This document shows positions 1-64,000 of a DNA stretch of 64,000 bases, piece after piece. Each line of letters begins with the position of its first letter. Position 1 is the stretch's first letter. Origin of the DNA: Actinophytocola xinjiangensis (GTDB taxonomy: Bacteria > Actinomycetota > Actinomycetes > Mycobacteriales > Pseudonocardiaceae). Position numbers and translations under genes: made by a program. The stretch lies in contig NZ_MSIF01000033.1 in the NCBI RefSeq assembly GCF_001921215.1, forward strand, positions 1 to 64,000, read 5' to 3'. The notes below the pieces were generated by a model. The model worked only from the letters and a program-made list of their open reading frames with translations. It did not search any database and was not told the origin of the DNA.

Positions 1-40
1 CCAGCCCGCCAGCCCGCCAGCCCGCCAGCCCGCCAGCCCG
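1..40. repeat. 8-bp tandem repeat (ccagcccg x5)
   Basis: The first 40 bases are five perfect head-to-tail copies of ccagcccg. The array may continue beyond the left edge. Up to base 127 there is only GC-rich sequence in which I see no gene. Confidence 0.85.
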
Positions 41-127
41 GCGGCCCGGCGGCGCCGGTCACTGCGCGCCCGTGCCGGTTCACCCCGACCGGCGGCCGGT
101 CGGGCACACCGGGCACAGGCCGGGCGG

Positions 128-571
128 CTACGACCGTGGCGCGGCCGTTCCGGGCAGTGCGGAGTCATCGCGGTAGCGGAACTCGTAGACGCGTTCGGTG
201 AACTTCCAGCCGTCGGGGGTTCGGCGGAACTTGTCGTGGTAAATGGCGTAGTTGGCGTGTGAGCTCCCGTCGGTGAAGCGGCCCAACTCCTCGGTGTAGA
301 CCCGACCTGTCGCGGTGTCGCCGTCGATGCTGATCCAGCCGGGGTGCACCTGCTGGACGAAGAACTCCCAGTTGCCCTGGAGGCGCTCCATGCCGGCGCG
401 GATGGCCTCGCGGCCGGTGAACTCGAGTGCGCCGGGGGCGATCTGCCAGCGCGCGTCCGCGGTGAACAGCGACGCCCACCGGTCGTAGTCGCGCATCATG
501 CCCGCGTCGGTGAACTCGCCCACCAGCGCGTTGATCTCGACGTGGTCGGTGAGGGTCTGCAGGTCGAACAT
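128..571 (-). CDS. NTF2-like (SnoaL-like) protein
   Basis: A 147-residue single-domain protein of the cystatin-like alpha+beta NTF2/SnoaL fold: an N-terminal helical region (EINALVGEFTDAGMMRDYDR), a central W-x-I strand and the closing pattern GWKFTERVYEFRYR. Such proteins bind or transform small hydrophobic molecules; no substrate can be read from the sequence. The ATG at 571 was chosen because an AGGGGACA ribosome site lies just upstream; the open frame starts further up without one. The gene follows a DoxX gene by 19 bases on the same strand, and both should be driven from the leftward promoter shared with the ECF41 sigma gene. It is thus a likely target of that sigma factor. Confidence 0.75.
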   Translation of the reverse strand: MFDLQTLTDHVEINALVGEFTDAGMMRDYDRWASLFTADARWQIAPGALEFTGREAIRAGMERLQGNWEFFVQQVHPGWISIDGDTATGRVYTEELGRFTDGSSHANYAIYHDKFRRTPDGWKFTERVYEFRYRDDSALPGTAAPRS

Positions 572-590
572 CGTGGTTGTCCCCTGTGGG

Positions 591-971
591 TCAGTTGGTG
601 AACGGTTCGAGGCCGAAACGGCCGACGGCGACGAACGCGACAAGGACGAGAAGGGTCAGCGGCACCGCGATCGCGTTGGCCTCCTTGCGGCGCAGGTGGG
701 TCACGATCGCGCCGCCCATCAGCAGCACGAGCCCGGTGGCGGCGACCGGCACCAGGACGGGGGCGATGTCCAGCAGCGCGGGTAAGACCAGGCCGATCGC
801 GCCCAGTACCTCCAGCAGGCCGATCGCCCGGACCGAGCCGTCGCTGAGGTCCTCCGCCCAGCCGTAGCCGCCGTCGATCAGCTTCTTCCTGGACTGGACC
901 ATCTTCTGCACGCCACTGGCGAGGAAGGTCGCCGCCATCAGGCCGGCGACGATCCACAGCGCGATGTTCAT
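591..971 (-). CDS. DoxX family membrane protein
   Basis: A 126-residue protein with four hydrophobic helices in DoxX arrangement: MNIALWIVAGLMAATFLASG, a conserved SGVQKM turn, a hydrophobic pair around residues 50-85 and a last helix ending VGRFGLEPF. DoxX-family proteins are small membrane proteins often found in redox or quinone stress operons. The start at 971 has a GGGACGAAC site; the longer frame begins inside the promoter region and is disfavoured. It is the first gene of a two-gene leftward unit (DoxX, NTF2) divergent from the ECF41 gene. Pairing of ECF41 genes with small enzymes or DoxX genes is a known pattern. Confidence 0.8.
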   Translation of the reverse strand: MNIALWIVAGLMAATFLASGVQKMVQSRKKLIDGGYGWAEDLSDGSVRAIGLLEVLGAIGLVLPALLDIAPVLVPVAATGLVLLMGGAIVTHLRRKEANAIAVPLTLLVLVAFVAVGRFGLEPFTN

Positions 972-1013
972 GTTCGTCCCAGTTCGTTCGAAGGGTGTGT
1001 GGTTGCTCGCCAT

Positions 1014-1085
1014 GTAGACGACGCAGGGTTGTGAAACGTGAGATGTGAGGATCGACCTCACGTTTGACCGCGCTGAGTCGTCTAC
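1014..1085. promoter_or_regulatory. Mirror-image divergent ECF promoters
   Basis: CTCACGTTT followed after 11 bases by GTCGTCTAC occurs rightward (1057-1065, 1077-1085) and, identically spaced, leftward (complement of 1042-1034, 1022-1014). The symmetry centre is 1049/1050. The TCAC...CGTC layout with about 15 bases between resembles the ECF41 promoter (TGTCACA...CGTC), so both transcripts are probably read by the ECF41 sigma factor next door. A nested inverted repeat GTGAGG-5-CCTCAC (1045-1061) could add an operator. Confidence 0.7.
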
Positions 1086-1118
1086 TCGGTGACGATGGAC
1101 GAGACCGAGGGGAAGACC

Positions 1119-2045
1119 ATGAACACCCGACCAGAGCCGGCGCAGGGACCGAGCCTGGACGCGATCATGAGCGAACGCCGGCAGCTGATCAACGTCGCCT
1201 ACCGGCTGCTCGGGTCGCTGTCCGAGGCCGAGGACGTCGTCCAGGAGACCTATGCCCGCTGGTACACGCTCACCCCTGACCAGCGGCGGGACATCGAGTT
1301 ACCCGGCGCCTGGCTGACGACCGTGGCCAGTCGCATCTGCCTGGACCTGCTCGGGTCGGCGCGGGCGCGGCGGGAACGCTACGTGGGCGAGTGGATCCCC
1401 GAGCCGTTACCGGAGGGCACCGAGTGGACCAGCGGGCGCGCCGGCTCGGTCACCACCGACCCCGCCGACCGGGTCACGCTGGACGAGTCGGTCAACATGG
1501 CGTTCCTGGTGGTGCTGGAGTCGATGACCCCGGCCGAGCGGGTGGCGTTCGTGTTGCACGACGTGTTCCGGTTCTCGTTCAACGAGGTCGCCGAGATCGT
1601 GGGTCGGACCCCGGCCGCCTGCCGTCAGCTGGCTTCCTCGGCGCGTCGGCGGGTGCGGGACAACCGCGCCATGGTCACGCCGACCGCGGAGCAGGCCGGC
1701 ATCGTTCGGGACTTCAAGCAGGCCTGGCAGGCCAAGGACATCGAGGCACTGATCGGCCTGCTGGACCCGGGGGTGACCGCGATCAGCGACGGCGGTGGCC
1801 TGGTCACGGCCAAGATCACTCCGGTGGTCGGTGGCGTGGAGGTCGCCAGGGCGCTGGTCGAGATCGCCAGCCGGGGCGACCACCTGACGGTCCTGGAGCG
1901 CACGGTCAACGGCCAGCCGGGGTTGATCGGCCAGCTGGACGGCGTGACCGGTGTGGTGATGGCCTTCGACATCGTCGACGGCCGGATCCGGCACCTGTGG
2001 GCGGTGCTCAACCCGGAGAAGCTGCGCCCCTGGACCGACGGCTGA
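1119..2045 (+). CDS. ECF41-group sigma factor with SnoaL-like C-terminus
   Basis: A 308-residue sigma factor. Region 2 lies near residues 20-90 (AYRLLGSLSEAEDVVQETYA), region 4 near 125-175 (FNEVAEIVGRTPAACRQLAS), followed by a SnoaL-like domain from about 190. Three ECF41 hallmarks are visible: WIPEP in the linker near 92, DGGG in the SnoaL part and NPEKL near 298 (family forms WLPEP, DGGGR, NPDKL). In this group the fused domain, rather than a separate anti-sigma factor, modulates activity. The ATG at 1119 has an AGGGGA site; the upstream ATG at 1089 does not. It is probably autoregulated through the divergent promoter pair, controlling itself and the DoxX/NTF2 genes. Confidence 0.88.
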   Translation: MNTRPEPAQGPSLDAIMSERRQLINVAYRLLGSLSEAEDVVQETYARWYTLTPDQRRDIELPGAWLTTVASRICLDLLGSARARRERYVGEWIPEPLPEGTEWTSGRAGSVTTDPADRVTLDESVNMAFLVVLESMTPAERVAFVLHDVFRFSFNEVAEIVGRTPAACRQLASSARRRVRDNRAMVTPTAEQAGIVRDFKQAWQAKDIEALIGLLDPGVTAISDGGGLVTAKITPVVGGVEVARALVEIASRGDHLTVLERTVNGQPGLIGQLDGVTGVVMAFDIVDGRIRHLWAVLNPEKLRPWTDG

Positions 2046-2167
2046 CCTGGCCGGCCCCGCGAACGGCCAGGTACTGTCGGTAGGCCGGCTCGCCACTCGC
2101 GGTGACGCGGGTCGGTCGACCGGGGGAGCCAGCCGGCGTCCAGGACCGTCAGAGGCGGGTGGAGCGG

Positions 2168-4960
2168 ATGAGGTACCGCCTGCTTGGCCCTCTCGAGGTG
2201 CGCGGCGGCGGGCGGACCATCGATCTCGGCGGGCCTCGCCAGCATGCCGTGCTGGCGACCCTGCTGATCGGCGCGAACGACACGGTCAGCCTGGCACACC
2301 TGTGCGAGGCGGTCTGGGACGTTCCGCCGGTGGCCGCGGAGTCGAACGTGCGGACCTACGTGGCCAAGATCCGTCGTCAGCTCGCCGAGGTCGATCCCGA
2401 CGCCGAGCGGCTGGTCACGCGCCGGCGTGGCTACCAGCTCACCGTGCACCCGGGCGAGCTGGACCTGGCCGAGTTCGAGGAGCACGTCGAACACGGGCGG
2501 GACGCGTCGGGCGGCGGCGACTGGTTCGGGGCGGCGGCTGCGTTCGCGGCCGCGCTGGATCTGTGGCACGGCCGGCCGTTCGAGAACCTGGAGCCTGGTC
2601 CGGTGCTGCGGGCCGAGCGCACCCGGCTGGAGGAACGGCACCTCACGGCGGCGGAGGGCTTGGCGAGGGCGCGTATCGAGCTGGGTCGGCACGATTCGGC
2701 GGTCGCTGAGCTGCGGCAACTGGTCGACGAGCACCCGACCAGGGAAGAGCTGGCGGCTCTGCTGATGCTGGCGCTGCACGGGACCGGGCGGCAGGCCGAG
2801 GCGTTGGACGTGTTCGCCCAGGCGCGTGCGCGGCTGGTCGGGGAGCTGGGCATCGAGCCTGGTGAGCGGTTGCGGGCTGCTCAGCAGACGGTGCTCGCTG
2901 GCGGTCAGGCCGAGGTGGCGGCCGAACCGGCGCCGGTGGTCACCGTCAGTGCCCACCACCAGTTACCGATGGACATCGCCGACTTCACGGGAAGGGAGGC
3001 AACTCTGGAGACGCTGTACAGGCAGGTTGATCGCGCGGACGTCGAGTCGGTGGCGATCTGTGTGATCGAGGGCATGGCGGGCGTCGGCAAGACCCGTTTC
3101 GCGGTGCACGCCGCGCACGAGCTGGTGCGGCGCGGGCGCTACGGCGACGTGCAGCTGTGGGCGGACCTGCGCGGGTTCGACCCGGAGTCGCCGCCGGTGG
3201 AGCCGGCTGGGCTGTTGGAGCGTTTCCTGAAGCTCCTCGGTGTGCCGCGCGACCAGATTCCCGACGGCGTGGAGGAGCGGGCGGCGCTCTACCGCGACCG
3301 GCTCGCTGGGCGCAAGGCGTTGGTGCTGCTGGACAACGCTGTCGACGAGGCGCAGGTGCGGCCGCTGTTACCGGGGACGGCCGGGTGCCTGGTGCTGGTC
3401 ACGTCGCGCCGGACCCTGCCGGACCTGGACGGGGCGGGGTTGGTGCGTCTGGACCTGTTCAGCACCACCGAGGCGGTGGCGTTGTTCGCCAGGATCGCCG
3501 GCGAGTCGCGGGTGGCGGCCGAGCCGGCGGTGGCGGCCAGGGTCGTGAGCCTGTGCGGGCATCTGCCGCTGGCGGTGACCATCGCCGCGCAACGGTTGCA
3601 CAACCGTTCCACATGGACGGTCGGTGACCTGGGCGGGAGACTGGAGGCCAGCACGGGGCGGCTTGACCAGCTGCACGGCCGTTCGCGGGCGGTCCGGGCG
3701 GTGTTCGACCTGTCGTACCGGGCGTTGGAGCCGGCGACGCGCTGGGTGTTCCGGTTGCTCGGGCTGCACCCGGCCGACGACTTCACCGCCGACTCGGTCG
3801 CCGCGCTCGCCGACCTGTCGCCGGTGGCGGCCGACGCGATCCTGGAGATGCTGTGCGAGGAGCACCTGCTGCACGAGGTGGCGCCGGGGCGTTATCGGCT
3901 GCACGACCTGGTCCGGCTCTACGCGAGGAGCCGAACGCACACCGAAGAGTCCGATGTGGACAGGCAGGCCGCGGTGCGCCGGCTGCTCGACTGGTACCTG
4001 CACGCGGCGGCGGCCGCGAGCCGCCGGCTCAACCCCGACGGCCGGCCGGTGCCGCTCGACCCGGGGCGGGCGCCCGCGCACCTGCCGGACCTCGGCTCGT
4101 ACGCCGAGGCCCTGACCTGGTGTGAGGCCGAGCGCGGCAACCTGGTCGCGGTGGTGCGGGTCGCGGCGGAGCGGGGTGAGCACACCATCGCCTGGAAGCT
4201 GCCGTGCGCGATGCTGAGCTTCCTGTACCTGCGTAAACACTGGGACGACTGGGTCGCGACCCATCTGGTGGCGCTGGCGTCCGCCGACCGGGCGGGCGAC
4301 ACCGCCGGCATGGCGCGGGTGCTCAACGGGCTGGGCGTGGTCTACAGCGACCTCGGCCGGCTGACTGACGCGATCGGCTGCCACCGTGCCGGGGTGTCCC
4401 TGTTCGGCGAGATCGGTGACATCGTCGGCGCGGCGTGGAACTTCAACAACCTCGGCGTCGCCTACGACAACGACCAGGACTACGAGGCGGCGGCGGACTG
4501 CTACCGCAACGCCGTGCCGCTGTTCCGCGAGGCCGGCAACCGGCACGGTGAGAGCATCGCGCTGAGCAACCTCGGTGACGCCTACCGGGAACTCGGCCGC
4601 TACGACGCCGCGTTGGAACGGATGAGCGCGGCGCTGGACATCCAGCACGACACCGGCGACCGGCCCGCCCAACGGTTCACCCTGTGCAGCCTCGGCGACC
4701 TGTACCGGGACACCGCCCGACCGCAGCGTGCCCGCGACAGCTACCAGCAGGCCCTGGCCATCAGCCGCGAACTCGGCGACCGCCGGGGCGTGGCGAAACT
4801 CCTCGGCCGGCTCGGCGACCTGTGGGTGGTCCTCGGCCGCCCGGAGGTCGGCCGGGAGCTTCTGGCCGAGGCTCGGGAGATCCTCGTCGACCTGGACGCC
4901 CCGGAGGCTGACCTGTCCCAGCGTCTGCCGACCGACGAGCCGACGGCCCTTCCTGGCTGA
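2168..4960 (+). CDS. AfsR/SARP-type regulator (wHTH-BTAD-NB-ARC-TPR)
   Basis: A 930-residue transcriptional activator. Order: OmpR-like winged helix (residues 1-95, MRYRLLGPLEV start typical of SARPs), bacterial transcriptional activation domain (95-250, ending LGIEPGERLRAAQQ), NB-ARC/STAND ATPase with P-loop GMAGVGKTRFA near 300 and the GLPLA-type motif as GHLPLAVTIA near 460, then TPR-like helices (about 690-910; e.g. LGVVYSDLGRLTDAIGCHRAG). Full length for the AfsR class. The ATG at 2168 follows GGAG and starts exactly at the conserved N-terminus. These proteins often switch on secondary metabolite clusters; none is recognisable here, so the target is unknown. The gene is flanked downstream by decayed sequence. 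Confidence 0.9.
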   Translation: MRYRLLGPLEVRGGGRTIDLGGPRQHAVLATLLIGANDTVSLAHLCEAVWDVPPVAAESNVRTYVAKIRRQLAEVDPDAERLVTRRRGYQLTVHPGELDLAEFEEHVEHGRDASGGGDWFGAAAAFAAALDLWHGRPFENLEPGPVLRAERTRLEERHLTAAEGLARARIELGRHDSAVAELRQLVDEHPTREELAALLMLALHGTGRQAEALDVFAQARARLVGELGIEPGERLRAAQQTVLAGGQAEVAAEPAPVVTVSAHHQLPMDIADFTGREATLETLYRQVDRADVESVAICVIEGMAGVGKTRFAVHAAHELVRRGRYGDVQLWADLRGFDPESPPVEPAGLLERFLKLLGVPRDQIPDGVEERAALYRDRLAGRKALVLLDNAVDEAQVRPLLPGTAGCLVLVTSRRTLPDLDGAGLVRLDLFSTTEAVALFARIAGESRVAAEPAVAARVVSLCGHLPLAVTIAAQRLHNRSTWTVGDLGGRLEASTGRLDQLHGRSRAVRAVFDLSYRALEPATRWVFRLLGLHPADDFTADSVAALADLSPVAADAILEMLCEEHLLHEVAPGRYRLHDLVRLYARSRTHTEESDVDRQAAVRRLLDWYLHAAAAASRRLNPDGRPVPLDPGRAPAHLPDLGSYAEALTWCEAERGNLVAVVRVAAERGEHTIAWKLPCAMLSFLYLRKHWDDWVATHLVALASADRAGDTAGMARVLNGLGVVYSDLGRLTDAIGCHRAGVSLFGEIGDIVGAAWNFNNLGVAYDNDQDYEAAADCYRNAVPLFREAGNRHGESIALSNLGDAYRELGRYDAALERMSAALDIQHDTGDRPAQRFTLCSLGDLYRDTARPQRARDSYQQALAISRELGDRRGVAKLLGRLGDLWVVLGRPEVGRELLAEAREILVDLDAPEADLSQRLPTDEPTALPG

Positions 4961-5065
4961 CGGGTCGCCTCCGGGCGTTCTGGTCGAGCCACGGATCTTG
5001 TCCCACCTGGGCGCCGAAACACCAGGTCAGCGGGAGGCGCCGCTGACAACGGCTCACTGGCCCAC

Positions 5066-5170
5066 GCGCGGGACCTGGTCAAGCGCTTCGGTGACGTCGC
5101 CGGCGGGGGATCGGTGTCGACGTCCCGGCGCGGGGAGGCCGGGGCGTGCGGACTTCTCAGAGACGACGGG
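5066..5170 (+). pseudogene. Relic of an ABC transporter ATPase N-terminus
   Basis: The reading frame gives ARDLVKRFGDVAGGG and then, after a disturbed stretch, GLLRDDG, resembling the N-terminus of DrrA-like ATPases (LVKRFGD...VFGLLGPNG). A neighbouring frame supplies GIGVDVP, so at least one frameshift is present, and the Walker A lysine region and all later motifs are missing. No start codon or ribosome site precedes it. I read it as a decayed fragment. The rest of the gap from 4961 to 5572 shows no convincing gene; its composition is less codon-like and more AT-rich near 5510-5545, where the DUF397 promoter must lie. Confidence 0.42.
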
Positions 5171-5572
5171 TTATGTCCGTTACGGGTGGTTGGTGGGTCG
5201 GCTTTGTGTCGCTTCGCGGGCGGTGCGAAGGGTGGTGGGCGACGAGCGGACAGCCGGGCGGGCCGGTGGGGGAGCGGGGCGTCGCGGTGGGGCGCAGGGG
5301 GTGGGTTCGGCTGCCTGTTGGGCAGGGACTGAGCCAGTCGGAGTACGGGACGTGGGCGTTGGTTGCGGTGGTGGGGTCTATTGAGAGGCGGCGGGGTTCG
5401 GTAAGAGTTTCTTGAACAGCACGTGGGGAGATGTGACTGGCGGTTCACGTGTGGTACTCGGGGGTGGGGCGGCCAGTTACTGACCAGGTTCTGGCAATCA
5501 GAAGGGCTTGCGAGCTGAATATTCAACGGGTCAGCATATTCTGGTCAATTGTCGGCAGGAAAGAGCGTGAGT

Positions 5573-5788
5573 ATGAGAACCCAGGAGATGAGAACCAGCT
5601 CGACCGGTCGCACCAGCGATGGTTGGCGGCGCTCCAGCGTCTCTGTACCGGAAGACGAGTGTGTCGAGATCTGGAGTCGACCGGACGGCGTCCGGCTTCG
5701 GGACTCCAAGGACCGCAAGGGCACCGAACTGCGCTTCTGCCGGGACAGTTGGACATTGCTGCTTGACGGGCTCCACCACCGAGAGTGA
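5573..5788 (+). CDS. DUF397 protein
   Basis: A 71-residue protein of the small actinobacterial DUF397 family: a WRRSS start, a C-V-E strand (DECVEIW), the diagnostic R-D-S-K tetrad (VRLRDSKD) and the terminal W-x-x-L-L. DUF397 proteins are encoded next to XRE/DUF5753 regulators, as here (XRE at 5927), and several pairs, including whiJ-type loci of Streptomyces, affect development. The ATG at 5573 has AGGAAAG nine bases upstream; a GTG at 5567 is an alternative. Unlike the usual order (regulator first), the DUF397 gene comes first. Confidence 0.82.
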   Translation: MRTQEMRTSSTGRTSDGWRRSSVSVPEDECVEIWSRPDGVRLRDSKDRKGTELRFCRDSWTLLLDGLHHRE

Positions 5789-5926
5789 TCTTGTCGCCTG
5801 ATCGACTCTGTCCGAATCGAGTGAGCATGGCTCCCCTGGGCGAGTCGAAGGAGACAAAACAGCAGGCTTGTCATAGTCTCAGCCGGACAAAGACCACCCT
5901 AACGAGTGAGCAATAGGAGCCGGCTC

Positions 5927-6763
5927 GTGGCGTTCCAGCCTACTCAGCGTGACCTCGATCTCGGTGTCGCACTCAAGGCGGCGCGCACCGCCGCCGGGCT
6001 CAACCAGGAGGAGGTCGCCGATCGGCTCGGGATCAGTCAGGCGAAGGTGTCGCGGTTCGAGACCGCGCGGCAGGAGATTCCCCGGGACCGGCTGGAGGAA
6101 CTGCTCGACCTCTACCAGCCGGAACCGGAGCTTCGCGGCCACCTCGACTCGATGGCCACCCCACCCGATGTCGACGACGCCGACGACCATGCCTCGCCCA
6201 ACCGCGACTTCATGGCGATGAAGCAGGCCGAGAAGGACGCCCTCGAGATCCGCTCCGCCTACGGCGAGGGCATCCCCCGCCAACTCCAGGCCGACCAGTA
6301 CATGCTCGTGCAGAGCGCCAAGGCCGGCATCGTCACCAGCGAGGCCCGCCTGCTCGCCGAGAAGCGCCAGCGCGAGCGGCTGCTCAGTCGCGAACGCCCG
6401 CCGCGCTACTTCCAGCTGCTCAGCGAGTCCTCCCTCTACCGGATCCCGGGCGGCACGCTCGAACTGCGCCAGGAGCAGGCCCGCCACCTGCTGACCCTGG
6501 TCGAGAAATACCCGCAGCTGTCGGTCCAGGTCGTCACCTTCGACGCCGACCTCGCCCACTTCAACAACATGACAGTCCTCAAGTTCGCCGACGCCCGCAA
6601 GAACGTTGTGTACCTGCCCAACGACCGGTACGGAAAACTCCACCGGCAACCGACGGCGGACACATTCGAAACGCAGTGGGAGAAGATGCGCCGCGTCGCC
6701 CTCGACGAGGAGGACAGCAAGAAATTCATTCATGACATCGCACGGTTCGGGCAGGCTCGCTGA
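5927..6763 (+). CDS. XRE-family regulator with DUF5753
   Basis: A 278-residue protein. An XRE helix-turn-helix covers residues 12-68 (ALKAARTAAGLNQEEVADRL, then SQAKVSRFETAR). A DUF5753 ligand-like domain fills the rest, with the family motif shape IPRQLQADQYM near 120 and a C-terminal strand region (VVTFDADLAHFNNMTVLKF). The GTG at 5927 was preferred over the GTG at 5906 because AGGAG sits 7 bases before it. It belongs to the WhiJ-like regulators that work with DUF397 partners; the gene upstream is one. A PF04672 methyltransferase follows 79 bases later, a common neighbour of such pairs. Confidence 0.87.
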   Translation: MAFQPTQRDLDLGVALKAARTAAGLNQEEVADRLGISQAKVSRFETARQEIPRDRLEELLDLYQPEPELRGHLDSMATPPDVDDADDHASPNRDFMAMKQAEKDALEIRSAYGEGIPRQLQADQYMLVQSAKAGIVTSEARLLAEKRQRERLLSRERPPRYFQLLSESSLYRIPGGTLELRQEQARHLLTLVEKYPQLSVQVVTFDADLAHFNNMTVLKFADARKNVVYLPNDRYGKLHRQPTADTFETQWEKMRRVALDEEDSKKFIHDIARFGQAR

Positions 6764-6842
6764 ATTTTCGTCCCAGCGCCGAACCGAAATTGAGGTAGCA
6801 TTCGGCGTTGTCACTCTCGGCAGCTCGGGGAGGCGCAACATC

Positions 6843-7727
6843 GTGTCGCATCGACCGGCTGGTTTACTGCCTCCAGTCGACGTTCGGCTGGAGACGCCCA
6901 GCGTCGCGCGGGTCTACGACTACTACCTGGGTGGCACCACCAACTGGGAGGTCGACCGGTCCTTCGGTGACCGGGTGCTCGACCGCTTCCCCCTCATGCG
7001 GCGCATCGCGTTCGTGCACCGGCTGTTCCTCAACCGCGCGGTCGGGTACCTGCTGCGCCACGGGGTGACCCAGTTCCTCGACGTCGGCTCCGGGGTGCCC
7101 AGCGCCGGCGCCACCCACGAGATCGCCGACGACTGGGCGGTGCACTGCGGGGTCCGGCCGGACGCGCGGGTCGTCTATGTCGACAATGATCCGGTGGCCG
7201 CCGCGTACGGGCAGTTGATCCTCGCCGAGGGTGGGGACCGGCGGCGGCACGCCATGGTCCAGGCCGACCTGCGGGATCCGGAGGATCTGTGGGCGCAGGC
7301 GCTGGAGACTGATCTGCTGGACAGAAGCAGACCGATCGGTTTGCTTCTGGTGGGGTTTCTTCATCTTGAACAGCGGGACGCCAAGGGCAACGACGTCGGG
7401 GCCGACTCGGTGGCCAAACTGCGGGAGCTTCTGCCACTGGGGTCGTGCGTGGCCATCTCGCATGTGACCGGGGACGGGGTTCCCCGGGCCGTTCGACGGA
7501 CCTTGGACGGGTTGAAGGTGGTGTACGACCAGTCGGGCGGCGGGGCCGTGAGTTGGCGTTCACGCGCCGGGATTCAGGCGTTGCGGGGGGATTGGCGGGA
7601 TGTCTCGCCGGGGTGGACCTCGGCTGTGGATTGGCGGCCGGAGGATACCGGGCCCACCGCGCCGTTGATTGGGTTGCCGGAAGGGGCCAAGGCTGTCATC
7701 TGGGCTGGTGTGGCGCGTAAGGGGTGA
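6843..7727 (+). CDS. SAM-dependent methyltransferase (PF04672 type)
   Basis: A 294-residue protein with the hallmarks of the actinobacterial S-adenosyl methyltransferase family PF04672: the N-terminal PSVARVYDYYLGGTTNWEVDR block, a SAM-binding FLDVGSGVPSAG motif near residue 80 and VVYVDNDPVAAAY for the ribose-binding acid. Targets of this large family are unknown. The GTG at 6843 follows GGGGAGG by nine bases; the open frame extends further upstream but overlaps the regulator gene. An AT-rich stretch with TAGCAT near 6795 could be its promoter, so it may be expressed apart from the XRE gene. Confidence 0.85.
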   Translation: MSHRPAGLLPPVDVRLETPSVARVYDYYLGGTTNWEVDRSFGDRVLDRFPLMRRIAFVHRLFLNRAVGYLLRHGVTQFLDVGSGVPSAGATHEIADDWAVHCGVRPDARVVYVDNDPVAAAYGQLILAEGGDRRRHAMVQADLRDPEDLWAQALETDLLDRSRPIGLLLVGFLHLEQRDAKGNDVGADSVAKLRELLPLGSCVAISHVTGDGVPRAVRRTLDGLKVVYDQSGGGAVSWRSRAGIQALRGDWRDVSPGWTSAVDWRPEDTGPTAPLIGLPEGAKAVIWAGVARKG

Positions 7728-7770
7728 CTTTTTTGCGTCCGCTGGTGAGGCCGGGATTCGCTGATTGTGG

Positions 7771-8223
7771 TCAGAGTGGACCGTGGGGTTTGTGTTTGTT
7801 TTCCTGGGCCTGGTCGAACCGGGTGCGGTTGTCCTCCATTTCTGAGCTGTGGGTTTCGGCCCAGGTGGTGAGGGTGTTGAGGGGGATGAGGAGGGTGTGG
7901 CCCAGCGGGGTCAGGTCGTACTCGACGCGTGGCGGGACTTCCGGGTAGGAGGTTCGGGAGACCAGGCCGTCCCTGTTCAGGGTCCGGAGGGTCTTGGCGA
8001 GCATGCGGTGGGAGATGTCCGGGAGGGCGCGCATCAGCTCTGTGAAGCGGCGGGGGCCGTCCACCAGTTGGGACACGACTACCAGTGACCACGTGTCGCC
8101 CACCCGGCGGAGGAGGTCTCGGGTGTGTTGGCGCGAATCCTCGGTGACGCAGAGGGGCTGGTGGGGCAATTCTTCCCCTGAGGTGCGTAACGCACTGTGA
8201 AGTGCGGGTGGCGGATTCGGCAT
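7771..8223 (-). CDS. HxlR-family transcriptional regulator
   Basis: A 150-residue winged-helix protein of the HxlR family: RRVGDTWSLVVVSQLVDGPR, F-x-E-L-M-R-A-L-P-D-I-S-H-R-M-L recognition region, and the wing RVEYDLTPLGHTLL. A cysteine sits just before the first helix (PLCVTED), where redox-sensing HxlR members such as YodB and HypR carry their sensor; redox control here is inference. It is divergent from an FMN reductase gene, the classic arrangement for quinone- or diamide-responsive regulation. The start at 8223 has GAGG; a shorter form starting later (TTG) cannot be excluded, since a perfect palindrome lies within the first codons. Confidence 0.82.
   Translation of the reverse strand: MPNPPPALHSALRTSGEELPHQPLCVTEDSRQHTRDLLRRVGDTWSLVVVSQLVDGPRRFTELMRALPDISHRMLAKTLRTLNRDGLVSRTSYPEVPPRVEYDLTPLGHTLLIPLNTLTTWAETHSSEMEDNRTRFDQAQENKHKPHGPL
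8183..8195. promoter_or_regulatory. 13-bp perfect palindrome (candidate HxlR operator)
   Basis: GTGCGT-A-ACGCAC reads the same on both strands. It falls within the first codons of the HxlR gene as annotated, about 90 bases from the divergent reductase start, and could be the operator if HxlR starts further downstream. Confidence 0.4.
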
Positions 8224-8286
8224 GGAGTGCCTCGCGGCGGTGTTGGGAGTCGTGAATCCGTTGTTCTCATGCTTGGGAGGAACCAC

Positions 8287-8847
8287 ATGACCAGTATCGC
8301 CATTGTCGTGGGAAGTACGCGGCCGGGCCGATACAGCCGCGCCGTCGCGGACTGGGTGTTCGAGCACGCCTCGCGTCGTGGCGACGCGAAGTTCGAGGTC
8401 GTCGACCTCGCCGATCACGTGTTGCCGCACCTGGACGAGCCGGTGCCGGCCTCCGGGGGCCAGTACGCCCACGAGCACACCCGGCGGTGGGCCGCCGTCG
8501 TCGACCGGTTTGACGGGTTTGTCTTCGTCACGCCGGAGTACAACCACTCGGTGCCGGGGGTGCTCGAGAACTCCATCGACTACCTGTACGCCGAGTGGAA
8601 CAACAAGGCCGCCGGGTTCGTCAGCTACGGAGTCACCGGCGGCGTGCGGGCGGTGGAGCACCTGCGCCTGGTCGCGGCCGAGGTCCAGCTGGCCACCGTC
8701 CGCTCCCAGGTGGCCCTGTCGCTGTACACCGACTACGAGAACTTCCAGGTCCTGGCGCCGCAGGCGCACCACCGTCCACTGCTCGACGACCTGTTCGACC
8801 AGGTCGTGAGCTGGTCGGCCGCACTGTCGACCGTCCGGGCCGCCTGA
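8287..8847 (+). CDS. NAD(P)H-dependent FMN reductase
   Basis: A 186-residue flavodoxin-fold reductase. The FMN phosphate loop is GSTRPGRYSRA (residues 8-18) and the second FMN-contacting motif is PEYNHSVPGVLENSIDYL near 85-103, both typical of NADPH-dependent FMN/azo reductases. These cytosolic dimers reduce quinones, azo dyes or free FMN with NAD(P)H. The ATG at 8287 has GGGAGGA eight bases upstream. The gene is divergent from the HxlR regulator, which probably represses it; the pair looks like an electrophile or quinone detoxification switch. Confidence 0.9.
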   Translation: MTSIAIVVGSTRPGRYSRAVADWVFEHASRRGDAKFEVVDLADHVLPHLDEPVPASGGQYAHEHTRRWAAVVDRFDGFVFVTPEYNHSVPGVLENSIDYLYAEWNNKAAGFVSYGVTGGVRAVEHLRLVAAEVQLATVRSQVALSLYTDYENFQVLAPQAHHRPLLDDLFDQVVSWSAALSTVRAA

Positions 8848-8875
8848 GAGTGGTGACCCACGCCGGGAGGCGCGC

Positions 8876-10183
8876 CTACCAGGCGTCGACCTCCCGGCGC
8901 GGGGCGCACAGGGTGGCGACGGTCCCGACCACGGCCACCAGACCGATGCACAGCACCAGCACCCACGGGCTGCCGTCGTTCGCGGTGATCAGGGCGCTGG
9001 CCACCAGCGGCAGCGGGCCGCCGAACACCGCGCCGGAGAGCTGGAAGCCGAACGTCATCCCGGTGTACCGGACGCTGGCCGGGAACAGGACACCGAAGAA
9101 CGACGCCTGGGCGCCGAAGCCGATGCCGGCGGTCAGTCCGAACAGGACGCCCAGCCCGAGCAGCAGCAACGCCACGTTGCCCGAGTCGACCAGCGGGAAG
9201 ATCACCGCGAAGATCGGGATCGAGATCACGCAGGACACCAGGAAACCGTTGCGGTACCCGAAACTGTCGGCCCACCGGCCCACCGTCGGGATCGTCACGA
9301 TCATCACGGCGGCGGCCAGGATCACCGCCAGCAGCGCCTCGGTCTGGCTGAACCCGGCCTGCTTCGTCGCGTAGCTGAGCATGTACGTCGCGCCGACGAA
9401 GAACACCACGGTCAGGCTGCCCTGGGCGAAGAACACGATCAGTGACTGCTTCCAGTACTTGCGCAGCACCTCGCCCAGCGGGAACTGGCGCACCTGCTTG
9501 TCCGAGCGGACCTGGGTGAAGTCCTCGGTCTCGGCCAGCCCACGCCGGATGTACACGCCGACGAACACGAACACGAAGCTGATCAGGAACGGCACCCGCC
9601 ACCCCCACGACAGCAACTGCTCCTCCGGCAACGCGTAGAAGATCAGCGACACCACCGACGAGAGCAACAACCCGATCGGCACACCGACGTTGGGCAGGCT
9701 GCCGTACCACGCCCGCTTCTTGTTCGACGCGCTCTCCAACGCGATCAGCGCCGCCCCGGCCCACTCGCCGCTGGCCCCGATGCCCTGCACGAACCGGCAC
9801 ACGATCAGCAGGATCGGCGCCAGCACACCAATACTCGAATAGCTTGGGATCAGCCCGATCGCCACCGTGGCCGTACCCATCATGATCAACGTGGCGAGCA
9901 GGACGTTCTTGCGGCCGATGCGGTCACCCAGGTGACCCAGCACGATCCCGCCGAACGGGCGCGCGATGAACGCGACCCCGAACGTCGCGAACGACAGCAT
10001 GATGCCCTGCGCGTCGGACGCCGACGGGAAGAACACCTTGCTGAACACCAGCGCCGCGGCCGTGCCGAACACGTAGAAGTCGTACCACTCGATCGCGCTG
10101 CCCACCATGATCGCGGCGAGCGGGGCGCGTTTGATGTTGCGGCTGGGGCCGCCGGCCTTCGACGAGACAGCGTCCACCGTCAT
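8876..10183 (-). CDS. MHS-family MFS transporter
   Basis: A 435-residue membrane protein with about 12 helices. It belongs to the metabolite:H+ symporter branch of the MFS: AIEWYDFYVFGTAAAL in helix 1, the loop motif GHLGDRIGRKN between helices 2 and 3, and RFVQGIGASGEWAGA in helix 4. MHS members import small organic acids such as shikimate, alpha-ketoglutarate or aromatic acids. The ATG at 10183 has AGAGGA. It lies 44 bases after the unknown duplicated-domain gene, and opposite the acyl-CoA ligase/thiolase operon, so it is the probable importer of the substrate broken down by this island. Confidence 0.87.
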   Translation of the reverse strand: MTVDAVSSKAGGPSRNIKRAPLAAIMVGSAIEWYDFYVFGTAAALVFSKVFFPSASDAQGIMLSFATFGVAFIARPFGGIVLGHLGDRIGRKNVLLATLIMMGTATVAIGLIPSYSSIGVLAPILLIVCRFVQGIGASGEWAGAALIALESASNKKRAWYGSLPNVGVPIGLLLSSVVSLIFYALPEEQLLSWGWRVPFLISFVFVFVGVYIRRGLAETEDFTQVRSDKQVRQFPLGEVLRKYWKQSLIVFFAQGSLTVVFFVGATYMLSYATKQAGFSQTEALLAVILAAAVMIVTIPTVGRWADSFGYRNGFLVSCVISIPIFAVIFPLVDSGNVALLLLGLGVLFGLTAGIGFGAQASFFGVLFPASVRYTGMTFGFQLSGAVFGGPLPLVASALITANDGSPWVLVLCIGLVAVVGTVATLCAPRREVDAW

Positions 10184-10227
10184 GTCGGGTCCTCTCGGGA
10201 GAATCTCATCGCTGAGGAGGGGGTTCG

Positions 10228-11061
10228 TCAGCCGCGCAGCATCGCCGCGGCGGCCGCGGTCGCCGGGTCGCCCACCTTGACACCGAGCGCTGCGGCCGGC
10301 CGGTTGACGAACGACACGACGCCGTCGTGATAGGTGCTCGCGCCGTCCCCGATGCGGGCGCTGGCCACCGACACGCAGGCTCCGGGAATGCCTGCCCGCT
10401 CGAGGATCTCGAGCCCTGCCACCCCGCTGTGCTCCCGGCCGACCCCGCCGTCCGAGCTGATGAAGCCGGCCGGCGCGGCCTCCAGGGCGTAGGCCGCCGC
10501 CGTGCGCCCGCCGTGCGAGCCGACACAGACGACGTTGCCCCGGTCCTGGGGGAGTGCGAAGCGGATGCTGTCCATCGCGGCGACCGTCCGTCCGTCTACT
10601 TCGTACACGACGGTACGCCGTTCGCGTGGCTGGTCGTCCGTCCACGGGGATCCGTCCCAGGCGAACAACTTGGTCACGGCGTCGGGCACGGTGTCACCGG
10701 GCAGCACGCCGAGCACGTCGGCCCAGTGGTTGGTGACCGAGATGACGCCACGCTCCCACATGTCGACGCCGTCGGCGATCCGGGCGCTGCGGGTGTCGAT
10801 CGCGGCGGCCGGGATGCCGGCGCCGTCGAGGAACCACAGCCCGGTGACACCGGCGCCGTCGCGGCCGATGCCGCAGTCGTGGGCGATCACGGCCTTGGGC
10901 CGGTAGCGCGCGGCGAACTGGACCGCGACGATGCCGGCGAAGCTGGCGCCGATGAGGACGTCGCCCGGTCCGAAGTGGTCGTTCGCGTGGGTGATCGAGT
11001 CCATCGCGATCGCGCGGTCGGGGGGAGTCTGGCTGACCACGACATGTCGTTCCTCGGTCAC
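10228..11061 (-). CDS. Unrecognised protein built of two ~125-residue repeats
   Basis: I do not recognise this 277-residue protein. It is an internal duplication: residues about 10-135 and 148-277 share A-M-D-S near the start, a Gly-Ser/Ala turn (GASFAG; GSHGG), D-x-G-x-G-R, then GL-x-x-L-x-x-A-G-I-P and A-R-I-x-D-G followed by G-V-x-S-x-x-N and A-x-x-L-G-V. A second gene at 19673 encodes the same architecture. No signal peptide or membrane helix is seen, so it is likely cytosolic. The GTG at 11061 has GAGGAGG. It starts the leftward unit with the MHS transporter, behind a candidate GntR operator. An enzyme acting early on the imported compound is a guess from context only. Confidence 0.72.
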   Translation of the reverse strand: MTEERHVVVSQTPPDRAIAMDSITHANDHFGPGDVLIGASFAGIVAVQFAARYRPKAVIAHDCGIGRDGAGVTGLWFLDGAGIPAAAIDTRSARIADGVDMWERGVISVTNHWADVLGVLPGDTVPDAVTKLFAWDGSPWTDDQPRERRTVVYEVDGRTVAAMDSIRFALPQDRGNVVCVGSHGGRTAAAYALEAAPAGFISSDGGVGREHSGVAGLEILERAGIPGACVSVASARIGDGASTYHDGVVSFVNRPAAALGVKVGDPATAAAAAMLRG

Positions 11062-11124
11062 GCCACACCTCCTCGTCGACGGTGACCTCAGTGCCGGAGT
11101 GATCCTCCTGACAACTGCTGGGGC

Positions 11125-11138
11125 TACGGTATACCGTA
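11125..11138. promoter_or_regulatory. Candidate GntR operator, site 1
   Basis: TACGGTATACCGTA is a perfect 14-base palindrome. It lies 54 bases before the rightward start at 11192 and 64 before the leftward start at 11061. An AATACT at 11154-11159 could be the rightward -10 box, which would place the operator over the -35 region. Related sequences recur at 16708 and 19626. Confidence 0.65.
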
Positions 11139-11191
11139 TTTGTAGCGATGCGCAATACTACGTCGACGAGCCCGCGACCTCGGAGGACACC

Positions 11192-12490
11192 ATGCCCACC
11201 ATCGGGATCGACTCGGTCAGCGCGTACCTGCCGGGCTATCGGCTCAACCAGGGACTCGCCGCCGAACTGGCCGTCCCGCCAGAACTGCCGCTGGCCGCAC
11301 CGGACGAGGACGGGCTGACCATGGCCTGGGAGGCCCTGCGCCACCTGGACGTCACCGAGGCGCCGCTGGTGCTGCGCGTCCCCGGCGGCGACCTGGAACC
11401 CCGCGCCGTCGCCGCCCACCTCGCCACCTCCGGTCCACTGCGGACACCCAGCGCGGTCCTGCCGCTCTCGGCGCGCACCGGCGCCACCGCCGCGCTGACC
11501 GCCGCGCCCGGCGGCGTCGCCGTCCTCGCCGACCACGGCCGGCCCGCCGACCCGGCCGACCCGCCCAGCCCCGACGGCGCCCTGGCCCTGCGCCTGGGCA
11601 CCGGCCGCGCCGCCGAGATCCTGGCCGTCGAAACCCTGCCGGTGCTGGCCTACGACCGGTGGCGCGACACCGAACCGACCGGCCCGCCCGACCCGCGGTT
11701 CGTCGAGGAGACGCTGCTCGCCACCGACGGCGGCGAACTCCTCGACCGCCTGGTCAAACGCGCCGGCCGCACCCGCGACGACCTCGCCGGGGTCGTGCTC
11801 TCCGCGTGCGTCCCGGTCCGCGCCCCGCGCTGGGCGGCCCGCTGGCAGGTGCCGGCCGTGTGGACCGCCGGCCCCGAGTACGCCGCCGGGCGCCTGGCCG
11901 CCGCCACCCTGCGCACCGCGTTCGAACGGCTGGTGGCCGCCGGCCCCGGCTCGCTGGTCGCGGTGCTCGAACTCGGCTGGGGTGGCGACGCGCTGCTGCT
12001 GCGCGCCGGCCCGGACATCGCCGAGACCGTCCGCATCGAGGCCCGCGCCTCGCTCGACGAGTACGGCTACCGCCTGTGGACCCGCACGCTGTCCACCTCC
12101 GACAGTGCGATGTGGACCTCCCCGGCCAAGCTGCGCCGCGAGGCCCCCGCGCTGGTCGGGCTGACCGGCACCCGCTGCGCCACCTGCGCCGACGTCGCGT
12201 TCCCACCCCGGCACACCTGCGACCTGTGCGGCGGCACCGACCTGGCGCCCACCGAACTGGCCCGCACCGGCACGGTCGTCAGCCACAACCTCGACCGCCT
12301 GTTCGCCGCCCCCGACCGCGACGTGCAGATGGTGGTCGTCGACCTCGACGGCGGCGGCCGGTTCTTCGGCCAGCTCGCCGCCGGCTCGTCGCGCTGGGCC
12401 GAGGTCGACGACCGCGTCACCCTCGCCCTGCGCCGCCTCCACGACGGCGGCGACCTCCCGCACTACTTCTGGAAGGCGGTACTCCCATGA
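11192..12490 (+). CDS. Thiolase-like/OB-fold protein with zinc ribbon
   Basis: A 432-residue protein. The N-terminal two thirds begin IGIDSVSAYLPGYRL, the opening strand pattern of HMG-CoA synthase/KAS III-like thiolase folds. No convincing nucleophilic cysteine is seen where one would be expected (PLSARTGATAA). The C-terminus is a DUF35-type unit: a rubredoxin-like zinc ribbon with C329, C332, C343 and C346, then an OB-fold strand set (GTVVSHNLDR, GRFFGQLA). DUF35 proteins partner thiolases in acyl-CoA degradation and steroid side-chain cleavage, and the next gene, overlapping by 4 bases, is such a thiolase. GGAGG precedes the ATG. A structural or substrate-presenting partner seems likely. 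Confidence 0.78.
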   Translation: MPTIGIDSVSAYLPGYRLNQGLAAELAVPPELPLAAPDEDGLTMAWEALRHLDVTEAPLVLRVPGGDLEPRAVAAHLATSGPLRTPSAVLPLSARTGATAALTAAPGGVAVLADHGRPADPADPPSPDGALALRLGTGRAAEILAVETLPVLAYDRWRDTEPTGPPDPRFVEETLLATDGGELLDRLVKRAGRTRDDLAGVVLSACVPVRAPRWAARWQVPAVWTAGPEYAAGRLAAATLRTAFERLVAAGPGSLVAVLELGWGGDALLLRAGPDIAETVRIEARASLDEYGYRLWTRTLSTSDSAMWTSPAKLRREAPALVGLTGTRCATCADVAFPPRHTCDLCGGTDLAPTELARTGTVVSHNLDRLFAAPDRDVQMVVVDLDGGGRFFGQLAAGSSRWAEVDDRVTLALRRLHDGGDLPHYFWKAVLP

Positions 12491-13677
12491 CCGACGACGT
12501 GGTGGTGCTCGGCGCGGCCAGTACCCCGTTCGGCGAGTTCTTCGACCTCGGCTTCGCCGACCTGGCCAGGGACGCGACCACCTCGGCCCTGGCCGACGCC
12601 GGCCTGACCCTCGACGACGTCGACGCCGCGTGGCTGGGCACCGCGTTCGCCTACACCTACTCCGACGAGGGCAACGCCGGCACGTCCCTGGCCGAGCCGC
12701 TGGCCATGCACAACCGGCCGGTCAGCCGGGTCGCCGCGTACTGCGCGTCCGGTCTGGACGCCCTCCGCCAGGCGGTCGCCGCGCTGCGCGGACGCACCTG
12801 CGACGTGGCGTTGGTCGTCGGCGCGGAGAAGATGCGTGATGTCGGCCCGCGCGGCAGCCTGGTCATGCAGCACGTCGACCGGGGACACCCGGTCCTGAGC
12901 AAGGGCCGCACCGCGCCGGGGATCTTCGGCATCGTCGCCGAGCGTTACCGCGCGGTGTACGGGGAGGTGCGTCCGGCGATGACCGCGGTGGCCACGAAGA
13001 ACCACGCCTTCGGCGCCGCGAACCCCCGCGCACACTTCCGTTCGGCGGTGACCGGCGCCCAGGTGGAGGCCGCGCCCCGCCTCGCCGGCCCGATCGGCCT
13101 GTTCGACGCCTGCCCGACCACCGACGGTGCGGCCGCGCTGGTCCTGGTGCGCGCCGAGGACGCGCGCGGCCGGCGGCGGGCCACGATCAGCGGCATCGCG
13201 ATGTCCAACGACCTGGGCTACTTCACCGCGAACCTGTCCGCGCGTTTCGACATGCTCGGTTTCGAGTCGACCCGCAACGCCGCGCGCGCCGCCTACGCCG
13301 CCGCCGGGGTGAGCGCGCCGATCGACCAGCTGGACGTGGTCGAACTGCACGACTGCTTCACCATCACCGAGATCGTCAACTACGAGGACCTCGGCCTGTG
13401 CGGCGCCGGTGAGGGCCGTGACCTGGTGCTGTCCGGCGCCACCGGTCCTGGCGGGGTGCTGCCGGTGAACACGTCCGGTGGCCTGAAGGCGTGCGGGCAT
13501 CCGATCGGCGCGACCGGCGTGCGGATGGTGGTGGACGTGTGCGACCAGCTGTGGGGCAGGGCGGGCGAACGTCAGGTGCCCGGCGCGCGACGCGGCCTGG
13601 CGCACGCTCTGGGCGGGCCGGGTTCGCTGGCGTGCGTGGCGGTCGTGTCCGATCCGGTGCTGGAGGACGCGGCGTGA
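12487..13677 (+). CDS. Thiolase family protein (SCP-x/acetyl-CoA acyltransferase type)
   Basis: A 396-residue thiolase. The nucleophilic cysteine is C86 in VAAYCASGLDALR; the second active-site block is NTSGGLKACGHPIGATG with C336 and H338, and VELHDCFTITE carries the usual helper histidine. The motif style fits the lipid-transfer/SCP-x thiolase branch, which cleaves or condenses CoA esters with DUF35 partners. The start ATG overlaps the stop of the OB-fold gene (ATGA) and its stop overlaps the next start, so the three genes are translationally coupled. Expected role: thiolytic cleavage of a 3-ketoacyl-CoA in the island pathway. Confidence 0.88.
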   Translation: MTDDVVVLGAASTPFGEFFDLGFADLARDATTSALADAGLTLDDVDAAWLGTAFAYTYSDEGNAGTSLAEPLAMHNRPVSRVAAYCASGLDALRQAVAALRGRTCDVALVVGAEKMRDVGPRGSLVMQHVDRGHPVLSKGRTAPGIFGIVAERYRAVYGEVRPAMTAVATKNHAFGAANPRAHFRSAVTGAQVEAAPRLAGPIGLFDACPTTDGAAALVLVRAEDARGRRRATISGIAMSNDLGYFTANLSARFDMLGFESTRNAARAAYAAAGVSAPIDQLDVVELHDCFTITEIVNYEDLGLCGAGEGRDLVLSGATGPGGVLPVNTSGGLKACGHPIGATGVRMVVDVCDQLWGRAGERQVPGARRGLAHALGGPGSLACVAVVSDPVLEDAA

Positions 13678-15269
13678 ACTGGGTCGAGCTGTTCCGCGCG
13701 AGGACCGAGGAGCACGCGGACGCGGTGTACGCGGCGGCGGGGGAGCGCGAGCTGACCTATGGTCAGCTGCGCCGCGAGGTCGACGAGCTGGCCAGCGCGC
13801 TGCTGGCGCGCGGGGTGCGGCCCGGCCAGACGCTGGCCGTGTGGATGACCAACGGTCTGGACTTCCTGCTGGCCCAGTGGGCGACCTACCGCGTTGGCTG
13901 TGCGCTGCTGCCGCTGTACTCCTACTACCGTGAGGTGGAGCTGCGGCACGCGCTGGTCGAGTCGCGGGCGACCGTGCTGTTCACCTCCACCGACTTCGCC
14001 GGCAAGACCGACCCGCTGCCGATCCTGCACCGGCTGCTCGACGGCGACGGCCTGCCCGACCTGCGCCTGGTGGTGTCGGTCGAGCCACTGGACCTGCCCG
14101 GCGTGGTGACGCTGGCCGACCTGTCCGGCGGCCCGGTCGAACGCGACGGCCTGGACCGGATCGCCGCCCGGATCGCACCGACCGACGTCATGAACATCAT
14201 GTACACCTCGGGCACGACCGGCCTGCCCAAGGCCGGACTTTCCCTGCACAGCAACAACCTCGCGACGATCACCCACTGGAGCGAGCTGGCCGGACTCGGC
14301 AGCGGGGACGTGATCCTCGGACACGTGCCGATGTTCACCAACTTCGGCTGCCTGTACACCAACGGTCTGGCCCTGTACAACGGCTGTCGCCTGGAGGTCA
14401 CCAGGACCTTCGACGCCGCCGCCAGCCTCGCGCTCATCGCCGGCCGGGGCGTGACCTACGTCCCCGGCGCGCCGGAGATGTTCCGAATGCTGTTGTCCCA
14501 CAAGGACTTCACGAACACCGACACGTCGACCGTGCGGTCCGCGCACGTCGCCGGCTCGGCGGTCGACCCGGACCTGATGCGCCGGGTCGTCGACGAACTG
14601 GCACCCAACGCCATGCAGGCCTACGGCATGAGCGAATGCGGCGGTCTGTCCACTGTGTCCAGCGCGCGGGATCCGCTGGAGCGCCGGCTGGACTCCGTCG
14701 GCAGGCCGCTGCCCAGCGCGGACGTGCGGGTCGTCGACCCGGAGACCGGGCACACGCAGCCGGCCGGGGTGGTCGGCGAGATCTGGTTCGGCGACGTGAC
14801 ACCCGGTTCGTGCGTCGGCAAGGGATACCTGGCGAGTCCGGAGGCCACGTCGGCGGCGATCACCCCGTCGGGCTGGTTCCGTTCCGGCGACCTGGGCCGC
14901 TTCGACGAGGACGGCTACCTGTACTTCGTCGGTCGACGCAAGAACATGATCACCGTGGGCGGGTTCAACGTGTACCCGGCGGAGGTCGAGCGGCACCTCC
15001 AGGAATGCCCCGGGGTGGCGGCCGCGTTCGTCGTCGGTGTGCCGGACACGCGGCTGGGCAACGTGCCGGTCGCGTTCGTCGTGCCGGACGGGGACCTGAC
15101 GGCCGACACGGTGCTGACGTTCATGCGCGAACGGGTGTCCAGCCAGAAACAGCCGAGACAGGTGTGGCTGGTCGCGGCCGACGACCTGCCCCGCACCCCG
15201 TCCGGCAAGATCCGCACCGGCGAACTCGCCGACCTGGCTCGGGACCGACTGGGAGAATCGCCAGCCTGA
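13674..15269 (+). CDS. Acyl-CoA ligase (AMP-dependent synthetase)
   Basis: A 531-residue ANL-superfamily ligase. ATP-binding loop MYTSGTTGLPKAG (about 179-191), MQAYGMSECGG adenine-site motif, GWFRSGDLG with the ribose-binding Asp, hinge GRRKNMITVGGFNVYP, and catalytic lysine K512 in PSGKIRTGEL. It should activate a carboxylic acid to its CoA thioester via an acyl-adenylate. Starts on GTG overlapping the thiolase stop (GTGA). With the divergent MHS importer, this is the likely entry reaction of the pathway; the acyl-pocket sequence does not allow me to name the substrate. Confidence 0.9.
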   Translation: MNWVELFRARTEEHADAVYAAAGERELTYGQLRREVDELASALLARGVRPGQTLAVWMTNGLDFLLAQWATYRVGCALLPLYSYYREVELRHALVESRATVLFTSTDFAGKTDPLPILHRLLDGDGLPDLRLVVSVEPLDLPGVVTLADLSGGPVERDGLDRIAARIAPTDVMNIMYTSGTTGLPKAGLSLHSNNLATITHWSELAGLGSGDVILGHVPMFTNFGCLYTNGLALYNGCRLEVTRTFDAAASLALIAGRGVTYVPGAPEMFRMLLSHKDFTNTDTSTVRSAHVAGSAVDPDLMRRVVDELAPNAMQAYGMSECGGLSTVSSARDPLERRLDSVGRPLPSADVRVVDPETGHTQPAGVVGEIWFGDVTPGSCVGKGYLASPEATSAAITPSGWFRSGDLGRFDEDGYLYFVGRRKNMITVGGFNVYPAEVERHLQECPGVAAAFVVGVPDTRLGNVPVAFVVPDGDLTADTVLTFMRERVSSQKQPRQVWLVAADDLPRTPSGKIRTGELADLARDRLGESPA

Positions 15270-15490
15270 CGCGCCGGGCTGGGCGGGGGCCGAGCCCGGA
15301 CCGTGCCCACGACCCGATTCGGGCTGGTCGCGAGCCCTCGGCCTGGCTTGAGCCCTCGTGCTGGCTTGAGCACTTGGTCTGGCCGCTGGGCCTTCTGTCG
15401 GGCTGGTTCTTCGGTCCGGCCGAGCCTTCGGTCTGCTGGGTCTTCGGTCTGGCCGTTCGGTCTGGCCGTCGAGTCTTTGGTCTGGTGGGC

Positions 15491-15808
15491 GAGCCTCGGT
15501 CTGGCTGGGTCTTTGGTCTGGCTGAGCCGTCGGTTCGGCGAGCGAGCCTCGGTCTGGCTGGGTCTTTGGTCTGGCTGAGCCGTCGGTTCGGCGAGCGAGC
15601 CTCGGTCTGGCTGGGTCTTTGGGCCGGCTGAGCCGTCGGTTCGGCGGGCGAGCCTCGGTCTGGCTGGGTCTTTGGTCTGGCTGAGCCGTCGGTTCGGCGA
15701 GCGAGCCTCGGTCTGGCTGGGTCTTTGGTCTGGCTGAGCCGTCGGTTCGGCGAGCGAGCCTCGGTCTGGCTGGGTCTTTGGGCCGGCCGAGCCGTCGATC
15801 CGGCGAGC
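15491..15808. repeat. 53-bp tandem minisatellite, six units
   Basis: Six head-to-tail units of exactly 53 bases begin at 15491, 15544, 15597, 15650, 15703 and 15756; each starts gagcctcggtctggctggg. Units differ by only a few bases (for example gggccgg for ggtctgg). Degenerate relatives extend from about 15335 to 15835. Because 53 is not a multiple of three and no stops occur, long spurious open frames run through on both strands. The whole gap 15270-15981 contains no gene that I can support. Confidence 0.92.
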
Positions 15809-15865
15809 GAGCCCAGTCTGGCTTGAGCCCTCGTCCTGGCTGATGAGCCAACGCGCGGTAACAAA

Positions 15866-15970
15866 CCCCACCCGCTCCGGGGGCACCCCCTCAGGCCATT
15901 CTATTCGATGTTGGGGGGTGGTTGGGGGTTTGGTGGTGGGGCTGTGGACAAGTCGTGGTGTGGTTGGAGC
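15866..15970 (+). repeat. Dispersed repeat, copy 1
   Basis: About 105 bases starting CCCCACCCGCTCCGGGGGCA, continuing with gccattctat and, later, ctgtggacaa(g)tcg...ggttgga, match in order and orientation the stretch at 20617-20720. A shorter piece (cctgtggacaactcgg) recurs near 24688. It lies between the minisatellite and the GntR stop codon. Confidence 0.7.
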
Positions 15971-15981
15971 TGGGGGACGGT

Positions 15982-16677
15982 TCAGTCCAGGTCGACGCCG
16001 GAGGATTCCAGGAAGCGGATCAGGTCCTCGCCGGCGGCCAGCACGTGGTCCCGCATCAACGACTCCGCCTTGGGGCCCCGGCGACGCCGGACGGCGTCCA
16101 GGATCTCGGCGTGTTCGGTGTTCGCGCGGGTTGCCCATTCGGGGAACTCGACGAGGTAGTCGCGGGGGATCTGGAGGGCGAGGGCGCGTAGGGCGGCGAT
16201 CAGTTTCTGGGAGTCGGCCAGTTGGTTGATTCGGCGGTGGAACCGCCAGTTGAGGTCGGCCATGACGGCCAGTTGGTCGGGGGCGACCAGCATCCGTTCG
16301 TGGAAGTCGCGCAGTTCTGCCTGTTGGGCGGGGGTGGCGTTCGTGGCGACGCGGCGGGTGGCCAGGCCGTGCAGCATGCCTTCGATCTCGTAGGTGTCGC
16401 GGATGTCCTCGCGGCGCATCCGCAGGACCACCAGGTGTCTTCCGCCGTCGGAGGCGACGAAGCCTTCGTACATGAGTTGGCGCAGGGCGTCGCGGACGGG
16501 CATGCGGCTGGTGCCGAAGCGTTCGCACAGGTCCCGCTGGCCGAGGCGTTCGCCTGGTTTGAGCCGGCCGAAGATGATCTCTCGGCGGATCACGTCGGCG
16601 ATCTGGGAGCCCAGTGTCGCCCGTTCCAGCCGGACCGAGCCGGCGCCGTCGTCGATCGAGGTGGTCGCGTCCATCAT
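15982..16677 (-). CDS. GntR-family regulator (FCD subfamily)
   Basis: A 231-residue FadR/VanR-like repressor. Winged helix at about 15-80 (IADVIRREIIFGRLKPGERL, then CERFGTSRMPVRDALRQLMYEG) and an all-helical FCD effector domain from about 90 with the metal/ligand-site pattern DLNWRFHRRI and the C-terminal MRDHVLAAGE. Such regulators bind CoA esters or organic acids. The start is the first of two adjacent ATGs (16677/16674), neither with a strong ribosome site. A GGTATACC palindrome lies about 31-42 bases upstream, so autoregulation is likely. The same palindrome type before neighbouring operons makes this the probable regulator of the 8.9-20.5 kb island. Confidence 0.87.
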   Translation of the reverse strand: MMDATTSIDDGAGSVRLERATLGSQIADVIRREIIFGRLKPGERLGQRDLCERFGTSRMPVRDALRQLMYEGFVASDGGRHLVVLRMRREDIRDTYEIEGMLHGLATRRVATNATPAQQAELRDFHERMLVAPDQLAVMADLNWRFHRRINQLADSQKLIAALRALALQIPRDYLVEFPEWATRANTEHAEILDAVRRRRGPKAESLMRDHVLAAGEDLIRFLESSGVDLD

Positions 16678-16707
16678 CCCCACGTTCCGCGCCTGGTGTA
16701 CGGATCC

Positions 16708-16719
16708 ACGGTATACCGG
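16708..16719. promoter_or_regulatory. Candidate GntR operator, site 2
   Basis: ACGGTATACCGG contains the 10-base palindrome CGGTATACCG, shared with site 1. It lies in the 70 bases between the CMD gene and the GntR start, pointing to separate, self-controlled GntR transcription. Confidence 0.62.
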
Positions 16720-16747
16720 CGACCGTTCGGGCGGCAACGGACGGCGA

Positions 16748-17047
16748 TCATGCCTGGTCCAGCTCGGCGAGGACCGCCATCCCCTCGATGAGGCAGGTGA
16801 ACCCGCCGGACAGGCCGGCCAGCTGCAACGCCTGGACCAGCTCCTCCCGGGTCGCGCCGGATTCGAGGGCCTTGGCGCCGTGGGAGCGCATGCTCGGGGC
16901 GAACCGCAGGCCGGCAGACACCGCGAACAGGATCAGCTCCCGGTACCGCTGCGGGATCTCGTCGCGGCCGGTCACGTGCCCGATGTAGGCGACCATCGCG
17001 TCGTGGCCGGCCGGGTCGCGCCGCGCCACCTCGTCACGCCAGTTCAT
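16748..17047 (-). CDS. Carboxymuconolactone decarboxylase-like protein
   Basis: A 99-residue all-helical protein of the CMD/AhpD superfamily (LILFAVSAGLRFAPSMRSHGAKALESGATREEL, then ALQLAGLSGGF). The AhpD CxxC pair is absent: the position reads A-P-S-M before the conserved His, so peroxidase activity of the AhpD kind is unlikely, while hydratase/decarboxylase-like chemistry remains possible. The ATG at 17047 has GGAGG; a GTG at 17059 is less likely. It follows the CoA-transferase gene by 31 bases and precedes GntR. In the island it could act on a ring-derived lactone or keto acid, but this is inference. Confidence 0.78.
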   Translation of the reverse strand: MNWRDEVARRDPAGHDAMVAYIGHVTGRDEIPQRYRELILFAVSAGLRFAPSMRSHGAKALESGATREELVQALQLAGLSGGFTCLIEGMAVLAELDQA

Positions 17048-17078
17048 CACAACCTCCACTCCGTCATTTCGGGAAACG

Positions 17079-18797
17079 TCATTTCAGGAAACGTCGGGCC
17101 GGGTCGAAGGCCCGCAGCGTCCCCAGCTCCTCACCGGTCGGCGCCGGTTCCCTGACCAACCCGCGCGCCACGTCGAACTCCCAGTCGCACTCCGCGCGCG
17201 CCGCCCTGACCAGGTCCGACTCGGCGCCCTCGCCCAGCACGGAGGTCAGCACGTACCGGTCGCGGTCGCGTTCGAACACCGCCGCCGACGTCACCACGGT
17301 GCGCACCGCCCGCCCGGGACACGTCACGAACGGGACCTGCCGCACCAGACGTGACCGCTTGTGGTCGACGGTCACCAGCACCTCGTCGGCGGTGGCGACG
17401 TCGTTGGCGCCGCCGGAGCCGACCAGGAACCGGCCGTCGTCGCCCCAGGTGGAGTTGGTGTTGCCGTCCTGGTCGATCTGCGCGGCGCCGATCGCCCCGA
17501 ACGAGCGGGTCCTCGGGCCGGCGACCAGCGCGCCGAGCACCGTCATCACGTCGGTCAGCAGCTTGCAGGTCGGCAGGTTGCGTTTGGCGAAGATGAACGG
17601 TTCCCCGGCGCGCGGGCGGTAGCCGAACATGCCGATCTCGGCCATCAGCTCCACCTCGACGCCGGCGGCCTTCAGGTCGGTGACGGCCAGCCACGACGCC
17701 AGGTTCGCCTGCCCGACCCCGGCCAGCACGGCGTGGTGCCCGCCCTCACGCACCCGCCCGGCGATCCGGCGCGCGGCCGTGACGACCATGGCCTCGGTCG
17801 CGGTGTGCCCGTCGGGGGCGGGCACCGGGCTGTCCAGCCAGGACGACGGGTCGGCCGCCTCCCGTAACGCCGCGAGCCGCCGGTCGCCGAGTTTGGCCAG
17901 GTAGGCGTCGTGGTCGGCGGTGCCAAGCAGCCACTCGTCGATCCACGTCCGGAACCCCTCTGGGGTGCGCGACGCGGTGAACACGTCCCGCACGAACTCC
18001 TCGTCCTCCACGTAGTCCTCGACGCCGGGGAACCCCGGGTTGTACGAGCCGTAGGGGTGCGAGCCGAACGGCACCTCGCAGACGGCGAGCACCGCGTGCG
18101 CCGGGATGCGGGTGAGCGAGGCGTGTTCGCGGATCATCGCGGTCGGCACCACCCGTTCCGCGCACACGATCACGCCGCGTTTCGCCGCGAGCGCGCCCCA
18201 CAGGCCCTCGCCGTAGGGCGCGGAGAGCACGACGTTGCCGGCCGCGTCGGCCGCCAGTGCCTGGAGCACCACGACGTCCGGGCGCAGCGCGGTGACCGTG
18301 CCGGTGCCGTCGGGCAGTTCGGTGTAGGGGCCGCCGCGCAGTTCGTCGGCCATGCCGCTGCCGGCCAGCGAGCGGATCGGGAAGTGCGGCACGCCCAGCG
18401 CCCCGGCGACCAGCCGCGCGGTGAGGCTCCACAGTGACCAGTTCTCCAGCTCGACCCGGCCCTCGGCGACCGCTCGCTGGAAGGCGCGGTTGGGGCGCGG
18501 GGTCGGCAGGTTCTCCCCGGCGAACGAGGCGATCACCTTGCGCACGACACCGGTTTCCAGCAGCGCGTGCTGGCTGCTGACCAGCCCGGCGGTGACGATC
18601 GTCAGGCCGGGGTCGGTGCCGGCGAAGCGCCGCACGATCTGGTGCAGCGCGGCGTTGGGCCGGGCGTCGGCGTAGGCGACGTGCACGGTGTCGTGCGGGC
18701 GGACGTGCGTGGCGACCGCGTCGGCCAGGGTCGTGCGCCGGTCGTGGCCCTCGTTGGCGGGGATGGCCAGCCGTGCCGTGAGTTCCTCGGGGGTCAT
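17079..18797 (-). CDS. Fused alpha/beta CoA-transferase (class I)
   Basis: A 572-residue fusion of the two subunits usually encoded separately in glutaconate/3-oxoacid CoA-transferases and IpdAB. The N-terminal half is alpha-like (DTVHVAYADARPNAALHQIV, later RGVIVCAERVV), the C-terminal half beta-like (GVEVELMAEIGMFGYRPR, GRFLVGSGGANDVA). E387 in AEIG sits where class I transferases carry the CoA-binding glutamate, so a transferase seems more likely than an IpdAB-type hydrolase; this alignment is by eye. Its ATG overlaps the hydratase stop by one base (TGATG), so the two are coupled. Expected role: moving CoA between acids or ring opening in the island pathway. Confidence 0.83.
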   Translation of the reverse strand: MTPEELTARLAIPANEGHDRRTTLADAVATHVRPHDTVHVAYADARPNAALHQIVRRFAGTDPGLTIVTAGLVSSQHALLETGVVRKVIASFAGENLPTPRPNRAFQRAVAEGRVELENWSLWSLTARLVAGALGVPHFPIRSLAGSGMADELRGGPYTELPDGTGTVTALRPDVVVLQALAADAAGNVVLSAPYGEGLWGALAAKRGVIVCAERVVPTAMIREHASLTRIPAHAVLAVCEVPFGSHPYGSYNPGFPGVEDYVEDEEFVRDVFTASRTPEGFRTWIDEWLLGTADHDAYLAKLGDRRLAALREAADPSSWLDSPVPAPDGHTATEAMVVTAARRIAGRVREGGHHAVLAGVGQANLASWLAVTDLKAAGVEVELMAEIGMFGYRPRAGEPFIFAKRNLPTCKLLTDVMTVLGALVAGPRTRSFGAIGAAQIDQDGNTNSTWGDDGRFLVGSGGANDVATADEVLVTVDHKRSRLVRQVPFVTCPGRAVRTVVTSAAVFERDRDRYVLTSVLGEGAESDLVRAARAECDWEFDVARGLVREPAPTGEELGTLRAFDPARRFLK

Positions 18798-19579
18798 CAG
18801 CGGAAGCGGGAGAAGTCGGCCGGGCGCTTCTCCAGGAACGCGGAGGTGCCCTCGTGGAACTCCTCGGTGCCGTGGATGAAGGAGATCATCTGGTAGCCGT
18901 GCAGGACCGAGGGCCACAGCTGGTCGGACTCGAAGTTGAGCGAGAGTTTCGCGACGCGCAGGGCCTGCGGGCTCATCCCGAGCAGCGTGTCGCACCACTC
19001 GGCGACGGCGTCGTCGAGCTGGTCGGCGGGCACGACCCGGTTGATCCAGTCCATGTCCAGGGCTTCCTGGGCGGTGTACTGCTTGCAGAGCATGACGACC
19101 TCGCGGGCGCGTTTCTCGCCGACGAGCCGGGGGAGCAGCTGGGTGCCCCACCAGATCGGGACGCTGCCCATCTTCGGCCCGGACTGGCCGAACTTCGAGT
19201 CCTCGGTGGCGACGGTGAGGTCGCACAGCAGCTGGAGTTCGTTGCCGCCGCCGACGGCGAACCCGTGCACGCGGGCGATCACCGGTTTGCCGCAACCCCG
19301 GATGATCATCGCGAGCATGGTGGTGCGTCGGGCGAGCTGGTGGGCGCCGGCGGGGGTGGAGGCGTGCTCCCAGGCGATGTCGCCGCCGGAGCAGAAGGCC
19401 TTGTCCCCGGCGCCGGTGAGCACGATGACGCCGATGGCGGAGTCGGCCTCGGCCTCGCGGAACGCCTCGATCAGCTCGTCGAGCGTCTCCTCGCGGAAGG
19501 CGTTGCGCTTCTCCGGTCGGTTGATGGTGATCGTCGCGACGTGGTTCGCGGTCACGTAGGTGATGTCCTGGTAGCTCAC
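18797..19579 (-). CDS. Enoyl-CoA hydratase/isomerase family, MenB/BadI-like
   Basis: A 260-residue crotonase-fold protein. Oxyanion-hole segments are AFCSGGD near 67 and VGGGNEL near 114; INRPEKRNAFREETLDELI opens the fold. The run FGQSGPKMGSV and VGEKRAREVVMLCKQY is closest in style to naphthoate synthase (MenB) and ketocyclohexane-carboxyl-CoA hydrolase (BadI), which close or open rings. However, the Asp these enzymes carry after GS(F/V) is replaced (GSVPIWWG), so the reaction may differ. GTG at 19579 with AAAGGAC upstream. First gene of the leftward unit hydratase, CoA-transferase, CMD. Confidence 0.85.
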   Translation of the reverse strand: MSYQDITYVTANHVATITINRPEKRNAFREETLDELIEAFREAEADSAIGVIVLTGAGDKAFCSGGDIAWEHASTPAGAHQLARRTTMLAMIIRGCGKPVIARVHGFAVGGGNELQLLCDLTVATEDSKFGQSGPKMGSVPIWWGTQLLPRLVGEKRAREVVMLCKQYTAQEALDMDWINRVVPADQLDDAVAEWCDTLLGMSPQALRVAKLSLNFESDQLWPSVLHGYQMISFIHGTEEFHEGTSAFLEKRPADFSRFR

Positions 19580-19619
19580 CGCACCGTCCTTTCCGTACTC
19601 GGTCGAGCGTAACATTCGC

Positions 19620-19649
19620 GGTATCCCGTATACCATCGTTGGGGATACC
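19620..19649. promoter_or_regulatory. Candidate GntR operator, site 3, with inverted repeat
   Basis: CCGTATACCA at 19626-19635 matches eight of ten bases of the CGGTATACCG core at sites 1 and 2. It is enclosed by a perfect inverted repeat GGTATCCC (19620-19627) and GGGATACC (19642-19649). The block lies between the divergent starts at 19579 and 19673. Confidence 0.58.
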
Positions 19650-19672
19650 GAAGCCCGAAGGAGTGGCGTGGC

Positions 19673-20524
19673 ATGGCGTTGAGTGACGGCAGTGCGCCCC
19701 ACACGGTCGTGTGGGAGCGGGACGGTTCGCGGATCGTGTGCATGGACTCGATGGGGCACGTCGACCATCGGCTGACGCCGCTGGACGTGGTGGTGGCCGG
19801 CTCCCACAGCGCGGCGTGTGCCGTGGAGTTGGTGCTGCACCTGCGGTTGCGTGGCGTGATCGGTCACGCCGCCGGGCCAGGGCTGGACGACGGCGGGATC
19901 TCGGGGCTGCCGGTGCTGGACCGGGCCGGGGTGCCCGCCGCCGCCGTCGACGGCCGCACGGCGCCCATCGCGGACGGGATGGCGATGTACTCGCAGGGGT
20001 TGATCCTGGCCACGAACGAGGCCGCGTCGTCACTGGGAGTCGTCGCGGGCATGCCCGCCCGGCAGGCGGCCGAACTGCTGGCCACCGGGGTGCTGGGACC
20101 GTTCCAGGTCAAGCGGGTGCAGCACGTGATGCACGAGGGTTCCGGCGGGCGGGTCATCGCGTTGGACACGATCGCCCACGGCGACGAGCGGATCAACGGC
20201 GCGGTGATCTGTATGGGGTCGCATTCCGGCGTGGCCATGGCGGACTATCTGGAGGGATACGCGGTACGCGGGACCATCACCAACGACGCCGGTCAGCCAC
20301 TGGAGCGGTCAGCCGTCCGGGGGATGGACCGCCTGGCCGAACGAGGAATCCCCTCGGCCGTCGTGGACGGATCCACCGCCGCCGTCGGGGACGGCCGGAG
20401 CACCTACCGAACCGGCGTGATCGGCGAGGTGAACCCCGTCGCCGAGAAGCTGGGCATCATCGCCGGAATGACCGCGGCGGAGGCCGCCACCCGCATGCTT
20501 TCCGCAGCCCCGGACACGCACTGA
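19673..20524 (+). CDS. Unrecognised two-repeat protein, paralogue of the one at 10228
   Basis: A 283-residue protein of the same unrecognised family as the gene at 10228-11061. Two modules (about 10-135 and 150-280) each show M-D-S or L-D-T near the start, GSHS, a G-x-x-x-x-x-G-I/V-x-G-L/M segment, A/R-G-V/I-P-x-A-V-V/A-D-G, A-x-I/V-x-D-G-x-x-x-Y and a final L-G-V/I-x-A-G-M. No signal or membrane segments. The ATG has AAGGAG nine bases upstream. It is the only gene of the rightward unit behind operator site 3. With its paralogue it brackets the catabolic island, suggesting the two act on the same pathway, possibly as heteromeric partners. Confidence 0.72.
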   Translation: MALSDGSAPHTVVWERDGSRIVCMDSMGHVDHRLTPLDVVVAGSHSAACAVELVLHLRLRGVIGHAAGPGLDDGGISGLPVLDRAGVPAAAVDGRTAPIADGMAMYSQGLILATNEAASSLGVVAGMPARQAAELLATGVLGPFQVKRVQHVMHEGSGGRVIALDTIAHGDERINGAVICMGSHSGVAMADYLEGYAVRGTITNDAGQPLERSAVRGMDRLAERGIPSAVVDGSTAAVGDGRSTYRTGVIGEVNPVAEKLGIIAGMTAAEAATRMLSAAPDTH

Positions 20525-20616
20525 ACGCGACGCCGTCACCGCCGGGGCCGGGGGCGGGCGGCAGCCCCTCCGCCGGTCAGAGCCGCAAAGCCACCGCAAA
20601 ATCCGACACCCCACAT

Positions 20617-20720
20617 CCCCCACCCGCTCCGGGGGCACCCCTCAGCGCCATTCTATCCGGCTGGCAGGTGGGGGAGGGCCTGCGCAGGCTGGCCTGTGGA
20701 CAACTCGGGGTGCGGTTGGA
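20617..20720 (+). repeat. Dispersed repeat, copy 2
   Basis: Direct-repeat partner of 15866-15970: cccacccgctccgggggcac, gccattctat, tgtggacaac and tgcggttgga occur in the same order. Between 20525 and 20846 I see no gene; this element is its main content. Confidence 0.7.
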
Positions 20721-20846
20721 GGCGAGGGGGTGCGGTCGTCGTGGGGCCGCTGGAGCGGTCGGCCGGTCGGCGGCGGGACCGGCTGGCCCGGTGGTGCACG
20801 GTTCGGCCGCGCCGCGACCGAGGCGCGGTGCCACCGAGGCGAACGG

Positions 20847-20975
20847 TTACTCAGCCTCCACCAAGGCCCCGCACCGTTCGCACGTGGCCGGCAGAGGTCC
20901 CTCGATCAGCAGCCCGCACTCCGGGCACACCCGGGACAGCCAGCACGCGGGGTCGCCGCCGGCTTCGTCGTCCAT
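20847..20975 (-). CDS. 42-residue zinc-ribbon microprotein
   Basis: A short reading frame (ATG at 20975, TAA at 20847-20849) encodes 42 residues with two CxxC knuckles, VCPECGLL and TCERCGAL, separated by 12 residues: a complete four-cysteine zinc ribbon. An acidic N-terminus (MDDEAGGD) precedes it. Spacing and composition look selected rather than random. It lies 9 bases from the stop of the GreA-like gene, on the same strand and after it. No strong ribosome site is seen. Role unknown; similar tiny ribbons are found in actinobacteria, often in RNA- or transcription-related contexts. Confidence 0.62.
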   Translation of the reverse strand: MDDEAGGDPACWLSRVCPECGLLIEGPLPATCERCGALVEAE

Positions 20976-20984
20976 GGCCCGATT

Positions 20985-21419
20985 CTAGGCTCCCCGGTGG
21001 TGGCTGAACGGCACCGCGTCGACCAGTGTGACCTCGACGGTCGCACCGCTCGGGATCTGGTAGGAACGCCGTTCGCCCCGGCGGGCGCCGGTCAGTGCGG
21101 TGCCGAGCGGGGAGCTGGGGGAGTAGACCTCGATGTCCAGATGTCCGAGGTCGGCGTCCTCCGCGCCGCGCACCCCCAACAGGAACGTCTCGGTGTCCGA
21201 GTCGTCGTCGTAACGCACGGTCAGCACCATGCCGGGTTCGGCGACGCCGTCGTCGGGCGGGTCCTGGCCGACGACGGCGTTCGCCACCAGCTCCTGGATC
21301 TCGCGGATGCGTGCGTCCCGCTCCAGGTCGCCGGGGGTGCGGGTGGAGCGCAGCGCGGCCAGTTCGGCCCGCAGCCGCTGGTGGGCCTGGGGTGTCAACC
21401 AGACACGGGTACGGGTCAT
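20985..21419 (-). CDS. GreA/GreB-family elongation factor-like protein
   Basis: A 144-residue protein with a short N-terminal helical hairpin (WLTPQAHQRLRAELAALRST to RIREIQELVANAVV) and a C-terminal FKBP-like Gre domain (VLTVRYDDDSDTETFLLGV, SPLGTALTGARRGERRSY). Gre factors enter the RNA polymerase secondary channel and stimulate transcript cleavage. The coiled coil is slightly shorter than in classic GreA (about 158 residues), so an Rnk-like or modified Gre factor is possible. GGAGGAC precedes the ATG at 21419. The flavoprotein gene upstream ends 31 bases away on the same strand. Confidence 0.8.
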   Translation of the reverse strand: MTRTRVWLTPQAHQRLRAELAALRSTRTPGDLERDARIREIQELVANAVVGQDPPDDGVAEPGMVLTVRYDDDSDTETFLLGVRGAEDADLGHLDIEVYSPSSPLGTALTGARRGERRSYQIPSGATVEVTLVDAVPFSHHRGA

Positions 21420-21450
21420 CGTCGGTCCTCCGTCACGGGTAACTAGCGCG

Positions 21451-22710
21451 TCAGCGCAGGGGGTCGAGGTCGCGCAGGGCGTCCGGCTGCTTGCCGGTGG
21501 TGATCCGCTCGGCCAGCAGCCGGCCGGTGACCGGGCCCTGCGCCAGGCCCCACATGCCGTGCCCGCCGGCGACGAACACCCCGGGCGCACCGGCCGCGCC
21601 GACCAGTGGACGCCCGTCCGGCGTCACCGGCCGCGGGCCGACCCACACGTCACGCCGCTCCGACCAGCGCACGCCGTCCAACAGCGGCCGCACCGATTCG
21701 ATGACCGCCGCCAGCCGCGCCGGAACCGCCGGGCTGTCCGGGTCACGGAACTCCATCGTCCCGGCGACCCGCAGGCCGCCGTGATAGGGCGTGCACGCCA
21801 CCCGCACGTCCGGCAGGTAGATCGGACCGGGCACCGGGCGGTCGACCGGCACCGTGAACGAGTAGCCCCGCCCGGCGCGCACCGGTGTCCGCACACCGAA
21901 CCGCCGCGCCAGCCCAGTCAGCCACGCCCCCGTCGCCAACACCGCGACATCGGCGGAAAGAACCTGGTCACGCGGGCCGTGCACGGTCACCCCGCGCTGG
22001 CCGGCGCGAACGTCATCGACCTCGAAGGTGTGCACCGTGGCGCCCCGCTCGACGACCGCCTGACCCAACGCGCGCACGAACGAGCCGGGGTCGACGTAAC
22101 GCTGCCCGTCGACCCGGACACCGGCGGTCAACGTCGAGGACGCCAACGGCACCAGCGCACGCAACTCGTCGCCGGTGACCGTCTGGTGGACGACCGGCTG
22201 GCCCTGTTCGGCCATCCGCTGCAACTCGCGCAGCAGACCCTGGGCGCGGTGTGTGTTCTCGAACGCCGCCGTGATCGGGGCGTCGACGGTGACGGCCTGC
22301 ACGCCGTTGCCGGTCAGGACGTCGTAGGCCTCGACACTCTCGTCGTTGAGCGGAAGGTTCGCGCGCACCGCCCGCGCCCACGCCGGCCACCGGCAGTGCG
22401 CGGCGAACCGGGTCAGGAACGCGATCAGCTTCGGATCTGGCCGCAGCGGAATGTGCAGCGGCGCCGACGGGCTGAACATCGACTTCAACCCGTAGCGCAG
22501 CACGGACGGCTCGTTGAGCGGAATGGCCAGTCCCGGGGCGATCCAGCCGGCGTTGCCCCAGGAGGCACCCGCCGCCACGCCCGAACGGTCCACCACGGAC
22601 ACCTCGACGCCGCGTTCCTGCAGGAACCAGGCTGTCGACAGCCCCACGATGCCCGCACCGACCACGACCGCCGACTGAGGCACGTCTCCACCGCGCCCGA
22701 TGCCGACCAT
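21451..22710 (-). CDS. D-amino acid dehydrogenase-like FAD oxidoreductase
   Basis: A 419-residue flavoprotein of the DAO/DadA superfamily. Dinucleotide-binding VVVGAGIVGLSTAWFLQERG near the N-terminus ends in a ribose-binding acid (VSVVD), ASWGNAGWI follows as in DadA, and C-terminal GHGMWGLAQGPVTGRL contacts FAD. DadA-type enzymes deaminate D-amino acids to keto acids and feed electrons to quinones. The start at 22710 was picked near GGAGAG; a GTG some 27 bases downstream is possible. A PucR-type regulator is encoded 263 bases upstream on the same strand, a frequent arrangement for amino-acid catabolic genes. The 262 bases between them contain no gene that I can see. Confidence 0.83.
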   Translation of the reverse strand: MVGIGRGGDVPQSAVVVGAGIVGLSTAWFLQERGVEVSVVDRSGVAAGASWGNAGWIAPGLAIPLNEPSVLRYGLKSMFSPSAPLHIPLRPDPKLIAFLTRFAAHCRWPAWARAVRANLPLNDESVEAYDVLTGNGVQAVTVDAPITAAFENTHRAQGLLRELQRMAEQGQPVVHQTVTGDELRALVPLASSTLTAGVRVDGQRYVDPGSFVRALGQAVVERGATVHTFEVDDVRAGQRGVTVHGPRDQVLSADVAVLATGAWLTGLARRFGVRTPVRAGRGYSFTVPVDRPVPGPIYLPDVRVACTPYHGGLRVAGTMEFRDPDSPAVPARLAAVIESVRPLLDGVRWSERRDVWVGPRPVTPDGRPLVGAAGAPGVFVAGGHGMWGLAQGPVTGRLLAERITTGKQPDALRDLDPLR

Positions 22711-22972
22711 CTCTCCGCCACCTCCAGGAAGCCGCACCTTGAAGGCCAGGATGGCGTGGGAACCGAGGCGGAGGGTTGTTCGGAAGCCACAATTGGGGGT
22801 GGGTGAGGTGTGGGCTTCCTACAGTGGGCGATCTCGGACCGTGACCATGGGTGTGGGGCTGGTGGTCGTTGCTCCTGTGCCTCGCCCCGGCCCGGGGTCG
22901 TGGCTGGTGGGGTGGAGGCGTGGGGCGTGGGAGGGCCTGCGCTCGGCCCCGTGGCCGGACACAGGGGTGTGG

Positions 22973-24514
22973 TCACCGGGGGTTCAGGCCTTCGGTGGCG
23001 GCCAGGTCGATGGCGGTGGCGAAACGCTTGTCGGGGTCGGACAGGTCGATGGCGGTGAGTTCGGACATGCGGCGCAGGCGGTTGCGGATCGTGTTCTGGT
23101 GAACGCCCAGGCGTTCGCCGGCGGCGGTGAGGTCGCCCTGGGCCGCGAGCCAGGCGCTCAGGGTGTCGATGTAGACGGTGCCGTGTTCGCGGTCGTGGCG
23201 GCGGAGTTCGGCGACCGGGCCTCGGGCGGGGACGCGGCCGGCCCTGGCGGCGGCGCGGAGGCGTTGCAGGAGGATGTCGTGCCAGGACTCGTCGTAGGTG
23301 GGGGGCGGGCCGGGGCGGGTTTCGTGGAGGGCGAGGCACTCGTCGGACTCCTGGCGGGCCGCGGGGAGTTCGCCGGGGGTCGCGGCGGCGGCGATGCCGG
23401 CGTGGACGGTCGCCGTGGGGGGCAGCGCCGCCTGGAGTGCGTACACCCAGCGGCGGGCGGTGTCGGCGTTCTCGCCGGGGAGCAGGGTGTAGAGGGTGAC
23501 GCCGAGCAGGGCGCTGCGGCCCGGCCGTGACCAGCCGAAACCGGTGGTGGCCAGTTCGAACGCCAGCAGCAGTGCGGCGTGCGGCTCGTCGCCGAGGTGT
23601 GGTCGCACGGCGATGAGGCGCATCGGCCCGGGCGGCATGCCCAGGCGGCTGACGACCGTGGTGGCGTCGGGGGTGCCCTCCAGCAGGCGGATCACCAGAT
23701 CCGACTCGACCTGGCGTTCGAGGTCGGCGCTCGCCCGGGACCGCAGCAGGTGCAGCGCCACCGTCCGGGCGCCGTCGACCAGCGCGGCGCGTGGCGCCCC
23801 GGTCAGCGGCTCGGCGCAACTCACCCACACCGACCCCAACGGCTCCCGCCCCGCCCGCACGGCGACGACCATCCGCGCGCTCAGCCCGTGCTCGGGCACC
23901 GCCGGCACGAACAACGGCTCGTCGGAGGTCATCAGGTGCGCGGCGACCCCCCGCGCGGCCAGCAGTTCCCGCAGGTCCTGGGGGATGCGCCGGCCCAGGA
24001 TCGTCGCCACCCTCGCGGGGTCGGCCTCGTGGTCGCGCAGGCTGGAGTAGGCCATCAGCCGGGCCGACCGGTCCTCGATCACCACCGCCCCGCCGATGGC
24101 CGACGCGAGACTGTCGGCCAGGGCGAACAGGTCGGTCGGTCCCCGCCCGGAGTCGGTTTCGCGGCCCTCCAGCACCAGGCCGTAGACCACGCCGCCCAAC
24201 TCGCTCCACGCCACCCTCGGGTCCACCACCAACACGGCGATCCCCTCGGCGTCCCCGAGTTCGTCGGCCTCGGCCGCGAGGCGGTCGTCGCCCCGAACCA
24301 GGACGACGCTGGCGCGGGCGGCGACCGCCCAGCCCACCGCCTCGGCGGCCGTGCCGGCACCCACCGCCAGGTAGACCTCGCCCGACACCTCCCGGTCGTC
24401 GGCGGCGTCGTGCACCACCACGCCCCGCAACTCGGTCGAGCGCGGCACCCGGCACCCGCACAGCCGAACGCCATAGCCGCCGAGCACGTTCACCAACCGG
24501 TCCAACGTCACCAT
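22973..24514 (-). CDS. PucR-family transcriptional regulator
   Basis: A 513-residue regulator: N-terminal PucR-like sensor region (VNVLGGYGVRLCGC to LVVDPRVAWSELGGVVYGLV), a central GAF-like/GGDEF-like stretch, and a C-terminal PucR helix-turn-helix (IDTLSAWLAAQGDLTAAGERLGVHQNTIRNRLRRMSEL). Members activate purine, amino-acid or amine catabolism in response to small ligands. The downstream flavoprotein gene is the obvious candidate target. ATG at 24514 with a weak GGGGAT ribosome site. The 259 bases between this start and 24774 carry no gene; they include a short copy of the dispersed tgtggacaactcgg element near 24690. Confidence 0.85.
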   Translation of the reverse strand: MVTLDRLVNVLGGYGVRLCGCRVPRSTELRGVVVHDAADDREVSGEVYLAVGAGTAAEAVGWAVAARASVVLVRGDDRLAAEADELGDAEGIAVLVVDPRVAWSELGGVVYGLVLEGRETDSGRGPTDLFALADSLASAIGGAVVIEDRSARLMAYSSLRDHEADPARVATILGRRIPQDLRELLAARGVAAHLMTSDEPLFVPAVPEHGLSARMVVAVRAGREPLGSVWVSCAEPLTGAPRAALVDGARTVALHLLRSRASADLERQVESDLVIRLLEGTPDATTVVSRLGMPPGPMRLIAVRPHLGDEPHAALLLAFELATTGFGWSRPGRSALLGVTLYTLLPGENADTARRWVYALQAALPPTATVHAGIAAAATPGELPAARQESDECLALHETRPGPPPTYDESWHDILLQRLRAAARAGRVPARGPVAELRRHDREHGTVYIDTLSAWLAAQGDLTAAGERLGVHQNTIRNRLRRMSELTAIDLSDPDKRFATAIDLAATEGLNPR

Positions 24515-24773
24515 CAGCGCATGATCCCCGCTGCGCCCCCACCCCGCCCCCGCAGACCCCACCCCGCCCGCGTGTGCGACTGCGAACGCCGAACCTCGCA
24601 CACTCCCGCCGCCGCGAAGGGGGACCCCTTGCTTCAAGGATAGGGCTCGACACCGACAGTGTCGGGTGGCTGCGGCCGGCCAGGGCCGACCTGTGGACAA
24701 CTCGGTCGTGAGTGGTGGGTCCTGGTCCGCCGGCCGGTGTCGGGATCGGCGGTGAGTACGGCCCCCACCGCCC

Positions 24774-25067
24774 TCACTCCACCACGTTGAGCGCCTCCAG
24801 TGAACCCTGTGCGTCCACAAGGAACGGATAGCGGGTGTTCGTCGACGCCACTCCGGTCACCAGTTCCGCCAGTGCGTCACGTTCCGCCGCCGTCACCTCC
24901 GTGCGCCATTTGATCAGTCCCGCGCACAGCAGGTTCAGCAGGTACAGCGGCTCCCCGACATCGTGCAGGGACAGGAAAGTCTCCACGTCCGCCTCGGGCA
25001 GGCGGTCGGCCAGACGCTCGACCAGCTCCTTCGACCCGTCGTAGAGACGCTGTCGGTCGATGTTCAT
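24774..25067 (-). CDS. Candidate immunity protein for the EndoU toxin
   Basis: A 97-residue, all-helical, acidic protein (MNIDRQRLYDGSKELVERL, FLSLHDVGEPLYLLNLLCAG). It follows the EndoU-domain toxin gene by only 10 bases on the same strand, with a GAGGAG ribosome site. Small acidic helical proteins placed directly after polymorphic toxin genes are generally the cognate immunity proteins, and the sequence style recalls the MafI-like immunity group. I assign the role from position and size; the fold is not certain. It should bind and block the nuclease domain in the producing cell. Confidence 0.68.
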   Translation of the reverse strand: MNIDRQRLYDGSKELVERLADRLPEADVETFLSLHDVGEPLYLLNLLCAGLIKWRTEVTAAERDALAELVTGVASTNTRYPFLVDAQGSLEALNVVE

Positions 25068-25077
25068 CGGGTGCTCC

Positions 25078-26556
25078 TCAGCGGGGCTTGGGGTGGGGGT
25101 TTCCCTGGCTGTCATTCTTGACCACACCATCGCCGCCGGTGGGGTGCGCGGTCTCGATCGAGCCGTTCTGGTCGACGATCACGCGGATGTCGACACCATC
25201 CCGCTCCCCGCGGACCTCCCATTTGCCGTCGGGCAGCTGGCGCGGTGGCGAGTCGGGGTTGCGGGTGACGTCCTCCACGTTCTCGATGATGTCGTCGTCG
25301 TCCCAGTGCTCGGGGAACTCGGTCTTGTTGGGGCGGCCGGTCCCGTAGCGGTGCCCGCCGCTTTCCTCGTCGTTCGGGTCGCCGTCGAGGATGTGGTCCT
25401 GGCGTTCGGGGGTCGTGTAGACGTGTTCCGGGTTGGGGGGCAGGTCGTCGCTGTCGCCCTCGGCGTTGTCCCACTCGGTGCCGGTCTGGCGTTTGGGGTG
25501 GTCCTCGTCTCCGCCGTCGTGCTGGTCGGGATCGTCGTCGTCGGGGTCCTCGCCCTCGTAGACCTCGCCGTCCTCGTCGTTGGACGGGTCCTCGGGGACG
25601 CCGTCGTCGTCCTCGTCGGGGTCGACGGCGTCCCCGGCGTTGTCCAGGCCGTCCTCGACGGCGTCGCCCGCGTCGTCGGTCGCGCCGGCCACCGCGTCGC
25701 CCGCGTCGTCGAGGGCGTCGTCGACGGCGTCGCCCGCGTCGTCGAGGGCCTCGTCGACGACCCGACCGGCATCGGAGATCTCCTCGATGCCGGTTCGGTC
25801 GCCGATGTCCTCCAGCACGTCGCCGACGGCGTCGCCCACGCCGTCGAGCACGCTGTCGACCGCCCCGCCGATGTCTTCGAGGACCTCGTCGACGGCCTCG
25901 CCGACGTCGCGGACGGCCGCGCCGATGCCCTCGCCGAGGGCGCGTAGGCCGTCGCCGATGGCGTCGGTGACGCCGCCGAACGCGCTCTCCAGCCAGCCGG
26001 GTTCCTCGGGGGCGGCCTGCTGGGCGCGTTCCACGGTGTCGGCGGCCTCGTCGCCGGCCGTGCGGACCTGCTCGCGGGCCCGGTCGAGCTTGTCCCGCGC
26101 CTGCTGGCGCAACTCCTCGCCGGGGTCGGTGAACGGCTTGTCCGGCGGCGGGGGTTCACCGGCGGCTGACGCCTCGCGTTGCGCCTTGTCCCGCGCCTGG
26201 TCGTGGGCGGCGCGGGCGTTCGCGGTCGCCTGCTCGCCCTGCTCCCACAGGTCGATCGCGACGGCCGCCTCGCCCTGCGCCCACTCCAGGGTCTCGGCGT
26301 GGGCCTCGACGGCGTTGCGCGCGTCCCGAAAGCACTCACCGCAGGTGATCCAGCGGCTGGGTTCGCCGCCGAACGCGGCGCGGAACGCGTCGCCGGCCGG
26401 ACCCTGCCAGCCGCCGTCGTCGATCGTGCGCAGGCCCTCGCCGACCTGGATGAGCAGGTCGCCGTACTCGCCGAGGGAACGCGCGGTGTCGCGCAGCGCC
26501 GACGGGGTGCCGGGGACCAGCGCCTTCGGGTCGGTGGTCTCGCCGAGCTCAGCCAC
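25078..26556 (-). CDS. Polymorphic toxin: T7SS-type N-terminus, EndoU nuclease C-terminus
   Basis: A 492-residue toxin. The N-terminus (1-150) is a helical secretion-type domain with G-x-W (DDGGWQGPAGDAFRAAF) as in WXG/LXG proteins. A middle region is built of D-A-G-D-A-V-like repeats and is very acidic. The last 110 residues form a bacterial EndoU domain: DHILDGD with H388, GGHRYG with H402, TEFPEHW, and a closing IETAHPTGG. EndoU toxins cut RNA. Start GTG at 26556 overlaps the stop of the ESX-like gene by eight bases. No signal peptide, in keeping with type VII export. The repetitive linker is encoded by near-identical GC-rich units that invite slippage. Confidence 0.86.
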   Translation of the reverse strand: MAELGETTDPKALVPGTPSALRDTARSLGEYGDLLIQVGEGLRTIDDGGWQGPAGDAFRAAFGGEPSRWITCGECFRDARNAVEAHAETLEWAQGEAAVAIDLWEQGEQATANARAAHDQARDKAQREASAAGEPPPPDKPFTDPGEELRQQARDKLDRAREQVRTAGDEAADTVERAQQAAPEEPGWLESAFGGVTDAIGDGLRALGEGIGAAVRDVGEAVDEVLEDIGGAVDSVLDGVGDAVGDVLEDIGDRTGIEEISDAGRVVDEALDDAGDAVDDALDDAGDAVAGATDDAGDAVEDGLDNAGDAVDPDEDDDGVPEDPSNDEDGEVYEGEDPDDDDPDQHDGGDEDHPKRQTGTEWDNAEGDSDDLPPNPEHVYTTPERQDHILDGDPNDEESGGHRYGTGRPNKTEFPEHWDDDDIIENVEDVTRNPDSPPRQLPDGKWEVRGERDGVDIRVIVDQNGSIETAHPTGGDGVVKNDSQGNPHPKPR

Positions 26557-26845
26557 CGCCGCCACCGCCCATCGCGGCGGCGGCCTCGTCGTCGCGGCGG
26601 CTGTACTCGGAGGCCGAGTCGAGCAGCCGCTGGGCGATCTGCGCGCCGTCGGACAGCAGGTTCTCCACGCCGATCTGCCAGCGGTCGCAGAAGTTCTCCA
26701 GCGAACCGGCCAGCCGGTCGTGGCCGACGGCGCCCGAGTCGCAGTCGATGTCCTGGACCTTCTTCTGGTCCAGTTTCCCCATCAGGTCGGTGATTCCCTG
26801 GCCGGCGGCGGTCAGTGCCTCGACGTCGACGGTGAACCCGTCCAT
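26549..26845 (-). CDS. ESX/WXG100-like small partner protein
   Basis: A 98-residue helical protein (MDGFTVDVEALTAAGQGITD, then VGHDRLAGSLENFCDRWQIGVENLL) of the size and helix-turn-helix layout of WXG100-like proteins, ending in a run of six glycines. The turn region lacks a clean W-x-G. It is upstream of and overlaps the EndoU toxin gene, so it is likely the small co-secreted partner or chaperone. GGGGAGG precedes the ATG. No ESX secretion genes (EccC and the like) occur in this window, so export must rely on a system encoded elsewhere. Confidence 0.75.
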   Translation of the reverse strand: MDGFTVDVEALTAAGQGITDLMGKLDQKKVQDIDCDSGAVGHDRLAGSLENFCDRWQIGVENLLSDGAQIAQRLLDSASEYSRRDDEAAAAMGGGGGG

Positions 26846-26932
26846 GGCAACCTCCCCAAGTTGCGCGACATCCTGGACTCAGACGTCACACCGGGTTCGC
26901 CGGTTCCACACCCCCTCCGTTGGTCATAATCG

Positions 26933-26965
26933 AGCTATGAAGCTATAGTGCTAGTTAGCTAGATA
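26933..26965. promoter_or_regulatory. AT-rich promoter/operator of the GntR-ABC unit
   Basis: In a 72% GC setting this stretch is mostly A and T: two AGCTAT copies (26933, 26941), CTATAG, and ctagttagctag. YtrA-type GntR regulators bind such short palindromes around their own promoters. It ends just before the ribosome site of the GntR gene. Confidence 0.5.
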
Positions 26966-26978
26966 AATGGAGGTAGTC

Positions 26979-27371
26979 GTGATCGAGTTCCATCTGGACG
27001 GCGGGTCCGGGCTCTCGCCGTACCAGCAGCTGGTCCGCCAGGTCCGGCACGCGCTGCGGCTGGGCATGCTGCGCGAGGGCGACCAACTGCCCAAGGTGAA
27101 GGACGTGGTCGCCGAGCTGGCGATCAACCCGAACACCGTGCTCAAGGCCTACCGCGAACTGGAGCACGACGGGCTGGTCGCCGCCCGCCCCGGCGTCGGC
27201 ACCTTCGTCACCGGCACGCTCGACGGCGGCTCACTCGCCGCCCTCGGGCCACTGCGCCAGGACCTGCGCCGCTGGCTGTCCAAGGCCCGCCGCGCCGGCC
27301 TCGACGAGGAGAGCATCGAGGCGTTGTTCCTCACCACGTTTCGCGCCGCCGCCCGGGAGGACATAGCGTGA
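26979..27371 (+). CDS. GntR-family regulator (YtrA subfamily)
   Basis: A 130-residue short GntR protein: winged helix at 10-75 (SPYQQLVRQVRHALRLGML, LAINPNTVLKAYRELEHDGLV, RPGVGTFV) followed by a brief two-helix dimerisation tail instead of a full effector domain, which defines YtrA members. GTG at 26979 has GGAGG five bases upstream; the ATG at 26967 would contain that ribosome site. The stop overlaps the next start (GTGA). YtrA regulators repress the ABC transporter genes that follow them, as arranged here, and often respond to cell-wall-active compounds. Confidence 0.87.
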   Translation: MIEFHLDGGSGLSPYQQLVRQVRHALRLGMLREGDQLPKVKDVVAELAINPNTVLKAYRELEHDGLVAARPGVGTFVTGTLDGGSLAALGPLRQDLRRWLSKARRAGLDEESIEALFLTTFRAAAREDIA

Positions 27372-28252
27372 CCGTCTTACGTGCCACCAATCTCGGCCTG
27401 CGGTACACCAAGCGGCGGTGGGCGCTGGCGGGCTGTGAACTGGACGTCCCCGCCGGCCACGTCGCCGGCCTGGTCGGGCCCAACGGCGCCGGCAAGTCCA
27501 CCCTGCTCAACCTGGCCGCCGGCATGCTCAGGCCCACCGAGGGCACGATCGAGGTCTGCGGCGGCATCCCCGGCAGCGGCACCGACCAACTCGCCAAGGT
27601 CGGCTACGTCGCCCAGAACACCCCGCTCTACGCCGGCCTGACCGTCGCCGAGCACCTGCGTCTTGGCGCCAGCCTCAACCCCCGCTGGGACGCCGACCTC
27701 GCGCGGCGGCGCATCGAACGGATCGGCCTGGACCCCAACCAGGCCGCCGGGCGGCTCTCCGGCGGCCAGCGGGCCCAGCTCGCGCTCACCATCGGCATCG
27801 CCAAACGGCCGGAGCTGCTGCTGCTCGACGAACCGGTCGCCGCGCTGGACCCGTTGGCGCGCAGGGACTTCCTGCGTGACCTGATGGAGGCCGTCGCCGA
27901 GCAGGGGCTGTCGGTGCTGATGTCCTCGCACCTGATCGCCGACCTGGAACGGGTCTGCGACTACCTGGTCGTGCTGGTCGACTCGCGGGTGCGGCTCACC
28001 GGCGAGGTCGAGAACCTGCTCGCCGTGCACCACCGGCTCTCCGGCCCGCGCCGCGACGTCGACGACCTGCCCGATGGCCAGCGGATCGTCTCCGCCCGGC
28101 ACACCGACCGGCAGACGACCCTGTGCGTGCGCAGCGAGAACGCCCTGTTCGATCCGCTGTGGACGGTCGGCGAGCTGACCCTGGAGGACCTGGTCCTGGA
28201 GTACCTGAGCACGCCCGAGGCCACCCGCCCCGCACTGGAGGTCCTGCGATGA
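27368..28252 (+). CDS. ABC transporter ATP-binding protein
   Basis: A 294-residue nucleotide-binding subunit: Walker A GPNGAGKST near 38, Q-loop VAQNTPLYA, signature LSGGQRAQLAL, Walker B LLLLDEP and the H-loop histidine in MSSHLI. The C-terminal 90 residues are an extra regulatory-type domain as in BcrA/YtrB-like exporters. Overlapped on both sides by GntR (GTGA) and permease (ATGA) reading frames. Works with the following membrane protein as an ABC-2-type exporter; substrate unknown, with peptide antibiotics or cell-envelope stress compounds the usual range for this arrangement. Confidence 0.9.
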   Translation: MTVLRATNLGLRYTKRRWALAGCELDVPAGHVAGLVGPNGAGKSTLLNLAAGMLRPTEGTIEVCGGIPGSGTDQLAKVGYVAQNTPLYAGLTVAEHLRLGASLNPRWDADLARRRIERIGLDPNQAAGRLSGGQRAQLALTIGIAKRPELLLLDEPVAALDPLARRDFLRDLMEAVAEQGLSVLMSSHLIADLERVCDYLVVLVDSRVRLTGEVENLLAVHHRLSGPRRDVDDLPDGQRIVSARHTDRQTTLCVRSENALFDPLWTVGELTLEDLVLEYLSTPEATRPALEVLR

Positions 28253-29220
28253 CCTGGTTGGCCCTGCGCCAGTTCCGCGCCGCCGGTGCCGCGATGGCCG
28301 CCGTCGTGCTGGTCCTGGTCGCCGTCCTGCTGGCCACCGGCCTCGGCACCACCGACTACACCCAACTCGACGTCGTGTACACGGTGACGCTCATCGGGGT
28401 GACCGCCCTGCCGGTGCTGATCGCGATCTTCGTCGCCGTGCCGATGGTGACCCGCGAACTGGAGACCGGCACCCACAGTCTGGTGTGGAACCAGACGGTG
28501 ACCCGCAAGCGGTGGTTGGCGACCAAGTTCGCGGTCGGCCTGCCGGCGGCCGTGGTCGCGGCCGGCGCGTTGAGCCTGGCGGCGACCTGGTGGGCCGGGC
28601 CGCTGGACGCCCAGGACGCCTGGAACGCCGACGCCGTGCCGCCGAGGATCTCGCCGGCGGTGTTCATGGCGCGCGGGCTCGCCCCGTTCGGCTACGCCGC
28701 GTTCGCGTACGCCCTGGGGATCGCGGTGGCGGTGCTGGTGCGCCGCACCGTGGCGGCGATGGCGCTGACGCTGGTGCTGTTCGTCGCCGTGCAACTCGCC
28801 GTGCCGTTCCTGGTTCGGCCCTACCTGCTGGCGCCGGTCGAGGAGACGGTCGCGATCACCGAGGCGAACGTCGGCGAGATCCGCGGCACCCCCGACGGGC
28901 TCGAGTCGGTGGGGGTGATCGAACCCGACCGTGCCTGGACGCTGACCAACGAGACCGTCGACGCCCAGGGCGCGGCCGTGGGCTCGCTGCGGGAGGTGGC
29001 CGGCCTGGGGTGTCTGACCGGACCGCAGCCCGTCCCGCCGGCGCACGAGTCGCTCGTGGGGTGCCTGGTGAGACTGGACGAACTCGGCTACCAGCAACGC
29101 CTCGTGTACCACCCGGACAGCCACTTCTGGGCGCTGCACGGGATCGAGGCCGGGTTCTTCCTCGCGCTGTCGGCCCTGCTGGCCTGGTTCTCCTTCCGTC
29201 GTATCAACCACCTGTCCTGA
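28249..29220 (+). CDS. ABC-2-type transporter permease
   Basis: A 323-residue membrane protein with about six hydrophobic helices (first at 12-32, further ones near 45-65, 95-115, 145-165, 170-190, last at 300-318). A loop after the second contains TRELETGTHSLVWNQTVTRKRW, the typical coupling segment of ABC-2 permeases. A large extracellular domain lies between helices 5 and 6 (about 190-295). Forms the membrane part of the exporter with the ATPase encoded just before it. The ATGA overlap shows translational coupling. Confidence 0.85.
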   Translation: MTWLALRQFRAAGAAMAAVVLVLVAVLLATGLGTTDYTQLDVVYTVTLIGVTALPVLIAIFVAVPMVTRELETGTHSLVWNQTVTRKRWLATKFAVGLPAAVVAAGALSLAATWWAGPLDAQDAWNADAVPPRISPAVFMARGLAPFGYAAFAYALGIAVAVLVRRTVAAMALTLVLFVAVQLAVPFLVRPYLLAPVEETVAITEANVGEIRGTPDGLESVGVIEPDRAWTLTNETVDAQGAAVGSLREVAGLGCLTGPQPVPPAHESLVGCLVRLDELGYQQRLVYHPDSHFWALHGIEAGFFLALSALLAWFSFRRINHLS

Positions 29221-29240
29221 CAACGAAACGGAGTTCGCCC

Positions 29241-30362
29241 ATGCGTGTTCTCGCGGTCGCCACCGCGGTCGCCGCCGCCCTGACCGTCGCCCCCGCGACG
29301 TCCTCGGCGCAGGCGCCGACGCCCTACTTACCCGACCCGACGGGCACCCACCCCGTCGGCGTGACCTCCCTGTACCTCAAGGACACCGCGCGCGCCGACA
29401 CGTGGGTGCCGACGGTGCCCTACCGGGAGCTGATGGTGTCGCTGTTCTACCCGTCGACCGGCACCGACGGGCCGACCAGGCAGTACATGACGCCCACCGA
29501 GTCGGCGGCCTACCTGGCCGAGCAGGACATCTCCGACCTGCCCCTGGAGGTACTGAGCACCGTCGAGACCAACGCCGTGGTCGACGCGCGTCCCGCCGGC
29601 CGCGCGCGCAGCCGGCCGCTGGTGCTGCTCTCGCCCGGCTACACCAACTCCCGCGCCACGCTCAGCACCCTGGCCGAGGACCTGGCCAGCCACGGCTACG
29701 TCGTCGCGGTCATCGACCACACCTACGAGAACCGGGCGATGACCTTCCCCGACGGCCGGGTCGCCGGCTGCGTGTCCTGCGAGATCGACCACCTGCCGGG
29801 GTTCTGGGCGACCCTGGCCGCCGGCCGCGCGGCCGACTCCTCGTTCGTGCTCGACGCGCTGACCGCGCGGCGGACCGGCCCCGCCGCGCTGATCGACCCC
29901 CGGCGGGTCGGGATGGCCGGCCACTCGGCCGGCGGCGCGGCCACCATCCAGGCGATGCTCGGAGACCGGCGGATCCGCGCCGGTATCGACATCGACGGCT
30001 CCACCCACGTGCCGATCCCCGACACCGGTCTGTCCCGGCCGTTCATGTTCGTCGGCAGCCTGGACGAGTACACGCCCGGCCAGCCCAACCCCTACGACGA
30101 CTGGGAGCAGGACTGGACGCGGCTGACCGGCTGGAAGCGCTGGCTGATGGTCAGCGGGACCGTGCACGCGTCGTTCACCGACCTCGGGGTGCTCGCCGGC
30201 CAGTGGGGCATCGACCTCGGCGAGTCGATCGACCCCGAGCGGGCGCTGGAGATCACCAGGACCTATGTGCTGGCGTTCTTCGACCGGCACCTGCGCTGCC
30301 AGCACCCGCCGCTGATCGACCGCCCGTCGCCGGCCTATCCGGAGGTCAGCTTCCTGGGGTGA
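29241..30362 (+). CDS. Secreted alpha/beta hydrolase (PAF-acetylhydrolase-like)
   Basis: A 373-residue enzyme with a signal peptide (residues 1-24, ending SSAQA). The alpha/beta-hydrolase nucleophile elbow is GHSAGG near 230; oxyanion loop LVLLSPGYTNS near 130; candidate acid in GIDIDGS and catalytic His in GTVHASF. The overall pattern is that of platelet-activating factor acetylhydrolase/dienelactone hydrolase-like secreted esterases, including VIDHTYEN. Probably an extracellular lipase or esterase. It follows the ABC permease by 20 bases with its own ribosome site (GGAG) and could share its transcript. A strong terminator follows. Confidence 0.83.
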   Translation: MRVLAVATAVAAALTVAPATSSAQAPTPYLPDPTGTHPVGVTSLYLKDTARADTWVPTVPYRELMVSLFYPSTGTDGPTRQYMTPTESAAYLAEQDISDLPLEVLSTVETNAVVDARPAGRARSRPLVLLSPGYTNSRATLSTLAEDLASHGYVVAVIDHTYENRAMTFPDGRVAGCVSCEIDHLPGFWATLAAGRAADSSFVLDALTARRTGPAALIDPRRVGMAGHSAGGAATIQAMLGDRRIRAGIDIDGSTHVPIPDTGLSRPFMFVGSLDEYTPGQPNPYDDWEQDWTRLTGWKRWLMVSGTVHASFTDLGVLAGQWGIDLGESIDPERALEITRTYVLAFFDRHLRCQHPPLIDRPSPAYPEVSFLG

Positions 30363-30370
30363 GCGGGGGT

Positions 30371-30408
30371 GGGCCGGGCTGTCGGGCGTTCGCCGGACAG
30401 CCCGGCCC
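30371..30408. terminator. Rho-independent-type hairpin
   Basis: GGGCCGGGCTGTC (30371-30383) pairs perfectly with GACAGCCCGGCCC (30396-30408) around a 12-base loop, eight bases after the hydrolase stop. There is no U-run, as is common in actinomycetes. Confidence 0.8.
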
Positions 30409-30457
30409 GGCGCCGGTTCCTACGATCGCGGAGATCCCCGAACTCGTGAGGTACCGC

Positions 30458-31033
30458 GTGTCCTACCCTTCCGCCGGCCCGGCCGCGCGACGCCCATCGA
30501 CCGCGATGCTCACGACGACCAGCGTGATCTGTGCGATCGCCGGCCTGGCCTACGTCGGGCTGTTCGTGATGATGGCGCTGGGCGCGGCGAGCGAGATCAC
30601 CACGATCGAGCGCCTGCTGTCCATGAAGGACGGTGGCGCGCAGGTCACCAACACCGTCGAGGATCTCCAGGACTCCATCTCGGAGAACGAGATGGCGATC
30701 GTCGTGTTCTGGATCGGCGCGGCGCTGACCGTGCCGCTGGTGGTGGCGAGCTTGCTGGCGATCGGTGGCCGTGGCTGGGCGAGGGGGCTGGCCACGGCGT
30801 TCCTGCTGCCGCCGACCGTGGTGATCGCGTTCGGCGTCATCCACGACATCAACGACGGCCACGAGGAGAACGTCTTCGCGCTGGTGTTCACCGTGCCGGC
30901 GATCGTGCTGGCCGTGCTGTGGTGGCTGCCGGCGACCACCCGGGCGCTGCGCACCAGGCGCCCGGTGGCTCCGCCGCCGCAGCAGCAGGGCTGGTACGGC
31001 CAGCCGCCCTACCAGCACCAGCCCCACCGCTAG
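30458..31033 (+). CDS. Small integral membrane protein
   Basis: A 191-residue protein without a family that I recognise. Four hydrophobic segments (about 20-45, 85-107, 115-135, 145-163) with a charged loop between the first two (TTIERLLSMKDGG). The C-terminal tail is rich in Pro, Gln and Tyr (PPPQQQGWYGQPPYQHQPHR), typical of cytosolic tails of actinobacterial envelope proteins. The GTG at 30458 has a GAGG site. It stands alone behind the terminator at 30371 and converges with the gene at 31037, only 3 bases apart. Confidence 0.68.
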   Translation: MSYPSAGPAARRPSTAMLTTTSVICAIAGLAYVGLFVMMALGAASEITTIERLLSMKDGGAQVTNTVEDLQDSISENEMAIVVFWIGAALTVPLVVASLLAIGGRGWARGLATAFLLPPTVVIAFGVIHDINDGHEENVFALVFTVPAIVLAVLWWLPATTRALRTRRPVAPPPQQQGWYGQPPYQHQPHR

Positions 31034-31036
31034 GCA

Positions 31037-31924
31037 CTACGGGAACAGCGTCATCCCCGGCGCGGTGCCGATGGCGGTCAGCTGGTCCAGGGTCAGCGGC
31101 AGCGCGGAGGCCGTCGGTGACCCACCGGGCTTGATGCCGCCGGTGCTGTCCTCGACGGTGACCATCACCGCCGTGCCGTCCGCCCGGTCGATGTCGACCC
31201 GGTTCTGCCGGACACCGCCCGGCATCCGCGCCGTCGTGCGCAGCACGGTGTCGCCGTCGGGGGTGGTGACCAGTTCGCAGGAGGTCTGCTCGGGGGTCAC
31301 CGTCGTCGACTCGCAGTCCCCGGGGGGCAGGTCGGCGTAGAAGTCCGGCTGCACGATGACAGTCAGCGTGCCCTCACCCTCGACCGGCACCGACGTCGTC
31401 GACATGGTCATGAAGTAGCCGTCACCGGAGCAGATCGGCTCTGCGACCTGGACGTCCCCGGTGACCTGGTAGAACTCCAGCGCCTCGTGCCGCACCCCGG
31501 TCGGGTACTCGGCCTTGGGGTGCGGGGAGACGCCCAGGCTCGGCCGCTGCGCGATCAGTGCCTGCTGGACCGCGCCGCGCAGCCGGGGCATCAGCTGCGC
31601 CGGCGTCTCCAGGTTCGGTCGCGAGCACAGCGCCGGGGGAGCGGGGGTCGGGTTGCTCGGCTGGCTCGGCCGGCTGGACTGGCTCGGACCGGTGGTGATC
31701 TTCGGCGGCGCGGAGCCGACGCCGGTGGCCGGGCCCCCGTCGTTGCCGGTCAGGGTGAGCGCGACGACGCCGGTCACCACCACCACGGCCGCGCCGGTCG
31801 CGGTCGCCGGGCTGGTCAGCCGGCGCAACCGCACCGCGCGGCGACCCCGGGTGACCAACCCGTCCACGTCGAACGTGGCCGGGGGCACGTCCCCCATCGC
31901 CTCGTCGAACAGTCGCTTGTCCAT
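31037..31924 (-). CDS. Sigma-linked single-pass membrane protein
   Basis: A 295-residue protein: cytosolic N-terminus (MDKRLFDEAMGDVPPATFDVDGLV), a membrane helix at about 42-60 (AVVVVTGVVALTLTG), a Pro/Ser-rich linker and an extracellular domain with several cysteines. It is encoded 10 bases after a SigE-family sigma gene, the standard place for an anti-sigma-like or sensor partner. The MGDVPPATFDVD N-terminus is recurrent in proteins next to such sigma factors. No zinc-binding HxxxCxxC motif is present, so it is not a classical ZAS anti-sigma factor. Confidence 0.7.
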   Translation of the reverse strand: MDKRLFDEAMGDVPPATFDVDGLVTRGRRAVRLRRLTSPATATGAAVVVVTGVVALTLTGNDGGPATGVGSAPPKITTGPSQSSRPSQPSNPTPAPPALCSRPNLETPAQLMPRLRGAVQQALIAQRPSLGVSPHPKAEYPTGVRHEALEFYQVTGDVQVAEPICSGDGYFMTMSTTSVPVEGEGTLTVIVQPDFYADLPPGDCESTTVTPEQTSCELVTTPDGDTVLRTTARMPGGVRQNRVDIDRADGTAVMVTVEDSTGGIKPGGSPTASALPLTLDQLTAIGTAPGMTLFP

Positions 31925-31934
31925 GTTCCTCTCC

Positions 31935-32426
31935 TCAGTCGGTACCGGCCGCCATGGCGCGCAACGTGTCGAGCCCCCGCGCGGTCTGGCTCTTCACGGT
32001 GCCCACCGAGCAGCCGAGGATCTCCGCGGTCTCCTCCAGTGAGAGACCGAGGTAGCCGCGCAACACCACCGCCGCGCGGCGCCGTGGCGGCAGCGAGGAG
32101 AGCAGGTCGAGCAGCTGCGCACGGCTGACCACGGCGAACTCCACCGGGTCGGGCGTGTCGGGCAGCGTCTCGGCGAGTTCCTCGTGCCGGCGCCAGGGGC
32201 GGCGTTTCTCGTCCAGCCAGGTCCGCAGCAGCGTCCTGCGGGTGTAGGCGTCCAGGCTGGACTCCGTGCCGATCCGCGACCAGTGCCGGTAGAGCTTGAC
32301 CATGGTGATCGCCACCAGGTCGTCGGCGGTGTGCCAGTCACGGCACAGGAGGTAGGCGGTGCGCCGCATGACGTCCGTTCGGGCGACCACGTAGTCGCGG
32401 TACGACTCTTCCTCGGACCTCTTCAC
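31935..32426 (-). CDS. SigE-family ECF sigma factor
   Basis: A 163-residue ECF sigma factor of the actinobacterial SigE-like (TIGR02983) type: region 2 with RRTAYLLCRDWHTADDLVAITMVKLYRHW, region 4 with LPPRRRAAVVLRGYLGLSLEETAEILGCSVGTVKSQTARGL. GTG start with GGGAGGAAC. Followed directly by its membrane-bound partner gene (31037). This family typically serves cell-envelope or secretion stress and usually recognises a promoter before its own gene; the promoter motif is not obvious here. Confidence 0.87.
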   Translation of the reverse strand: MKRSEEESYRDYVVARTDVMRRTAYLLCRDWHTADDLVAITMVKLYRHWSRIGTESSLDAYTRRTLLRTWLDEKRRPWRRHEELAETLPDTPDPVEFAVVSRAQLLDLLSSLPPRRRAAVVLRGYLGLSLEETAEILGCSVGTVKSQTARGLDTLRAMAAGTD

Positions 32427-32499
32427 ACCCGTTCCTCCCGCGCCGGTTCGCTGACACGGCTGGAACGCGCGGCGGGCCCGCCCGGGTTGCCCTGGCGCC

Positions 32500-33417
32500 T
32501 CAGATGGTCAGGTTCTCGACCGAGCCGGCGCGGCCGAGGTCGTAGCCACCGAGGGCGGTGATGGCGGCGTGCACCCCGGGGTCGTGCACCGCCTCGACGA
32601 GTGGGGCGGCGGCGTCGAGGGCGTCGGCGGCCAGGACGAGGTCGTAGTCCTCCCAGGCCAGCGGGAGGAAACCCAGGTCGAGGTCGGCGGCGGCGGAGCG
32701 CACTGCCAGGCCGGTGTCCACGGCGCCGGCCGCCACGGCCAGCGCCACCTCCAGGTGGGTGCCGAACTCGGGGCCGGTGACGCCGTCGGGTTCCAGGCCG
32801 GCGGCGCTCAGGGCGTGGTCGAGCAGGACCCGGGTTCCGGTGCCGGGACTGCGTTTCGCGACCCGCAGGCCGCGCAGGTCGGCCGGTCCGCTGATGCCGC
32901 GCGGGTTGCCGGCCGGCAGCAGCAGGCCCTGCTCGCGGCGCCACAGGTGCAGCAGGATCGGGTGCCGCCCGCGCAGCACGGCCCGCGCGAACGGCGCGTT
33001 GTAGACGCCGCTGTGGTGGCGCAGGTGCGCGGTCGCGCCGTCGGCGACGTTGGACGCGACGGCGGCCAGGCCGTGCAGGCTGCCGTGCGCCGGCACCACC
33101 GACACCCGGTCGCCGAGGTGGCGCAGCAGCAGGCTCATCGCCGGGTCGTCGCTGCCGGCCAGGCGGAACACCGACGCGCCGGCCAGCAGCCGCCTGGCCG
33201 AGGTGGCGCCGTCCTGGCTGACCCGCGCGCGGCGGCGCGGCTCCAGCCGGATCACGCCGTGCTCGGCGAGGTGGCGGTAGGCGCGGCTGGCGGTGGCGGC
33301 GGTGGTGGACCGCGCGGCGGCCAGGTCACGCACGCTGGGCAGCTCAGCCCCGGCCGCGAGTTCGCCCGCGACGACGGCCCTGGCCAGTTCGGCACCGAGA
33401 TCCAGATAACGAGTCAC
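32500..33417 (-). CDS. GntR-type HTH fused to a PBP-like domain (oxyanion uptake regulator)
   Basis: A 305-residue regulator: an N-terminal GntR-like winged helix (about 5-65; LAAARSTTAATASRAYRHLAEHG) fused to a PBP-like domain (PF12727 type) from about 85 that should bind a ligand in the cytosol (NPRGISGPADLRGLRVAKRSPGTGTR). Such fusions sit next to molybdate or tungstate transporter genes and regulate them by sensing the oxyanion or cofactor. Divergent from the TupABC-like genes, with 56-83 bases between starts. GTG start with GAGGAAC. The likely function is repression of the transporter when the anion is plentiful. Confidence 0.82.
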   Translation of the reverse strand: MTRYLDLGAELARAVVAGELAAGAELPSVRDLAAARSTTAATASRAYRHLAEHGVIRLEPRRRARVSQDGATSARRLLAGASVFRLAGSDDPAMSLLLRHLGDRVSVVPAHGSLHGLAAVASNVADGATAHLRHHSGVYNAPFARAVLRGRHPILLHLWRREQGLLLPAGNPRGISGPADLRGLRVAKRSPGTGTRVLLDHALSAAGLEPDGVTGPEFGTHLEVALAVAAGAVDTGLAVRSAAADLDLGFLPLAWEDYDLVLAADALDAAAPLVEAVHDPGVHAAITALGGYDLGRAGSVENLTI

Positions 33418-33500
33418 GTGTTCCTCGACGTTCCTGGGCCGGGTTAGTGTGTTGGCGCCCTGTGATACTACAGATGCGATCAGGAAAGGTCGGTGACACC

Positions 33501-34346
33501 GTGCTCCTCGGTCGGGTACTGGCGGCGGTGGCGGTGCTGGTCACGGCGGTGGCCTGCGGTGGGGAGGAGGCCGGGTCACCTCCGGAGGACAGGACGCTGA
33601 TCCTCGCGACCACCACCAGCACCCAGGACTCCGGACTGCTGGACGAGCTGTTACCGGTGTTCACCGAACAGACCGGTTGGCACGTCAAGCCGCTGGCCGT
33701 GGGCAGCGGGCAGGCCATCGAGCTGGGCCGGCGCGGCGAGGCCGACGTGCTGCTGGTGCACTCGCCGGAGGCCGAGGAGAAGTTCGTCGCCGAGGGCACC
33801 GCCGGTGACCGCAGACTGGTCATGCACAACGACTTCGTGCTCGTCGGCCCGGAGCGGGACCCGGCCGGCATCCGGGGCGCGACCGCCGCCGACGCCATGA
33901 GCAGGATCGCCGAGAGCGGCGCGGGTTTCGTCTCCCGGGGTGACGAGTCGGGCACCCACGCCCGGGAGCAGCAGCTCTGGGAGGCCAACGGGATCACCCC
34001 GGCCGGCGACTGGTACCGCTCCACCGGGCAGGGCATGGGCGCCACGCTGCGGGTGGCCGGGGAGACCGCCGCCTACACGCTGACCGACCGCGCCACCTAC
34101 CTGACCCAGCGCGACAGCCTCGCCCTCGACGTGCTCGCCGAGGGCGACCGGGCGCTGCTGAACATCTACCACGTCATCGAGATGACCACCCGCGCCGGCG
34201 ACCGCGTCCAGACCGACGGCGCGGCGGCGTTCGCCGACTGGATCGTCGGCGAGCGGGCGCAGACGATCATCGGCGAGTTCGCCTCCGACGGCGAGACGCT
34301 GTTCGTGCCGGACGCGGGCAAGGACGAAGCGACCCTGGGGAACTGA
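33501..34346 (+). CDS. tupA: Tungstate/molybdate-binding lipoprotein (TupA-like)
   Basis: A lipoprotein solute receptor of about 281 residues: hydrophobic signal ending in lipobox VTAVAC, then the TupA signature ILATTTSTQDSGLLDELLPVF and GFVSRGDESGTHAREQQLW. These phosphate-like clamps bind WO4(2-) or MoO4(2-). Start uncertain: GTG at 33501 with AGGAAAGG 11 bases upstream, or ATG at 33474, which lies right where transcription from a GATACT -10 box (about 33464) would begin and could be leaderless. Operon with the permease and ATPase that follow. Confidence 0.86.
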   Translation: MLLGRVLAAVAVLVTAVACGGEEAGSPPEDRTLILATTTSTQDSGLLDELLPVFTEQTGWHVKPLAVGSGQAIELGRRGEADVLLVHSPEAEEKFVAEGTAGDRRLVMHNDFVLVGPERDPAGIRGATAADAMSRIAESGAGFVSRGDESGTHAREQQLWEANGITPAGDWYRSTGQGMGATLRVAGETAAYTLTDRATYLTQRDSLALDVLAEGDRALLNIYHVIEMTTRAGDRVQTDGAAAFADWIVGERAQTIIGEFASDGETLFVPDAGKDEATLGN

Positions 34347-34352
34347 GCGGTC

Positions 34353-35054
34353 GTGGACGTGCTCGGCGAGGGCCTGCTGGAGGCCGTGCGGCTGCTGCTG
34401 ACCGGCGCCGAGGACACCTGGGCGATCACCGGGCTCACCCTGCGGGTGTCGCTGGCCGCCACGCTGATCGCGTTCCTGCTCGGGGTCCCGGCCGGCGCGG
34501 CGCTGGCGCTGGGCCGGTTCCGGGGGCGGCGGGTCCTGTTGGCGGTGGCCAACACCGGCATGGGGATGCCGCCGGTGGTGGTCGGCCTGTTCGTCACCGT
34601 GCTGCTGTGGCGCGGCGGCCCGCTCGGCGCGCTGGGCCTGCTGTACACGCCGACGGCGATGGTCGTGGCGCAGGCGGCGATCGCCACGCCGGTCGTGGTG
34701 GCGCTGACCGCGACCGCGCTCCAGCAGGTCGACCCGGACTTCCTGCCGCAGATGCGCGGGCTGGGCGCGACCAGGGCGCGGGCGTTGGGCGCGTTGCTGC
34801 GTGAGGCACGGCTGCCGTTGCTGGCCGCCGGGATGGCCGGGTTCGGCGCGGTGGTCAGCGAGGTCGGGGCGGCGCAGATGGTCGGCGGGAACCTGGCGGG
34901 GGAGACCAGGGTGCTGACCACGGCCGCCGTGCTGGCCACCAGCCGCGGGCAGTTCGCGCTGGCGATCGCGTTCGGGTTGGTGCTGCTGGCGATCGCGTTC
35001 ACCGTCAACCTGGTGGTCACCCTCGCCCAGCAGCGGCACGCGGTGCGCCGGTGA
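34353..35054 (+). CDS. tupB: Tungstate ABC transporter permease (TupB-like)
   Basis: A 233-residue membrane protein with five to six helices. The ABC permease EAA-type loop is LGATRARALGALLREARLPLL (one residue beyond the core motif) near 143-163, and MGMPPVVVGLF resembles TupB/ModB proteins. It forms the channel for the oxyanion transporter between the lipoprotein and ATPase subunits. GTG start seven bases after the receptor gene; the end overlaps the ATPase start (GTGA). Confidence 0.88.
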   Translation: MDVLGEGLLEAVRLLLTGAEDTWAITGLTLRVSLAATLIAFLLGVPAGAALALGRFRGRRVLLAVANTGMGMPPVVVGLFVTVLLWRGGPLGALGLLYTPTAMVVAQAAIATPVVVALTATALQQVDPDFLPQMRGLGATRARALGALLREARLPLLAAGMAGFGAVVSEVGAAQMVGGNLAGETRVLTTAAVLATSRGQFALAIAFGLVLLAIAFTVNLVVTLAQQRHAVRR

Positions 35055-36046
35055 ACATCGGCTGCCGCGACCTGACGGTGACGGTCGGCGGACGGGTCCT
35101 GGTGCGGGTGCCGGAGCTGGACGTCGCGGCCGGCGAGACGCTGGCGGTGTTGGGGCCCAACGGTTCCGGCAAGTCGACGTTGCTGCGGGCCATCGCGCAC
35201 CTCGGTTCCGCGCGGCGCACCGGCACGGTCCTGCTCGACGGCCGGCCGGCCGGCACGACCGACCTGCGCCGGGCGGTGGCGGCCGTGCTGCAACGCCCGG
35301 TGCTCCAACGCGCCAGCGTGTTCGACAACGCCGCCGCCGGTCTGCGGCTGCGGGGAGTGTCGCGCGCCGAGGCCCGCCGGCGGGCGTGGCCGTGGCTGGC
35401 GGCGCTGGGCGTGGAGCACCTGGCGGGGCGGGACGCGCGCGGCCTGTCCGGCGGCGAGGCCCAGCGGGTGGCGATCGCGCGGGCGCTGGCGGTCGCGCCG
35501 GGGGTGTTGTTGCTCGACGAGCCGTTCACCGGCCTGGACGCCACCACCCGCGCCGACCTGCTGGCCGACCTGCGGGCGGCGCTGGACGGTCAGCCGGCGG
35601 CGGTCCTGCTGGTCACCCACGACCGGGAGGAGGCCCGTGCGTTGGCGCGTCGCACGGCGCTGCTGGTCGGCGGGGAGTTGCGGCAGCTGGGCACGACCGA
35701 CGAGGTGCTCGACGCCCCGGCCGACCTGGAGTGCGCGTCGCTGCTGGGATTCACCACCCAGCTGCCGCCGGCGGTCACCGGCCGGGAGGCCACGTTGATC
35801 GCCCGCCCGCAGCACTGCCGTCCGCTCGCGGCCGGGGAACCGGCGCCGGCGGAGGCGGTCGTGGTCGACGGTGTGCTGCGCCGGGTGGTGCCGCTGGGTG
35901 GGGCGATCCGGCTGGACGTGGAGGTGCCGGGGGCGTCGGTCACCTCGGTCACGACCGTCGAGGTCGACGCCGCGCCGGGCGACGTCGTCCGGATCGCGAT
36001 CAACGCCGGAGACCTCCGGAGCGCAAACGGCGAGAGATTACGGTGA
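35051..36046 (+). CDS. tupC: Tungstate ABC transporter ATPase (TupC-like)
   Basis: A 331-residue ATPase: Walker A GPNGSGKST near 35, signature LSGGEAQRVAIA, Walker B VLLLDEPFTGLD, H-loop VTHDREEA. Residues beyond about 240 look like a TOBE/MOP-type regulatory domain (VVDGVLRRVVPLGGAIRLDV), which in molybdate/tungstate importers can sense intracellular anion. Last gene of the tup operon. Tungsten or molybdenum is needed for pterin-cofactor enzymes; none is encoded in the window. Confidence 0.87.
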   Translation: MNIGCRDLTVTVGGRVLVRVPELDVAAGETLAVLGPNGSGKSTLLRAIAHLGSARRTGTVLLDGRPAGTTDLRRAVAAVLQRPVLQRASVFDNAAAGLRLRGVSRAEARRRAWPWLAALGVEHLAGRDARGLSGGEAQRVAIARALAVAPGVLLLDEPFTGLDATTRADLLADLRAALDGQPAAVLLVTHDREEARALARRTALLVGGELRQLGTTDEVLDAPADLECASLLGFTTQLPPAVTGREATLIARPQHCRPLAAGEPAPAEAVVVDGVLRRVVPLGGAIRLDVEVPGASVTSVTTVEVDAAPGDVVRIAINAGDLRSANGERLR

Positions 36047-36099
36047 ATTTTTAGACCTGTCAACGAACACACAGTAATGTGTCATGCACGTAATCGAAA

Positions 36100-36221
36100 T
36101 GTTGTGATTCAGGTCAAGTCGGGTGGATTCGCGCGGAATCAGCGGCGCATAGTCGCCAAGCCCTGATCCCGGGCGTGTCGGTGTTCCCCCGCACCGGGCG
36201 CCCCAAACCTCTGGAGCCGCC
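36100..36221 (+). other. Possible structured leader of the M23 gene
   Basis: The 175 bases between the tup operon and the M23 gene hold several short inverted repeats: ATTC-GCGCG-GAAT near 36127, GGCG...CGCC near 36142-36155 and CGGTG...CACCG near 36179-36198. A -10-like TAAT lies near 36075. I could not fit it to the c-di-AMP (ydaO) riboswitch consensus that precedes many actinobacterial wall hydrolases. It remains an untyped leader. Confidence 0.3.
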
Positions 36222-37487
36222 ATGGGTGCGCGTGGACCAACGCGAGCCACCTTCGCGATCCTGCTGTCCTCCCTCACGGCTGGTGCACTGCTGGCCAGCC
36301 CCTCGGCGACCGGGCAGCCGCCCGGCACGATCGAGGAACAGATCGCCGCCGCCGACGCCCAGTTACGCACAGCGCAGACAGCGCTGGCCGCGAAACTGGA
36401 GGCGGTCACCGCCGCCGAGCAACGGCACGCCAAGGCCGACCGCGCCGCCAAGGAGGCGTCGGCCAAGGCCGCCACCGCCCGCGCGGAGGCGGCGGCAGCG
36501 GCGAGGCAGGAGCAGAAGAACCGTCAGGAGTTCGACCGGTTCGCGTCGGTCAGCTTCGACCACAACACGAACTTCGGCGCGGTCAGCGTGTCCGCGTTCC
36601 TCGGTTCGGACAGCCCGGCCAACCTGCTGGACCGCACGGCGATGCTCGACGTGGTCGCCGGCGAGTACAACAAGGTCACCAAGGCGACCCGCAAGGCCGT
36701 GGACCACAAGAACGCCGCCGAACGCACGGCGCGCAAGGCCCGTGACGCGTCGGTCCACAACCGCGACGCCGCCGCCAAGGCCCGCGCCGACGCCCACCGG
36801 GCCTACCGCTCGGCGGCCGACGTGCAGAAGTCGGCGCAGGCCGAGACCAACACCCTCGCCAAGCGCCGTGCCGAGCTCGTCGCCCGGCGGGCGGCGGCCT
36901 CCGGTTCGGCGCGGACCGAGGCGCCGGCGGCCTCCACTCGGACCGAACGGGACGTCGCCAACCCACCCGCCACCTCCGGCGGTTCCTCCTCCGGCAGCAC
37001 CTCGGGTGGCTCCTCCGGCGGAACGTCCAGCGGTAGTTCCTCCAGCGGAGGTTCGTCCGGTGGTTCCTCGGGAGGGTCCTCGGGCGGCGGCGCCGTGTCG
37101 TCCTCCGGTGTGGTCAAGCCCGCCCAGGGCACGCTGACCTCCACCTACGGCGCCCGCTGGGGCACGGTGCACTACGGCATCGACATCGCCAACAGCATCG
37201 GCACCCCCATCCTGTCGGCCATGTCCGGCACGGTGATCAGCTCGGGGCCGGCCAGCGGGTTCGGCATGTGGGTGCGGGTGCAGCACGCCAACGGTGTGAT
37301 CACGGTGTACGGCCACATCAACGAGTCGCTGGTGAGCGTGGGCCAGCAGGTGAGTGCCGGTCAGCAGATCGCCACCATCGGCAACCGGGGCCAGTCCACC
37401 GGTCCGCACCTGCACTTCGAGGTGCACGAGAACGGCAGCAAGATCGACCCGCTGCCGTGGCTGCGCAGTCGAGGCGTCAGCATCTAG
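36222..37487 (+). CDS. Secreted coiled-coil M23 metallopeptidase
   Basis: A 421-residue exported peptidase. Signal peptide at 1-30; long Ala/Lys-rich coiled coil at about 36-230 (EEQIAAADAQLRTAQTALAA and on); a Gly/Ser-rich linker at about 248-290; then an M23 (LytM/NlpD) domain. Zinc ligands are present: HYGIDIAN (H and D) and GPHLHFEVH (HxH). RipA/NlpD-like proteins of this build cut cell-wall cross-bridges or activate amidases during division. The ATG has GGAG upstream. A strong bidirectional terminator follows. Confidence 0.88.
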   Translation: MGARGPTRATFAILLSSLTAGALLASPSATGQPPGTIEEQIAAADAQLRTAQTALAAKLEAVTAAEQRHAKADRAAKEASAKAATARAEAAAAARQEQKNRQEFDRFASVSFDHNTNFGAVSVSAFLGSDSPANLLDRTAMLDVVAGEYNKVTKATRKAVDHKNAAERTARKARDASVHNRDAAAKARADAHRAYRSAADVQKSAQAETNTLAKRRAELVARRAAASGSARTEAPAASTRTERDVANPPATSGGSSSGSTSGGSSGGTSSGSSSSGGSSGGSSGGSSGGGAVSSSGVVKPAQGTLTSTYGARWGTVHYGIDIANSIGTPILSAMSGTVISSGPASGFGMWVRVQHANGVITVYGHINESLVSVGQQVSAGQQIATIGNRGQSTGPHLHFEVHENGSKIDPLPWLRSRGVSI

Positions 37488-37496
37488 CGGACGGGC

Positions 37497-37532
37497 GTGC
37501 GGGGTCCCCCTCTCGACGGGGGGACCCCGCAC
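37497..37532. terminator. Bidirectional terminator hairpin
   Basis: GTGCGGGGTCCCCC (37497-37510) pairs perfectly with GGGGGACCCCGCAC (37519-37532) around an eight-base loop, between the converging M23 gene and the gene at 37540. Confidence 0.88.
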
Positions 37533-37539
37533 ACCGTTG

Positions 37540-37998
37540 TCAGGACTGTCCGGCCAGGACGGTGGCGTGCGCCAGGCGGTCCGCCGCGCGATCGGCGGAC
37601 AACGTCGCCTCCACGAACGTCCGCACGGCCCGGTCCACGGCGTCGGCGGTCTCGGTGGTCTCGGCCGCCGCGGTGCGCAGGGACGTCGCCACCTCGTGGG
37701 CTCCCGTGTTCTCGGCCAGCCGGGCCTTCTCGAGTGCCCTGGTCACGGCGTCGGTGGCGCGCAGCACCGCGTCGTCGGCGCGTTGGCGGGCGTCGTCCTC
37801 GTCGCCGACCCGCGCCAGGTCAGCCAGTACGCCCGGAAGTTGGTCGCGCAGCGTTTCCACATGGGACTGTGCGAGTTGGATCTCGCACTGTGACCCATCG
37901 ACGTCGAGCACGATCCAGGCCGTCGGCTCGGACCGGCTGGCATGGAACTCGATCGTGTCTTGACCTTCCATCTCGATGCCCAGCGAGCGGATACTCAT
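37540..37998 (-). CDS. Conserved actinobacterial hypothetical protein
   Basis: A 152-residue cytosolic protein. The N-terminal 55 residues look like a compact beta-rich unit (IEFHASRSEPTAWIVLDVDG, then CEIQLAQSHVETLRDQLPGV); the rest is a long Ala-rich helical coil. I do not recognise a function. The N-terminal motif recurs in proteins encoded beside XRE/DUF397 pairs, and here the divergent gene is exactly such an XRE regulator, so it may be a third member of that module. Weak ribosome site; ATG at 37998. Confidence 0.62.
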   Translation of the reverse strand: MSIRSLGIEMEGQDTIEFHASRSEPTAWIVLDVDGSQCEIQLAQSHVETLRDQLPGVLADLARVGDEDDARQRADDAVLRATDAVTRALEKARLAENTGAHEVATSLRTAAAETTETADAVDRAVRTFVEATLSADRAADRLAHATVLAGQS

Positions 37999-38159
37999 CC
38001 GGCCGCCCCCGCCTGGCTCCTCGTGTCCATAGCAGCCCCTTCATGTTGCGTGGTGTGTCCCGAGAAATCTATAGCGGAATTTCTGGTTGACATTGGTTGG
38101 CGCGAGATTTGCATCCGATCGGGTTACTTTGGGGTCTGGCGGAGGTCGGGACGGGCAGA

Positions 38160-39005
38160 ATGCCCCGCATGACGCACCCGAACCCCGGCCCGGTCGTCCA
38201 GCGGATCCTGCTCGGCGCACAGCTGAGCGCCGCCCGCGAGTTGCGTGGCCTGTCGACCACCGAGGCCACCAAGGCACTCGGCTGGTACGCCGGCAAACTC
38301 TCCAAGATCGAGGCGGGAGACGTCCCGACCAGCGACAAGGATCTCCTGAAGGCCATCCGCGTCTTCGAGATCCCGGCCGAGGAGGCGGAACCGCTCCAAC
38401 GCCTCGCCGCCGAGGCCCGCCGCAAACTACCACCCAGCCGGGTGCCGGAGTGGGCCGCCAAGTACGTCCACCTCATTGCCGCCGCGAAGGAACTGAAGCT
38501 GTGGAACAGCGACACCTTCCCGGCCACCGTGCAGACCGCCGACTATGCCCGGGCCGCGCTAACCCAACTGGTGACCGTGTCGGCGGCGGACGTCGAACGC
38601 ATGGCCGAGGAGCGCGTCAAGCGAGTCACCATCCTGAAGTCCGCCAACGCTCCCAGGCTGTGGCTGGTGGTGGGTGAAGAGGCGCTTCACCGCGAGGTCG
38701 GTGGGCCGGAGACGCTTCGCGGTCAGCTGGAACACGTGCGCGAACTGGCGAAGCTGCCGAACGTGAACGTGCAGGTCATCCCGTTCGACGGCGGGGCGCA
38801 CGCGTCGCCCGGCGTGTCGTTCTCGATCGTCGAACTGATCGAGGGACGGCCGGGGATCGTGTTCGTGGAAGGTCTGACCGGGTCGGACTATCTCGGTCGC
38901 GAGCACGTCCGGGCCTACAACCTGGCGTTCGACAACCTGAGGATGGCGGGGTTGAGCCGGCAGCGGACAATAACCATGCTCAACCGTCGAATCGCGGAGC
39001 TGTGA
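38160..39005 (+). CDS. XRE-family regulator with DUF5753
   Basis: A 281-residue WhiJ-like regulator: XRE helix-turn-helix at about 18-70 (AARELRGLSTTEATKALGWY, AGKLSKIEAGD), then a DUF5753 domain (WNSDTFPATVQTADYARAAL, VNVQVIPFDGGAHASPGVSF, SDYLGREHVRAYNLAFDNLR). The ATG at 38160 is followed by another at 38169; GGAGG lies a little far upstream. A TTGACA at about 38086 could be the -35 element. Two DUF397 genes follow, the first 12 bases after the stop; regulator and DUF397 protein are thought to act as antagonistic partners. Confidence 0.87.
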   Translation: MPRMTHPNPGPVVQRILLGAQLSAARELRGLSTTEATKALGWYAGKLSKIEAGDVPTSDKDLLKAIRVFEIPAEEAEPLQRLAAEARRKLPPSRVPEWAAKYVHLIAAAKELKLWNSDTFPATVQTADYARAALTQLVTVSAADVERMAEERVKRVTILKSANAPRLWLVVGEEALHREVGGPETLRGQLEHVRELAKLPNVNVQVIPFDGGAHASPGVSFSIVELIEGRPGIVFVEGLTGSDYLGREHVRAYNLAFDNLRMAGLSRQRTITMLNRRIAEL

Positions 39006-39017
39006 GGAGATACGTTC

Positions 39018-39212
39018 ATGGAGACTCGGATCCTGGGCACTGGCTGGCGGAAATCGTCGCTGAGCGGCGGCGAGAACTGTGTTGAGTTGGCCTGTGGCGC
39101 GGGGTGGGTGATGGCTCGGGACAGCAAGAACGAGGGCCGGTCGCTGTCACTGAGCCCGACAGCGTTCGCCGCGTTCCGCAGCGCGGCGAAGGTCGGCAAG
39201 CTCGACCGCTGA
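39018..39212 (+). CDS. DUF397 protein, first of a tandem pair
   Basis: A 64-residue DUF397 protein: WRKSSLSGGENCVELAC, then V-M-A-R-D-S-K-N and the C-terminal F-A-A-F-R-S-A-A-K. It begins 12 bases after the XRE stop, with GAGGAG upstream. The next gene is a clear duplicate (see 39237), sharing WRKSSLSGG, ENCVELA, ARDSKN and GRSL. Confidence 0.88.
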   Translation: METRILGTGWRKSSLSGGENCVELACGAGWVMARDSKNEGRSLSLSPTAFAAFRSAAKVGKLDR

Positions 39213-39236
39213 GCACAGAAACACGAAGGAGATGCC

Positions 39237-39422
39237 ATGCGGAACGCCGGATGGCGGAAGTCGTCGCTGAGCGGCGGCGGGGAGAACTGTGTTGAATTGG
39301 CGCGCGCGGAGGGGTGCGCGGCGGCTCGGGACAGCAAGAACAAGGGCCGGTCGTTGCCGTTGAGTCTGGGTGCGTTCGGTGCGTTCCGCGACGCGGCGAA
39401 AGCCGGGCGGCTTGACCGCTGA
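39237..39422 (+). CDS. DUF397 protein, second of a tandem pair
   Basis: A 61-residue DUF397 protein, evidently a duplicate of the preceding one: WRKSSLSGGGENCVELARA, AARDSKNKGRSLPLS, final AAKAGRLDR versus AAKVGKLDR. Its ATG has AAGGAG. Terminated by the perfect hairpin seven bases beyond its stop. Confidence 0.88.
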   Translation: MRNAGWRKSSLSGGGENCVELARAEGCAAARDSKNKGRSLPLSLGAFGAFRDAAKAGRLDR

Positions 39423-39428
39423 CACGAC

Positions 39429-39460
39429 GGTGGCGCGTCCCGAAGTCGGGACGCGCCACC
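39429..39460. terminator. Perfect 15-bp bidirectional terminator
   Basis: GGTGGCGCGTCCCGA (39429-39443) and TCGGGACGCGCCACC (39446-39460) are perfect complements with two bases between, separating the rightward DUF397 gene from the leftward M23 gene. Confidence 0.9.
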
Positions 39461-39468
39461 GGTCGTGA

Positions 39469-40821
39469 TCACATCACGTGCTTGAAGCTGCCCCAGCCAT
39501 GGCCGAGTTGCTTGGCGGTGGACGAGGAGATCGAGCCGCCGCTGTTCGGGTAGTACCAGAGTTCGCCCAGTGAGTTGACGCCGAGGATGTCGGCTCGGCC
39601 GTCGCCGGTGAAGTCGGAGGCGAAGACCTGGCTGTACGAGCCCCAGCCCTGGCCGATCTTCCTGGCGGTGGTCGAGGAGATCGCGTTGCCGTTGTTGGGG
39701 TAGTACCAGAGTTCGCCGGCCGCGTTGACGCCGAGGACGTCGGCGTGGCCGTCGCCGCTGAAGTCGGCTGCCATGACGTGTTTGAAGGAGCCCCAGCCCG
39801 GGCCCAGTTTCCTGGCCGTGTCCGAGGAGAGGGCGTTGCCGTTGTTCGGGTAGTACCACAGTTCGCCCAGCGAGTTGACGCCCAGGATGTCGGCGTTGCC
39901 GTCACCGCTGAAGTCCGCCGCCATCACGTCGGTGTAGCTGCCCCAGCCCTGGCCGATCTTCTTCGCCGTCGACGTGGAGATCGTGCCGCCGCTGTTCGGG
40001 TAGTACCAGAGTTCGCCGGCCGAGTTGACGCCGAAGATGTCGGCTCGGCCGTCGTCGGTGAAGTCCGCCGACACGACCTGCGAGTACGAGCCCCAGCCCT
40101 GGCCGATCTTCTTCGCGGTGTCGCTCGACAGCGTCAGGCCGTTGTTCGGGTAGTACCACAGTTCGCCGGCCGAGTTCACGCCGAGCACGTCGCTGTGGCC
40201 GTCGCCGCTGAAGTCCGAGACGCGCTCGCCGTCAGGTCCCTCGCCGCAGTTGCCGCTGGCGACGTTGCGCCACGTCTTGCCGGCGCCGGTGTAGCTCGTC
40301 GAGCCGAACTTCGCGGCCACCCGCTCCGCGCCGGCGAAACCCCACGTCACGCTGCCGTCGCCGTTGGCGTCGTAGCCCTGCTCGTAGTGCAGGTGCGGGT
40401 GCCCGTTGGACGTCTCGCCGTCCTTGCCGACCTTGCCGATCAGCTGGCCCTGCGTGACCCGCGCCCCCACGCTGACCGACCGCGACTGCAGGTGGATGTA
40501 GGTGGTGAAGTGCCCGCCGCCGTGGTCGATCTGGATCATGTTGCCGGCGTTGCCGTGCCGGTAGGACTGGTTCACCCGCCCGGCCGCCGGCGCCAGCAGA
40601 CGCGCGCCCTCGGTGCCGACCTGGTCCGGCTCGCGGACCATGTCCAGCGCCGGGTTGTGCCCCCAGGTGTCCAGGCGCCACTTCTGCCCGCAGTCGAACG
40701 GCAGCTGGAACGTCGGAGCTGCCTGCGCCGACGGCGCCACCAGGAACGCCGCGACGCCGGCGGTGGCGACGAGCCCGGCGCTGGCGATCGCACGGAGTCG
40801 TGCCGATCTGCCTCGGAACAT
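39469..40821 (-). CDS. Secreted M23 peptidase with five FG-GAP-like repeats
   Basis: A 450-residue exported protein. Signal peptide at 1-35 (ending SAQAA); M23 domain at about 36-185 with HNPALDM (H and D ligands) and NGHPHLHYEQG (HxH). From about 200 come five near-identical repeats of 49-50 residues, each A-D-F-S-G-D-G-x-A-D-x-L-G-V-N-S-x-G-E-L-W-Y-Y-P-N, i.e. FG-GAP/VCBS-like blades with Ca-binding DxDG-type loops. Likely a wall-lytic or protein-lytic enzyme with a sugar- or surface-binding propeller. The start at 40821 has GAGGAG; the ATG five codons earlier overlaps it. 40822-40989 has no gene. Confidence 0.87.
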   Translation of the reverse strand: MFRGRSARLRAIASAGLVATAGVAAFLVAPSAQAAPTFQLPFDCGQKWRLDTWGHNPALDMVREPDQVGTEGARLLAPAAGRVNQSYRHGNAGNMIQIDHGGGHFTTYIHLQSRSVSVGARVTQGQLIGKVGKDGETSNGHPHLHYEQGYDANGDGSVTWGFAGAERVAAKFGSTSYTGAGKTWRNVASGNCGEGPDGERVSDFSGDGHSDVLGVNSAGELWYYPNNGLTLSSDTAKKIGQGWGSYSQVVSADFTDDGRADIFGVNSAGELWYYPNSGGTISTSTAKKIGQGWGSYTDVMAADFSGDGNADILGVNSLGELWYYPNNGNALSSDTARKLGPGWGSFKHVMAADFSGDGHADVLGVNAAGELWYYPNNGNAISSTTARKIGQGWGSYSQVFASDFTGDGRADILGVNSLGELWYYPNSGGSISSSTAKQLGHGWGSFKHVM

Positions 40822-40989
40822 TCGGAGTCTCCTCATCTGTGTAACAGGGTTATCTCAGAAGGGACACGCCACGGTAAGAACGCGCAGACTCCGTCGCTGT
40901 CGGGTGAACACCCTACACGATGCGCAGGTGAAAAATTACCGACAGTGAAATATTTGGTGAACCGTTGACCAACCGTGCAGGTGAGCGGG

Positions 40990-42183
40990 TCAGAACTCCT
41001 CACCGACCGCGACGGCGGTCGCCGGCACGGTGTGCGGGTCGCGCCGGCGCAGTCCGCCCAGCGCGAGCGTTCCGGCCGCCAGCACACACAGCACCGCCCC
41101 CACCGCGAACGGCGCGTGCGGCGAGCCGAACCACTCGGCGACGTGCCCGACCAGAGCCGCCGCCAGCGCCCCGCCCATCCAGCGCAGGAAGTTGTAGCCG
41201 GCGCTGGCCGTGGGCCGGGGCGCGTCGCTCACGCTCATCGCCGTCCCGGTGAACAGCGTGTTCAGCAGGCCCGACCCGATGCCGCTGAGCATCACCGCGA
41301 CCACCACCACCGGCTTGGAGTCGATCACCATCGCCGCCAGCAGCACCGCGAACCCGAGCACCGCGACGACCGTCGCCCGTCGCTCGCCCAGGCGTGCGGC
41401 CAGCCGGGGCGCGAGGAACACGCCGGAGACCGCGACCGCCAGCCCCCAGCCGAAGAACACCAGCCCGACCCCGGTCGCGCTGAACAGCAGGACGAACGGC
41501 GCCCACGCCAGCACCGTGAAGAACGCGGCGGTGTAGAGCGCCGAGCCGATCGAGGTCAGCAGCAAACCCTTGTGCCGCAAGGCGCGCAGCGGATCCAGCA
41601 GGCGCACCTTCGGCCGCTCCTGGTGGGCGTCGGCCGGCAGTTTGACCGCCGAGAGCACCAGGGCGACGCCCATCAGCACGGCCGTGCCGGCGAACGGCCC
41701 GCGCCAGGAGATCTCGCCGAGCACCGCGCCCAGCAGCGGGCCGGTGGCGATGCCGATGCCCAGCGCGGCCTCGTAGAGCAGGATCGCGCTCTGCTGCCCG
41801 CCGGTCGCCGCGCCGACGATGACCGACAGTGCGGTCGCGATAAACAGCGCGTTGCCCATGCCCCACACCGCGCGTAACGCCACCAGCTGCGTGATCGAGT
41901 CGGCCAGCGCGCAGGCCAGGGTGGCGACCACGATCAGCACCAGCCCGCCCAGCAGGGTGCGTTTGGCGCCGAAGCGCGCGGTCAGCGCGCCGGTGAGCAG
42001 CATCGCGACGACCTGGACGCCCAGGTAGGAGGTGAACAGCAGGGTCACCTCGGTCGGTGACGCGTTCAGCGACTCGGCGATGGACAGCAGGATCGGGTCG
42101 ACCAACCCGATCCCCATGAACGCGATGACGGCGGCGAACGCGGTGACCCACACCGTGCGGGGCTGGTTGCTGATCGATAGCAC
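40990..42183 (-). CDS. MFS drug exporter-like transporter
   Basis: A 397-residue, 12-helix MFS protein with DHA1-type features: GLVDPILLSIAESL in helix 1, the loop GALTARFGAKRTLLGG, and LRAVWGMGNALFIATALSVI in helix 4. Likely drug:H+ antiporter. The GTG at 42183 lies inside the first of two TTAGC-3-GCTAA palindromes, so binding of a MarR/SlyA-like repressor would cover the start; no such regulator is encoded nearby. No ribosome site is evident, and a leaderless transcript is possible. Confidence 0.84.
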   Translation of the reverse strand: MLSISNQPRTVWVTAFAAVIAFMGIGLVDPILLSIAESLNASPTEVTLLFTSYLGVQVVAMLLTGALTARFGAKRTLLGGLVLIVVATLACALADSITQLVALRAVWGMGNALFIATALSVIVGAATGGQQSAILLYEAALGIGIATGPLLGAVLGEISWRGPFAGTAVLMGVALVLSAVKLPADAHQERPKVRLLDPLRALRHKGLLLTSIGSALYTAAFFTVLAWAPFVLLFSATGVGLVFFGWGLAVAVSGVFLAPRLAARLGERRATVVAVLGFAVLLAAMVIDSKPVVVVAVMLSGIGSGLLNTLFTGTAMSVSDAPRPTASAGYNFLRWMGGALAAALVGHVAEWFGSPHAPFAVGAVLCVLAAGTLALGGLRRRDPHTVPATAVAVGEEF

Positions 42184-42218
42184 TTAGCCATGCTAACAAC
42201 TTTGCTTAGCATGGCTAA
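42184..42218. promoter_or_regulatory. Twin TTAGC-NNN-GCTAA palindromes (SlyA/MarR-like operator)
   Basis: TTAGCCATGCTAA (42184-42196) and TTAGCATGGCTAA (42206-42218) are each palindromic, and together form a 14-bp perfect inverted repeat starting at 42183. Their core matches the SlyA site TTAGCAAGCTAA apart from the spacer. Located at the start of the MFS gene. Confidence 0.72.
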
Positions 42219-42241
42219 GCACTATCTCCGAACTCACACCG

Positions 42242-43300
42242 TCAGCCGGTCTCGCCCACCTCGTCGACCACCACCGGCAGGTCCACCGACGTGTAGCTGA
42301 TGACCGTGCCCTCGGGAACACCGGTGACGCCGTCCAGGTCGACCTGCCGCTCGCCGATGTACTGGCCGGTCGCCGGGTCGATGATCACGTCGTGGCGCTG
42401 ACCGGACCGGGTGATGCCGTAGGCGGTGCCCCGGTGGCCGTCCAGGTTGGCGAACTCCTCGGTGATCTCCAGGTCCGGGACCAGGGCCAGCGCCCGGTAG
42501 AGCGCGGCACGCAGGTCCGGGGGCACCTGGCTGGTGCGCAACGCGTCGGCGGCGTAGACCAGCACCTCCAGGTCGGGGTCGGAGCCGTGGCCCTCGGTGT
42601 CGGTGACCAGCCGGTCGTAGAGCGCCTGCGGGTCGCGCGGCAGGGAGGCCAGGAAGTCGGTGCTCGGCTGCTGCCACGAGCCGTCGGCGAAGTCACCGCA
42701 GGGGAGCTGGTCCTGGTCGCTCGTCGGCGTCGTCGGGTCGATGCCCAGCTCCTCGGCCTGCTCGTCGCTGCCGACCAGCCACTGGTACTCCTCGCCCCGG
42801 GTGCTGTGCTGGGTGCAGTCCTGGCTCGGGTCAGCCGGGATCCAGACCTCGTTCTTGGCCGCCATCAGCCGGTGCAGGGCCGTGCTGCGCAGCACGATGG
42901 TGTCCAGGCTCCAGTAGTGGGACACGACGTAGCGGTACTGCTCTGGCCCGACCGGGGCGTCGGTCGTGGTGACCCGGTCGGCGGCGGAGTTGAGCCGCTC
43001 GGCGGCCGCGTTCGGCGTCAGGTCGCCGTCCACGGCCGTCCACACGACCGCGCCCGCCGCCAGGGCGACCACCGCGGCCGCCGACACCGCCAGCCGGCGC
43101 GGCGGGCTGCGCCACTTCTGGGAACGTCGTTGGGGCGCAACGGGTTCGCCGGAGTCCTGGGTGTCGGCCGGGGTCGGCGGGTCGATCACCATCACCAGGT
43201 GTGTGCGGGTGCTCGCGAACGAGCGTTCGGTCATCTCCGGGACGTCCTCGCGCAGGCCGGCGAGCAGATCGTCGATGGGGTCGTGGTCGTGGTCGTTCAC
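42242..43300 (-). CDS. CU044_5270-type membrane protein linked to a sigma factor
   Basis: A 352-residue protein: acidic N-terminal cytosolic stretch (DDLLAGLREDVPEMTE), a membrane helix near 85-105 (AVSAAAVVALAAGAVVW), then an extracellular domain of the CU044_5270 family (TALHRLMAAKNEVWIP, RGTAYGITRSGQRHDVIIDPATGQYIGE). Such proteins occur next to ECF sigma genes and are thought to modulate them. Its GTG overlaps the sigma stop (GTGA), and GGAAGGAC precedes it. No classical zinc anti-sigma motif. Confidence 0.8.
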   Translation of the reverse strand: MNDHDHDPIDDLLAGLREDVPEMTERSFASTRTHLVMVIDPPTPADTQDSGEPVAPQRRSQKWRSPPRRLAVSAAAVVALAAGAVVWTAVDGDLTPNAAAERLNSAADRVTTTDAPVGPEQYRYVVSHYWSLDTIVLRSTALHRLMAAKNEVWIPADPSQDCTQHSTRGEEYQWLVGSDEQAEELGIDPTTPTSDQDQLPCGDFADGSWQQPSTDFLASLPRDPQALYDRLVTDTEGHGSDPDLEVLVYAADALRTSQVPPDLRAALYRALALVPDLEITEEFANLDGHRGTAYGITRSGQRHDVIIDPATGQYIGERQVDLDGVTGVPEGTVISYTSVDLPVVVDEVGETG

Positions 43301-43854
43301 GGTTGTCCTTCCCTGCCGAGCGCCGTGCGCAGCTTCGTGCGCGCGCGGTGCAGTCGCGTGCGGACGGTCCGCACGTCGAGGTCCAGTGCGGTGGCGATCT
43401 CCACCGGGCGCAGCGACGCCCAGGCCACCAGCAGCAGCACGTCGCGTTCCTCCGGGCGTAACGCGGCGAGCCCGGCGGTCAGCGACCGGGCGGTGCGCCC
43501 GGCGTCCACCCTGGCGACGCTGGCCGTGTCCTCCTGTTCGGACACCTCGGCGCGGCCGGCCTGCTCGGCCATCGCCCGCAGGGCCCGCGCCTCCAGCCGG
43601 GAGTTGCGCCGAAGCAGGGTGGTCGCGATGCCGAACAGCCACGCGCGGGCCGCGCCCCGGGTCGGGTCGTAGTGGGCGCGGCGCTCCCAGGCGACCAGGA
43701 ACGTCTCGGCGACGAGGTCGTCGGCGCTCACCGGATCGAGGCGTCTGGTCAGGTAGCGGTGCAGATCCCGGGCATGCGCGTCGTAGAGCCGGGTCAGCGC
43801 GTCACCACCCGAGCGACCGGTCAGATCGGGGCGGTCGGCATCCACGTTCGACAT
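43297..43854 (-). CDS. ECF sigma factor
   Basis: A 185-residue ECF sigma factor: region 2 (LTRLYDAHARDLHRYLTRRL, ADDLVAETFLVAWERR) and region 4 (LRPEERDVLLLVAWASLRPVEIATALDLDVRTVRTRLHRARTKL). Start at 43854; the ribosome site is weak. The partner membrane protein gene overlaps its stop. The divergent gene at 43997 also encodes a sigma-like protein, so 142 bases of shared promoter space serve two sigma genes. Confidence 0.87.
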   Translation of the reverse strand: MSNVDADRPDLTGRSGGDALTRLYDAHARDLHRYLTRRLDPVSADDLVAETFLVAWERRAHYDPTRGAARAWLFGIATTLLRRNSRLEARALRAMAEQAGRAEVSEQEDTASVARVDAGRTARSLTAGLAALRPEERDVLLLVAWASLRPVEIATALDLDVRTVRTRLHRARTKLRTALGREGQP

Positions 43855-43996
43855 CGTCACACCCGTACTTGTCGAGAACCCACTACACCGTTCCCGAATC
43901 GAACGGGTGACAAGTGGACTGTCGGCGCATCCGCCGCGCCAGGATTGGGGGTGACCCCTCTGCTCCTGCGAGAACGGGGAAGGACGCGGGAAGGAC

Positions 43997-44749
43997 ATGG
44001 ACGACACGGACCAGGTGGGTTCGCCCACGGACGCGGCGCTGCTCGACGCCGTGCGCGCCGGTGACCTCGGCGCGTACGGGGAGCTGTTCCGCCGACATTG
44101 CGCGTCCGTGTGCGTGGCCGCCCGGCAGGTGACCTCGCAGCCCAGCGAGCAGCAGGACCTGGTGGCCGACGCGTTCGCCCGCACGCTCAACGCGATCCGC
44201 AACGGCAACGGCCCCCGGGAGAGCCTGCTGGCCTACCTGCTGACGACCGTGCGCCGGCTGGGGATCGTCTCCGCGCGCCAGCGCAGCCGGGTCGCCCTGT
44301 ACGGCACCGAGCCCCGGCTGGGTGACGAGGTGACCGCCGCGGTCGACGAGGGGGCGTTGCGCCGCTGGCACCTGGACCTGGCGCGGGAGGCGTTCCAGTC
44401 GCTGCCGGAGCGCTGGCAGGTGGTGCTCTGGCACACCGAGGTGGAGAACCGGCCGCCCGGTGAGCTGTCCGACCGGCTCGGTCTGTCACCCAATGGGGTG
44501 GCGGCGTTGGCGATGCGGGCGCGGGAGGGTTTGCGGCAGGCGTACCTGCAGGCCCAGGTCCCGAGTGCGTCGGCGACGGGGTGCGCGTCGGTGCGCGAGC
44601 ACCTGGGGATGTGGACCCGGCGTGCCGGGTCGCCTCGGCGTGGCCGGGCGATCGCGGCCCATCTGGGGGACTGCGGGGACTGTCGGGAGGCGGCGGCCGC
44701 GCTGGCCGAGTCCAACGACGAGCTGCGGGCGGGTCGCCGCGCCTCGTAG
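43997..44749 (+). CDS. Sigma-70-like factor with C-terminal zinc-finger segment
   Basis: A 250-residue protein: sigma region 2 (AYGELFRRHCASVCVAARQV, QQDLVADAFARTLNAI), region 4 (SLPERWQVVLWHTEVENRPPGELSDRLGLSPNGVAALAMRAREGL), then a C-terminal stretch with HLGDCGDCREAA, the H-x-x-x-C-x-x-C pattern of zinc-binding anti-sigma domains. Usually this architecture continues into a membrane helix and an extracellular part; here the protein stops shortly after. It could be a self-inhibiting sigma factor. It lies upstream of the cellulase gene but the CebR box between suggests separate control. Confidence 0.78.
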   Translation: MDDTDQVGSPTDAALLDAVRAGDLGAYGELFRRHCASVCVAARQVTSQPSEQQDLVADAFARTLNAIRNGNGPRESLLAYLLTTVRRLGIVSARQRSRVALYGTEPRLGDEVTAAVDEGALRRWHLDLAREAFQSLPERWQVVLWHTEVENRPPGELSDRLGLSPNGVAALAMRAREGLRQAYLQAQVPSASATGCASVREHLGMWTRRAGSPRRGRAIAAHLGDCGDCREAAAALAESNDELRAGRRAS

Positions 44750-44808
44750 GCGTTCGCCTACTGGTGGTTGCCATGCGGTGAGACTTGGGTCACTATTGTG
44801 TCTGCTCC

Positions 44809-44822
44809 TGGGAGCGCTCCCA
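44809..44822. promoter_or_regulatory. CebR box before the cellulase gene
   Basis: TGGGAGCGCTCCCA is a perfect palindrome identical to the CebR operator known from Streptomyces, where cellobiose relieves repression of cellulase genes. A TATTGT -10-like box ends at 44799, ten bases before it, so repressor binding would block transcription start. Confidence 0.88.
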
Positions 44823-44867
44823 GAACGGATCCGTCTCCGCCCCGCAGGTACTCGACGAGGAGTTGCG

Positions 44868-45971
44868 ATGAGACGTCTCATCCACGCCGTGCTGACCATC
44901 GGTCTGCTGGCCGCCGCGGTGACCGTGGCCACCGCCCAGCCGGCGCTCGCGGCCCAGATCTGCGAGAAGTACGGCTCGCAACCCGTCCAGAACGGGCGCT
45001 ACATCGTGCAGAACAACGTGTGGGGCGCCAGCACCACGCAGTGCATCGACACCACGTCCAACGGCTTCAGCATCACCCAGGCCAACCACAACAACCCGAC
45101 CAACGGCGCGCCGGCGTCCTACCCGTCGATCTTCTTCGGCTGCCACTACGGCAACTGCACCAGCGGCAGCGGCCTGCCCGTCCAGGCCAGTACCAGCGCG
45201 TTCACCGGCCTGCGGACCAGCGTCGGGATGACCTACCCCGGCTCGGGCACCTACAACGCCTCCTACGACCTGTGGTTCGACCCCACCCCGCGCACCGACG
45301 GCCAGAACACCGGCGCGGAGATCATGGTCTGGCTCAACCACCAGGGCTCCATCCAGCCGATCGGCTCCCGGGTCGGCTCGGCCAGCATCGCCGGCGCCAC
45401 CTGGGACGTGTGGTTCGGCAACATCGGCTGGAACGTCGTGTCCTACGTGCGCACCTCGGCGACCTCCTCGCTGAGCTACGCGGTCAACGACTTCTACAGC
45501 GACGCCATCAACCGGGGCCACGCCCAGCGCTCCTGGTACCTGACCAGCATCCAGGCCGGCTTCGAGCCCTGGATCGGCGGCACGGGCCTGGCGGTCAACT
45601 CGTTCTCGGTCACCAGCGGCGGCGGCAACCCCGACCCCGACCCCGACCCGACCGGCGCCTGCCGGGTCAACTACCGCCCGACGTCCTGGCAGAACGGTTT
45701 CACCGCCGAGGTCACCGTCGCCAACACCGGCACCGCGCAGGTCAACGGCTGGGCGCTGAACTGGACGTTCGCCAGCGGCCAGCAGGTCACCAGCGAGTGG
45801 AACGCCGACATCACCCAGAACGGTACTGCCGTCACCGCGCGTAACCTGGGTCACAACGCGGCGATCCCGCCCGGCGGGAGCCAGAGCTTCGGCTTCCAGG
45901 GCACCCACTCGGGCTCCAACACCACGCCGTCGACCTTCTCGCTCAACGGAACCGCCTGCACGACAGGCTGA
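44868..45971 (+). CDS. GH12 endoglucanase with CBM2
   Basis: A 367-residue secreted cellulase. Signal peptide at 1-28 (ending ALA); GH12 domain at about 30-250 with nucleophile candidate E151 (GAEIMVWLN) and acid/base candidate E233 (GFEPWIGG); a short (DP)n linker; then a CBM2 cellulose-binding module (ACRVNYRPTSWQNGFTAEVT to TFSLNGTACTTG). It hydrolyses internal beta-1,4-glucan bonds outside the cell. The ATG has GAGGAG. Its regulation by a CebR-like repressor is shown by the box at 44809. Confidence 0.93.
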   Translation: MRRLIHAVLTIGLLAAAVTVATAQPALAAQICEKYGSQPVQNGRYIVQNNVWGASTTQCIDTTSNGFSITQANHNNPTNGAPASYPSIFFGCHYGNCTSGSGLPVQASTSAFTGLRTSVGMTYPGSGTYNASYDLWFDPTPRTDGQNTGAEIMVWLNHQGSIQPIGSRVGSASIAGATWDVWFGNIGWNVVSYVRTSATSSLSYAVNDFYSDAINRGHAQRSWYLTSIQAGFEPWIGGTGLAVNSFSVTSGGGNPDPDPDPTGACRVNYRPTSWQNGFTAEVTVANTGTAQVNGWALNWTFASGQQVTSEWNADITQNGTAVTARNLGHNAAIPPGGSQSFGFQGTHSGSNTTPSTFSLNGTACTTG

Positions 45972-45992
45972 CCAGGACGGAGAAGCGCACCC

Positions 45993-47093
45993 GTGAAACG
46001 GACCCCTGCGGCCCTTCTCGCCATCACCCTCACCGCCACCCTGACCCCGTCCGCCACCGCGACATCCACCGCGACATCCACCGCGACATCCACCGCGACA
46101 TCCACCGCTGTGCTCGCCGTGCCGCCGACCCCGCAGGTCGCCGGCACGGTGACCACCGGCCTCGCCTCCCCGTGGGGCCTGGCGTTCCTGCCCGACGGCT
46201 CGGCGCTGGTCTCCGAACGCGGCACCGCGCAGGTCAAGCGGATCGCGAACGGCACAACGACCACCGTGGGCACCGTGCCGGGCGTGGTGCCCGGCGGCGA
46301 GGGCGGCCTGCACGGCCTGGCCGTCTCGCCGACCTTCGCCACCGACAACCTCGTCTACGCCTACCTCACCGCCGCCGGCGACAACCGCGTCGTGCGGATG
46401 ACCTACACCGGCGGTCTCGGCCAGCCGCAGGTGATCGTCTCGGGGATCCCCAAGGCCAGCATCCACAACGGCGGCCGGCTGGCCTTCGGCCCGGACGGCC
46501 TGCTGTACGTGTCCACAGGGGACGCCGGCCAGTCCGGCAACGCGCAGAACCCGTCGTCGCTGGGCGGCAAGATCCTGCGCGTCACCCCGACCGGCGACCC
46601 GGCCCCCGGCAACCCGACGGCCGGCAGCCGGGTGTGGAGCCTGGGGCACCGCAACGTCCAGGGCCTGGCCTTCGACGGCGCGGGGCGGCTGTGGGCCAGC
46701 GAGTTCGGCCAGAACACCTGGGACGAGCTGAACCTGATCCGGGCCGGCGGCAACTACGGCTGGCCGACCGTCGAGGGCGACGGTGGCGTGCCGGGGTTCG
46801 TCGACCCGATCGCCCAGTGGCCGACCTCCCAGGCCTCGCCGTCGGGCATCGCGTTCAGCCGCGACACGGTGTGGCTGGCGTCGCTGCGCGGGCAACGGCT
46901 GTGGGCGGTGCCGGTGCTCGACGGCGCGCCCGACGGCACCCCGGTCAGCTTCTTCACCACCACCTACGGCCGGCTGCGGACGGTCACCACCGCCCCGGAC
47001 GGCTCGCTGTGGCTGATGACCAACAACACCGACGGCCGGGGAACGCCACGCCCCGGCGACGACCGGATCCTGCGCCTGACCCTCAGTGGATGA
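45993..47093 (+). CDS. Secreted glucose/sorbosone dehydrogenase-like beta-propeller
   Basis: A 366-residue exported protein. Signal peptide followed by a low-complexity (TATS)n stretch at about 22-37, then a six-bladed propeller of the soluble PQQ sugar dehydrogenase family: LASPWGLAFLPDGSALVSER, GGEGGLHGLAVSP, NGGRLAFGPDGLLYVSTGD, SLGHRNVQGLAFD, NYGWPTVEG. The GDH catalytic His site (EGGLHGLA) is present. Oxidises sugars in related proteins. GTG start 22 bases after the cellulase stop, so probably co-transcribed and part of a lignocellulose response. Confidence 0.85.
   Translation: MKRTPAALLAITLTATLTPSATATSTATSTATSTATSTAVLAVPPTPQVAGTVTTGLASPWGLAFLPDGSALVSERGTAQVKRIANGTTTTVGTVPGVVPGGEGGLHGLAVSPTFATDNLVYAYLTAAGDNRVVRMTYTGGLGQPQVIVSGIPKASIHNGGRLAFGPDGLLYVSTGDAGQSGNAQNPSSLGGKILRVTPTGDPAPGNPTAGSRVWSLGHRNVQGLAFDGAGRLWASEFGQNTWDELNLIRAGGNYGWPTVEGDGGVPGFVDPIAQWPTSQASPSGIAFSRDTVWLASLRGQRLWAVPVLDGAPDGTPVSFFTTTYGRLRTVTTAPDGSLWLMTNNTDGRGTPRPGDDRILRLTLSG
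46056..46103 (+). repeat. 12-bp in-frame tandem repeat (TATS coding)
   Basis: Four perfect copies of ACCGCGACATCC, each encoding Thr-Ala-Thr-Ser, lie just after the signal peptide. A change in copy number would keep frame and only vary the linker length. Confidence 0.9.
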
Positions 47094-47268
47094 GCCGGTC
47101 GACGAAGGTCCAGGTGCCGGCGAAGGAGGCGAAGCCGGTGAGCACGGCCAGCGGGACCGAGTCCGTGCCGGAGAAGAACAGGAAGCCGGCCGCGACGGCG
47201 GCCAGCAACGCGGTCAGCAGGACCACGCTGGTGCGGACACTGAAGTGCTTGGGGTCGTTGGCGCTCAT
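47083..47268 (-). CDS. Small two-helix membrane protein
   Basis: A 61-residue protein with two hydrophobic helices (SVVLLTALLAAVAAGFLFF and VPLAVLTGFASFAGTWTFV). No family recognised. ATG at 47268 with GGGAG; its end overlaps the propeller gene by 11 bases in convergent orientation, so it carries no separate terminator. The stretch 47287-47423 shows no gene. Confidence 0.6.
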   Translation of the reverse strand: MSANDPKHFSVRTSVVLLTALLAAVAAGFLFFSGTDSVPLAVLTGFASFAGTWTFVDRLIH

Positions 47269-47423
47269 GGGGGCTCCCTGTCGCTGGGCGTGGTCGCGCA
47301 GGTTCTAGGCGCTGCGGCTCGGCTTCCCCCACGAGCGATGGCACGGCGTGGTGGCGGGCGGTCGGCGGCACCGGCCGCCCGCCACCCACGCGTTCCGTCC
47401 CCGGTCCTGGCCGCGCGTCCGGC

Positions 47424-47786
47424 TCAGGAGCCGTGGATCCAGTGCCAGAGGTTGTGGCACGCCGACCCCGAGTGCAGGGGGGCCACGCCGGTACCGGTGC
47501 CGGTGCCGGTGCCGCTGCCCGCGTCGAGGCCGCCGAGGGCGACCAGTTCGCGGAGACGGTCCAGACCGGGCAGGGCGCGCACCGAGCCCGGCTCCTGCTC
47601 CTCCAACCACTTCAGGCCCAGCACGAGCCGCTCCAGGTCGACCGGCCGCGCCGAGTGCGGGCCGTGGAAGTGGCCGTCGTCCGGGGCGGCGACGGCCGCG
47701 TAGGCCTCGAACGCCTGGTACCAGAGTTCGAGGTCACCCAGCACGGGGTGCGGGACCGGGGTCAGGTCCTCGGTGGGAAGGGACAT
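47424..47786 (-). CDS. 120-residue protein with Gly-Thr repeat and aromatic tail (independent start)
   Basis: The ATG at 47786 has AGGAGA nine bases upstream and lies 67 bases from palindrome site a, so I list it as a likely separate product within the longer frame. Residues 1-90 form an acidic helical unit (PHPVLGDLELWYQAFEAYAA, DLERLVLGLKWLEEQEPGS). Then comes (GT)4 and the C-terminal tail APLHSGSACHNLWHWIHGS with Cys, three His and two Trp. A conserved leader followed by a small residue-rich hinge and a compact aromatic tail recalls ribosomal peptide precursors, but no maturation enzyme is evident. Function unknown. Confidence 0.55.
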   Translation of the reverse strand: MSLPTEDLTPVPHPVLGDLELWYQAFEAYAAVAAPDDGHFHGPHSARPVDLERLVLGLKWLEEQEPGSVRALPGLDRLRELVALGGLDAGSGTGTGTGTGVAPLHSGSACHNLWHWIHGS

Positions 47787-49214
47787 GGCGATCATCTCCT
47801 GACGGGATTCACTGGGGAGGTGCGAGGTTTCTCGCTGCCCGGAGTCTGTTGATCCCGGAATCCCGGGAACAAGGGGGTTCGGATCATCACGAACGTGCGC
47901 GCGGCGGGAACTTTTCGGGCCGAGCAGACCGTTGAGCAGATGTTCGCCGGTCGAGTACTCGGCGGACGTGCCGCGCAGGTTGTGGGTGATCCACTGCGAC
48001 AGGTCCCGCGTCTGTTCCTCGTCGAAATCAAGAAACACGGACAGGGTGCGTAGTTTCTCGTACTGTTGCGGGGTGAACGGGGTGGTGCGCAGCAGCCGCA
48101 GCACCACCGCTCCGCGAATTCCTCCTGGCTTCACCAGCAGCCAGTTCCGGAATTCCCGCTGCCCGTCGCCGGTCAGCCGGAAACGGGTGTGCGAGCTGTT
48201 CGCGCGCACCCTGGTGGCCGGCCGGACGAGCCCCTTGCGGTACAGGTCACGCAGTTCCTCACGCAGGCCGGCCCGGGTGACGTGCGGCAGTCCCAGCGGT
48301 CCGTTGACGAACGGGAGCACGATGCGCGGGCTCAGGGGGCCGCTGTGCAGCAGGCCGAGCAGCGATCCGGACACCGCGTCGATCGCCGGGACGTCCGGCA
48401 CGGCCCGCCGGTACCGCACCAGAAAGGCGAATCTCCTGCTGTACCAGCGGATCGCGAACCGGATGACGGTGTGCACCAGCGCGTCGCGCGGGTCCGTGCC
48501 GGTCTCGGTGGCCGGCGGGTCCCACCAGCGCACCGGGCTCGCCCCCGTGGCCGACATCCGCCGGCTGAGCTCGGAGAGGTCGCGCTGGACCTGACCGCGC
48601 AGGTCCTGGGCGTCGGCGCACCGGAGCTGGATCCTGTCCACGGGGCGTTGCGGGTGACCGCGCAGGTGCTCGGCGACCTCCTCGGCCAGTCCGCTCCGGG
48701 GCGCCGCGCTGTGCGCGAGGTGATACATGAGCGGCTGACCGCGGCCCGCGCCACCGAACGCGATGTCGACGATCGAGCGCGCGACGTCCCGGCGCACGTA
48801 GCCGAACACGTTGGCCTCGGCCAGTTCCCGCACGATCGCGATGACCGTCGCGGTCCGGGCGCTGCCGCAGGCATGCCAGATCAGGCCGCCGGTCAGGGGT
48901 CGCCACGGTGGCCCGTCCCGCTCCACGGCGCCGGTCTGACCCGACCCGGGCGGGTGGGCCGCCCACCGCACCAGGTCGAGCAACACGTCGTCGATGTCCC
49001 GGCCGCGTTCGCCGGCCGGCGCCCGGCCGCCGAAGGGGACCCGGTCCTGAACGCGGTCGACGACCTCCTCGGGCGTCATCGCCTGGATCGCCACGGCGTT
49101 GGCGGCGCCGACGCTGGACCGCTCCAACAGCCGGTCGAACTCGTCGCCGTGCACCCCGCCGTCGCCGAGGTGCACCGGCGGGACCTGGTGGTGGATCTCG
49201 TTGCCGAACGTCAT
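47424..49214 (-). CDS. Winged-helix protein read through into a Gly-Thr/His-Trp tail
   Basis: One uninterrupted frame of 596 residues, starting by TGATG overlap with the sigma-like gene. No family is recognised overall. Residues 1-230 are helical (LTGGLIWHACGSARTATVIAIV). About 280-390 contains a PadR/MarR-like winged helix (SGSLLGLLHSGPLSP, PHVTRAGLREELRDLYRKGL, TRFRLTGDGQREFRNWL). A Pro/Ser-rich join near 445-475 leads into a distinct C-terminal part with its own ATG, ribosome site and upstream operator (see 47424-47786). Either the two are fused, or the last part is also made separately. Last gene of the signalling operon. Confidence 0.6.
   Translation of the reverse strand: MTFGNEIHHQVPPVHLGDGGVHGDEFDRLLERSSVGAANAVAIQAMTPEEVVDRVQDRVPFGGRAPAGERGRDIDDVLLDLVRWAAHPPGSGQTGAVERDGPPWRPLTGGLIWHACGSARTATVIAIVRELAEANVFGYVRRDVARSIVDIAFGGAGRGQPLMYHLAHSAAPRSGLAEEVAEHLRGHPQRPVDRIQLRCADAQDLRGQVQRDLSELSRRMSATGASPVRWWDPPATETGTDPRDALVHTVIRFAIRWYSRRFAFLVRYRRAVPDVPAIDAVSGSLLGLLHSGPLSPRIVLPFVNGPLGLPHVTRAGLREELRDLYRKGLVRPATRVRANSSHTRFRLTGDGQREFRNWLLVKPGGIRGAVVLRLLRTTPFTPQQYEKLRTLSVFLDFDEEQTRDLSQWITHNLRGTSAEYSTGEHLLNGLLGPKSSRRAHVRDDPNPLVPGIPGSTDSGQRETSHLPSESRQEMIAMSLPTEDLTPVPHPVLGDLELWYQAFEAYAAVAAPDDGHFHGPHSARPVDLERLVLGLKWLEEQEPGSVRALPGLDRLRELVALGGLDAGSGTGTGTGTGVAPLHSGSACHNLWHWIHGS
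47853..47868. promoter_or_regulatory. TCCCGG-N4-CCGGGA palindrome, site a
   Basis: TCCCGGAATCCCGGGA; 17 bases of the complement (CCCGGGATTCCGGGATC) are identical to site b. Its near edge is 67 bases upstream of the ATG at 47786 and lies inside the longer reading frame. Confidence 0.62.
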
Positions 49215-50122
49215 CACGACCTCCCCTCGTCCTCGGACGCGGTGTCCGGTGGACGTAGCTTCGTGCGTTGTCGGTGCAGCCGCCGTTCGAAGGCCTTGGG
49301 GCTCAGGCCGACCTCGGCGGCGGCCGCCGCCTGGGTGCCGCCGGTCCTCAGGTGCCACGCCAGGCCCTCGCGCAGTTTCTCGTCGGAGATCCGCGACCAC
49401 AGCCCGGCGGCGTGGTCACGGGTGGCGACGAGGTCGGCGGGGTCGGCGTCGGGGGAGGGGATCCGCTCGACCGGGTCGTCGAGGTCTCCGCCGTCGTCCT
49501 CGGTCCTCGGTGCCGACCGGATGAAGGCCTCCTCGAGCTGCTGGTGCTTCCACCTGGCGTTGCACACCTTGATGAAGCAGCACACGCAGGAGCCGACGAA
49601 GTAGGTGGTGAGGGTCGCGCCCCGGCGGTGGTCCCACTTTCCCTTGCGCAACGCGTAGTCGAGGAAGAAGTCCACCGCGTCGATGATCGAGTCGATCACC
49701 ACCTCGGCGCGGTCCGCGGCGCTCCAGGCCGCGGCGGCGGCCGCGGCGGGGGTGTCCACGCGACCTCGGTACCGCGCGCACTCACCGAAGATCGTGCCGT
49801 CGCGGACCCACAGCGTCATGATCGGGAACGCGTAGCTGAACAGCCGTCGCGCCAGCTTGCTGAAGGCCACCTCGAAGCGTTGCCCGGCGAAGCCGGTGGC
49901 GGCCAGGTACTCCACCAGCCGCCGGTCGGCGTCGAGCCGGTCGATCCGCTCGGTGTCGGCGACCGCGGTCACGTCGTCGAGCAGGGTCTCCTCGGCACGG
50001 CTGACGACCTCGCTGGTGAGGGCCTCGGCGACCACCTCGGCTAATTCCTCGTCCGACATCACTGACCACGCGCTGCCTTCGTCGCCGTCCCGGGGGTCCT
50101 CGGGTTGCGATGTCAGGGTCAT
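49214..50122 (-). CDS. Divergent sigma-70-like factor
   Basis: A 302-residue protein resembling a sigma factor. A stretched region 2-like part is VIDSIIDAVDFFLDYALRKGKWDHRRGATLTTYFVGSCVCCFIKVCNARW (named in pieces: FLDYALRKGKWDHRRG, then TLTTYFVGSCVCCF). A clean region 4-like helix-turn-helix is ISDEKLREGLAWHLRTGG, TQAAAAAEVGLSPKAF, ERRLHRQRTKL. W-D-H-R-R-G-A-T-L-T-T-Y matches the core-binding pattern 'WDp..ga.l.tWl' of sigma region 2. The long acidic N-terminus may be inhibitory. ATG at 50122 with AGGGAG; stop overlaps the next start. Presumably directs polymerase to promoters of this system. Confidence 0.72.
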   Translation of the reverse strand: MTLTSQPEDPRDGDEGSAWSVMSDEELAEVVAEALTSEVVSRAEETLLDDVTAVADTERIDRLDADRRLVEYLAATGFAGQRFEVAFSKLARRLFSYAFPIMTLWVRDGTIFGECARYRGRVDTPAAAAAAAWSAADRAEVVIDSIIDAVDFFLDYALRKGKWDHRRGATLTTYFVGSCVCCFIKVCNARWKHQQLEEAFIRSAPRTEDDGGDLDDPVERIPSPDADPADLVATRDHAAGLWSRISDEKLREGLAWHLRTGGTQAAAAAEVGLSPKAFERRLHRQRTKLRPPDTASEDEGRS

Positions 50123-50222
50123 GCTGTTCTCCCTCGTGCGAGGATGCGGCGCCTCCGGTGCGGGCGTTCTAGGCGACGCGGCGGCGTCACCCCCCGACCG
50201 GGGCGCTGGCATCGGAATCAGG

Positions 50223-50891
50223 TCAGGTCAGGACGTCGCCGAGATCGAGGGCGTGGCGGGTGGCCGGCGTCGGCACGTGCCACCAGCCGCGTGCCGTCGC
50301 CGGCCGCTGGCCGGGGAAGGCGATGAAGGACACCGGGTCGATGCCCTCGTAGCGGTGCCGCACGACCGACTGGTAGATGTCGTCGGAGACCACGAGCAGC
50401 AGCGGGGCGGTCGTGCGCCGGAGCGCGAGCTTGGTCTCCGGCGCGTCCAGCAGCCGGAAGGCGAGGTCGAGTGCCTCGCCGAACGGTGCCCGGCGGTCGT
50501 GGTGCACCTCGCCCGCGTGCAGCACCGCGCGCATGCGGAACCCGTCGGCCGGGGAGCACAGGTTGTGCAGGGTCATCAGCTGGCTGAGCGCCGGCACCAC
50601 CGTGTGCAGCAACACGGTCTTGGGGACGTGGTCGTTCGGGTGGACGAGGGCGAGAATTCCGTCACCGCGATCTATGAACGGGTCGTGATCGTGTTCGGAT
50701 ATTCCGCTCGCGGCGAATGCCTCGATCACGAGGTCGTAGAGCGCGGCGCGCATGTGCGCCTTCGCGGAGTTGTTCCTGGTGGCGGAGTCTTCGACGTCGA
50801 CGGCGAGGATGGACCGGTAGTACGGTCTGTTGTCACTGATCACGATCGATATCGTGGAGATCCCGGAATCCCGGGTGGTAGGGGAGTTCAC
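50223..50891 (-). CDS. Class III nucleotide-cyclase-like protein
   Basis: A 222-residue single-domain protein with the cyclase homology layout: YYRSILAVDVEDSA (metal-binding D32), DRGDGILALV (second metal Asp, D77), RMRAVLHAGEV and FGEALDLAFRLLD. In active cyclases the last motif is G-x-x-x-N-x-A-x-R; here the Asn position reads Asp while the Arg is kept, so activity or substrate may differ. Such solitary domains are common in actinobacterial signalling loci. GTG at 50891 overlaps the response-regulator stop (GTGA). If this start is right, palindrome site b is within the coding region; a GTG at 50843 would leave it upstream. Confidence 0.72.
   Translation of the reverse strand: MNSPTTRDSGISTISIVISDNRPYYRSILAVDVEDSATRNNSAKAHMRAALYDLVIEAFAASGISEHDHDPFIDRGDGILALVHPNDHVPKTVLLHTVVPALSQLMTLHNLCSPADGFRMRAVLHAGEVHHDRRAPFGEALDLAFRLLDAPETKLALRRTTAPLLLVVSDDIYQSVVRHRYEGIDPVSFIAFPGQRPATARGWWHVPTPATRHALDLGDVLT
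50861..50876. promoter_or_regulatory. TCCCGG-N4-CCGGG(A/T) palindrome, site b
   Basis: TCCCGGAATCCCGGGT differs from site a only in the last base. It overlaps the first codons of the cyclase-like gene and lies 12 bases past the response-regulator stop, where an internal promoter would be expected. Confidence 0.55.
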
Positions 50892-51580
50892 CCCGGTTGA
50901 CCGGGATCCTCCGGCTGTCCGAGCCCGATCTCGCGCGCCCGCGCGCCCGCGTCCTTTCTGGTCGGCACTCCCAGTCTCGCGACGATCTCGGACAGCCGGT
51001 TGTCCACGGTCCGCCGCGCGATGTTGAAATAGCTGGCTATCTCCGGGACGGTCTTTCCCGCCGCGTACTGAGCCAGGATGTCGTTCTCCCGCTGGGTCAG
51101 TTCGGCGAACGTGGCGCCGCCGTTGGTCGGGGCGGCGATGAGGTGCGTGAGCAGCGCGGCCACCGCCGGCGACAGGAAGGCCGCTCCCGCCGCCGTCTGG
51201 TGCACGGCCTTGAGCAGATCCTCGGCCGGGTCCTCCTTCATCACGTAGGCGAGCGCCCCCGCGTGCAGGGCTTCACGCACGCGCTCCTTCTCCGGGAACG
51301 CGGTGACCACCGCGATCCCCACGCCCGGGCAGCACCGGAGGATCTGCCGGATCGCCTCCGCCCCGCAGTACCTCGGTTTCTCGTGGGGACGCCAGGGCAG
51401 GCGCAGATCGATGAGGACGACCGAGGGTCTCAGCTCGGGAACGGCCCGCACGGCCTCCAGCGCCGTGCCGAACTCGGCGACGACCTCGATCGCGGGGTCG
51501 GTGTCGAACTGGGCGCGCAGCCCTCGCCGGAAGATCTCCTGGTCCTCGACGATCACGACGCGGACCTGCGCCTCTTTCAC
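50888..51580 (-). CDS. NarL/LuxR-family response regulator
   Basis: A 230-residue two-component regulator. Receiver at about 8-135 with phospho-acceptor D58 (VVLIDLRLP), acid pocket VEDQ, and an insertion after the Asp loop (PWRPHEKPRYCGAEAI) that is longer than usual. LuxR helix-turn-helix near 160-215: LTQRENDILAQYAAGKTVPE, IARRTVDNRLSEIVARLGV. GTG at 51580 with GGGAG, 19 bases after the kinase stop. It should be phosphorylated by the kinase encoded before it and is the best candidate to bind the three TCCCGG-N4-CCGGGA sites. Confidence 0.9.
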   Translation of the reverse strand: MKEAQVRVVIVEDQEIFRRGLRAQFDTDPAIEVVAEFGTALEAVRAVPELRPSVVLIDLRLPWRPHEKPRYCGAEAIRQILRCCPGVGIAVVTAFPEKERVREALHAGALAYVMKEDPAEDLLKAVHQTAAGAAFLSPAVAALLTHLIAAPTNGGATFAELTQRENDILAQYAAGKTVPEIASYFNIARRTVDNRLSEIVARLGVPTRKDAGARAREIGLGQPEDPGQPG

Positions 51581-51599
51581 GTGCGGCTCCCTGGTGGTG

Positions 51600-53564
51600 T
51601 CAAGCGGAGTTGATGGACATGACCGGCTCGTGGAAGGGGAGAAAGGCGACGACCAGGGTTCCCGGTGCGAGCGGCTCGACCCGGAACCGTCCGCCACGGC
51701 TGACACAGCGGCGGCGCATGGAGTCCAGGCCGGTGCCGATCCCCGCCTCGGGGGCGATCCCGTGGCCGTCGTCGGTCACCGCCACCTCCAGGCCGTCGGC
51801 GCTGCCGGTGAGCTGGATCCGGCAGTTCGCGGCCCCGGCGTGCCGGTCGACGTTGGTCAACGCCTCGCCCACGATCCGGTAGGCCGCGCGCTCCACGTCG
51901 TCGGGCAGCCCGTCGAGCCCGTCGGTCGTGCTCACCTCGACGGTGAACCCGGGGCGGGCGAACTGCTCGGCCCTGGCGCGCACCGCGTGCAGCAGGCCCT
52001 CGCGCAGCGCGCCGGGGCGCACGGTGCGCGACAGCTCGCGTACCTCGACCGACACCGTCGTGAGGTCCCGGACGATCTGGTCGAGTTTGTCGAGCGTCTC
52101 GGTCTGGGCGGTGTCGATCGACCGGCGCAGCGCGTCGGCCTGGTGGCGGATCCCGGTCACGCTGGGCCCGACCGCGTCGTGCAACTCGTTGGTGAGGCGG
52201 ACCAGGTCCTCCTCGCGTTCCTCGTTGGACCGCCGCAGGTCCTCGGCCAGCCGGGCGGAACGGATCGCGAGCGCGACCTGTCTGGCCAGCGCTCGCAGGA
52301 GTTCGCGTTCGCGCCGGCCGAGGTGTTCGTCGGGTGCCCTGACCTCCACCACCAGCGTGCCGACCGTGCGGCCGTGGTGCTGGAGCGGTACCGGCAGCTG
52401 TGGCCAGCCCCGGCTGTGGCCGTGGGTGGCCAGCAGACGCGGCTCGTCGGCCGGGCCCTCCTGGATCGCGACGTAGGGCAGTTTCAGTGCCGCGCTGACG
52501 GTGTGCGCGATCTCGGCCAGGGCCTCTTCCGGCGGCAGCGGGTTGGCCAGCCGCTCGCCGAGGTCGGTGAGCGCGCGGTACGGGTCGGACCGCTCGCCGT
52601 AGAGCCAGCGGTCGACCAGGCCGCGCAGCCACCGGTGCAGCGGGGCGATGGCCAGGACGACGGCGACCGTGCCCACGACGTCGGCCTGTGAGGGCAGCGC
52701 GGTGGTGAGGGCCAGGACGATGGCCAGGTAGGCGGCCGCGAGGACCACGGTGAGCAGCCCGTAGAGCAGGAAGCGGTGGACCAGCAGGTCGATGTCGTAG
52801 AGGTCGTAGCAGAGGATGCCGACGACGACCACGATCGGGAACGCCGCCGCGAAGATCCACAGCCCCCAGGCCGCGCCGAGGAAGTCGAAGAACCAGGCCG
52901 GGACGAGGACGGCCGCGCACCCGGCCGTCAGCAGCCGCAGCCGGCGCTGGGTCGGGTCGGCGCGACGGCCGCGCAGCAACAGTGACACCACCGAGCCGAT
53001 GAGCCCGGCGAACGCGCAGCACACCCCGACGATCGTGACGACCAGCGGCGCTCCCCGGGTCGCCGTCGTGCCGACCTGGGTCCAGAACGTGCCGGGCGCG
53101 CCCCAGGACGCCCAGCCGATCCCGGCGCAGGGCAGTACGACGCCCAGCACGCACAGGACCAGGACCGCCCGCCAGCGCGTCGAGATCAGCCGGCCGTCGG
53201 GGAACAGCAGGGTCGCCAGTGGCAGCAGTGCGTGGCTCGGCCACCAGATCCAGGTCCCGAGCCAGTCCAGTACCGGTGTCGACCAGAGTTCTGTGCCGAC
53301 GGCCAGCGCGGCGCACAGGCCCATGACCAGCACGATCCAGCCGATGGCGTTGTGCCGGGAGTGCGCGACGATGCGCACCCCCAGCAGGCTGTACACCACG
53401 GCGACCACCCAGTCACGCGGGTTGGTCGCCGCCGGACCGAGATCGAGCGCCCACGCGACCACGACGGCCAGCAGACAGGCCGCCGCGGTCGTGGCGAGCA
53501 CCCTTGAGGTGAGAATCTCCTTGCCTGGTAGGGATGTTGTCCGAACGGTCTGCTCGTGCGACAC
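51600..53564 (-). CDS. Membrane histidine kinase (NarL-partner type)
   Basis: A 654-residue sensor kinase. Nine or ten hydrophobic helices occupy residues 20-310, a large membrane sensor with little extracellular sequence. A GAF-like domain follows at about 330-450 (ALTDLGERLANPLPPEEALA, VAIQEGPADEPRLLATHG), then HisKA_3 with phospho-acceptor H462 (NELHDAVGPSVTGIRHQ), and a HATPase with N-box RIVGEALTNVDRH and G-box VTDDGHGI, GTGLDSMRRR. A membrane-embedded sensor suits lipophilic ligands or short peptides. GTG at 53564 with AGGGGG. A 31-codon reading frame lies directly upstream. Confidence 0.88.
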   Translation of the reverse strand: MSHEQTVRTTSLPGKEILTSRVLATTAAACLLAVVVAWALDLGPAATNPRDWVVAVVYSLLGVRIVAHSRHNAIGWIVLVMGLCAALAVGTELWSTPVLDWLGTWIWWPSHALLPLATLLFPDGRLISTRWRAVLVLCVLGVVLPCAGIGWASWGAPGTFWTQVGTTATRGAPLVVTIVGVCCAFAGLIGSVVSLLLRGRRADPTQRRLRLLTAGCAAVLVPAWFFDFLGAAWGLWIFAAAFPIVVVVGILCYDLYDIDLLVHRFLLYGLLTVVLAAAYLAIVLALTTALPSQADVVGTVAVVLAIAPLHRWLRGLVDRWLYGERSDPYRALTDLGERLANPLPPEEALAEIAHTVSAALKLPYVAIQEGPADEPRLLATHGHSRGWPQLPVPLQHHGRTVGTLVVEVRAPDEHLGRRERELLRALARQVALAIRSARLAEDLRRSNEEREEDLVRLTNELHDAVGPSVTGIRHQADALRRSIDTAQTETLDKLDQIVRDLTTVSVEVRELSRTVRPGALREGLLHAVRARAEQFARPGFTVEVSTTDGLDGLPDDVERAAYRIVGEALTNVDRHAGAANCRIQLTGSADGLEVAVTDDGHGIAPEAGIGTGLDSMRRRCVSRGGRFRVEPLAPGTLVVAFLPFHEPVMSINSA

Positions 53565-53589
53565 GGTGAGCCCCCTCGAAGATGTGCCG

Positions 53590-53685
53590 TCAGCCGCCGT
53601 TGGCGCGGTGTCCGGTGTGGCGGGGCATCGTGCTGTCGTGCATTCCCGTGCGACCCGGCACGGGGATTCGGAGCGGTTCTGGCAT
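53590..53685 (-). CDS. 31-residue peptide gene ahead of the kinase
   Basis: ATG at 53685 with a strong GGAGG site (spacing 7), 31 codons with mostly G/C third bases, TGA at 53590-53592, ending 25 bases before the kinase GTG. The peptide is basic and rich in Pro, His, Gly and Arg, beginning MPEPLRIPVPGRTG and ending HRANGG. It has no hydrophobic signal sequence. Its start is exactly 67 bases from palindrome site c, the same distance as 47786 from site a. It could be a signal peptide for the kinase, a regulatory leader peptide or a small effector; none can be decided from sequence. Confidence 0.5.
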   Translation of the reverse strand: MPEPLRIPVPGRTGMHDSTMPRHTGHRANGG

Positions 53686-53701
53686 GACGTGTCCTCCCTC
53701 G

Positions 53702-53750
53702 GTCGATGCTGCGGCCTGCCCGAAGGCATCGGTGTGGGTGCAGCATCGAC
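53702..53750 (-). promoter_or_regulatory. 10-bp-stem hairpin in the operon leader
   Basis: GTCGATGCTG (53702-53711) and CAGCATCGAC (53741-53750) are perfect complements. An inner stem TGCC-CGAA-GGCA sits in the loop. In the minus-strand transcript the structure lies between palindrome site c and the ribosome site of the small peptide gene, suited to attenuation or translational control. Confidence 0.55.
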
Positions 53751-53751
53751 G

Positions 53752-53767
53752 TCCCGGACTCCCGGGA
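53752..53767. promoter_or_regulatory. TCCCGG-N4-CCGGGA palindrome, site c
   Basis: TCCCGGACTCCCGGGA differs from site a only in one spacer base. Near edge 67 bases upstream of the ATG at 53685. It marks the presumed main promoter of the signalling operon. From 53768 to 54380 no gene can be supported. Confidence 0.62.
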
Positions 53768-54380
53768 GGCAGAGAGCCGACGTCCCGGTTCGCCAGGAGG
53801 GGCGGCGGGTCGCCGGGTGTGTCCGGAGCTTGTCCGGGGGCGGCGGGAATTCTGGAAACGTCGGCCGGGAACGGTCGCCAGGAGAATGCCGCCGGGCGGG
53901 TGTTGGTCCGGCCGCGCCGCGCGGTCGTGATCACGGCGGGGGTATTCATGATCGTGTTCCGGGTGGACCGGGACCGCGGCCGGTCGGGCGGGCCGGGGAA
54001 TTCCGGGGCGGACTCGCCGGGGAAGGTGCCCAGGGGTGGCCTCGGTGCGGTCGCCGGCCGGCTCCACGGCACGTTCTCCCTGCGTGGGGGCCCTGCGTGC
54101 GGGGCGGCTGCCGGCCGGGCGAGCGCCGGCCCGGCCTCGTCGGTGAGCGTCGGTGCGCACAGCGAGGACAGGCCGTGAATTGCGAGGGGCGGAGCTGCGC
54201 GAGCGCGCTGGCGTGCCACTCGAGAAAGTTTACTCAGCGTGCCCGAGTGATTAGCCGGAGGGTGCGCAAGTGGGTGAATGATGATCGTCATGCACACAGG
54301 GTGCGACATATTCACCGTGATTGATCTTGTGGCCGGTGGGAAATCTCCGAGAAATGATCGAAACGGCCCAGCCGGCCAGG

Positions 54381-54425
54381 CCGGTCCGCACCGGCCCGCA
54401 CCAGTCCGGACCGGTTCGGACCGGG
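54381..54425 (+). repeat. 10-bp phased repeats upstream of the DGPF gene
   Basis: Four and a half units in 10-base register: ccggtccgca, ccggcccgca, ccagtccgga, ccggttcgga, ccggg. One unit per helical turn puts each on the same DNA face, as for cooperative regulator binding. It lies about 80 bases before the start at 54504. Confidence 0.55.
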
Positions 54426-54503
54426 CATGTCGAGAACCGGGGGCCGGCTCCGTCCCCGGGACGGCTGTGGCCACAATGGCCGCACGGTGACGAGGAGAAG
54501 ACG

Positions 54504-54911
54504 ATGGCCAAGTACCTGTTGCTCAAGCACTACCGAGGCGCCCCGAACCCGGTCAACGACGTGCCGATGGACCAGTGGACCCCCGAGGAGATCTCGGCCC
54601 ACCTGCGGTACATGCGCGACTACGCCGCCCGGCTGGAGGCCACCGGCGAGTACGTCGGCGGCGACGCGCTGGCCCCGGAGGGCACCTGGGTCCGCTACGA
54701 CGGCGAGGGCCGGCCGCCGGTCACCGACGGGCCGTTCGCCGAGACCAAGGACCTGATCGCCGGCTGGATGATCATCGACGTGGACAGCTACGACCGGGCG
54801 CTGGAGCTGGCCGCCGAGCTGTCGGCCGCGCCCGCCGCCGGTGGCAAGCCGCTGCAGGAGTGGCTGGAGCTGCGTCCGCTGATGTCCGCCCCGCCCACCG
54901 TCAGCGAATGA
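54504..54911 (+). CDS. DGPF/YCII-domain protein
   Basis: A 135-residue YCII-superfamily protein with the diagnostic TDGPFAETKDLIAGWMIID motif near 75-93 and the N-terminal KYLLLKHY strand. DGPF proteins are small dimeric ferredoxin-like fold proteins whose genes are typically paired with ECF42 sigma genes, as here; their biochemical role is unknown. GAGGAG precedes the ATG. The pair is linked by a 38-base gap with repeated GAACGGATGAC segments. Confidence 0.88.
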   Translation: MAKYLLLKHYRGAPNPVNDVPMDQWTPEEISAHLRYMRDYAARLEATGEYVGGDALAPEGTWVRYDGEGRPPVTDGPFAETKDLIAGWMIIDVDSYDRALELAAELSAAPAAGGKPLQEWLELRPLMSAPPTVSE

Positions 54912-54949
54912 CATGAACGGATGACACTGAGCGAAACGACACTGAACGG

Positions 54950-56098
54950 ATGACTCTGGACGCGACGCTGCTGCGCGGCCTCACACCGGGTGTGCTCGGG
55001 ATCCTCGTCCGCCGAGGAGCCGACTTCGCGGCGGCCGAGGACGCCGTGCAGGACGCGCTGGTGGAGGCGGTGCGCGTGTGGCCGGCCAACCCTCCTCGGG
55101 ACCCGAAGGGCTGGCTGGTCACCGCCGCCTGGCGCAAGTTCCTCGACGCCACCCGCTCCGAGGCCGCGCGGCGGCGACGCGAGGACCACGTGGAGGACCA
55201 GCCCCCGCCGGGCGAGGCCAGCTCCACCGACGACACCCTCCAGCTGTACTTCCTGTGCGCGCACCCGTCGCTGACCCCGTCCTCGGCGGTGGCGCTGACC
55301 CTGCGCGCGGTCGGCGGCCTGACCACCCGCCAGATCGCCGAGGCCTACCTGGTCCCCGAACCGACGATGGCCCAGCGGATCAGCCGCGCCAAGCGGACGG
55401 TCTCGGGCGTGCGGTTCGACCAGCCGGGCGACGTCGCGACCGTGCTGCGGGTGCTGTACCTGGTGTTCAACGAGGGCTACTCGGGTGACGTCGACCTGGC
55501 CGCCGAGGCCATCCGGCTGACCCGCCAGCTGGCCACGGCCATCGACCACCCCGAGGTGTCCGGGCTGCTGGCGCTGATGCTGCTCCACCACGCCCGCCGG
55601 GCGTCCCGCACCACCCCCGACGGTGCCCTGGTGCCGCTGGCCGAGCAGGACCGCACCCGGTGGGACACCGCCGCGATCACCGAGGGCGTCGCGATCCTGC
55701 GGGCCGCGCTGGCCCGTGACCGGCTCGGCGAGTTCCAGGCGCAGGCGGCGATCGCGGCCCTGCACGCCGACGCGCCGACCGCCGGGGAGACCGACTGGCC
55801 CCAGATCGTCGAGTGGTACGACGAGCTGGTGGCGCTGACCGACAGCCCGGTCGTGCGCCTCAACCGCGCCGTGGCGCTCGGCGAGGCCGACGGCGCGCGG
55901 GCCGGCCTGGCCGCCCTGGCCCCGTTGGACGACACCCTGCCCCGGTACACGGCGGCGTCGGCCTACCTCACCGAACGTGCCGGCGACCTGACGGCGGCGG
56001 CCGCCCTGTACACCGAGGCCGCCGGCCGGGCCACCTCCACGGCCGAACGCGACCACCTGACCAGGCAGGCCGCCCGGCTCAACACCCGTTCTGGTTAG
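54950..56098 (+). CDS. ECF42-group sigma factor
   Basis: A 382-residue sigma factor with the ECF42 build: region 2 (DFAAAEDAVQDALVEAVRVW), region 4 (LTTRQIAEAYLVPEPTMAQRISRAKRTV), then a conserved extension of about 200 residues with TPR-like repeats (VLYLVFNEGYSGD, LVALTDSPVVRLNRAVALGEADG). The extension is required for activity in studied members. No good ribosome site precedes the ATG at 54950; instead a ten-codon frame starting at 54921 ends in TGA overlapping this ATG, suggesting coupled translation. Confidence 0.88.
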   Translation: MTLDATLLRGLTPGVLGILVRRGADFAAAEDAVQDALVEAVRVWPANPPRDPKGWLVTAAWRKFLDATRSEAARRRREDHVEDQPPPGEASSTDDTLQLYFLCAHPSLTPSSAVALTLRAVGGLTTRQIAEAYLVPEPTMAQRISRAKRTVSGVRFDQPGDVATVLRVLYLVFNEGYSGDVDLAAEAIRLTRQLATAIDHPEVSGLLALMLLHHARRASRTTPDGALVPLAEQDRTRWDTAAITEGVAILRAALARDRLGEFQAQAAIAALHADAPTAGETDWPQIVEWYDELVALTDSPVVRLNRAVALGEADGARAGLAALAPLDDTLPRYTAASAYLTERAGDLTAAAALYTEAAGRATSTAERDHLTRQAARLNTRSG

Positions 56099-56107
56099 GC
56101 TCGGCCG

Positions 56108-56458
56108 GTGACCATCGAGCTGGTGCTGCTGCCGACGGTCGCCTACCGAGGCCACGAGATCACCCGCCCCCGCGTGCGCGACCTGCTCGCGCTGCTGGCC
56201 GGCGAGCCGCGCGCCGGACTGGGCCAGGCCGCGCTCGCGCGGCGGCTCTGGACCGACCGCCGCCCCGAGGACGAGACCCGGGCGCTGTGTGCCCAGCTCG
56301 ACGGACTGCCGCTGGCGATCGAGTTGGCGGCGTCGCGGGGGCGGGTGCGGTCGGTGGCCGAGATCGCCGCCGGGCTCCGGGACCGGTTCGGGTTGCTGCG
56401 GGGCGGGCCGAGGGACGCGCCGCGCCGCGCCGCCACCGCACCCTGGTATCGGTGGTGA
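56108..56458 (+). pseudogene. SARP/STAND regulator remnant with internal deletion
   Basis: An open frame of 116 codons that joins two pieces of one larger gene. The first 58 residues match a SARP-type winged-helix start (PTVAYRGHEITRPRVRDLLA). They run straight into a C-terminal NB-ARC segment, LCAQLDGLPLAIELAASRGR and VRSVAEIAAGLRDRFGLL, normally some 400 residues away. A frameshift then interrupts the RHRTL-type end (other frame HRTLVSVV). BTAD, Walker A and TPR regions are missing. It cannot be functional as a regulator; it is the decayed trace of a second AfsR-like gene. A short peptide from it might still be made. Confidence 0.7.
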
Positions 56459-56522
56459 GCAGGATGGTGACGCCGCCGGCCGGGAGCTCACGGATCAGCT
56501 GCCACATGGTGTGCCGGCTGCG
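56451..56522 (-). pseudogene. ABC-ATPase fragment
   Basis: On the minus strand, RSRHTMWQLIRELPAGGVTILLTT matches the segment before the H-loop of DrrA-type ATPases (normally followed by QYLEEAD, which is missing). Only about 24 codons remain, broken off at the SARP relic. With the N-terminal relic at 5066 it is the second trace of such an ATPase in the window. No gene is seen from 56523 to 56575. Confidence 0.6.
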
Positions 56523-56575
56523 ACGTTGTTGGTAATCACGGGCGCAGCCTGCGCGCCGGTGGCTTCAGCGAGGTT

Positions 56576-57208
56576 TCACCGGATTTCACGCTCGAAGTGC
56601 TGGTAGTCGATCGGGCTGGTCCAGTAGCCGCCCCAGTCCCAGCCGTGGCGGGCGAAGGCGCGGACGGTCGGGTCGCCGGCGTGGATGAGACCGGGGTCGG
56701 TGCGGGTGCGGTCGGCGTAGGGGGCGCCGTTGGGCGGCAGGACCTCGCCGGAGGCGGAGATGTAGGGGTTGAGCTGGGGGTTGAGGTCGATCGCGCGGCC
56801 GTAGGAGTGGTTGGACCAGGCGGTGCCGCCGGTGATCGGGCGGCAGTTGAACGCGGAGGTGTTGTTGTCCGCCATGGACAGGTCATCGTCGGCGTCGTAG
56901 TGGTCCACCGTCCGCATTCGCTCGATCGGGTAACGCTCGCGGTAGAGCGTCCGGAAAATGTTCACCACATCGGGTGTCACGCCGGTCGCGACGACGAGCT
57001 GCCCCCGGTGGGTCCGCCCGTCCAGCCCGACGTGGGTGAGCGTGACCAGCCGCAGGTCCTCCGGCGGTACCGGACACCCGTCCCGCCAACTGGCCCCCAG
57101 GTCGTCGGCGGTCACCCGGTGGACGGTCGCGACGAACGCGTCGGCCGTGGCGGGGGCGGTGGTGGTGAGGGCCAGCAGAAGGCCCAGGATCAGGTAACGG
57201 ATTGTCAT
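56576..57208 (-). CDS. Secreted M15-family peptidase (VanY/Csd-like)
   Basis: A 210-residue exported protein: signal peptide at 1-22 (ending ATA), then a peptidase M15 fold with zinc-site motifs HSYGRAIDLNP (H and D, near 134-141) and a C-terminal YQHFE (H), plus SAFNCRPITGGTAWSNHSY as in D-Ala-D-Ala carboxypeptidase-like M15C proteins. Expected to trim peptidoglycan stem peptides or cross-links outside the cell. Its start is divergent from the gene at 57272. Confidence 0.83.
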   Translation of the reverse strand: MTIRYLILGLLLALTTTAPATADAFVATVHRVTADDLGASWRDGCPVPPEDLRLVTLTHVGLDGRTHRGQLVVATGVTPDVVNIFRTLYRERYPIERMRTVDHYDADDDLSMADNNTSAFNCRPITGGTAWSNHSYGRAIDLNPQLNPYISASGEVLPPNGAPYADRTRTDPGLIHAGDPTVRAFARHGWDWGGYWTSPIDYQHFEREIR

Positions 57209-57259
57209 TCACCTGGCCGGGTCGAAAAGTGGGCACTGTCCAAAAGCTGCTGGTGATCG

Positions 57260-57265
57260 TAATCT
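57260..57265 (+). promoter_or_regulatory. -10 box of a probable leaderless transcript
   Basis: TAATCT lies six bases before the ATG at 57272, so transcription would start at or next to that ATG. No ribosome site is present before it, which fits a leaderless mRNA. Confidence 0.5.
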
Positions 57266-57271
57266 TGGTAG

Positions 57272-58105
57272 ATGGGTAACGTGGGAAAGCTCTACGCAGA
57301 CCATGTGACCGACAGTGACCTTCGACTGCTGTCCTCGGCCCTGGGAGTACCCCCGACCGAGGTGCGCCGTGACCCGGAGTGCCTACCAACCCTGCTCGCT
57401 GACCCGAGGGTCTTCGAGGCCGTCCTCGGCGAGCGGGCGTTGGCGAAGGGCCGGATGGCGGAGGTGTCGCCGTTCCTGCTGTTCGCCGTGATGGTGCGCC
57501 GGGCCGAGCAGGAACTCGCGTTCATGACCCATGTCGACGAGCGGACCGGCCTGCGCCAGCGGGTTCCGGTGTTCGACACGCCCCAACTGGTCGAGTTCCT
57601 GGCCGACCCGGTGCGCGTGCTGTTCCTGGTCGAGCTGCTGGCGTCGTTCACCCGGGTGGCCAGCGGCCGCTACCGCGTCCAGACCGGACGGGGGCCGCGC
57701 TGGCGCCGCTTCAGCGAACTGGACCCGGTGCGCCTGGCCGGGTTGGTCGACGCGGTCAGCGAAGCCGAACGCCCCGGCATCTACCGCCGCCTCGGCGACG
57801 TGGCCCTGTTCCTCACCGGCGTCTACCCCGACTACACCGCCGGCGAACGCGCCCTGTCCACCGTGGACGCGACCAGACTGGTCCGGGCGGCCGGCGTCGA
57901 CCAGTCCCTCGCCAGTGCCCCGTCACTGGAACTGTTCGAGTACCTGGGCGCCCGCTGGTACCAGACAGCCTGGCAGCTCACCCAGATCCGCACCGAACGC
58001 CTCGCGGTGATCACGGAGGTGGCGCAACGCTTCCGCTCGGCCCGCCGAGTCCTCAACCACCTGGCCGACCGCTACCTGTTCCCCACCGGCCCGGCCGGCG
58101 TCTAG
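57272..58105 (+). CDS. Conserved actinobacterial hypothetical protein
   Basis: A 277-residue, mostly helical cytosolic protein (LLSSALGVPPTEVRRDPECL, VSPFLLFAVMVRRAEQELAF, SELDPVRLAGLVDAVSEAER, GDVALFLTGVYPDYT). I do not recognise a domain of known function. The even helix pattern and lack of a signal point to a soluble regulatory or scaffolding protein. Transcription likely starts at the ATG itself (see 57260). Its stop TAG overlaps, on the other strand, the stop of the DUF397 gene at 58102. Confidence 0.7.
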   Translation: MGNVGKLYADHVTDSDLRLLSSALGVPPTEVRRDPECLPTLLADPRVFEAVLGERALAKGRMAEVSPFLLFAVMVRRAEQELAFMTHVDERTGLRQRVPVFDTPQLVEFLADPVRVLFLVELLASFTRVASGRYRVQTGRGPRWRRFSELDPVRLAGLVDAVSEAERPGIYRRLGDVALFLTGVYPDYTAGERALSTVDATRLVRAAGVDQSLASAPSLELFEYLGARWYQTAWQLTQIRTERLAVITEVAQRFRSARRVLNHLADRYLFPTGPAGV

Positions 58106-58281
58106 CCGATCACGTGGCGCAGCAACGCGGTGAAGCTGTCGCGGGGCAACGTCAGCGTGGCCGCGTTCTTGCTGTCCCGTAAGGCGAACCGGCCGGTGGT
58201 CAGGCGGGCGGCTTCGACACAGTTGCCGCCGCCGGTGCCTCCGCTGCCGGAGTAACTGCTTCTGCGCCAAGCGGGGTTCAT
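58102..58281 (-). CDS. DUF397 protein
   Basis: A 59-residue DUF397 protein: AWRRSSYSGSGG, GNCVEAARL, FALRDSKNA, ending F-T-A-L-L-R-H-V. It follows the XRE regulator at 58301 by 19 bases on the same strand, forming the third XRE/DUF397 module of the window. Converges with the gene at 57272, overlapping by four bases (CTAG shared as two stops). Confidence 0.86.
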   Translation of the reverse strand: MNPAWRRSSYSGSGGTGGGNCVEAARLTTGRFALRDSKNAATLTLPRDSFTALLRHVIG

Positions 58282-58300
58282 GGGAATCCCTTCGGTTGCC

Positions 58301-59185
58301 TCACCCACAAGTGTCCCCGGCTGCCTTGATGGCGTCCAGCGAGTCAGCGGGGGACAGGGCACAGCCTGTGAGAACGCCCCATTTCTCGACCAGCGCCCGG
58401 ACGTGTTCGCGGTCTTCGATGTACATCGAGCCACCCTGGCCCTCGGCGTAGCCGAAGTCGGGAATCGGATCCGGGAGGGTGAGGACCGAGAAAGAGCCAT
58501 CCAGGGCGGGAGTCGCGCCGGCGGAGCGTGGAAGTACCTGGATGGTGATGTGGTCGGCCTCGGCGGCGTCGACCAGTCGGGCCAGTTGCCCACGCATCAC
58601 CGAGGGGGTGCCGACCGGTGTCGTCAACACGGTCTCGGTGAGGATCACCTGGTACCGCAACGGCTTGGGGCGGTTGAGGACGCGTTGGCGCGCCATTCTG
58701 GCGAGGACGCGCCGTTCGGTGGTCTCGAAGTCCAGGCCTGGGTTCGCCCCGACGACCAGTGCCCGCGTGTAGTCCGGTGTCTGGAGCAGGCCCGGCACGA
58801 CCAGCGTTTCCAGCTGTCGGGCGGCGAGCAGGGTTGCCTCGACGTGGAGGAGTTGCTGGAAGTCCTCCGGGAGGTCCTTGCGGATCGCCAGCCAGTAGCC
58901 GCGTTCGCCGGCCCGCGCGGACAGGCCCAGGACCCACTCGCGGGTGTTCGCGTCGGTCACCTCGTAGGCGTCGAGCAGGCGCTCCACGTCGAACGACTTG
59001 ACGCCCTGCTGCCGGGTCTCGATCCGGCTGATCTTCGACGTCGACCACTTGCCGCCGATGGGCGCCAGCCGCTCGCACACCTCCTCCATCGTCCAGCCGC
59101 GCTGTTCCCGCAGTTGGCGCAGCGTTTCGGTGAGCTGCCAGCGGCGCACGGTCGCTGTCACGACCCATTCGTTCTCGTCGACCAT
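58301..59185 (-). CDS. XRE-family regulator with DUF5753
   Basis: A 294-residue WhiJ-like regulator: XRE helix-turn-helix at about 18-75 (TLRQLREQRGWTMEEVCERL, STSKISRIETRQQ), DUF5753 from about 110 (VVPGLLQTPDYTRALV, ITIQVLPRSAGATPALDGSF, MYIEDREHVRALVEKW). The VPGLLQTPDYTRAL motif is the family hallmark. ATG at 59185. The DUF397 partner follows at once. Two small rightward genes (59291, 59559) diverge from it and are typical satellite genes of such loci. Confidence 0.88.
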   Translation of the reverse strand: MVDENEWVVTATVRRWQLTETLRQLREQRGWTMEEVCERLAPIGGKWSTSKISRIETRQQGVKSFDVERLLDAYEVTDANTREWVLGLSARAGERGYWLAIRKDLPEDFQQLLHVEATLLAARQLETLVVPGLLQTPDYTRALVVGANPGLDFETTERRVLARMARQRVLNRPKPLRYQVILTETVLTTPVGTPSVMRGQLARLVDAAEADHITIQVLPRSAGATPALDGSFSVLTLPDPIPDFGYAEGQGGSMYIEDREHVRALVEKWGVLTGCALSPADSLDAIKAAGDTCG

Positions 59186-59290
59186 CCCGGCCCCCGTTCG
59201 GGTGAAAAATGGGATTCCCACTTTTCATCTCAGTTCCTGATGGGCAACTGTAGCTCACGTCAGGTGATCGAACGGACACGGCATGTGGAT

Positions 59291-59578
59291 ATGAGCGAGT
59301 CGATGACGGTGTACGGCGAGGACGAGTTCGATGCGCTGGTGAAGGACATGGTCGCGGTGGAGGCGCCCCGCCTGTTCGCCGTGGTGCAGGAGCGCGGGGA
59401 GCGGGTCGACGGGCGGATCGCCGCGTGGGGCATGGCCTTCGCCGACCGCGTCGAGGTGGTGGCGACCGGTGGCTCGCGGCTGAGCCTGCGGACACCCGAA
59501 CGCGCCTGCCAACTCCTGACCCACGGCCCGGACATCACCGCACGACTGGTCTGGGTCGGTGGACAGGACGCGGCGTGA
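59291..59578 (+). CDS. Hypothetical satellite protein of an XRE/DUF397 locus
   Basis: A 95-residue acidic protein (MSESMTVYGEDEFDALVKDM, FAVVQERGERVDGRIAAWGM, RACQLLTHGPDITARLVWVG). No function recognised. The alpha/beta pattern recalls small actinobacterial proteins encoded beside WhiJ-like regulators. Start uncertain (GTG 59285, ATG 59291 or ATG 59303), none with a good ribosome site. It overlaps the following zinc-type reading frame by 20 bases. Confidence 0.6.
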   Translation: MSESMTVYGEDEFDALVKDMVAVEAPRLFAVVQERGERVDGRIAAWGMAFADRVEVVATGGSRLSLRTPERACQLLTHGPDITARLVWVGGQDAA

Positions 59579-59753
59579 CCAGCCCGTGTGGGCGCCCGGC
59601 TACTTCACCGGGCTCCTGCACGCCGTGCCCCCGGACACCGAGTGGATCCTCTTCCACGGCGTGCGGATCGGCTGGTCGCTGTGTGGGCGCCCGACCGCGC
59701 TCGAACCGCCCCGGTACCAGCAGCCGCGTTGTGCGCTGTGTGTGCGGGAACTA
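59559..59753 (+). pseudogene. Small cysteine protein gene that has lost its stop
   Basis: The frame starts at GTG 59559, overlapping the previous gene, and encodes WAPGYFTGLLHAVPPDTEWI, then SLCGRPTAL and PRCALCVREL, the C...CxxC pattern of small zinc proteins in this context. After CVREL the frame runs without a stop into the antisense of the oxidoreductase gene for another 430 codons, so the natural 3' end is missing. A rearrangement that brought in the neighbour, or a late frameshift, may explain it. Listed end is where the conserved-looking part stops. Confidence 0.5.
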
Positions 59754-60911
59754 CGCGCCGAGGCGGGCGGTTTCGCGGACCGCCGGCGGGATGTTCTTGG
59801 CCAGGCCGAACAGGTTGTTCGGGTCGTACCGGTGCTTGAGGTCGCGCAGCCGGGCGTAGTTCCGCGTCGTGTACGCGGTGTGGGTTCGGGTGGGGTCGGG
59901 CAGCCAGTTGAGGAACGAGCCGCCGGTGCCGTGGAACGTGATCGGCTCGGCGATCTCCGGGGAGCCGACGACGGCGGCCGAGAACGGGACGTCGCGGTGG
60001 CCGGCGGGGCCGTGGTGGGCGTCGGGGCGGGCGATGGCGCCGGACCAGAGGCGGATCTCCACGGCGTCGGCGCCCTCGCCGACGGCGTCGACGGCGCCGG
60101 TGATGACCGGGTCGGGCAGGTCGGCGAGGAGGGTGAAGTTGCGGGGCGCGGTGCCGCCGACCGTCACGCTCTCGGTGTACGACATGCTGCGCCACGTGTC
60201 GGTCACCGGCGTGCCGGCGGCGCCCAGCAGCGGCGCCAGCGCCCGGCGGGCGTCCACCGCACCGCCGGCGTACATGCCGCGCACGGCCACCGAGTCCGGG
60301 GTGAGCACCAGGTTCGCGGTCAGCTCGTCGGGCAGGGCGGTCGCGTTGTCGCGGTACCAGGTGAGCAGGTCGCCCGCCCGCTCCAGCGGGAACGTCGCGC
60401 TGCCGGCGTACACCGAGGGCACCGGGTGCAGGCGGAACTCCAGGCTGGTGACCACGCCGAAGTTGGCGCCGCCGCCCCGGATCGCCCAGAACAGGTCCGG
60501 GTCCTGGTCGGCCGACACCGTGCGGGTCTGGCCGTCGGCCGTGACGACCTCGGCGCGCACCACACTGTCGGCGGCGTAGCCGAACGCGCGGGACAGCCAC
60601 CCCATGCCGCCGCCGAGCGTGTAGCCGATGACCCCGACCGTCGCGTTCGTGCCGGCCAGCGGGGCCAGGCCGAACGGGGCCGCCGCCTCGATGACCTCGG
60701 ACCACCGCGCGCCGGGGCCGACCCGCGCGATCCGGCGCCGCGGGTCGACGATCACCGTGCTCATGGCCGACGTGGTGACGACCACGGTCCGCTCCGGGTC
60801 GGGCATCTCGCCGCCGTGGCCCGTGGCGTAGACGGCCAGCGGCAGGTTCTGCTCGTTGGCGGTGTGGATCGCGGTCCTGACCTGGGCGGTAGTGGTGGCA
60901 TCGATGATCAT
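59751..60911 (-). CDS. FAD-linked oxidoreductase (BBE type)
   Basis: A 386-residue flavoprotein of the berberine-bridge-enzyme class: PCMH-type FAD domain at about 5-165 (ATGHGGEM with the conserved His-Gly, GTNATVGVIGYTLGGGMGWLSRAFG, IRGGGANFGVVTS) and C-terminal BBE motif RDLKHRYDPNNLFG. Somewhat shorter than usual (about 450), beginning close to the FAD domain. Cytosolic oxidases of this class act on sugars, alkaloids or polyketides. Neighbouring genes give no pathway; likely a lone tailoring or detoxification enzyme. Confidence 0.85.
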   Translation of the reverse strand: MIIDATTTAQVRTAIHTANEQNLPLAVYATGHGGEMPDPERTVVVTTSAMSTVIVDPRRRIARVGPGARWSEVIEAAAPFGLAPLAGTNATVGVIGYTLGGGMGWLSRAFGYAADSVVRAEVVTADGQTRTVSADQDPDLFWAIRGGGANFGVVTSLEFRLHPVPSVYAGSATFPLERAGDLLTWYRDNATALPDELTANLVLTPDSVAVRGMYAGGAVDARRALAPLLGAAGTPVTDTWRSMSYTESVTVGGTAPRNFTLLADLPDPVITGAVDAVGEGADAVEIRLWSGAIARPDAHHGPAGHRDVPFSAAVVGSPEIAEPITFHGTGGSFLNWLPDPTRTHTAYTTRNYARLRDLKHRYDPNNLFGLAKNIPPAVRETARLGA

Positions 60912-61080
60912 TGCTGGTGCTCCTTCAGCGGGTTCCTGGCAGTGCGTCGGAGGAGCCCGCCGCGGATCGACACCCCGGCGAAAGTTTTTTTTGAGAGCCG
61001 TCGCCGTCCTTGCGCCTGGATGGCGGGTTCACCCATGATCGATGGACTGTGAGCAAATCACCCACTCACTGAGGAGTGTC

Positions 61081-61950
61081 GTGAACCCACGTATCCGCCG
61101 GTTCGTTCCCGTGCTCGTCACCGTCGTCCTGCTGCCCGTCGTGGCGCCGACCGCCGACGCCGCCGTCCGCCCGGACCTCACCAACGTCGCCCACCGGGGC
61201 GCGTCGGCCCACGCGCCCGAGAACACCCTCGCCGCCGTCCGCGAGGGCGTGGCGATGAACGCCGACATGGTGGAGATCGACGTCCAGCGCAGCGCCGACG
61301 GCGCCCTGGTCGTCATGCACGACACCACCCTGACCCGCACCACCGACGTCGAACAGGTCTTCCCCGACCGCGACTCCTACGCGATCGCCGACTTCACCCT
61401 CGCCGAGATCCGCCAGCTGGACGCCGGGTCGTGGTTCGACGCGGAGTTCGCCGGCGAACGCGTCCCCACCCTCACCGAGACCCTGGCCGTTCTGCGCGGC
61501 GGTGACGTCGGGTTGCTGTTGGAGGTCAAGGAACCCGCGCTCTACCCCGGCATCGAGGCCGAGATCGCGACCGAACTGGGCCGTGACCGCTGGTGGCTGC
61601 TGCCCGCGCCGTCGCACCTGGCCCACCGGCTGGTGGTGCAGAGCTTCGACTGGGCGTCGATGGAGCGTTCCCAGACGTTGTTGCCGCGCATTCCGCACGG
61701 CTTGCTCGGCCGGGTGCCCGAGGCCCGGATCGCCGAGTTCGCCGCGTGGGCCGACCAGATCAACCCCGGGTACACCACCGTCGACGGGACCTACGTCGAC
61801 GAGGTCCAGAACGCCGGCCTGGAGATCTACGTCTACACGGTGAACAGCGCCGCCGACATGCGCGCCCAGATCGCGAAGGGTGTGGACGGCATCATCACCA
61901 ACTACCCGGACGTCCTGGTGGATGTGATAGCCGAACGTCCGGCGGCGTGA
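61081..61950 (+). CDS. Secreted glycerophosphodiester phosphodiesterase
   Basis: A 289-residue exported GDPD: signal peptide at 1-29 (ending ADA), catalytic HRGASAHAPENT near 38 (His, Arg, Glu), metal-binding EIDVQ, second catalytic His in HDTTLTRTT, and the C-terminal VYTVNSAADMRAQIAKGVDG barrel end. Splits glycerophosphodiesters to glycerol phosphate and an alcohol, supplying phosphate and carbon outside the cell. The GTG at 61081 has GAGGAG. Confidence 0.9.
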   Translation: MNPRIRRFVPVLVTVVLLPVVAPTADAAVRPDLTNVAHRGASAHAPENTLAAVREGVAMNADMVEIDVQRSADGALVVMHDTTLTRTTDVEQVFPDRDSYAIADFTLAEIRQLDAGSWFDAEFAGERVPTLTETLAVLRGGDVGLLLEVKEPALYPGIEAEIATELGRDRWWLLPAPSHLAHRLVVQSFDWASMERSQTLLPRIPHGLLGRVPEARIAEFAAWADQINPGYTTVDGTYVDEVQNAGLEIYVYTVNSAADMRAQIAKGVDGIITNYPDVLVDVIAERPAA

Positions 61951-61974
61951 ACCCTTCGCGCACCGGGTGCGTAG

Positions 61975-62008
61975 TTCCGTTGACCAGCAACGCAGATCGT
62001 CAACGGAA
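61975..62008. promoter_or_regulatory. Inverted repeat before a small secreted protein gene
   Basis: TTCCGTTGA (61975-61983) and TCAACGGAA (62000-62008) are perfect complements with a 16-base spacer. The second arm abuts the ribosome site of the gene at 62017, so the structure could be an operator or hide the ribosome site. Confidence 0.45.
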
Positions 62009-62016
62009 GGAACGAC

Positions 62017-62304
62017 ATGGCACGTGTGACACGGACGTTGGCCCTGGCCGTCACCGCGTTCGGCCTGGCGATGGGACTGTCGCTGGCCACCACGGCCACC
62101 GCCCAGGCCGACGACTCCTTCGCGCGGTGGGTCCAGTTGGCCGACAGTGCGGAGGAGATCCAGCAGATCGCCGACGACTACGAGATCGAATGGGACGTTG
62201 ACTGCTCCATCAGCGACCTCACCTACGTGGTCGTCCCGCCGCTCCCGGAGTGGGGCGCGCCGGGCTACGACTACTGGAGCGCGATGATCACCTGCTATCA
62301 GTAG
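62017..62304 (+). CDS. Small secreted hypothetical protein
   Basis: A 95-residue precursor: signal peptide at 1-31 (ending AQA), then a 64-residue acidic mature part (FARWVQLADSAEEIQQIADD, VDCSISDLTYVVVPPLPEWG) with two cysteines that may form a disulphide (C67 and C93 by my count). No family recognised. GGAAGGA precedes the ATG. Converges with the DoxX gene, overlapping by seven bases. Confidence 0.68.
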   Translation: MARVTRTLALAVTAFGLAMGLSLATTATAQADDSFARWVQLADSAEEIQQIADDYEIEWDVDCSISDLTYVVVPPLPEWGAPGYDYWSAMITCYQ

Positions 62305-62630
62305 AAGACCATCGAGGCCACCACCGGCATGACGTACAGGACCGGAAAGGGAAGGTGGCTGTACCAGCGGGCGCGGACGACGGTGACGACCGCGCCCGCG
62401 AAGTACAGCACCAGCCCGATCCCGGCGGCCACCCCGACGAACGGAACGACCAGTCCGGCCAGCAACCCCACGGCCCCGGCGGCCTTGGCGTGCGCGAGCC
62501 AGGGCCACCAGGACCGAGGAACCCCGTAGTCGGTCAACGACCGGGTGACCCAGCCGGCCCTGACATACGTCGCGCCGGCGGAGAACGCGACGAATCCAGC
62601 GGCGACGAGGGTGAGAATGAGGTGGGTCAT
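62298..62630 (-). CDS. DoxX-like membrane protein
   Basis: A 110-residue four-helix membrane protein of the DoxX/SURF4-like group: LILTLVAAGFVAFSAGATYV, WLAHAKAAGAVGLLAGLVVP, VGVAAGIGLVLYFAGAVVTV and a last helix to the end. The short form resembles YphA/DoxX_2 proteins. GGAG precedes the ATG at 62630. A methyltransferase gene is divergent from it. Function unknown. Confidence 0.8.
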   Translation of the reverse strand: MTHLILTLVAAGFVAFSAGATYVRAGWVTRSLTDYGVPRSWWPWLAHAKAAGAVGLLAGLVVPFVGVAAGIGLVLYFAGAVVTVVRARWYSHLPFPVLYVMPVVASMVFY

Positions 62631-62714
62631 CGATAGCTCCTTCGTTGTGGCTGTCACTGGCTCGACCCGCCGCCCGGCGGGTGTGTGACAACCGGGAAGG
62701 AGACCCGCGTCACC

Positions 62715-63368
62715 ATGACCGCTGCCTATGACGAGATCGCCGACTGGTATGAGGAACGGTTCGGCGGCGGGGAGGATCCGCTCGGCCTGCACGCCGCGTT
62801 GGGAGAACTGTTGGGGACGGGGTCGGGCCCGTGCCTGGAGATCGGCTGCGGAACCGGGCACAACGCCGGTACGGTCGCCGACCTGGGCTGGACCCCGGTG
62901 GGAGTGGACATTTCCGCACGCATGCTCGGCCACGCCCGGGGGCGGTTGCCGGTCGCCAGGGGAGATGCCGCGTTGGTGCCGGTGCGTTCCGGTGCCGTGT
63001 CAGCCGTGGTGACGGTCATGGCGCACACCGACATGTCGGACTTCTTCGCGGTGCTGCGCCAGATCGAACGGGTCCTGGCCCCGGGCGGGGTGTATGCGCA
63101 TGTCGGGGTGCACCCGTGTTTCGTCGGCGGATTCGCCGACCACTCCGACCCGGCGGCGGTGGTCGTTCGGGGCGGCTACCGGGAGACACACTGGACGAAG
63201 GAATCGTGGACCGATCAGGGGCTGCGGGACAAGGTGGGGGCGGTGCACGTGCCGTTGGCCGGCCTGCTCAACGGTGTCGTGGCGGTGGGGATGGGGCTTG
63301 AGCGGTTCGTTGAGGGTGGGGAACCGGTGCCCGGCATGCTCGGCATCCTCGCCAGGAAACCGGGTTGA
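62715..63368 (+). CDS. Class I SAM-dependent methyltransferase
   Basis: A 217-residue Rossmann methyltransferase: AAYDEIADWYEERFGG start, SAM motif I CLEIGCGTGHNAGTVADLGW near 47-66, VGVDISARML for the ribose-binding acid, and post-motif segment IERVLAPGGVYAHVGVHPCF. The family (UbiE/Methyltransf_11-like) covers many small-molecule substrates. Start: ATG 62715 with AAGGAG 13 bases upstream; a GTG at 62685 is an alternative. Stands alone. Confidence 0.85.
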   Translation: MTAAYDEIADWYEERFGGGEDPLGLHAALGELLGTGSGPCLEIGCGTGHNAGTVADLGWTPVGVDISARMLGHARGRLPVARGDAALVPVRSGAVSAVVTVMAHTDMSDFFAVLRQIERVLAPGGVYAHVGVHPCFVGGFADHSDPAAVVVRGGYRETHWTKESWTDQGLRDKVGAVHVPLAGLLNGVVAVGMGLERFVEGGEPVPGMLGILARKPG

Positions 63369-63463
63369 TCTCCCGATCGCGTCCCGGCGGCACCCCCACG
63401 GCCCGAAACCCGCCTCGGCGGTTCCCGAAGGCACTCCAGAACACCCTCGACCCCATCCCGCTC

Positions 63464-63477
63464 TGGGAGCGCTCCCT
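63464..63477. promoter_or_regulatory. CebR-like box, one mismatch
   Basis: TGGGAGCGCTCCCT matches the CebR palindrome in 13 of 14 bases. It lies 211 bases upstream of the perfect box at 63675. Between 63369 and 63721 I see no gene. Confidence 0.6.
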
Positions 63478-63674
63478 GAAATCAGCCACCGCCGCTTGAG
63501 TCTCGCTCAACTTCCGGAGGATCGTCGGCCCGGTTGCGGGCCGGCCGGACATCCTTTGGGCGTAACAGGATTCGGCCGGTGAGCCTAGTGCTGATCGTTG
63601 AGTTCGGTTACTGAACTGTTCATCGAGAGTGAGTGTCTGTACACGCGCTGTGAGCCCGAGTTATGCTCCATTCC

Positions 63675-63688
63675 TGGGAGCGCTCCCA
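63675..63688. promoter_or_regulatory. CebR box before a CBM2 exoprotein gene
   Basis: TGGGAGCGCTCCCA, identical to that at 44809. A TATGCT -10-like box (63662-63667) precedes it by seven bases, the same arrangement as before the GH12 cellulase. Confidence 0.86.
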
Positions 63689-63721
63689 GAAGACGCTCAC
63701 CGGCGAGCGGAGGAACCCGCG

Positions 63722-64000
63722 ATGAGATTCAGATCCGATCCGTCCAACAAGAAAGTGCCCCGTCGGTTGACGGCGATGGCGACGGCGTTGGTCGTGGCGA
63801 CGACAACGTTGTCCATGGCCCTGACCACCACCCCGGCGAGTGCGGCCGTCGCCTGCCGGGTCGACTACAGCGTCACCGACTGGGGCGGCGGCTTCACCGC
63901 CCGGGTCAGGATCGAGAACCTGGGCGACGCCGTCTCCGGCTGGTCGCTCGGCTTCGCCTTCCCCGGCAACCAGCGGGTCACCCTGCCCGGCTGGTCAGCC
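63722..64000 (+). CDS. Secreted CBM2-containing protein (3' end beyond window)
   Basis: The ATG at 63722 has GGAGGA upstream and opens a frame of at least 93 codons running off the window. It encodes a signal peptide (about 1-43, ending PASAA) and the first 50 residues of a CBM2 cellulose-binding module (ACRVDYSVTDWGGGFTARV, then GDAVSGWSLGFAFPGNQ). The catalytic domain must lie beyond the edge; a cellulase or lytic polysaccharide monooxygenase is likely. The CebR box at 63675 puts it under the same control as the GH12 gene. Confidence 0.85.
   Translation, partial: MRFRSDPSNKKVPRRLTAMATALVVATTTLSMALTTTPASAAVACRVDYSVTDWGGGFTARVRIENLGDAVSGWSLGFAFPGNQRVTLPGWSA

Follow-up and report, generated by a model that had tools for sequence, protein, structure and literature searches.

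Introduction

Tandem sites that accommodate two dimers are suited to response regulators of the NarL type. In peptide quorum-sensing loci, the gene for the signal lies beside that of a histidine kinase with multiple transmembrane (TM) segments. Class III nucleotide cyclases employ a Lys and an Asp for substrate binding, and an Asn and an Arg in the transition state. Cyclase domains are also part of bacterial conflict systems, where the survey by Kaur et al. 2020 (PMC7159879), in the portion drawn on here, describes cNMP cyclase domains, some of them inactive, and finds no histidine kinase domain among the vWA-associated effectors. The locus described here, from Actinophytocola xinjiangensis, touches on each of these and lies in a window of 64,000 nucleotides, the whole stretch of DNA that was analysed. 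An initial annotation had proposed a self-regulated signalling operon of six genes. From a loose set of hypothetical genes, the comparisons below extract a defined signalling unit of four.

Gene organization and conservation

The features of the locus are listed from the upstream end:

53783..53798, minus strand: tandem site c, distal box (TCCTGGCGAACCGGGA), preceding its proximal partner by 31 bp; tandem score 23/24
53752..53767, minus strand: site c, proximal box (TCCCGGGAGTCCGGGA), preceding both the 31-aa ORF and the kinase gene
53702..53750, minus strand: strong inverted repeat (stem of 11 bp) separating site c from the 31-aa ORF
53590..53685, minus strand: 31-aa ORF, the "peptide" of the initial annotation, filling the small-protein slot of relatives
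51600..53564, minus strand: histidine kinase, 654 aa, with 8 TM segments by hydropathy, GAF, HisKA_3 and HATPase_c
50888..51580, minus strand: response regulator, 230 aa, receiver and LuxR/NarL-type HTH
50891..50906, minus strand: tandem site b, distal box (TCCCGGTCAACCGGGG), preceding its proximal partner by 30 bp
50861..50876, minus strand: proximal box of site b (ACCCGGGATTCCGGGA), with 33 nt from its first base to the cyclase-like start codon
50223..50843, minus strand: class-III-nucleotide-cyclase-like protein of 206 aa when read from GTG 50843, with 50891 as the other candidate start
49214..50122, minus strand: sigma-factor-like protein, 302 aa, outside the conserved cassette
47787..49214, minus strand: winged-helix-like protein of 476 codons, forming a pair with the sigma-like gene; frame without stop into the small-protein gene
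47853..47868, minus strand: site a (TCCCGGGATTCCGGGA), a single box before the small-protein ATG, without a good distal partner
47424..47786, minus strand: small-protein gene, 120 aa, conserved C-terminus GSxCHNxWHWxxG

The six frames of the initial annotation do share one strand, the minus strand, and lie close together, 25, 19, -4, 100 and -1 bases apart (the fourth had been given as 99). Its three near-identical palindromes lie where it placed them, at 47853, 50861 and 53752, with sites a and c each spanning -82 to -67 relative to the downstream ATG. Its box inventory was incomplete, since the distal partner boxes at 50891-50906 and 53783-53798 had been overlooked.

The order small protein, 8-TM histidine kinase, NarL-type regulator and class-III-cyclase-like protein recurs in nine other genomes (loci L052, L068, L069, L070/L126, L071, L072, L121, L122 and L123). 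Lentzea carries the small protein, kinase and regulator with no detectable cyclase gene in 5/5 contig loci. No flanking gene recurs across the compared loci, and there are only a few pairwise matches. As judged from sequence, the conserved signalling cassette of Pseudonocardiaceae is four genes, not six. The sigma-like gene, the winged-helix gene and the 31-aa ORF, three of the six genes in the proposed unit, are not kept with the rest in the nine other genomes.

Queries with the sigma-like and winged-helix proteins find no match in the nine other four-gene loci. The two genes occur together as a separate pair in one of 99 other genomes searched, and in G027, a genome with both, the pair stands ~1.3 Mb away from the cassette. 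Coupling of the regulator to a dedicated sigma-like factor, as originally envisaged, would be specific to the A. xinjiangensis strain at most. The sigma-like protein matches no Pfam sigma model at E <= 1; its weak matches, both below cut-off, are to HTH_8 (Pfam, 0.014) and CAS_III-E_sigma (NCBIfam, 0.078). The "winged-helix" frame, which had been read as a single gene, runs without a stop into the separate, conserved small-protein gene. In the window, this gene follows the sigma-like/winged-helix pair at the 3' end and has one box only.

The 31-aa ORF was considered as the conserved peptide of the system and rejected: tblastn finds nothing for it in relatives (a query this short, 31 aa, has low sensitivity), its slot there is filled by the small-protein gene, and the small protein that is conserved is a different one of 120 aa. 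The best local DNA alignment between the region of this ORF and that of the small-protein gene is the shared 16-bp box alone.

Pfam matches of the kinase above cut-off are PF07730 (HisKA_3, 2.6e-9) and PF02518 (HATPase_c, 7.7e-9), and those of the regulator are PF00072 (receiver, 1.8e-15) and PF00196 (GerE, 4.8e-10). Residues D58 and K115 of the regulator are invariant in 9 sequences. By domains, kinase and regulator are a two-component system of the HisKA_3 / NarL-LuxR type, with putative phosphotransfer and putative binding to its own promoters. Searches of Pfam, NCBIfam and PADLOC gave nothing over cut-off for the small protein, cyclase-like, sigma-like and winged-helix proteins. In PADLOC-DB, these four and the kinase have no match at E <= 1, and the regulator has four generic receiver/HTH matches only. 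Literature searches on Pseudonocardiaceae two-component/cyclase operons and on Actinophytocola two-component systems gave nothing relevant among the matches listed.

The small protein

The small protein is encoded at the 3' end of the "winged-helix" frame and ends in GSACHNLWHWIHGS. Its gene lies directly upstream of the kinase gene in 29 of the 30 sensor-domain loci examined for it, the window being the sole exception. These 30 were drawn from 45 sensor-domain places, 33 of which match at E < 1e-100. Among the 15 remaining places, G202 and G277:C6 carry the small protein by other searches; G221:C4 and 12 distant places (E 3.9e-42 or weaker) were left out of the count. Searching with the small protein itself gives matches in 14 of 297 family genomes, and so misses many short Lentzea forms. 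In 12 of 13 checked loci from this search the kinase lies beside the small protein; the 13th (L065, E 9.6e-4, with an in-frame TGA) looks spurious. A peptide pattern gave 76 matching stretches, 10 of them confirmed. By sequence, the four genes are a unit, in which the small protein is paired near-obligately with the sensor half of this kinase. Outside the family, the small protein was not found in the other class genomes searched (393/394), and the sensor half has one distant relative among the other class genomes (383/384), with the small-protein motif not found upstream.

The conserved C-terminus sits behind a linker of very variable length. The structural model is a folded helical domain (pLDDT 78, pTM 0.72) in which the last ten residues have a mean pLDDT of 89, and hydropathy reveals no TM or hydrophobic segment. 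No Pfam model matches at E <= 0.1 and no NCBIfam model matches; the best fold match in the PDB (E 3.6) is not meaningful. PDB sequence searches gave nothing convincing for either the small protein or the cyclase-like protein, and literature searches with strings of the conserved C-terminus gave nothing relevant.

The cyclase-like protein

The cyclase-like gene has its own box copy upstream. Its start is most likely GTG 50843, not 50891, which would leave a gap of 44 to the regulator gene. This start is preferred because 10/10 cassettes have a start codon in frame 32-33 nt from the first base of the proximal box.

The predicted model (pLDDT 62) retrieves class III cyclases in Foldseek with probability 1.00 and a best E of 2.3e-6. 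A profile search of PDB sequences matched no cyclase, and none of 7 family members has a Pfam match at E <= 0.1. Residues were mapped to a canonical cyclase by eye, a mapping that hhalign supports for the C-terminal part only and weakly (E 0.065). On it, the presumed metal-binding D16 and D61 are invariant in 7 sequences, the substrate Lys and Asp are absent in 7/7, the transition-state Asn is an Asp in 7/7, and the Arg is kept in 6/7. By this alignment, the protein is without three residues expected in an active class III enzyme.

The family extends beyond the cassette, with counts that are lower bounds, as at most 10 candidates were scored per genome. Elsewhere in the same genome (L108), the domain forms the N-terminus of an NB-ARC-TPR-like ORF, and in another genome (L110) it adjoins a Crp-like regulator, an NTPase and a band-7-like protein; these names were given by eye.

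Tandem palindromic boxes

On the coding strand, the boxes read TCCCGGGAGTCCGGGA at site c, ACCCGGGATTCCGGGA at site b and TCCCGGGATTCCGGGA at site a. Sites b and c are halves of tandem pairs, with boxes 30-31 bp apart. Within the 64-kb window, the loose palindrome TCCCGGN4CCGGGA shows no clear enrichment when as many as 2 mismatches are allowed (20 occurrences against 14.3 expected; 8 of 100 shuffles reach 20). Exact palindromes occupy 10 places in the genome versus 4 for a reversed control. The sequence TCCCGGNNTCCCGGGA is found exactly at two genome places, both inside the operon, and with one mismatch at 8 further places, 7 of them outside it. A genome-wide regulon defined by the loose palindrome was rejected, lone palindromes being near background. 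The tandem pattern, which was derived from sites b and c and from relatives, matches only these two sites in the whole 9.5-Mb genome, with 0 for the control.

The box motif was defined in the window, and relatives served as the test set. Over the promoter slots of the small-protein and cyclase genes in relatives and window, the tandem score beats every background window in 15 of 21; each background comprises 991-1772 windows of the slot's own locus, taken at step 10, overlapping and non-independent. Site c scores 23/24, reached by 0 of 991 background windows. The six slots not above background are window site a, the small-protein slots of L126 and L123, and the cyclase slots of L068, L069 and L123. 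Promoter starts for this score were set by hand, and those of L068 (cyclase) and L123 (both) are not start codons; cyclase starts were redone later. Across the 10 cassettes the cyclase proximal box scores 8 to 11 of 12, with L069 lowest at 8/12. The kinase and regulator of the Lentzea loci are of the same kind, but such boxes were not found there. In most loci outside Lentzea, predicted tandem boxes 30-31 bp apart are located before the small-protein and cyclase genes, the cyclase one at a fixed distance.

The proposal of self-regulation retains sequence support as a two-component operon with a dedicated palindromic site and, in relatives, tandem sites before the small-protein and cyclase genes; the dedicated sigma-like factor drops out of it. 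Downstream of site c, the 66 nt holding the 11-bp-stem inverted repeat fold at -29.7 kcal/mol, a value without a shuffle control.

Proposed mechanism and alternative explanations

The favoured reading, with a probability of roughly 0.6, is a self-regulated four-gene cassette in which the regulator binds the boxes and controls the small-protein and cyclase genes, the small protein partners the kinase, and the cyclase-like protein is the output. We infer regulator binding from co-occurrence, from geometry and from the tandem pattern matching nowhere else in the genome. Two dimers of the phosphorylated regulator would occupy the tandem boxes, with the proximal dimer in the position of a -35 element. 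The regulator would control two transcripts in this way: that of small protein, kinase and regulator, as feedback, and a separate one for the cyclase, which is probably leaderless. The TM/GAF part of the kinase may be bound by the small soluble protein as a co-sensor or modulator, and the cyclase-like protein may be either a cyclase of an unusual kind or an effector that binds nucleotides. Site c of the window would now serve the kinase directly. Counted against this reading are the box-free Lentzea loci, the 6/21 slots at background, the 7 one-mismatch boxes outside the operon, the altered cyclase residues and the pLDDT of 62 for the cyclase model.

A tentative and rather doubtful extension is that the cassette defines a previously undescribed class of small-protein-gated histidine kinases. 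Here a multi-TM kinase would depend on the small protein (GSxCHNxWHW C-terminus) as its obligate co-sensor inside the cell, possibly by way of a ligand bound to the conserved Cys/His/Trp residues, and the regulator would act through a dedicated two-dimer promoter and a leaderless transcript to switch on an altered-site cyclase-like protein that makes or reads an unusual nucleotide.

The small protein could instead be the precursor of an exported or modified peptide signal, an autoinducer whose active C-terminus, GSxCHNxWHWxNG, is sensed outside the cell by the 8-TM kinase. Its conserved end after a very variable linker and its gene's position beside that of a multi-TM kinase fit such a signal, but the lack of a hydrophobic segment by hydropathy, the confident folding of the last ten residues (mean pLDDT 89, model pTM 0.72) and surroundings that, in the compared loci, share no exporter, protease or modifying enzyme make it improbable. 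Moreover, an end common to several genera could not discriminate species. It is also unlikely that the small and cyclase-like proteins are defence-like sensor and effector outputs of a conflict system that borrows the two-component system for expression control. The NB-ARC-TPR-like ORF of L108, the NTPase beside the family in L110, and the cNMP cyclase domains, some inactive, described for conflict systems in the portion of PMC7159879 drawn on here point in that direction. Against it, the cassette has no NTPase or recognised toxic effector, neither protein matches a PADLOC model at E <= 1, and its fixed gene content differs from the diversified effectors in that portion of the survey, where a histidine kinase domain is not among the vWA-associated effectors.

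Another regulator might bind the tandem palindromes, or they might be promoter elements of an alternative sigma factor rather than targets of the cassette regulator. The fixed 32-33 nt to the cyclase start codon indicates a promoter and not the identity of its binder, and Lentzea retains the regulator without boxes. This reading nevertheless appears rather unlikely: the two-dimer tandem geometry fits a NarL-type regulator, and, since no other place in the genome matches the tandem pattern, a general regulator or sigma factor is unlikely. That all six genes are one system, with the regulator driving the sigma-like and winged-helix factors, is very unlikely; the genes are contiguous with short gaps and the sigma-like gene lies downstream of the box-b promoter, but the pair is unmatched in the 9 other four-gene loci and stands ~1.3 Mb from the cassette in G027.

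Relation to known systems

The unit has two protein families without a Pfam match (E <= 0.1), a promoter geometry that is fixed, and a predicted box pattern that the genome shows in one operon only. If the proposed cassette is real, it offers a concrete model of a soluble small protein tuning a membrane kinase, and cyclase-like domains of a sort known from conflict systems in bacteria would be tied to two-component signalling. Recurrence of the cassette with paired boxes makes an uncharacterised signalling pathway testable. For Pycsar and the other listed anti-phage systems, no PADLOC-DB model matches the cyclase-like or small protein at E <= 1. Of the features of RiPP or peptide quorum-sensing systems, a secretion signal, an exporter and a modifying enzyme were not found by hydropathy and in the compared loci.

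The cassette resembles HisKA_3 / NarL-LuxR two-component systems in its kinase and regulator domains and in the palindromic sites before its own operon, and differs in adding a dedicated small protein and a cyclase-like gene with its own tandem site. Small proteins under two-component control include regulatory membrane peptides of the KdpF type (PMC3618439, in the part drawn on here), a likeness of description: KdpF is a 30-aa membrane peptide, whereas the cassette protein has 120 aa and no TM segment. With class III nucleotide cyclases (Pfam Guanylate_cyc) the cyclase-like protein shares the predicted fold and two invariant, presumed metal-binding Asp residues; unlike the sole PF00211 protein found in the genome, it has the substrate Lys and Asp and the transition-state Asn replaced. 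As in the cNMP-cyclase conflict systems (Kaur et al. 2020, PMC7159879), whose described members include inactive versions, relatives of the cyclase-like protein are fused to or adjoin NB-ARC/NTPase-like proteins. In contrast to those systems, as the portion of the survey drawn on here presents them, the cyclase-like protein of the cassette stands alone, in a two-component cassette without an NTPase.

Organization of the operon

The operon lies on the minus strand and runs from 53.8 to 47.4 kb in the order 31-aa ORF, kinase, regulator, cyclase-like protein, sigma-like protein, and winged-helix frame.

Reading frames of the operon in the window
31-aa ORF, minus strand, first frame of the operon
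Histidine kinase, minus strand, 654 aa, domains HisKA_3, HATPase_c, and GAF
Response regulator, minus strand, 230 aa, domains receiver and GerE
Cyclase-like protein, minus strand, start favoured at GTG 50843
Sigma-like protein, minus strand, 302 aa
Winged-helix frame, 47424–49214, minus strand, a long open frame that includes the small-protein gene
Small-protein gene, ATG 47786 to 47424, minus strand, last 120 codons of the winged-helix frame

The domain content of the kinase and regulator is ordinary, and hydropathy predicts eight transmembrane segments within kinase residues 22–307. The window's cyclase-like, sigma-like, winged-helix, and small proteins have no above-cut-off match in Pfam or NCBIfam.

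No stop codon interrupts the winged-helix frame all the way to 47424, and AGGAG precedes the small-protein ATG. On sequence grounds, the last 120 codons are a separate gene family, and the gene was missed in the initial reading of the sequence. The winged-helix and small-protein genes share one open frame, either a natural fusion or the product of a lost stop. Small-protein homologs span 89 to 160 aa, have W22, F40, H44, and P73 in common, and end in a near-invariant GSP-x-HN-x-WHW, which in the window reads GSACHNLWHW. Thirteen members scanned gave zero Pfam or NCBIfam matches. Structure prediction gives the small protein a helical fold (pLDDT 78, pTM 0.72) whose C-terminal helix is well predicted. 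Fold and sequence searches of the PDB found no solved relative of the protein.

A conserved four-gene cassette

Scanning the small-protein family alignment against one genome per species (84,980 species) gave 76 pattern matches and, from these, 10 confirmed loci: Actinophytocola oryzae, two Saccharothrix, Umezawaea, five Lentzea, and one record named Rhodococcus rhodnii. This last record (locus L069, JOAA01000018.1, titled Rhodococcus rhodnii NRRL B-16535) belongs to a genome, G136, placed in the window's own family, and its name is probably wrong.

Kinase and regulator directly follow the small-protein gene in all 10 confirmed loci. The cyclase-like gene is also present in all five outside Lentzea and is not detectable in the five Lentzea loci. 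All four genes also occur in L052, a locus of genome G027, and in three more genomes (L121–L123), for a total of nine genomes besides the window's. When ORFs of at least 60 aa were compared among 11 loci and the window, the cassette was the sole widely common part, and matches among flanking genes were limited to a few pairs of loci. A search with the kinase sensor half across 297 family genomes returned 33 genomes at E < 1e-100 (next best, 3.9e-42). Thirty of these sensor loci were examined, and in 29 the kinase is immediately preceded by the small-protein gene; the exception is the window, where that gene sits at the 3′ end of the operon. Because 29 of the 30 loci keep the small protein together with this type of sensor, and the cyclase gene may be missing, as in Lentzea, the partner of the small protein is most likely the kinase.

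The cassette is a real, conserved, uncharacterised two-component variant with a putative dedicated small-protein partner and cyclase-like target; every functional step assigned to its parts is one we infer. In the genomes sampled, the cassette is confined to Pseudonocardiaceae, the window's own family, an assignment based on the lineages recorded for Actinophytocola oryzae and Lentzea. Sequence does not support the six-gene composition initially proposed, and it does support the proposed self-regulation, with tandem boxes before the cassette's own genes.

Tandem boxes and promoter architecture

The three palindromes first described (TCCCGG-N4-CCGGGA or a close variant) are present at 53752 (site c), 50861 (site b), and 47853 (site a). 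A single palindrome carries little information, because at 71% GC the loose pattern turns up often (20 found in the window versus 14.3 expected with two mismatches allowed; 10 exact palindromes in the 9.5 Mb genome versus 4 for the reversed control) and TCCCGGNNTCCCGGGA with one mismatch occurs at seven places in the genome outside the operon. Sites b and c are each the proximal half of a tandem pair, with distal boxes at 50891–50906 (30 bp away) and 53783–53798 (31 bp away), and site a is a lone box. A tandem pattern derived from sites b and c and the relatives' boxes matches only these two sites genome-wide, and its control matches none. A strong inverted repeat (53702–53750, 11-bp stem, −29.7 kcal/mol predicted as RNA) separates site c from the 31-aa ORF; inspection by eye of the leaders compared from relatives showed no counterpart.

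In relatives, tandem boxes recur upstream of the small-protein gene and of the cyclase gene. Twenty-one promoter slots were scored in 10 cassettes (10 small-protein, 10 cyclase, and the window's kinase leader), and in 15 the tandem score exceeded that of every background window from its own locus. The six not above background are window site a, the small-protein slots of L126 and L123, and the cyclase slots of L068, L069, and L123. All 10 cassettes, the window included, have an in-frame cyclase start codon 32–33 nt past the proximal box's first base; in L069 and L123 it is the only candidate start. Cyclase proximal boxes score 10 or 11 out of 12, except L069 (8) and L072 (9). Since a mere 16–17 nt separate box and start codon, the spacing suggests that the cyclase transcript is leaderless and that the box occupies the −35 region. 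The same spacing across cassettes makes GTG 50843 the favoured start of the cyclase gene in the window.

TCCCGG boxes were not found in the five Lentzea loci. Lentzea sequences carry an inverted repeat, GTGGGCACTCG-TGTATCCAGN-CGAGTGCCCAC, about 14–48 bp before the small-protein ATG (L073–L077, L062, L064, L066). In eight aligned sequences its loop is constant and its arms change together in some species; it is a candidate RNA hairpin or a different regulator's site.

The sigma-like and winged-helix pair

Of 99 other genomes searched, 1 has relatives of the sigma-like and winged-helix proteins next to each other (G027:C1:9540960), with 46% and 26% identity, respectively, to the window's pair and about 1.3 Mb from G027's own cassette. 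Around the other sigma-like relatives, L040–L050, no convincing winged-helix neighbour was found within about 1.5 kb on each side (best E 0.0033, filters off). Being rarely together elsewhere, and far from the cassette in G027, the pair looks like a separate module within the window strain's operon. About 2.3 kb before the second pair, in G027, is a large ORF that appears NTPase-like by eye (L053, 3210–6539), which hints at a conflict-type locus as the possible setting of the G027 pair.

The cyclase-like protein

The cyclase-like model (pLDDT 62) has a Foldseek match to class III cyclases. A profile search of PDB sequences matched the protein to no cyclase, and seven family members gave zero matches to Pfam. 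The presumed metal-binding aspartates are retained and, against the same genome's PF00211 protein, other residues stand in place of the presumed substrate lysine and aspartate and of the presumed transition-state asparagine (both mappings partly by eye). The protein would thus be an enzyme whose specificity is altered or else an effector that binds nucleotides.

The cyclase-like protein has relatives in at least 51 of 296 genomes of the class. In another actinobacterium (L110, G502:C1:3246000–3258000), the cyclase-like gene has a Crp-like regulator on one side and, on the other, an NTPase/band-7-like pair, all named by eye. In the window's own genome, a cyclase-like paralog forms the N-terminal part of an ORF of 867 aa, which appears NB-ARC-TPR-like by eye (L108 4108–6711, G000:C34). 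Cyclase domains in conflict systems are described in PMC7159879, and the L108 fusion agrees with the cyclase domains published there.
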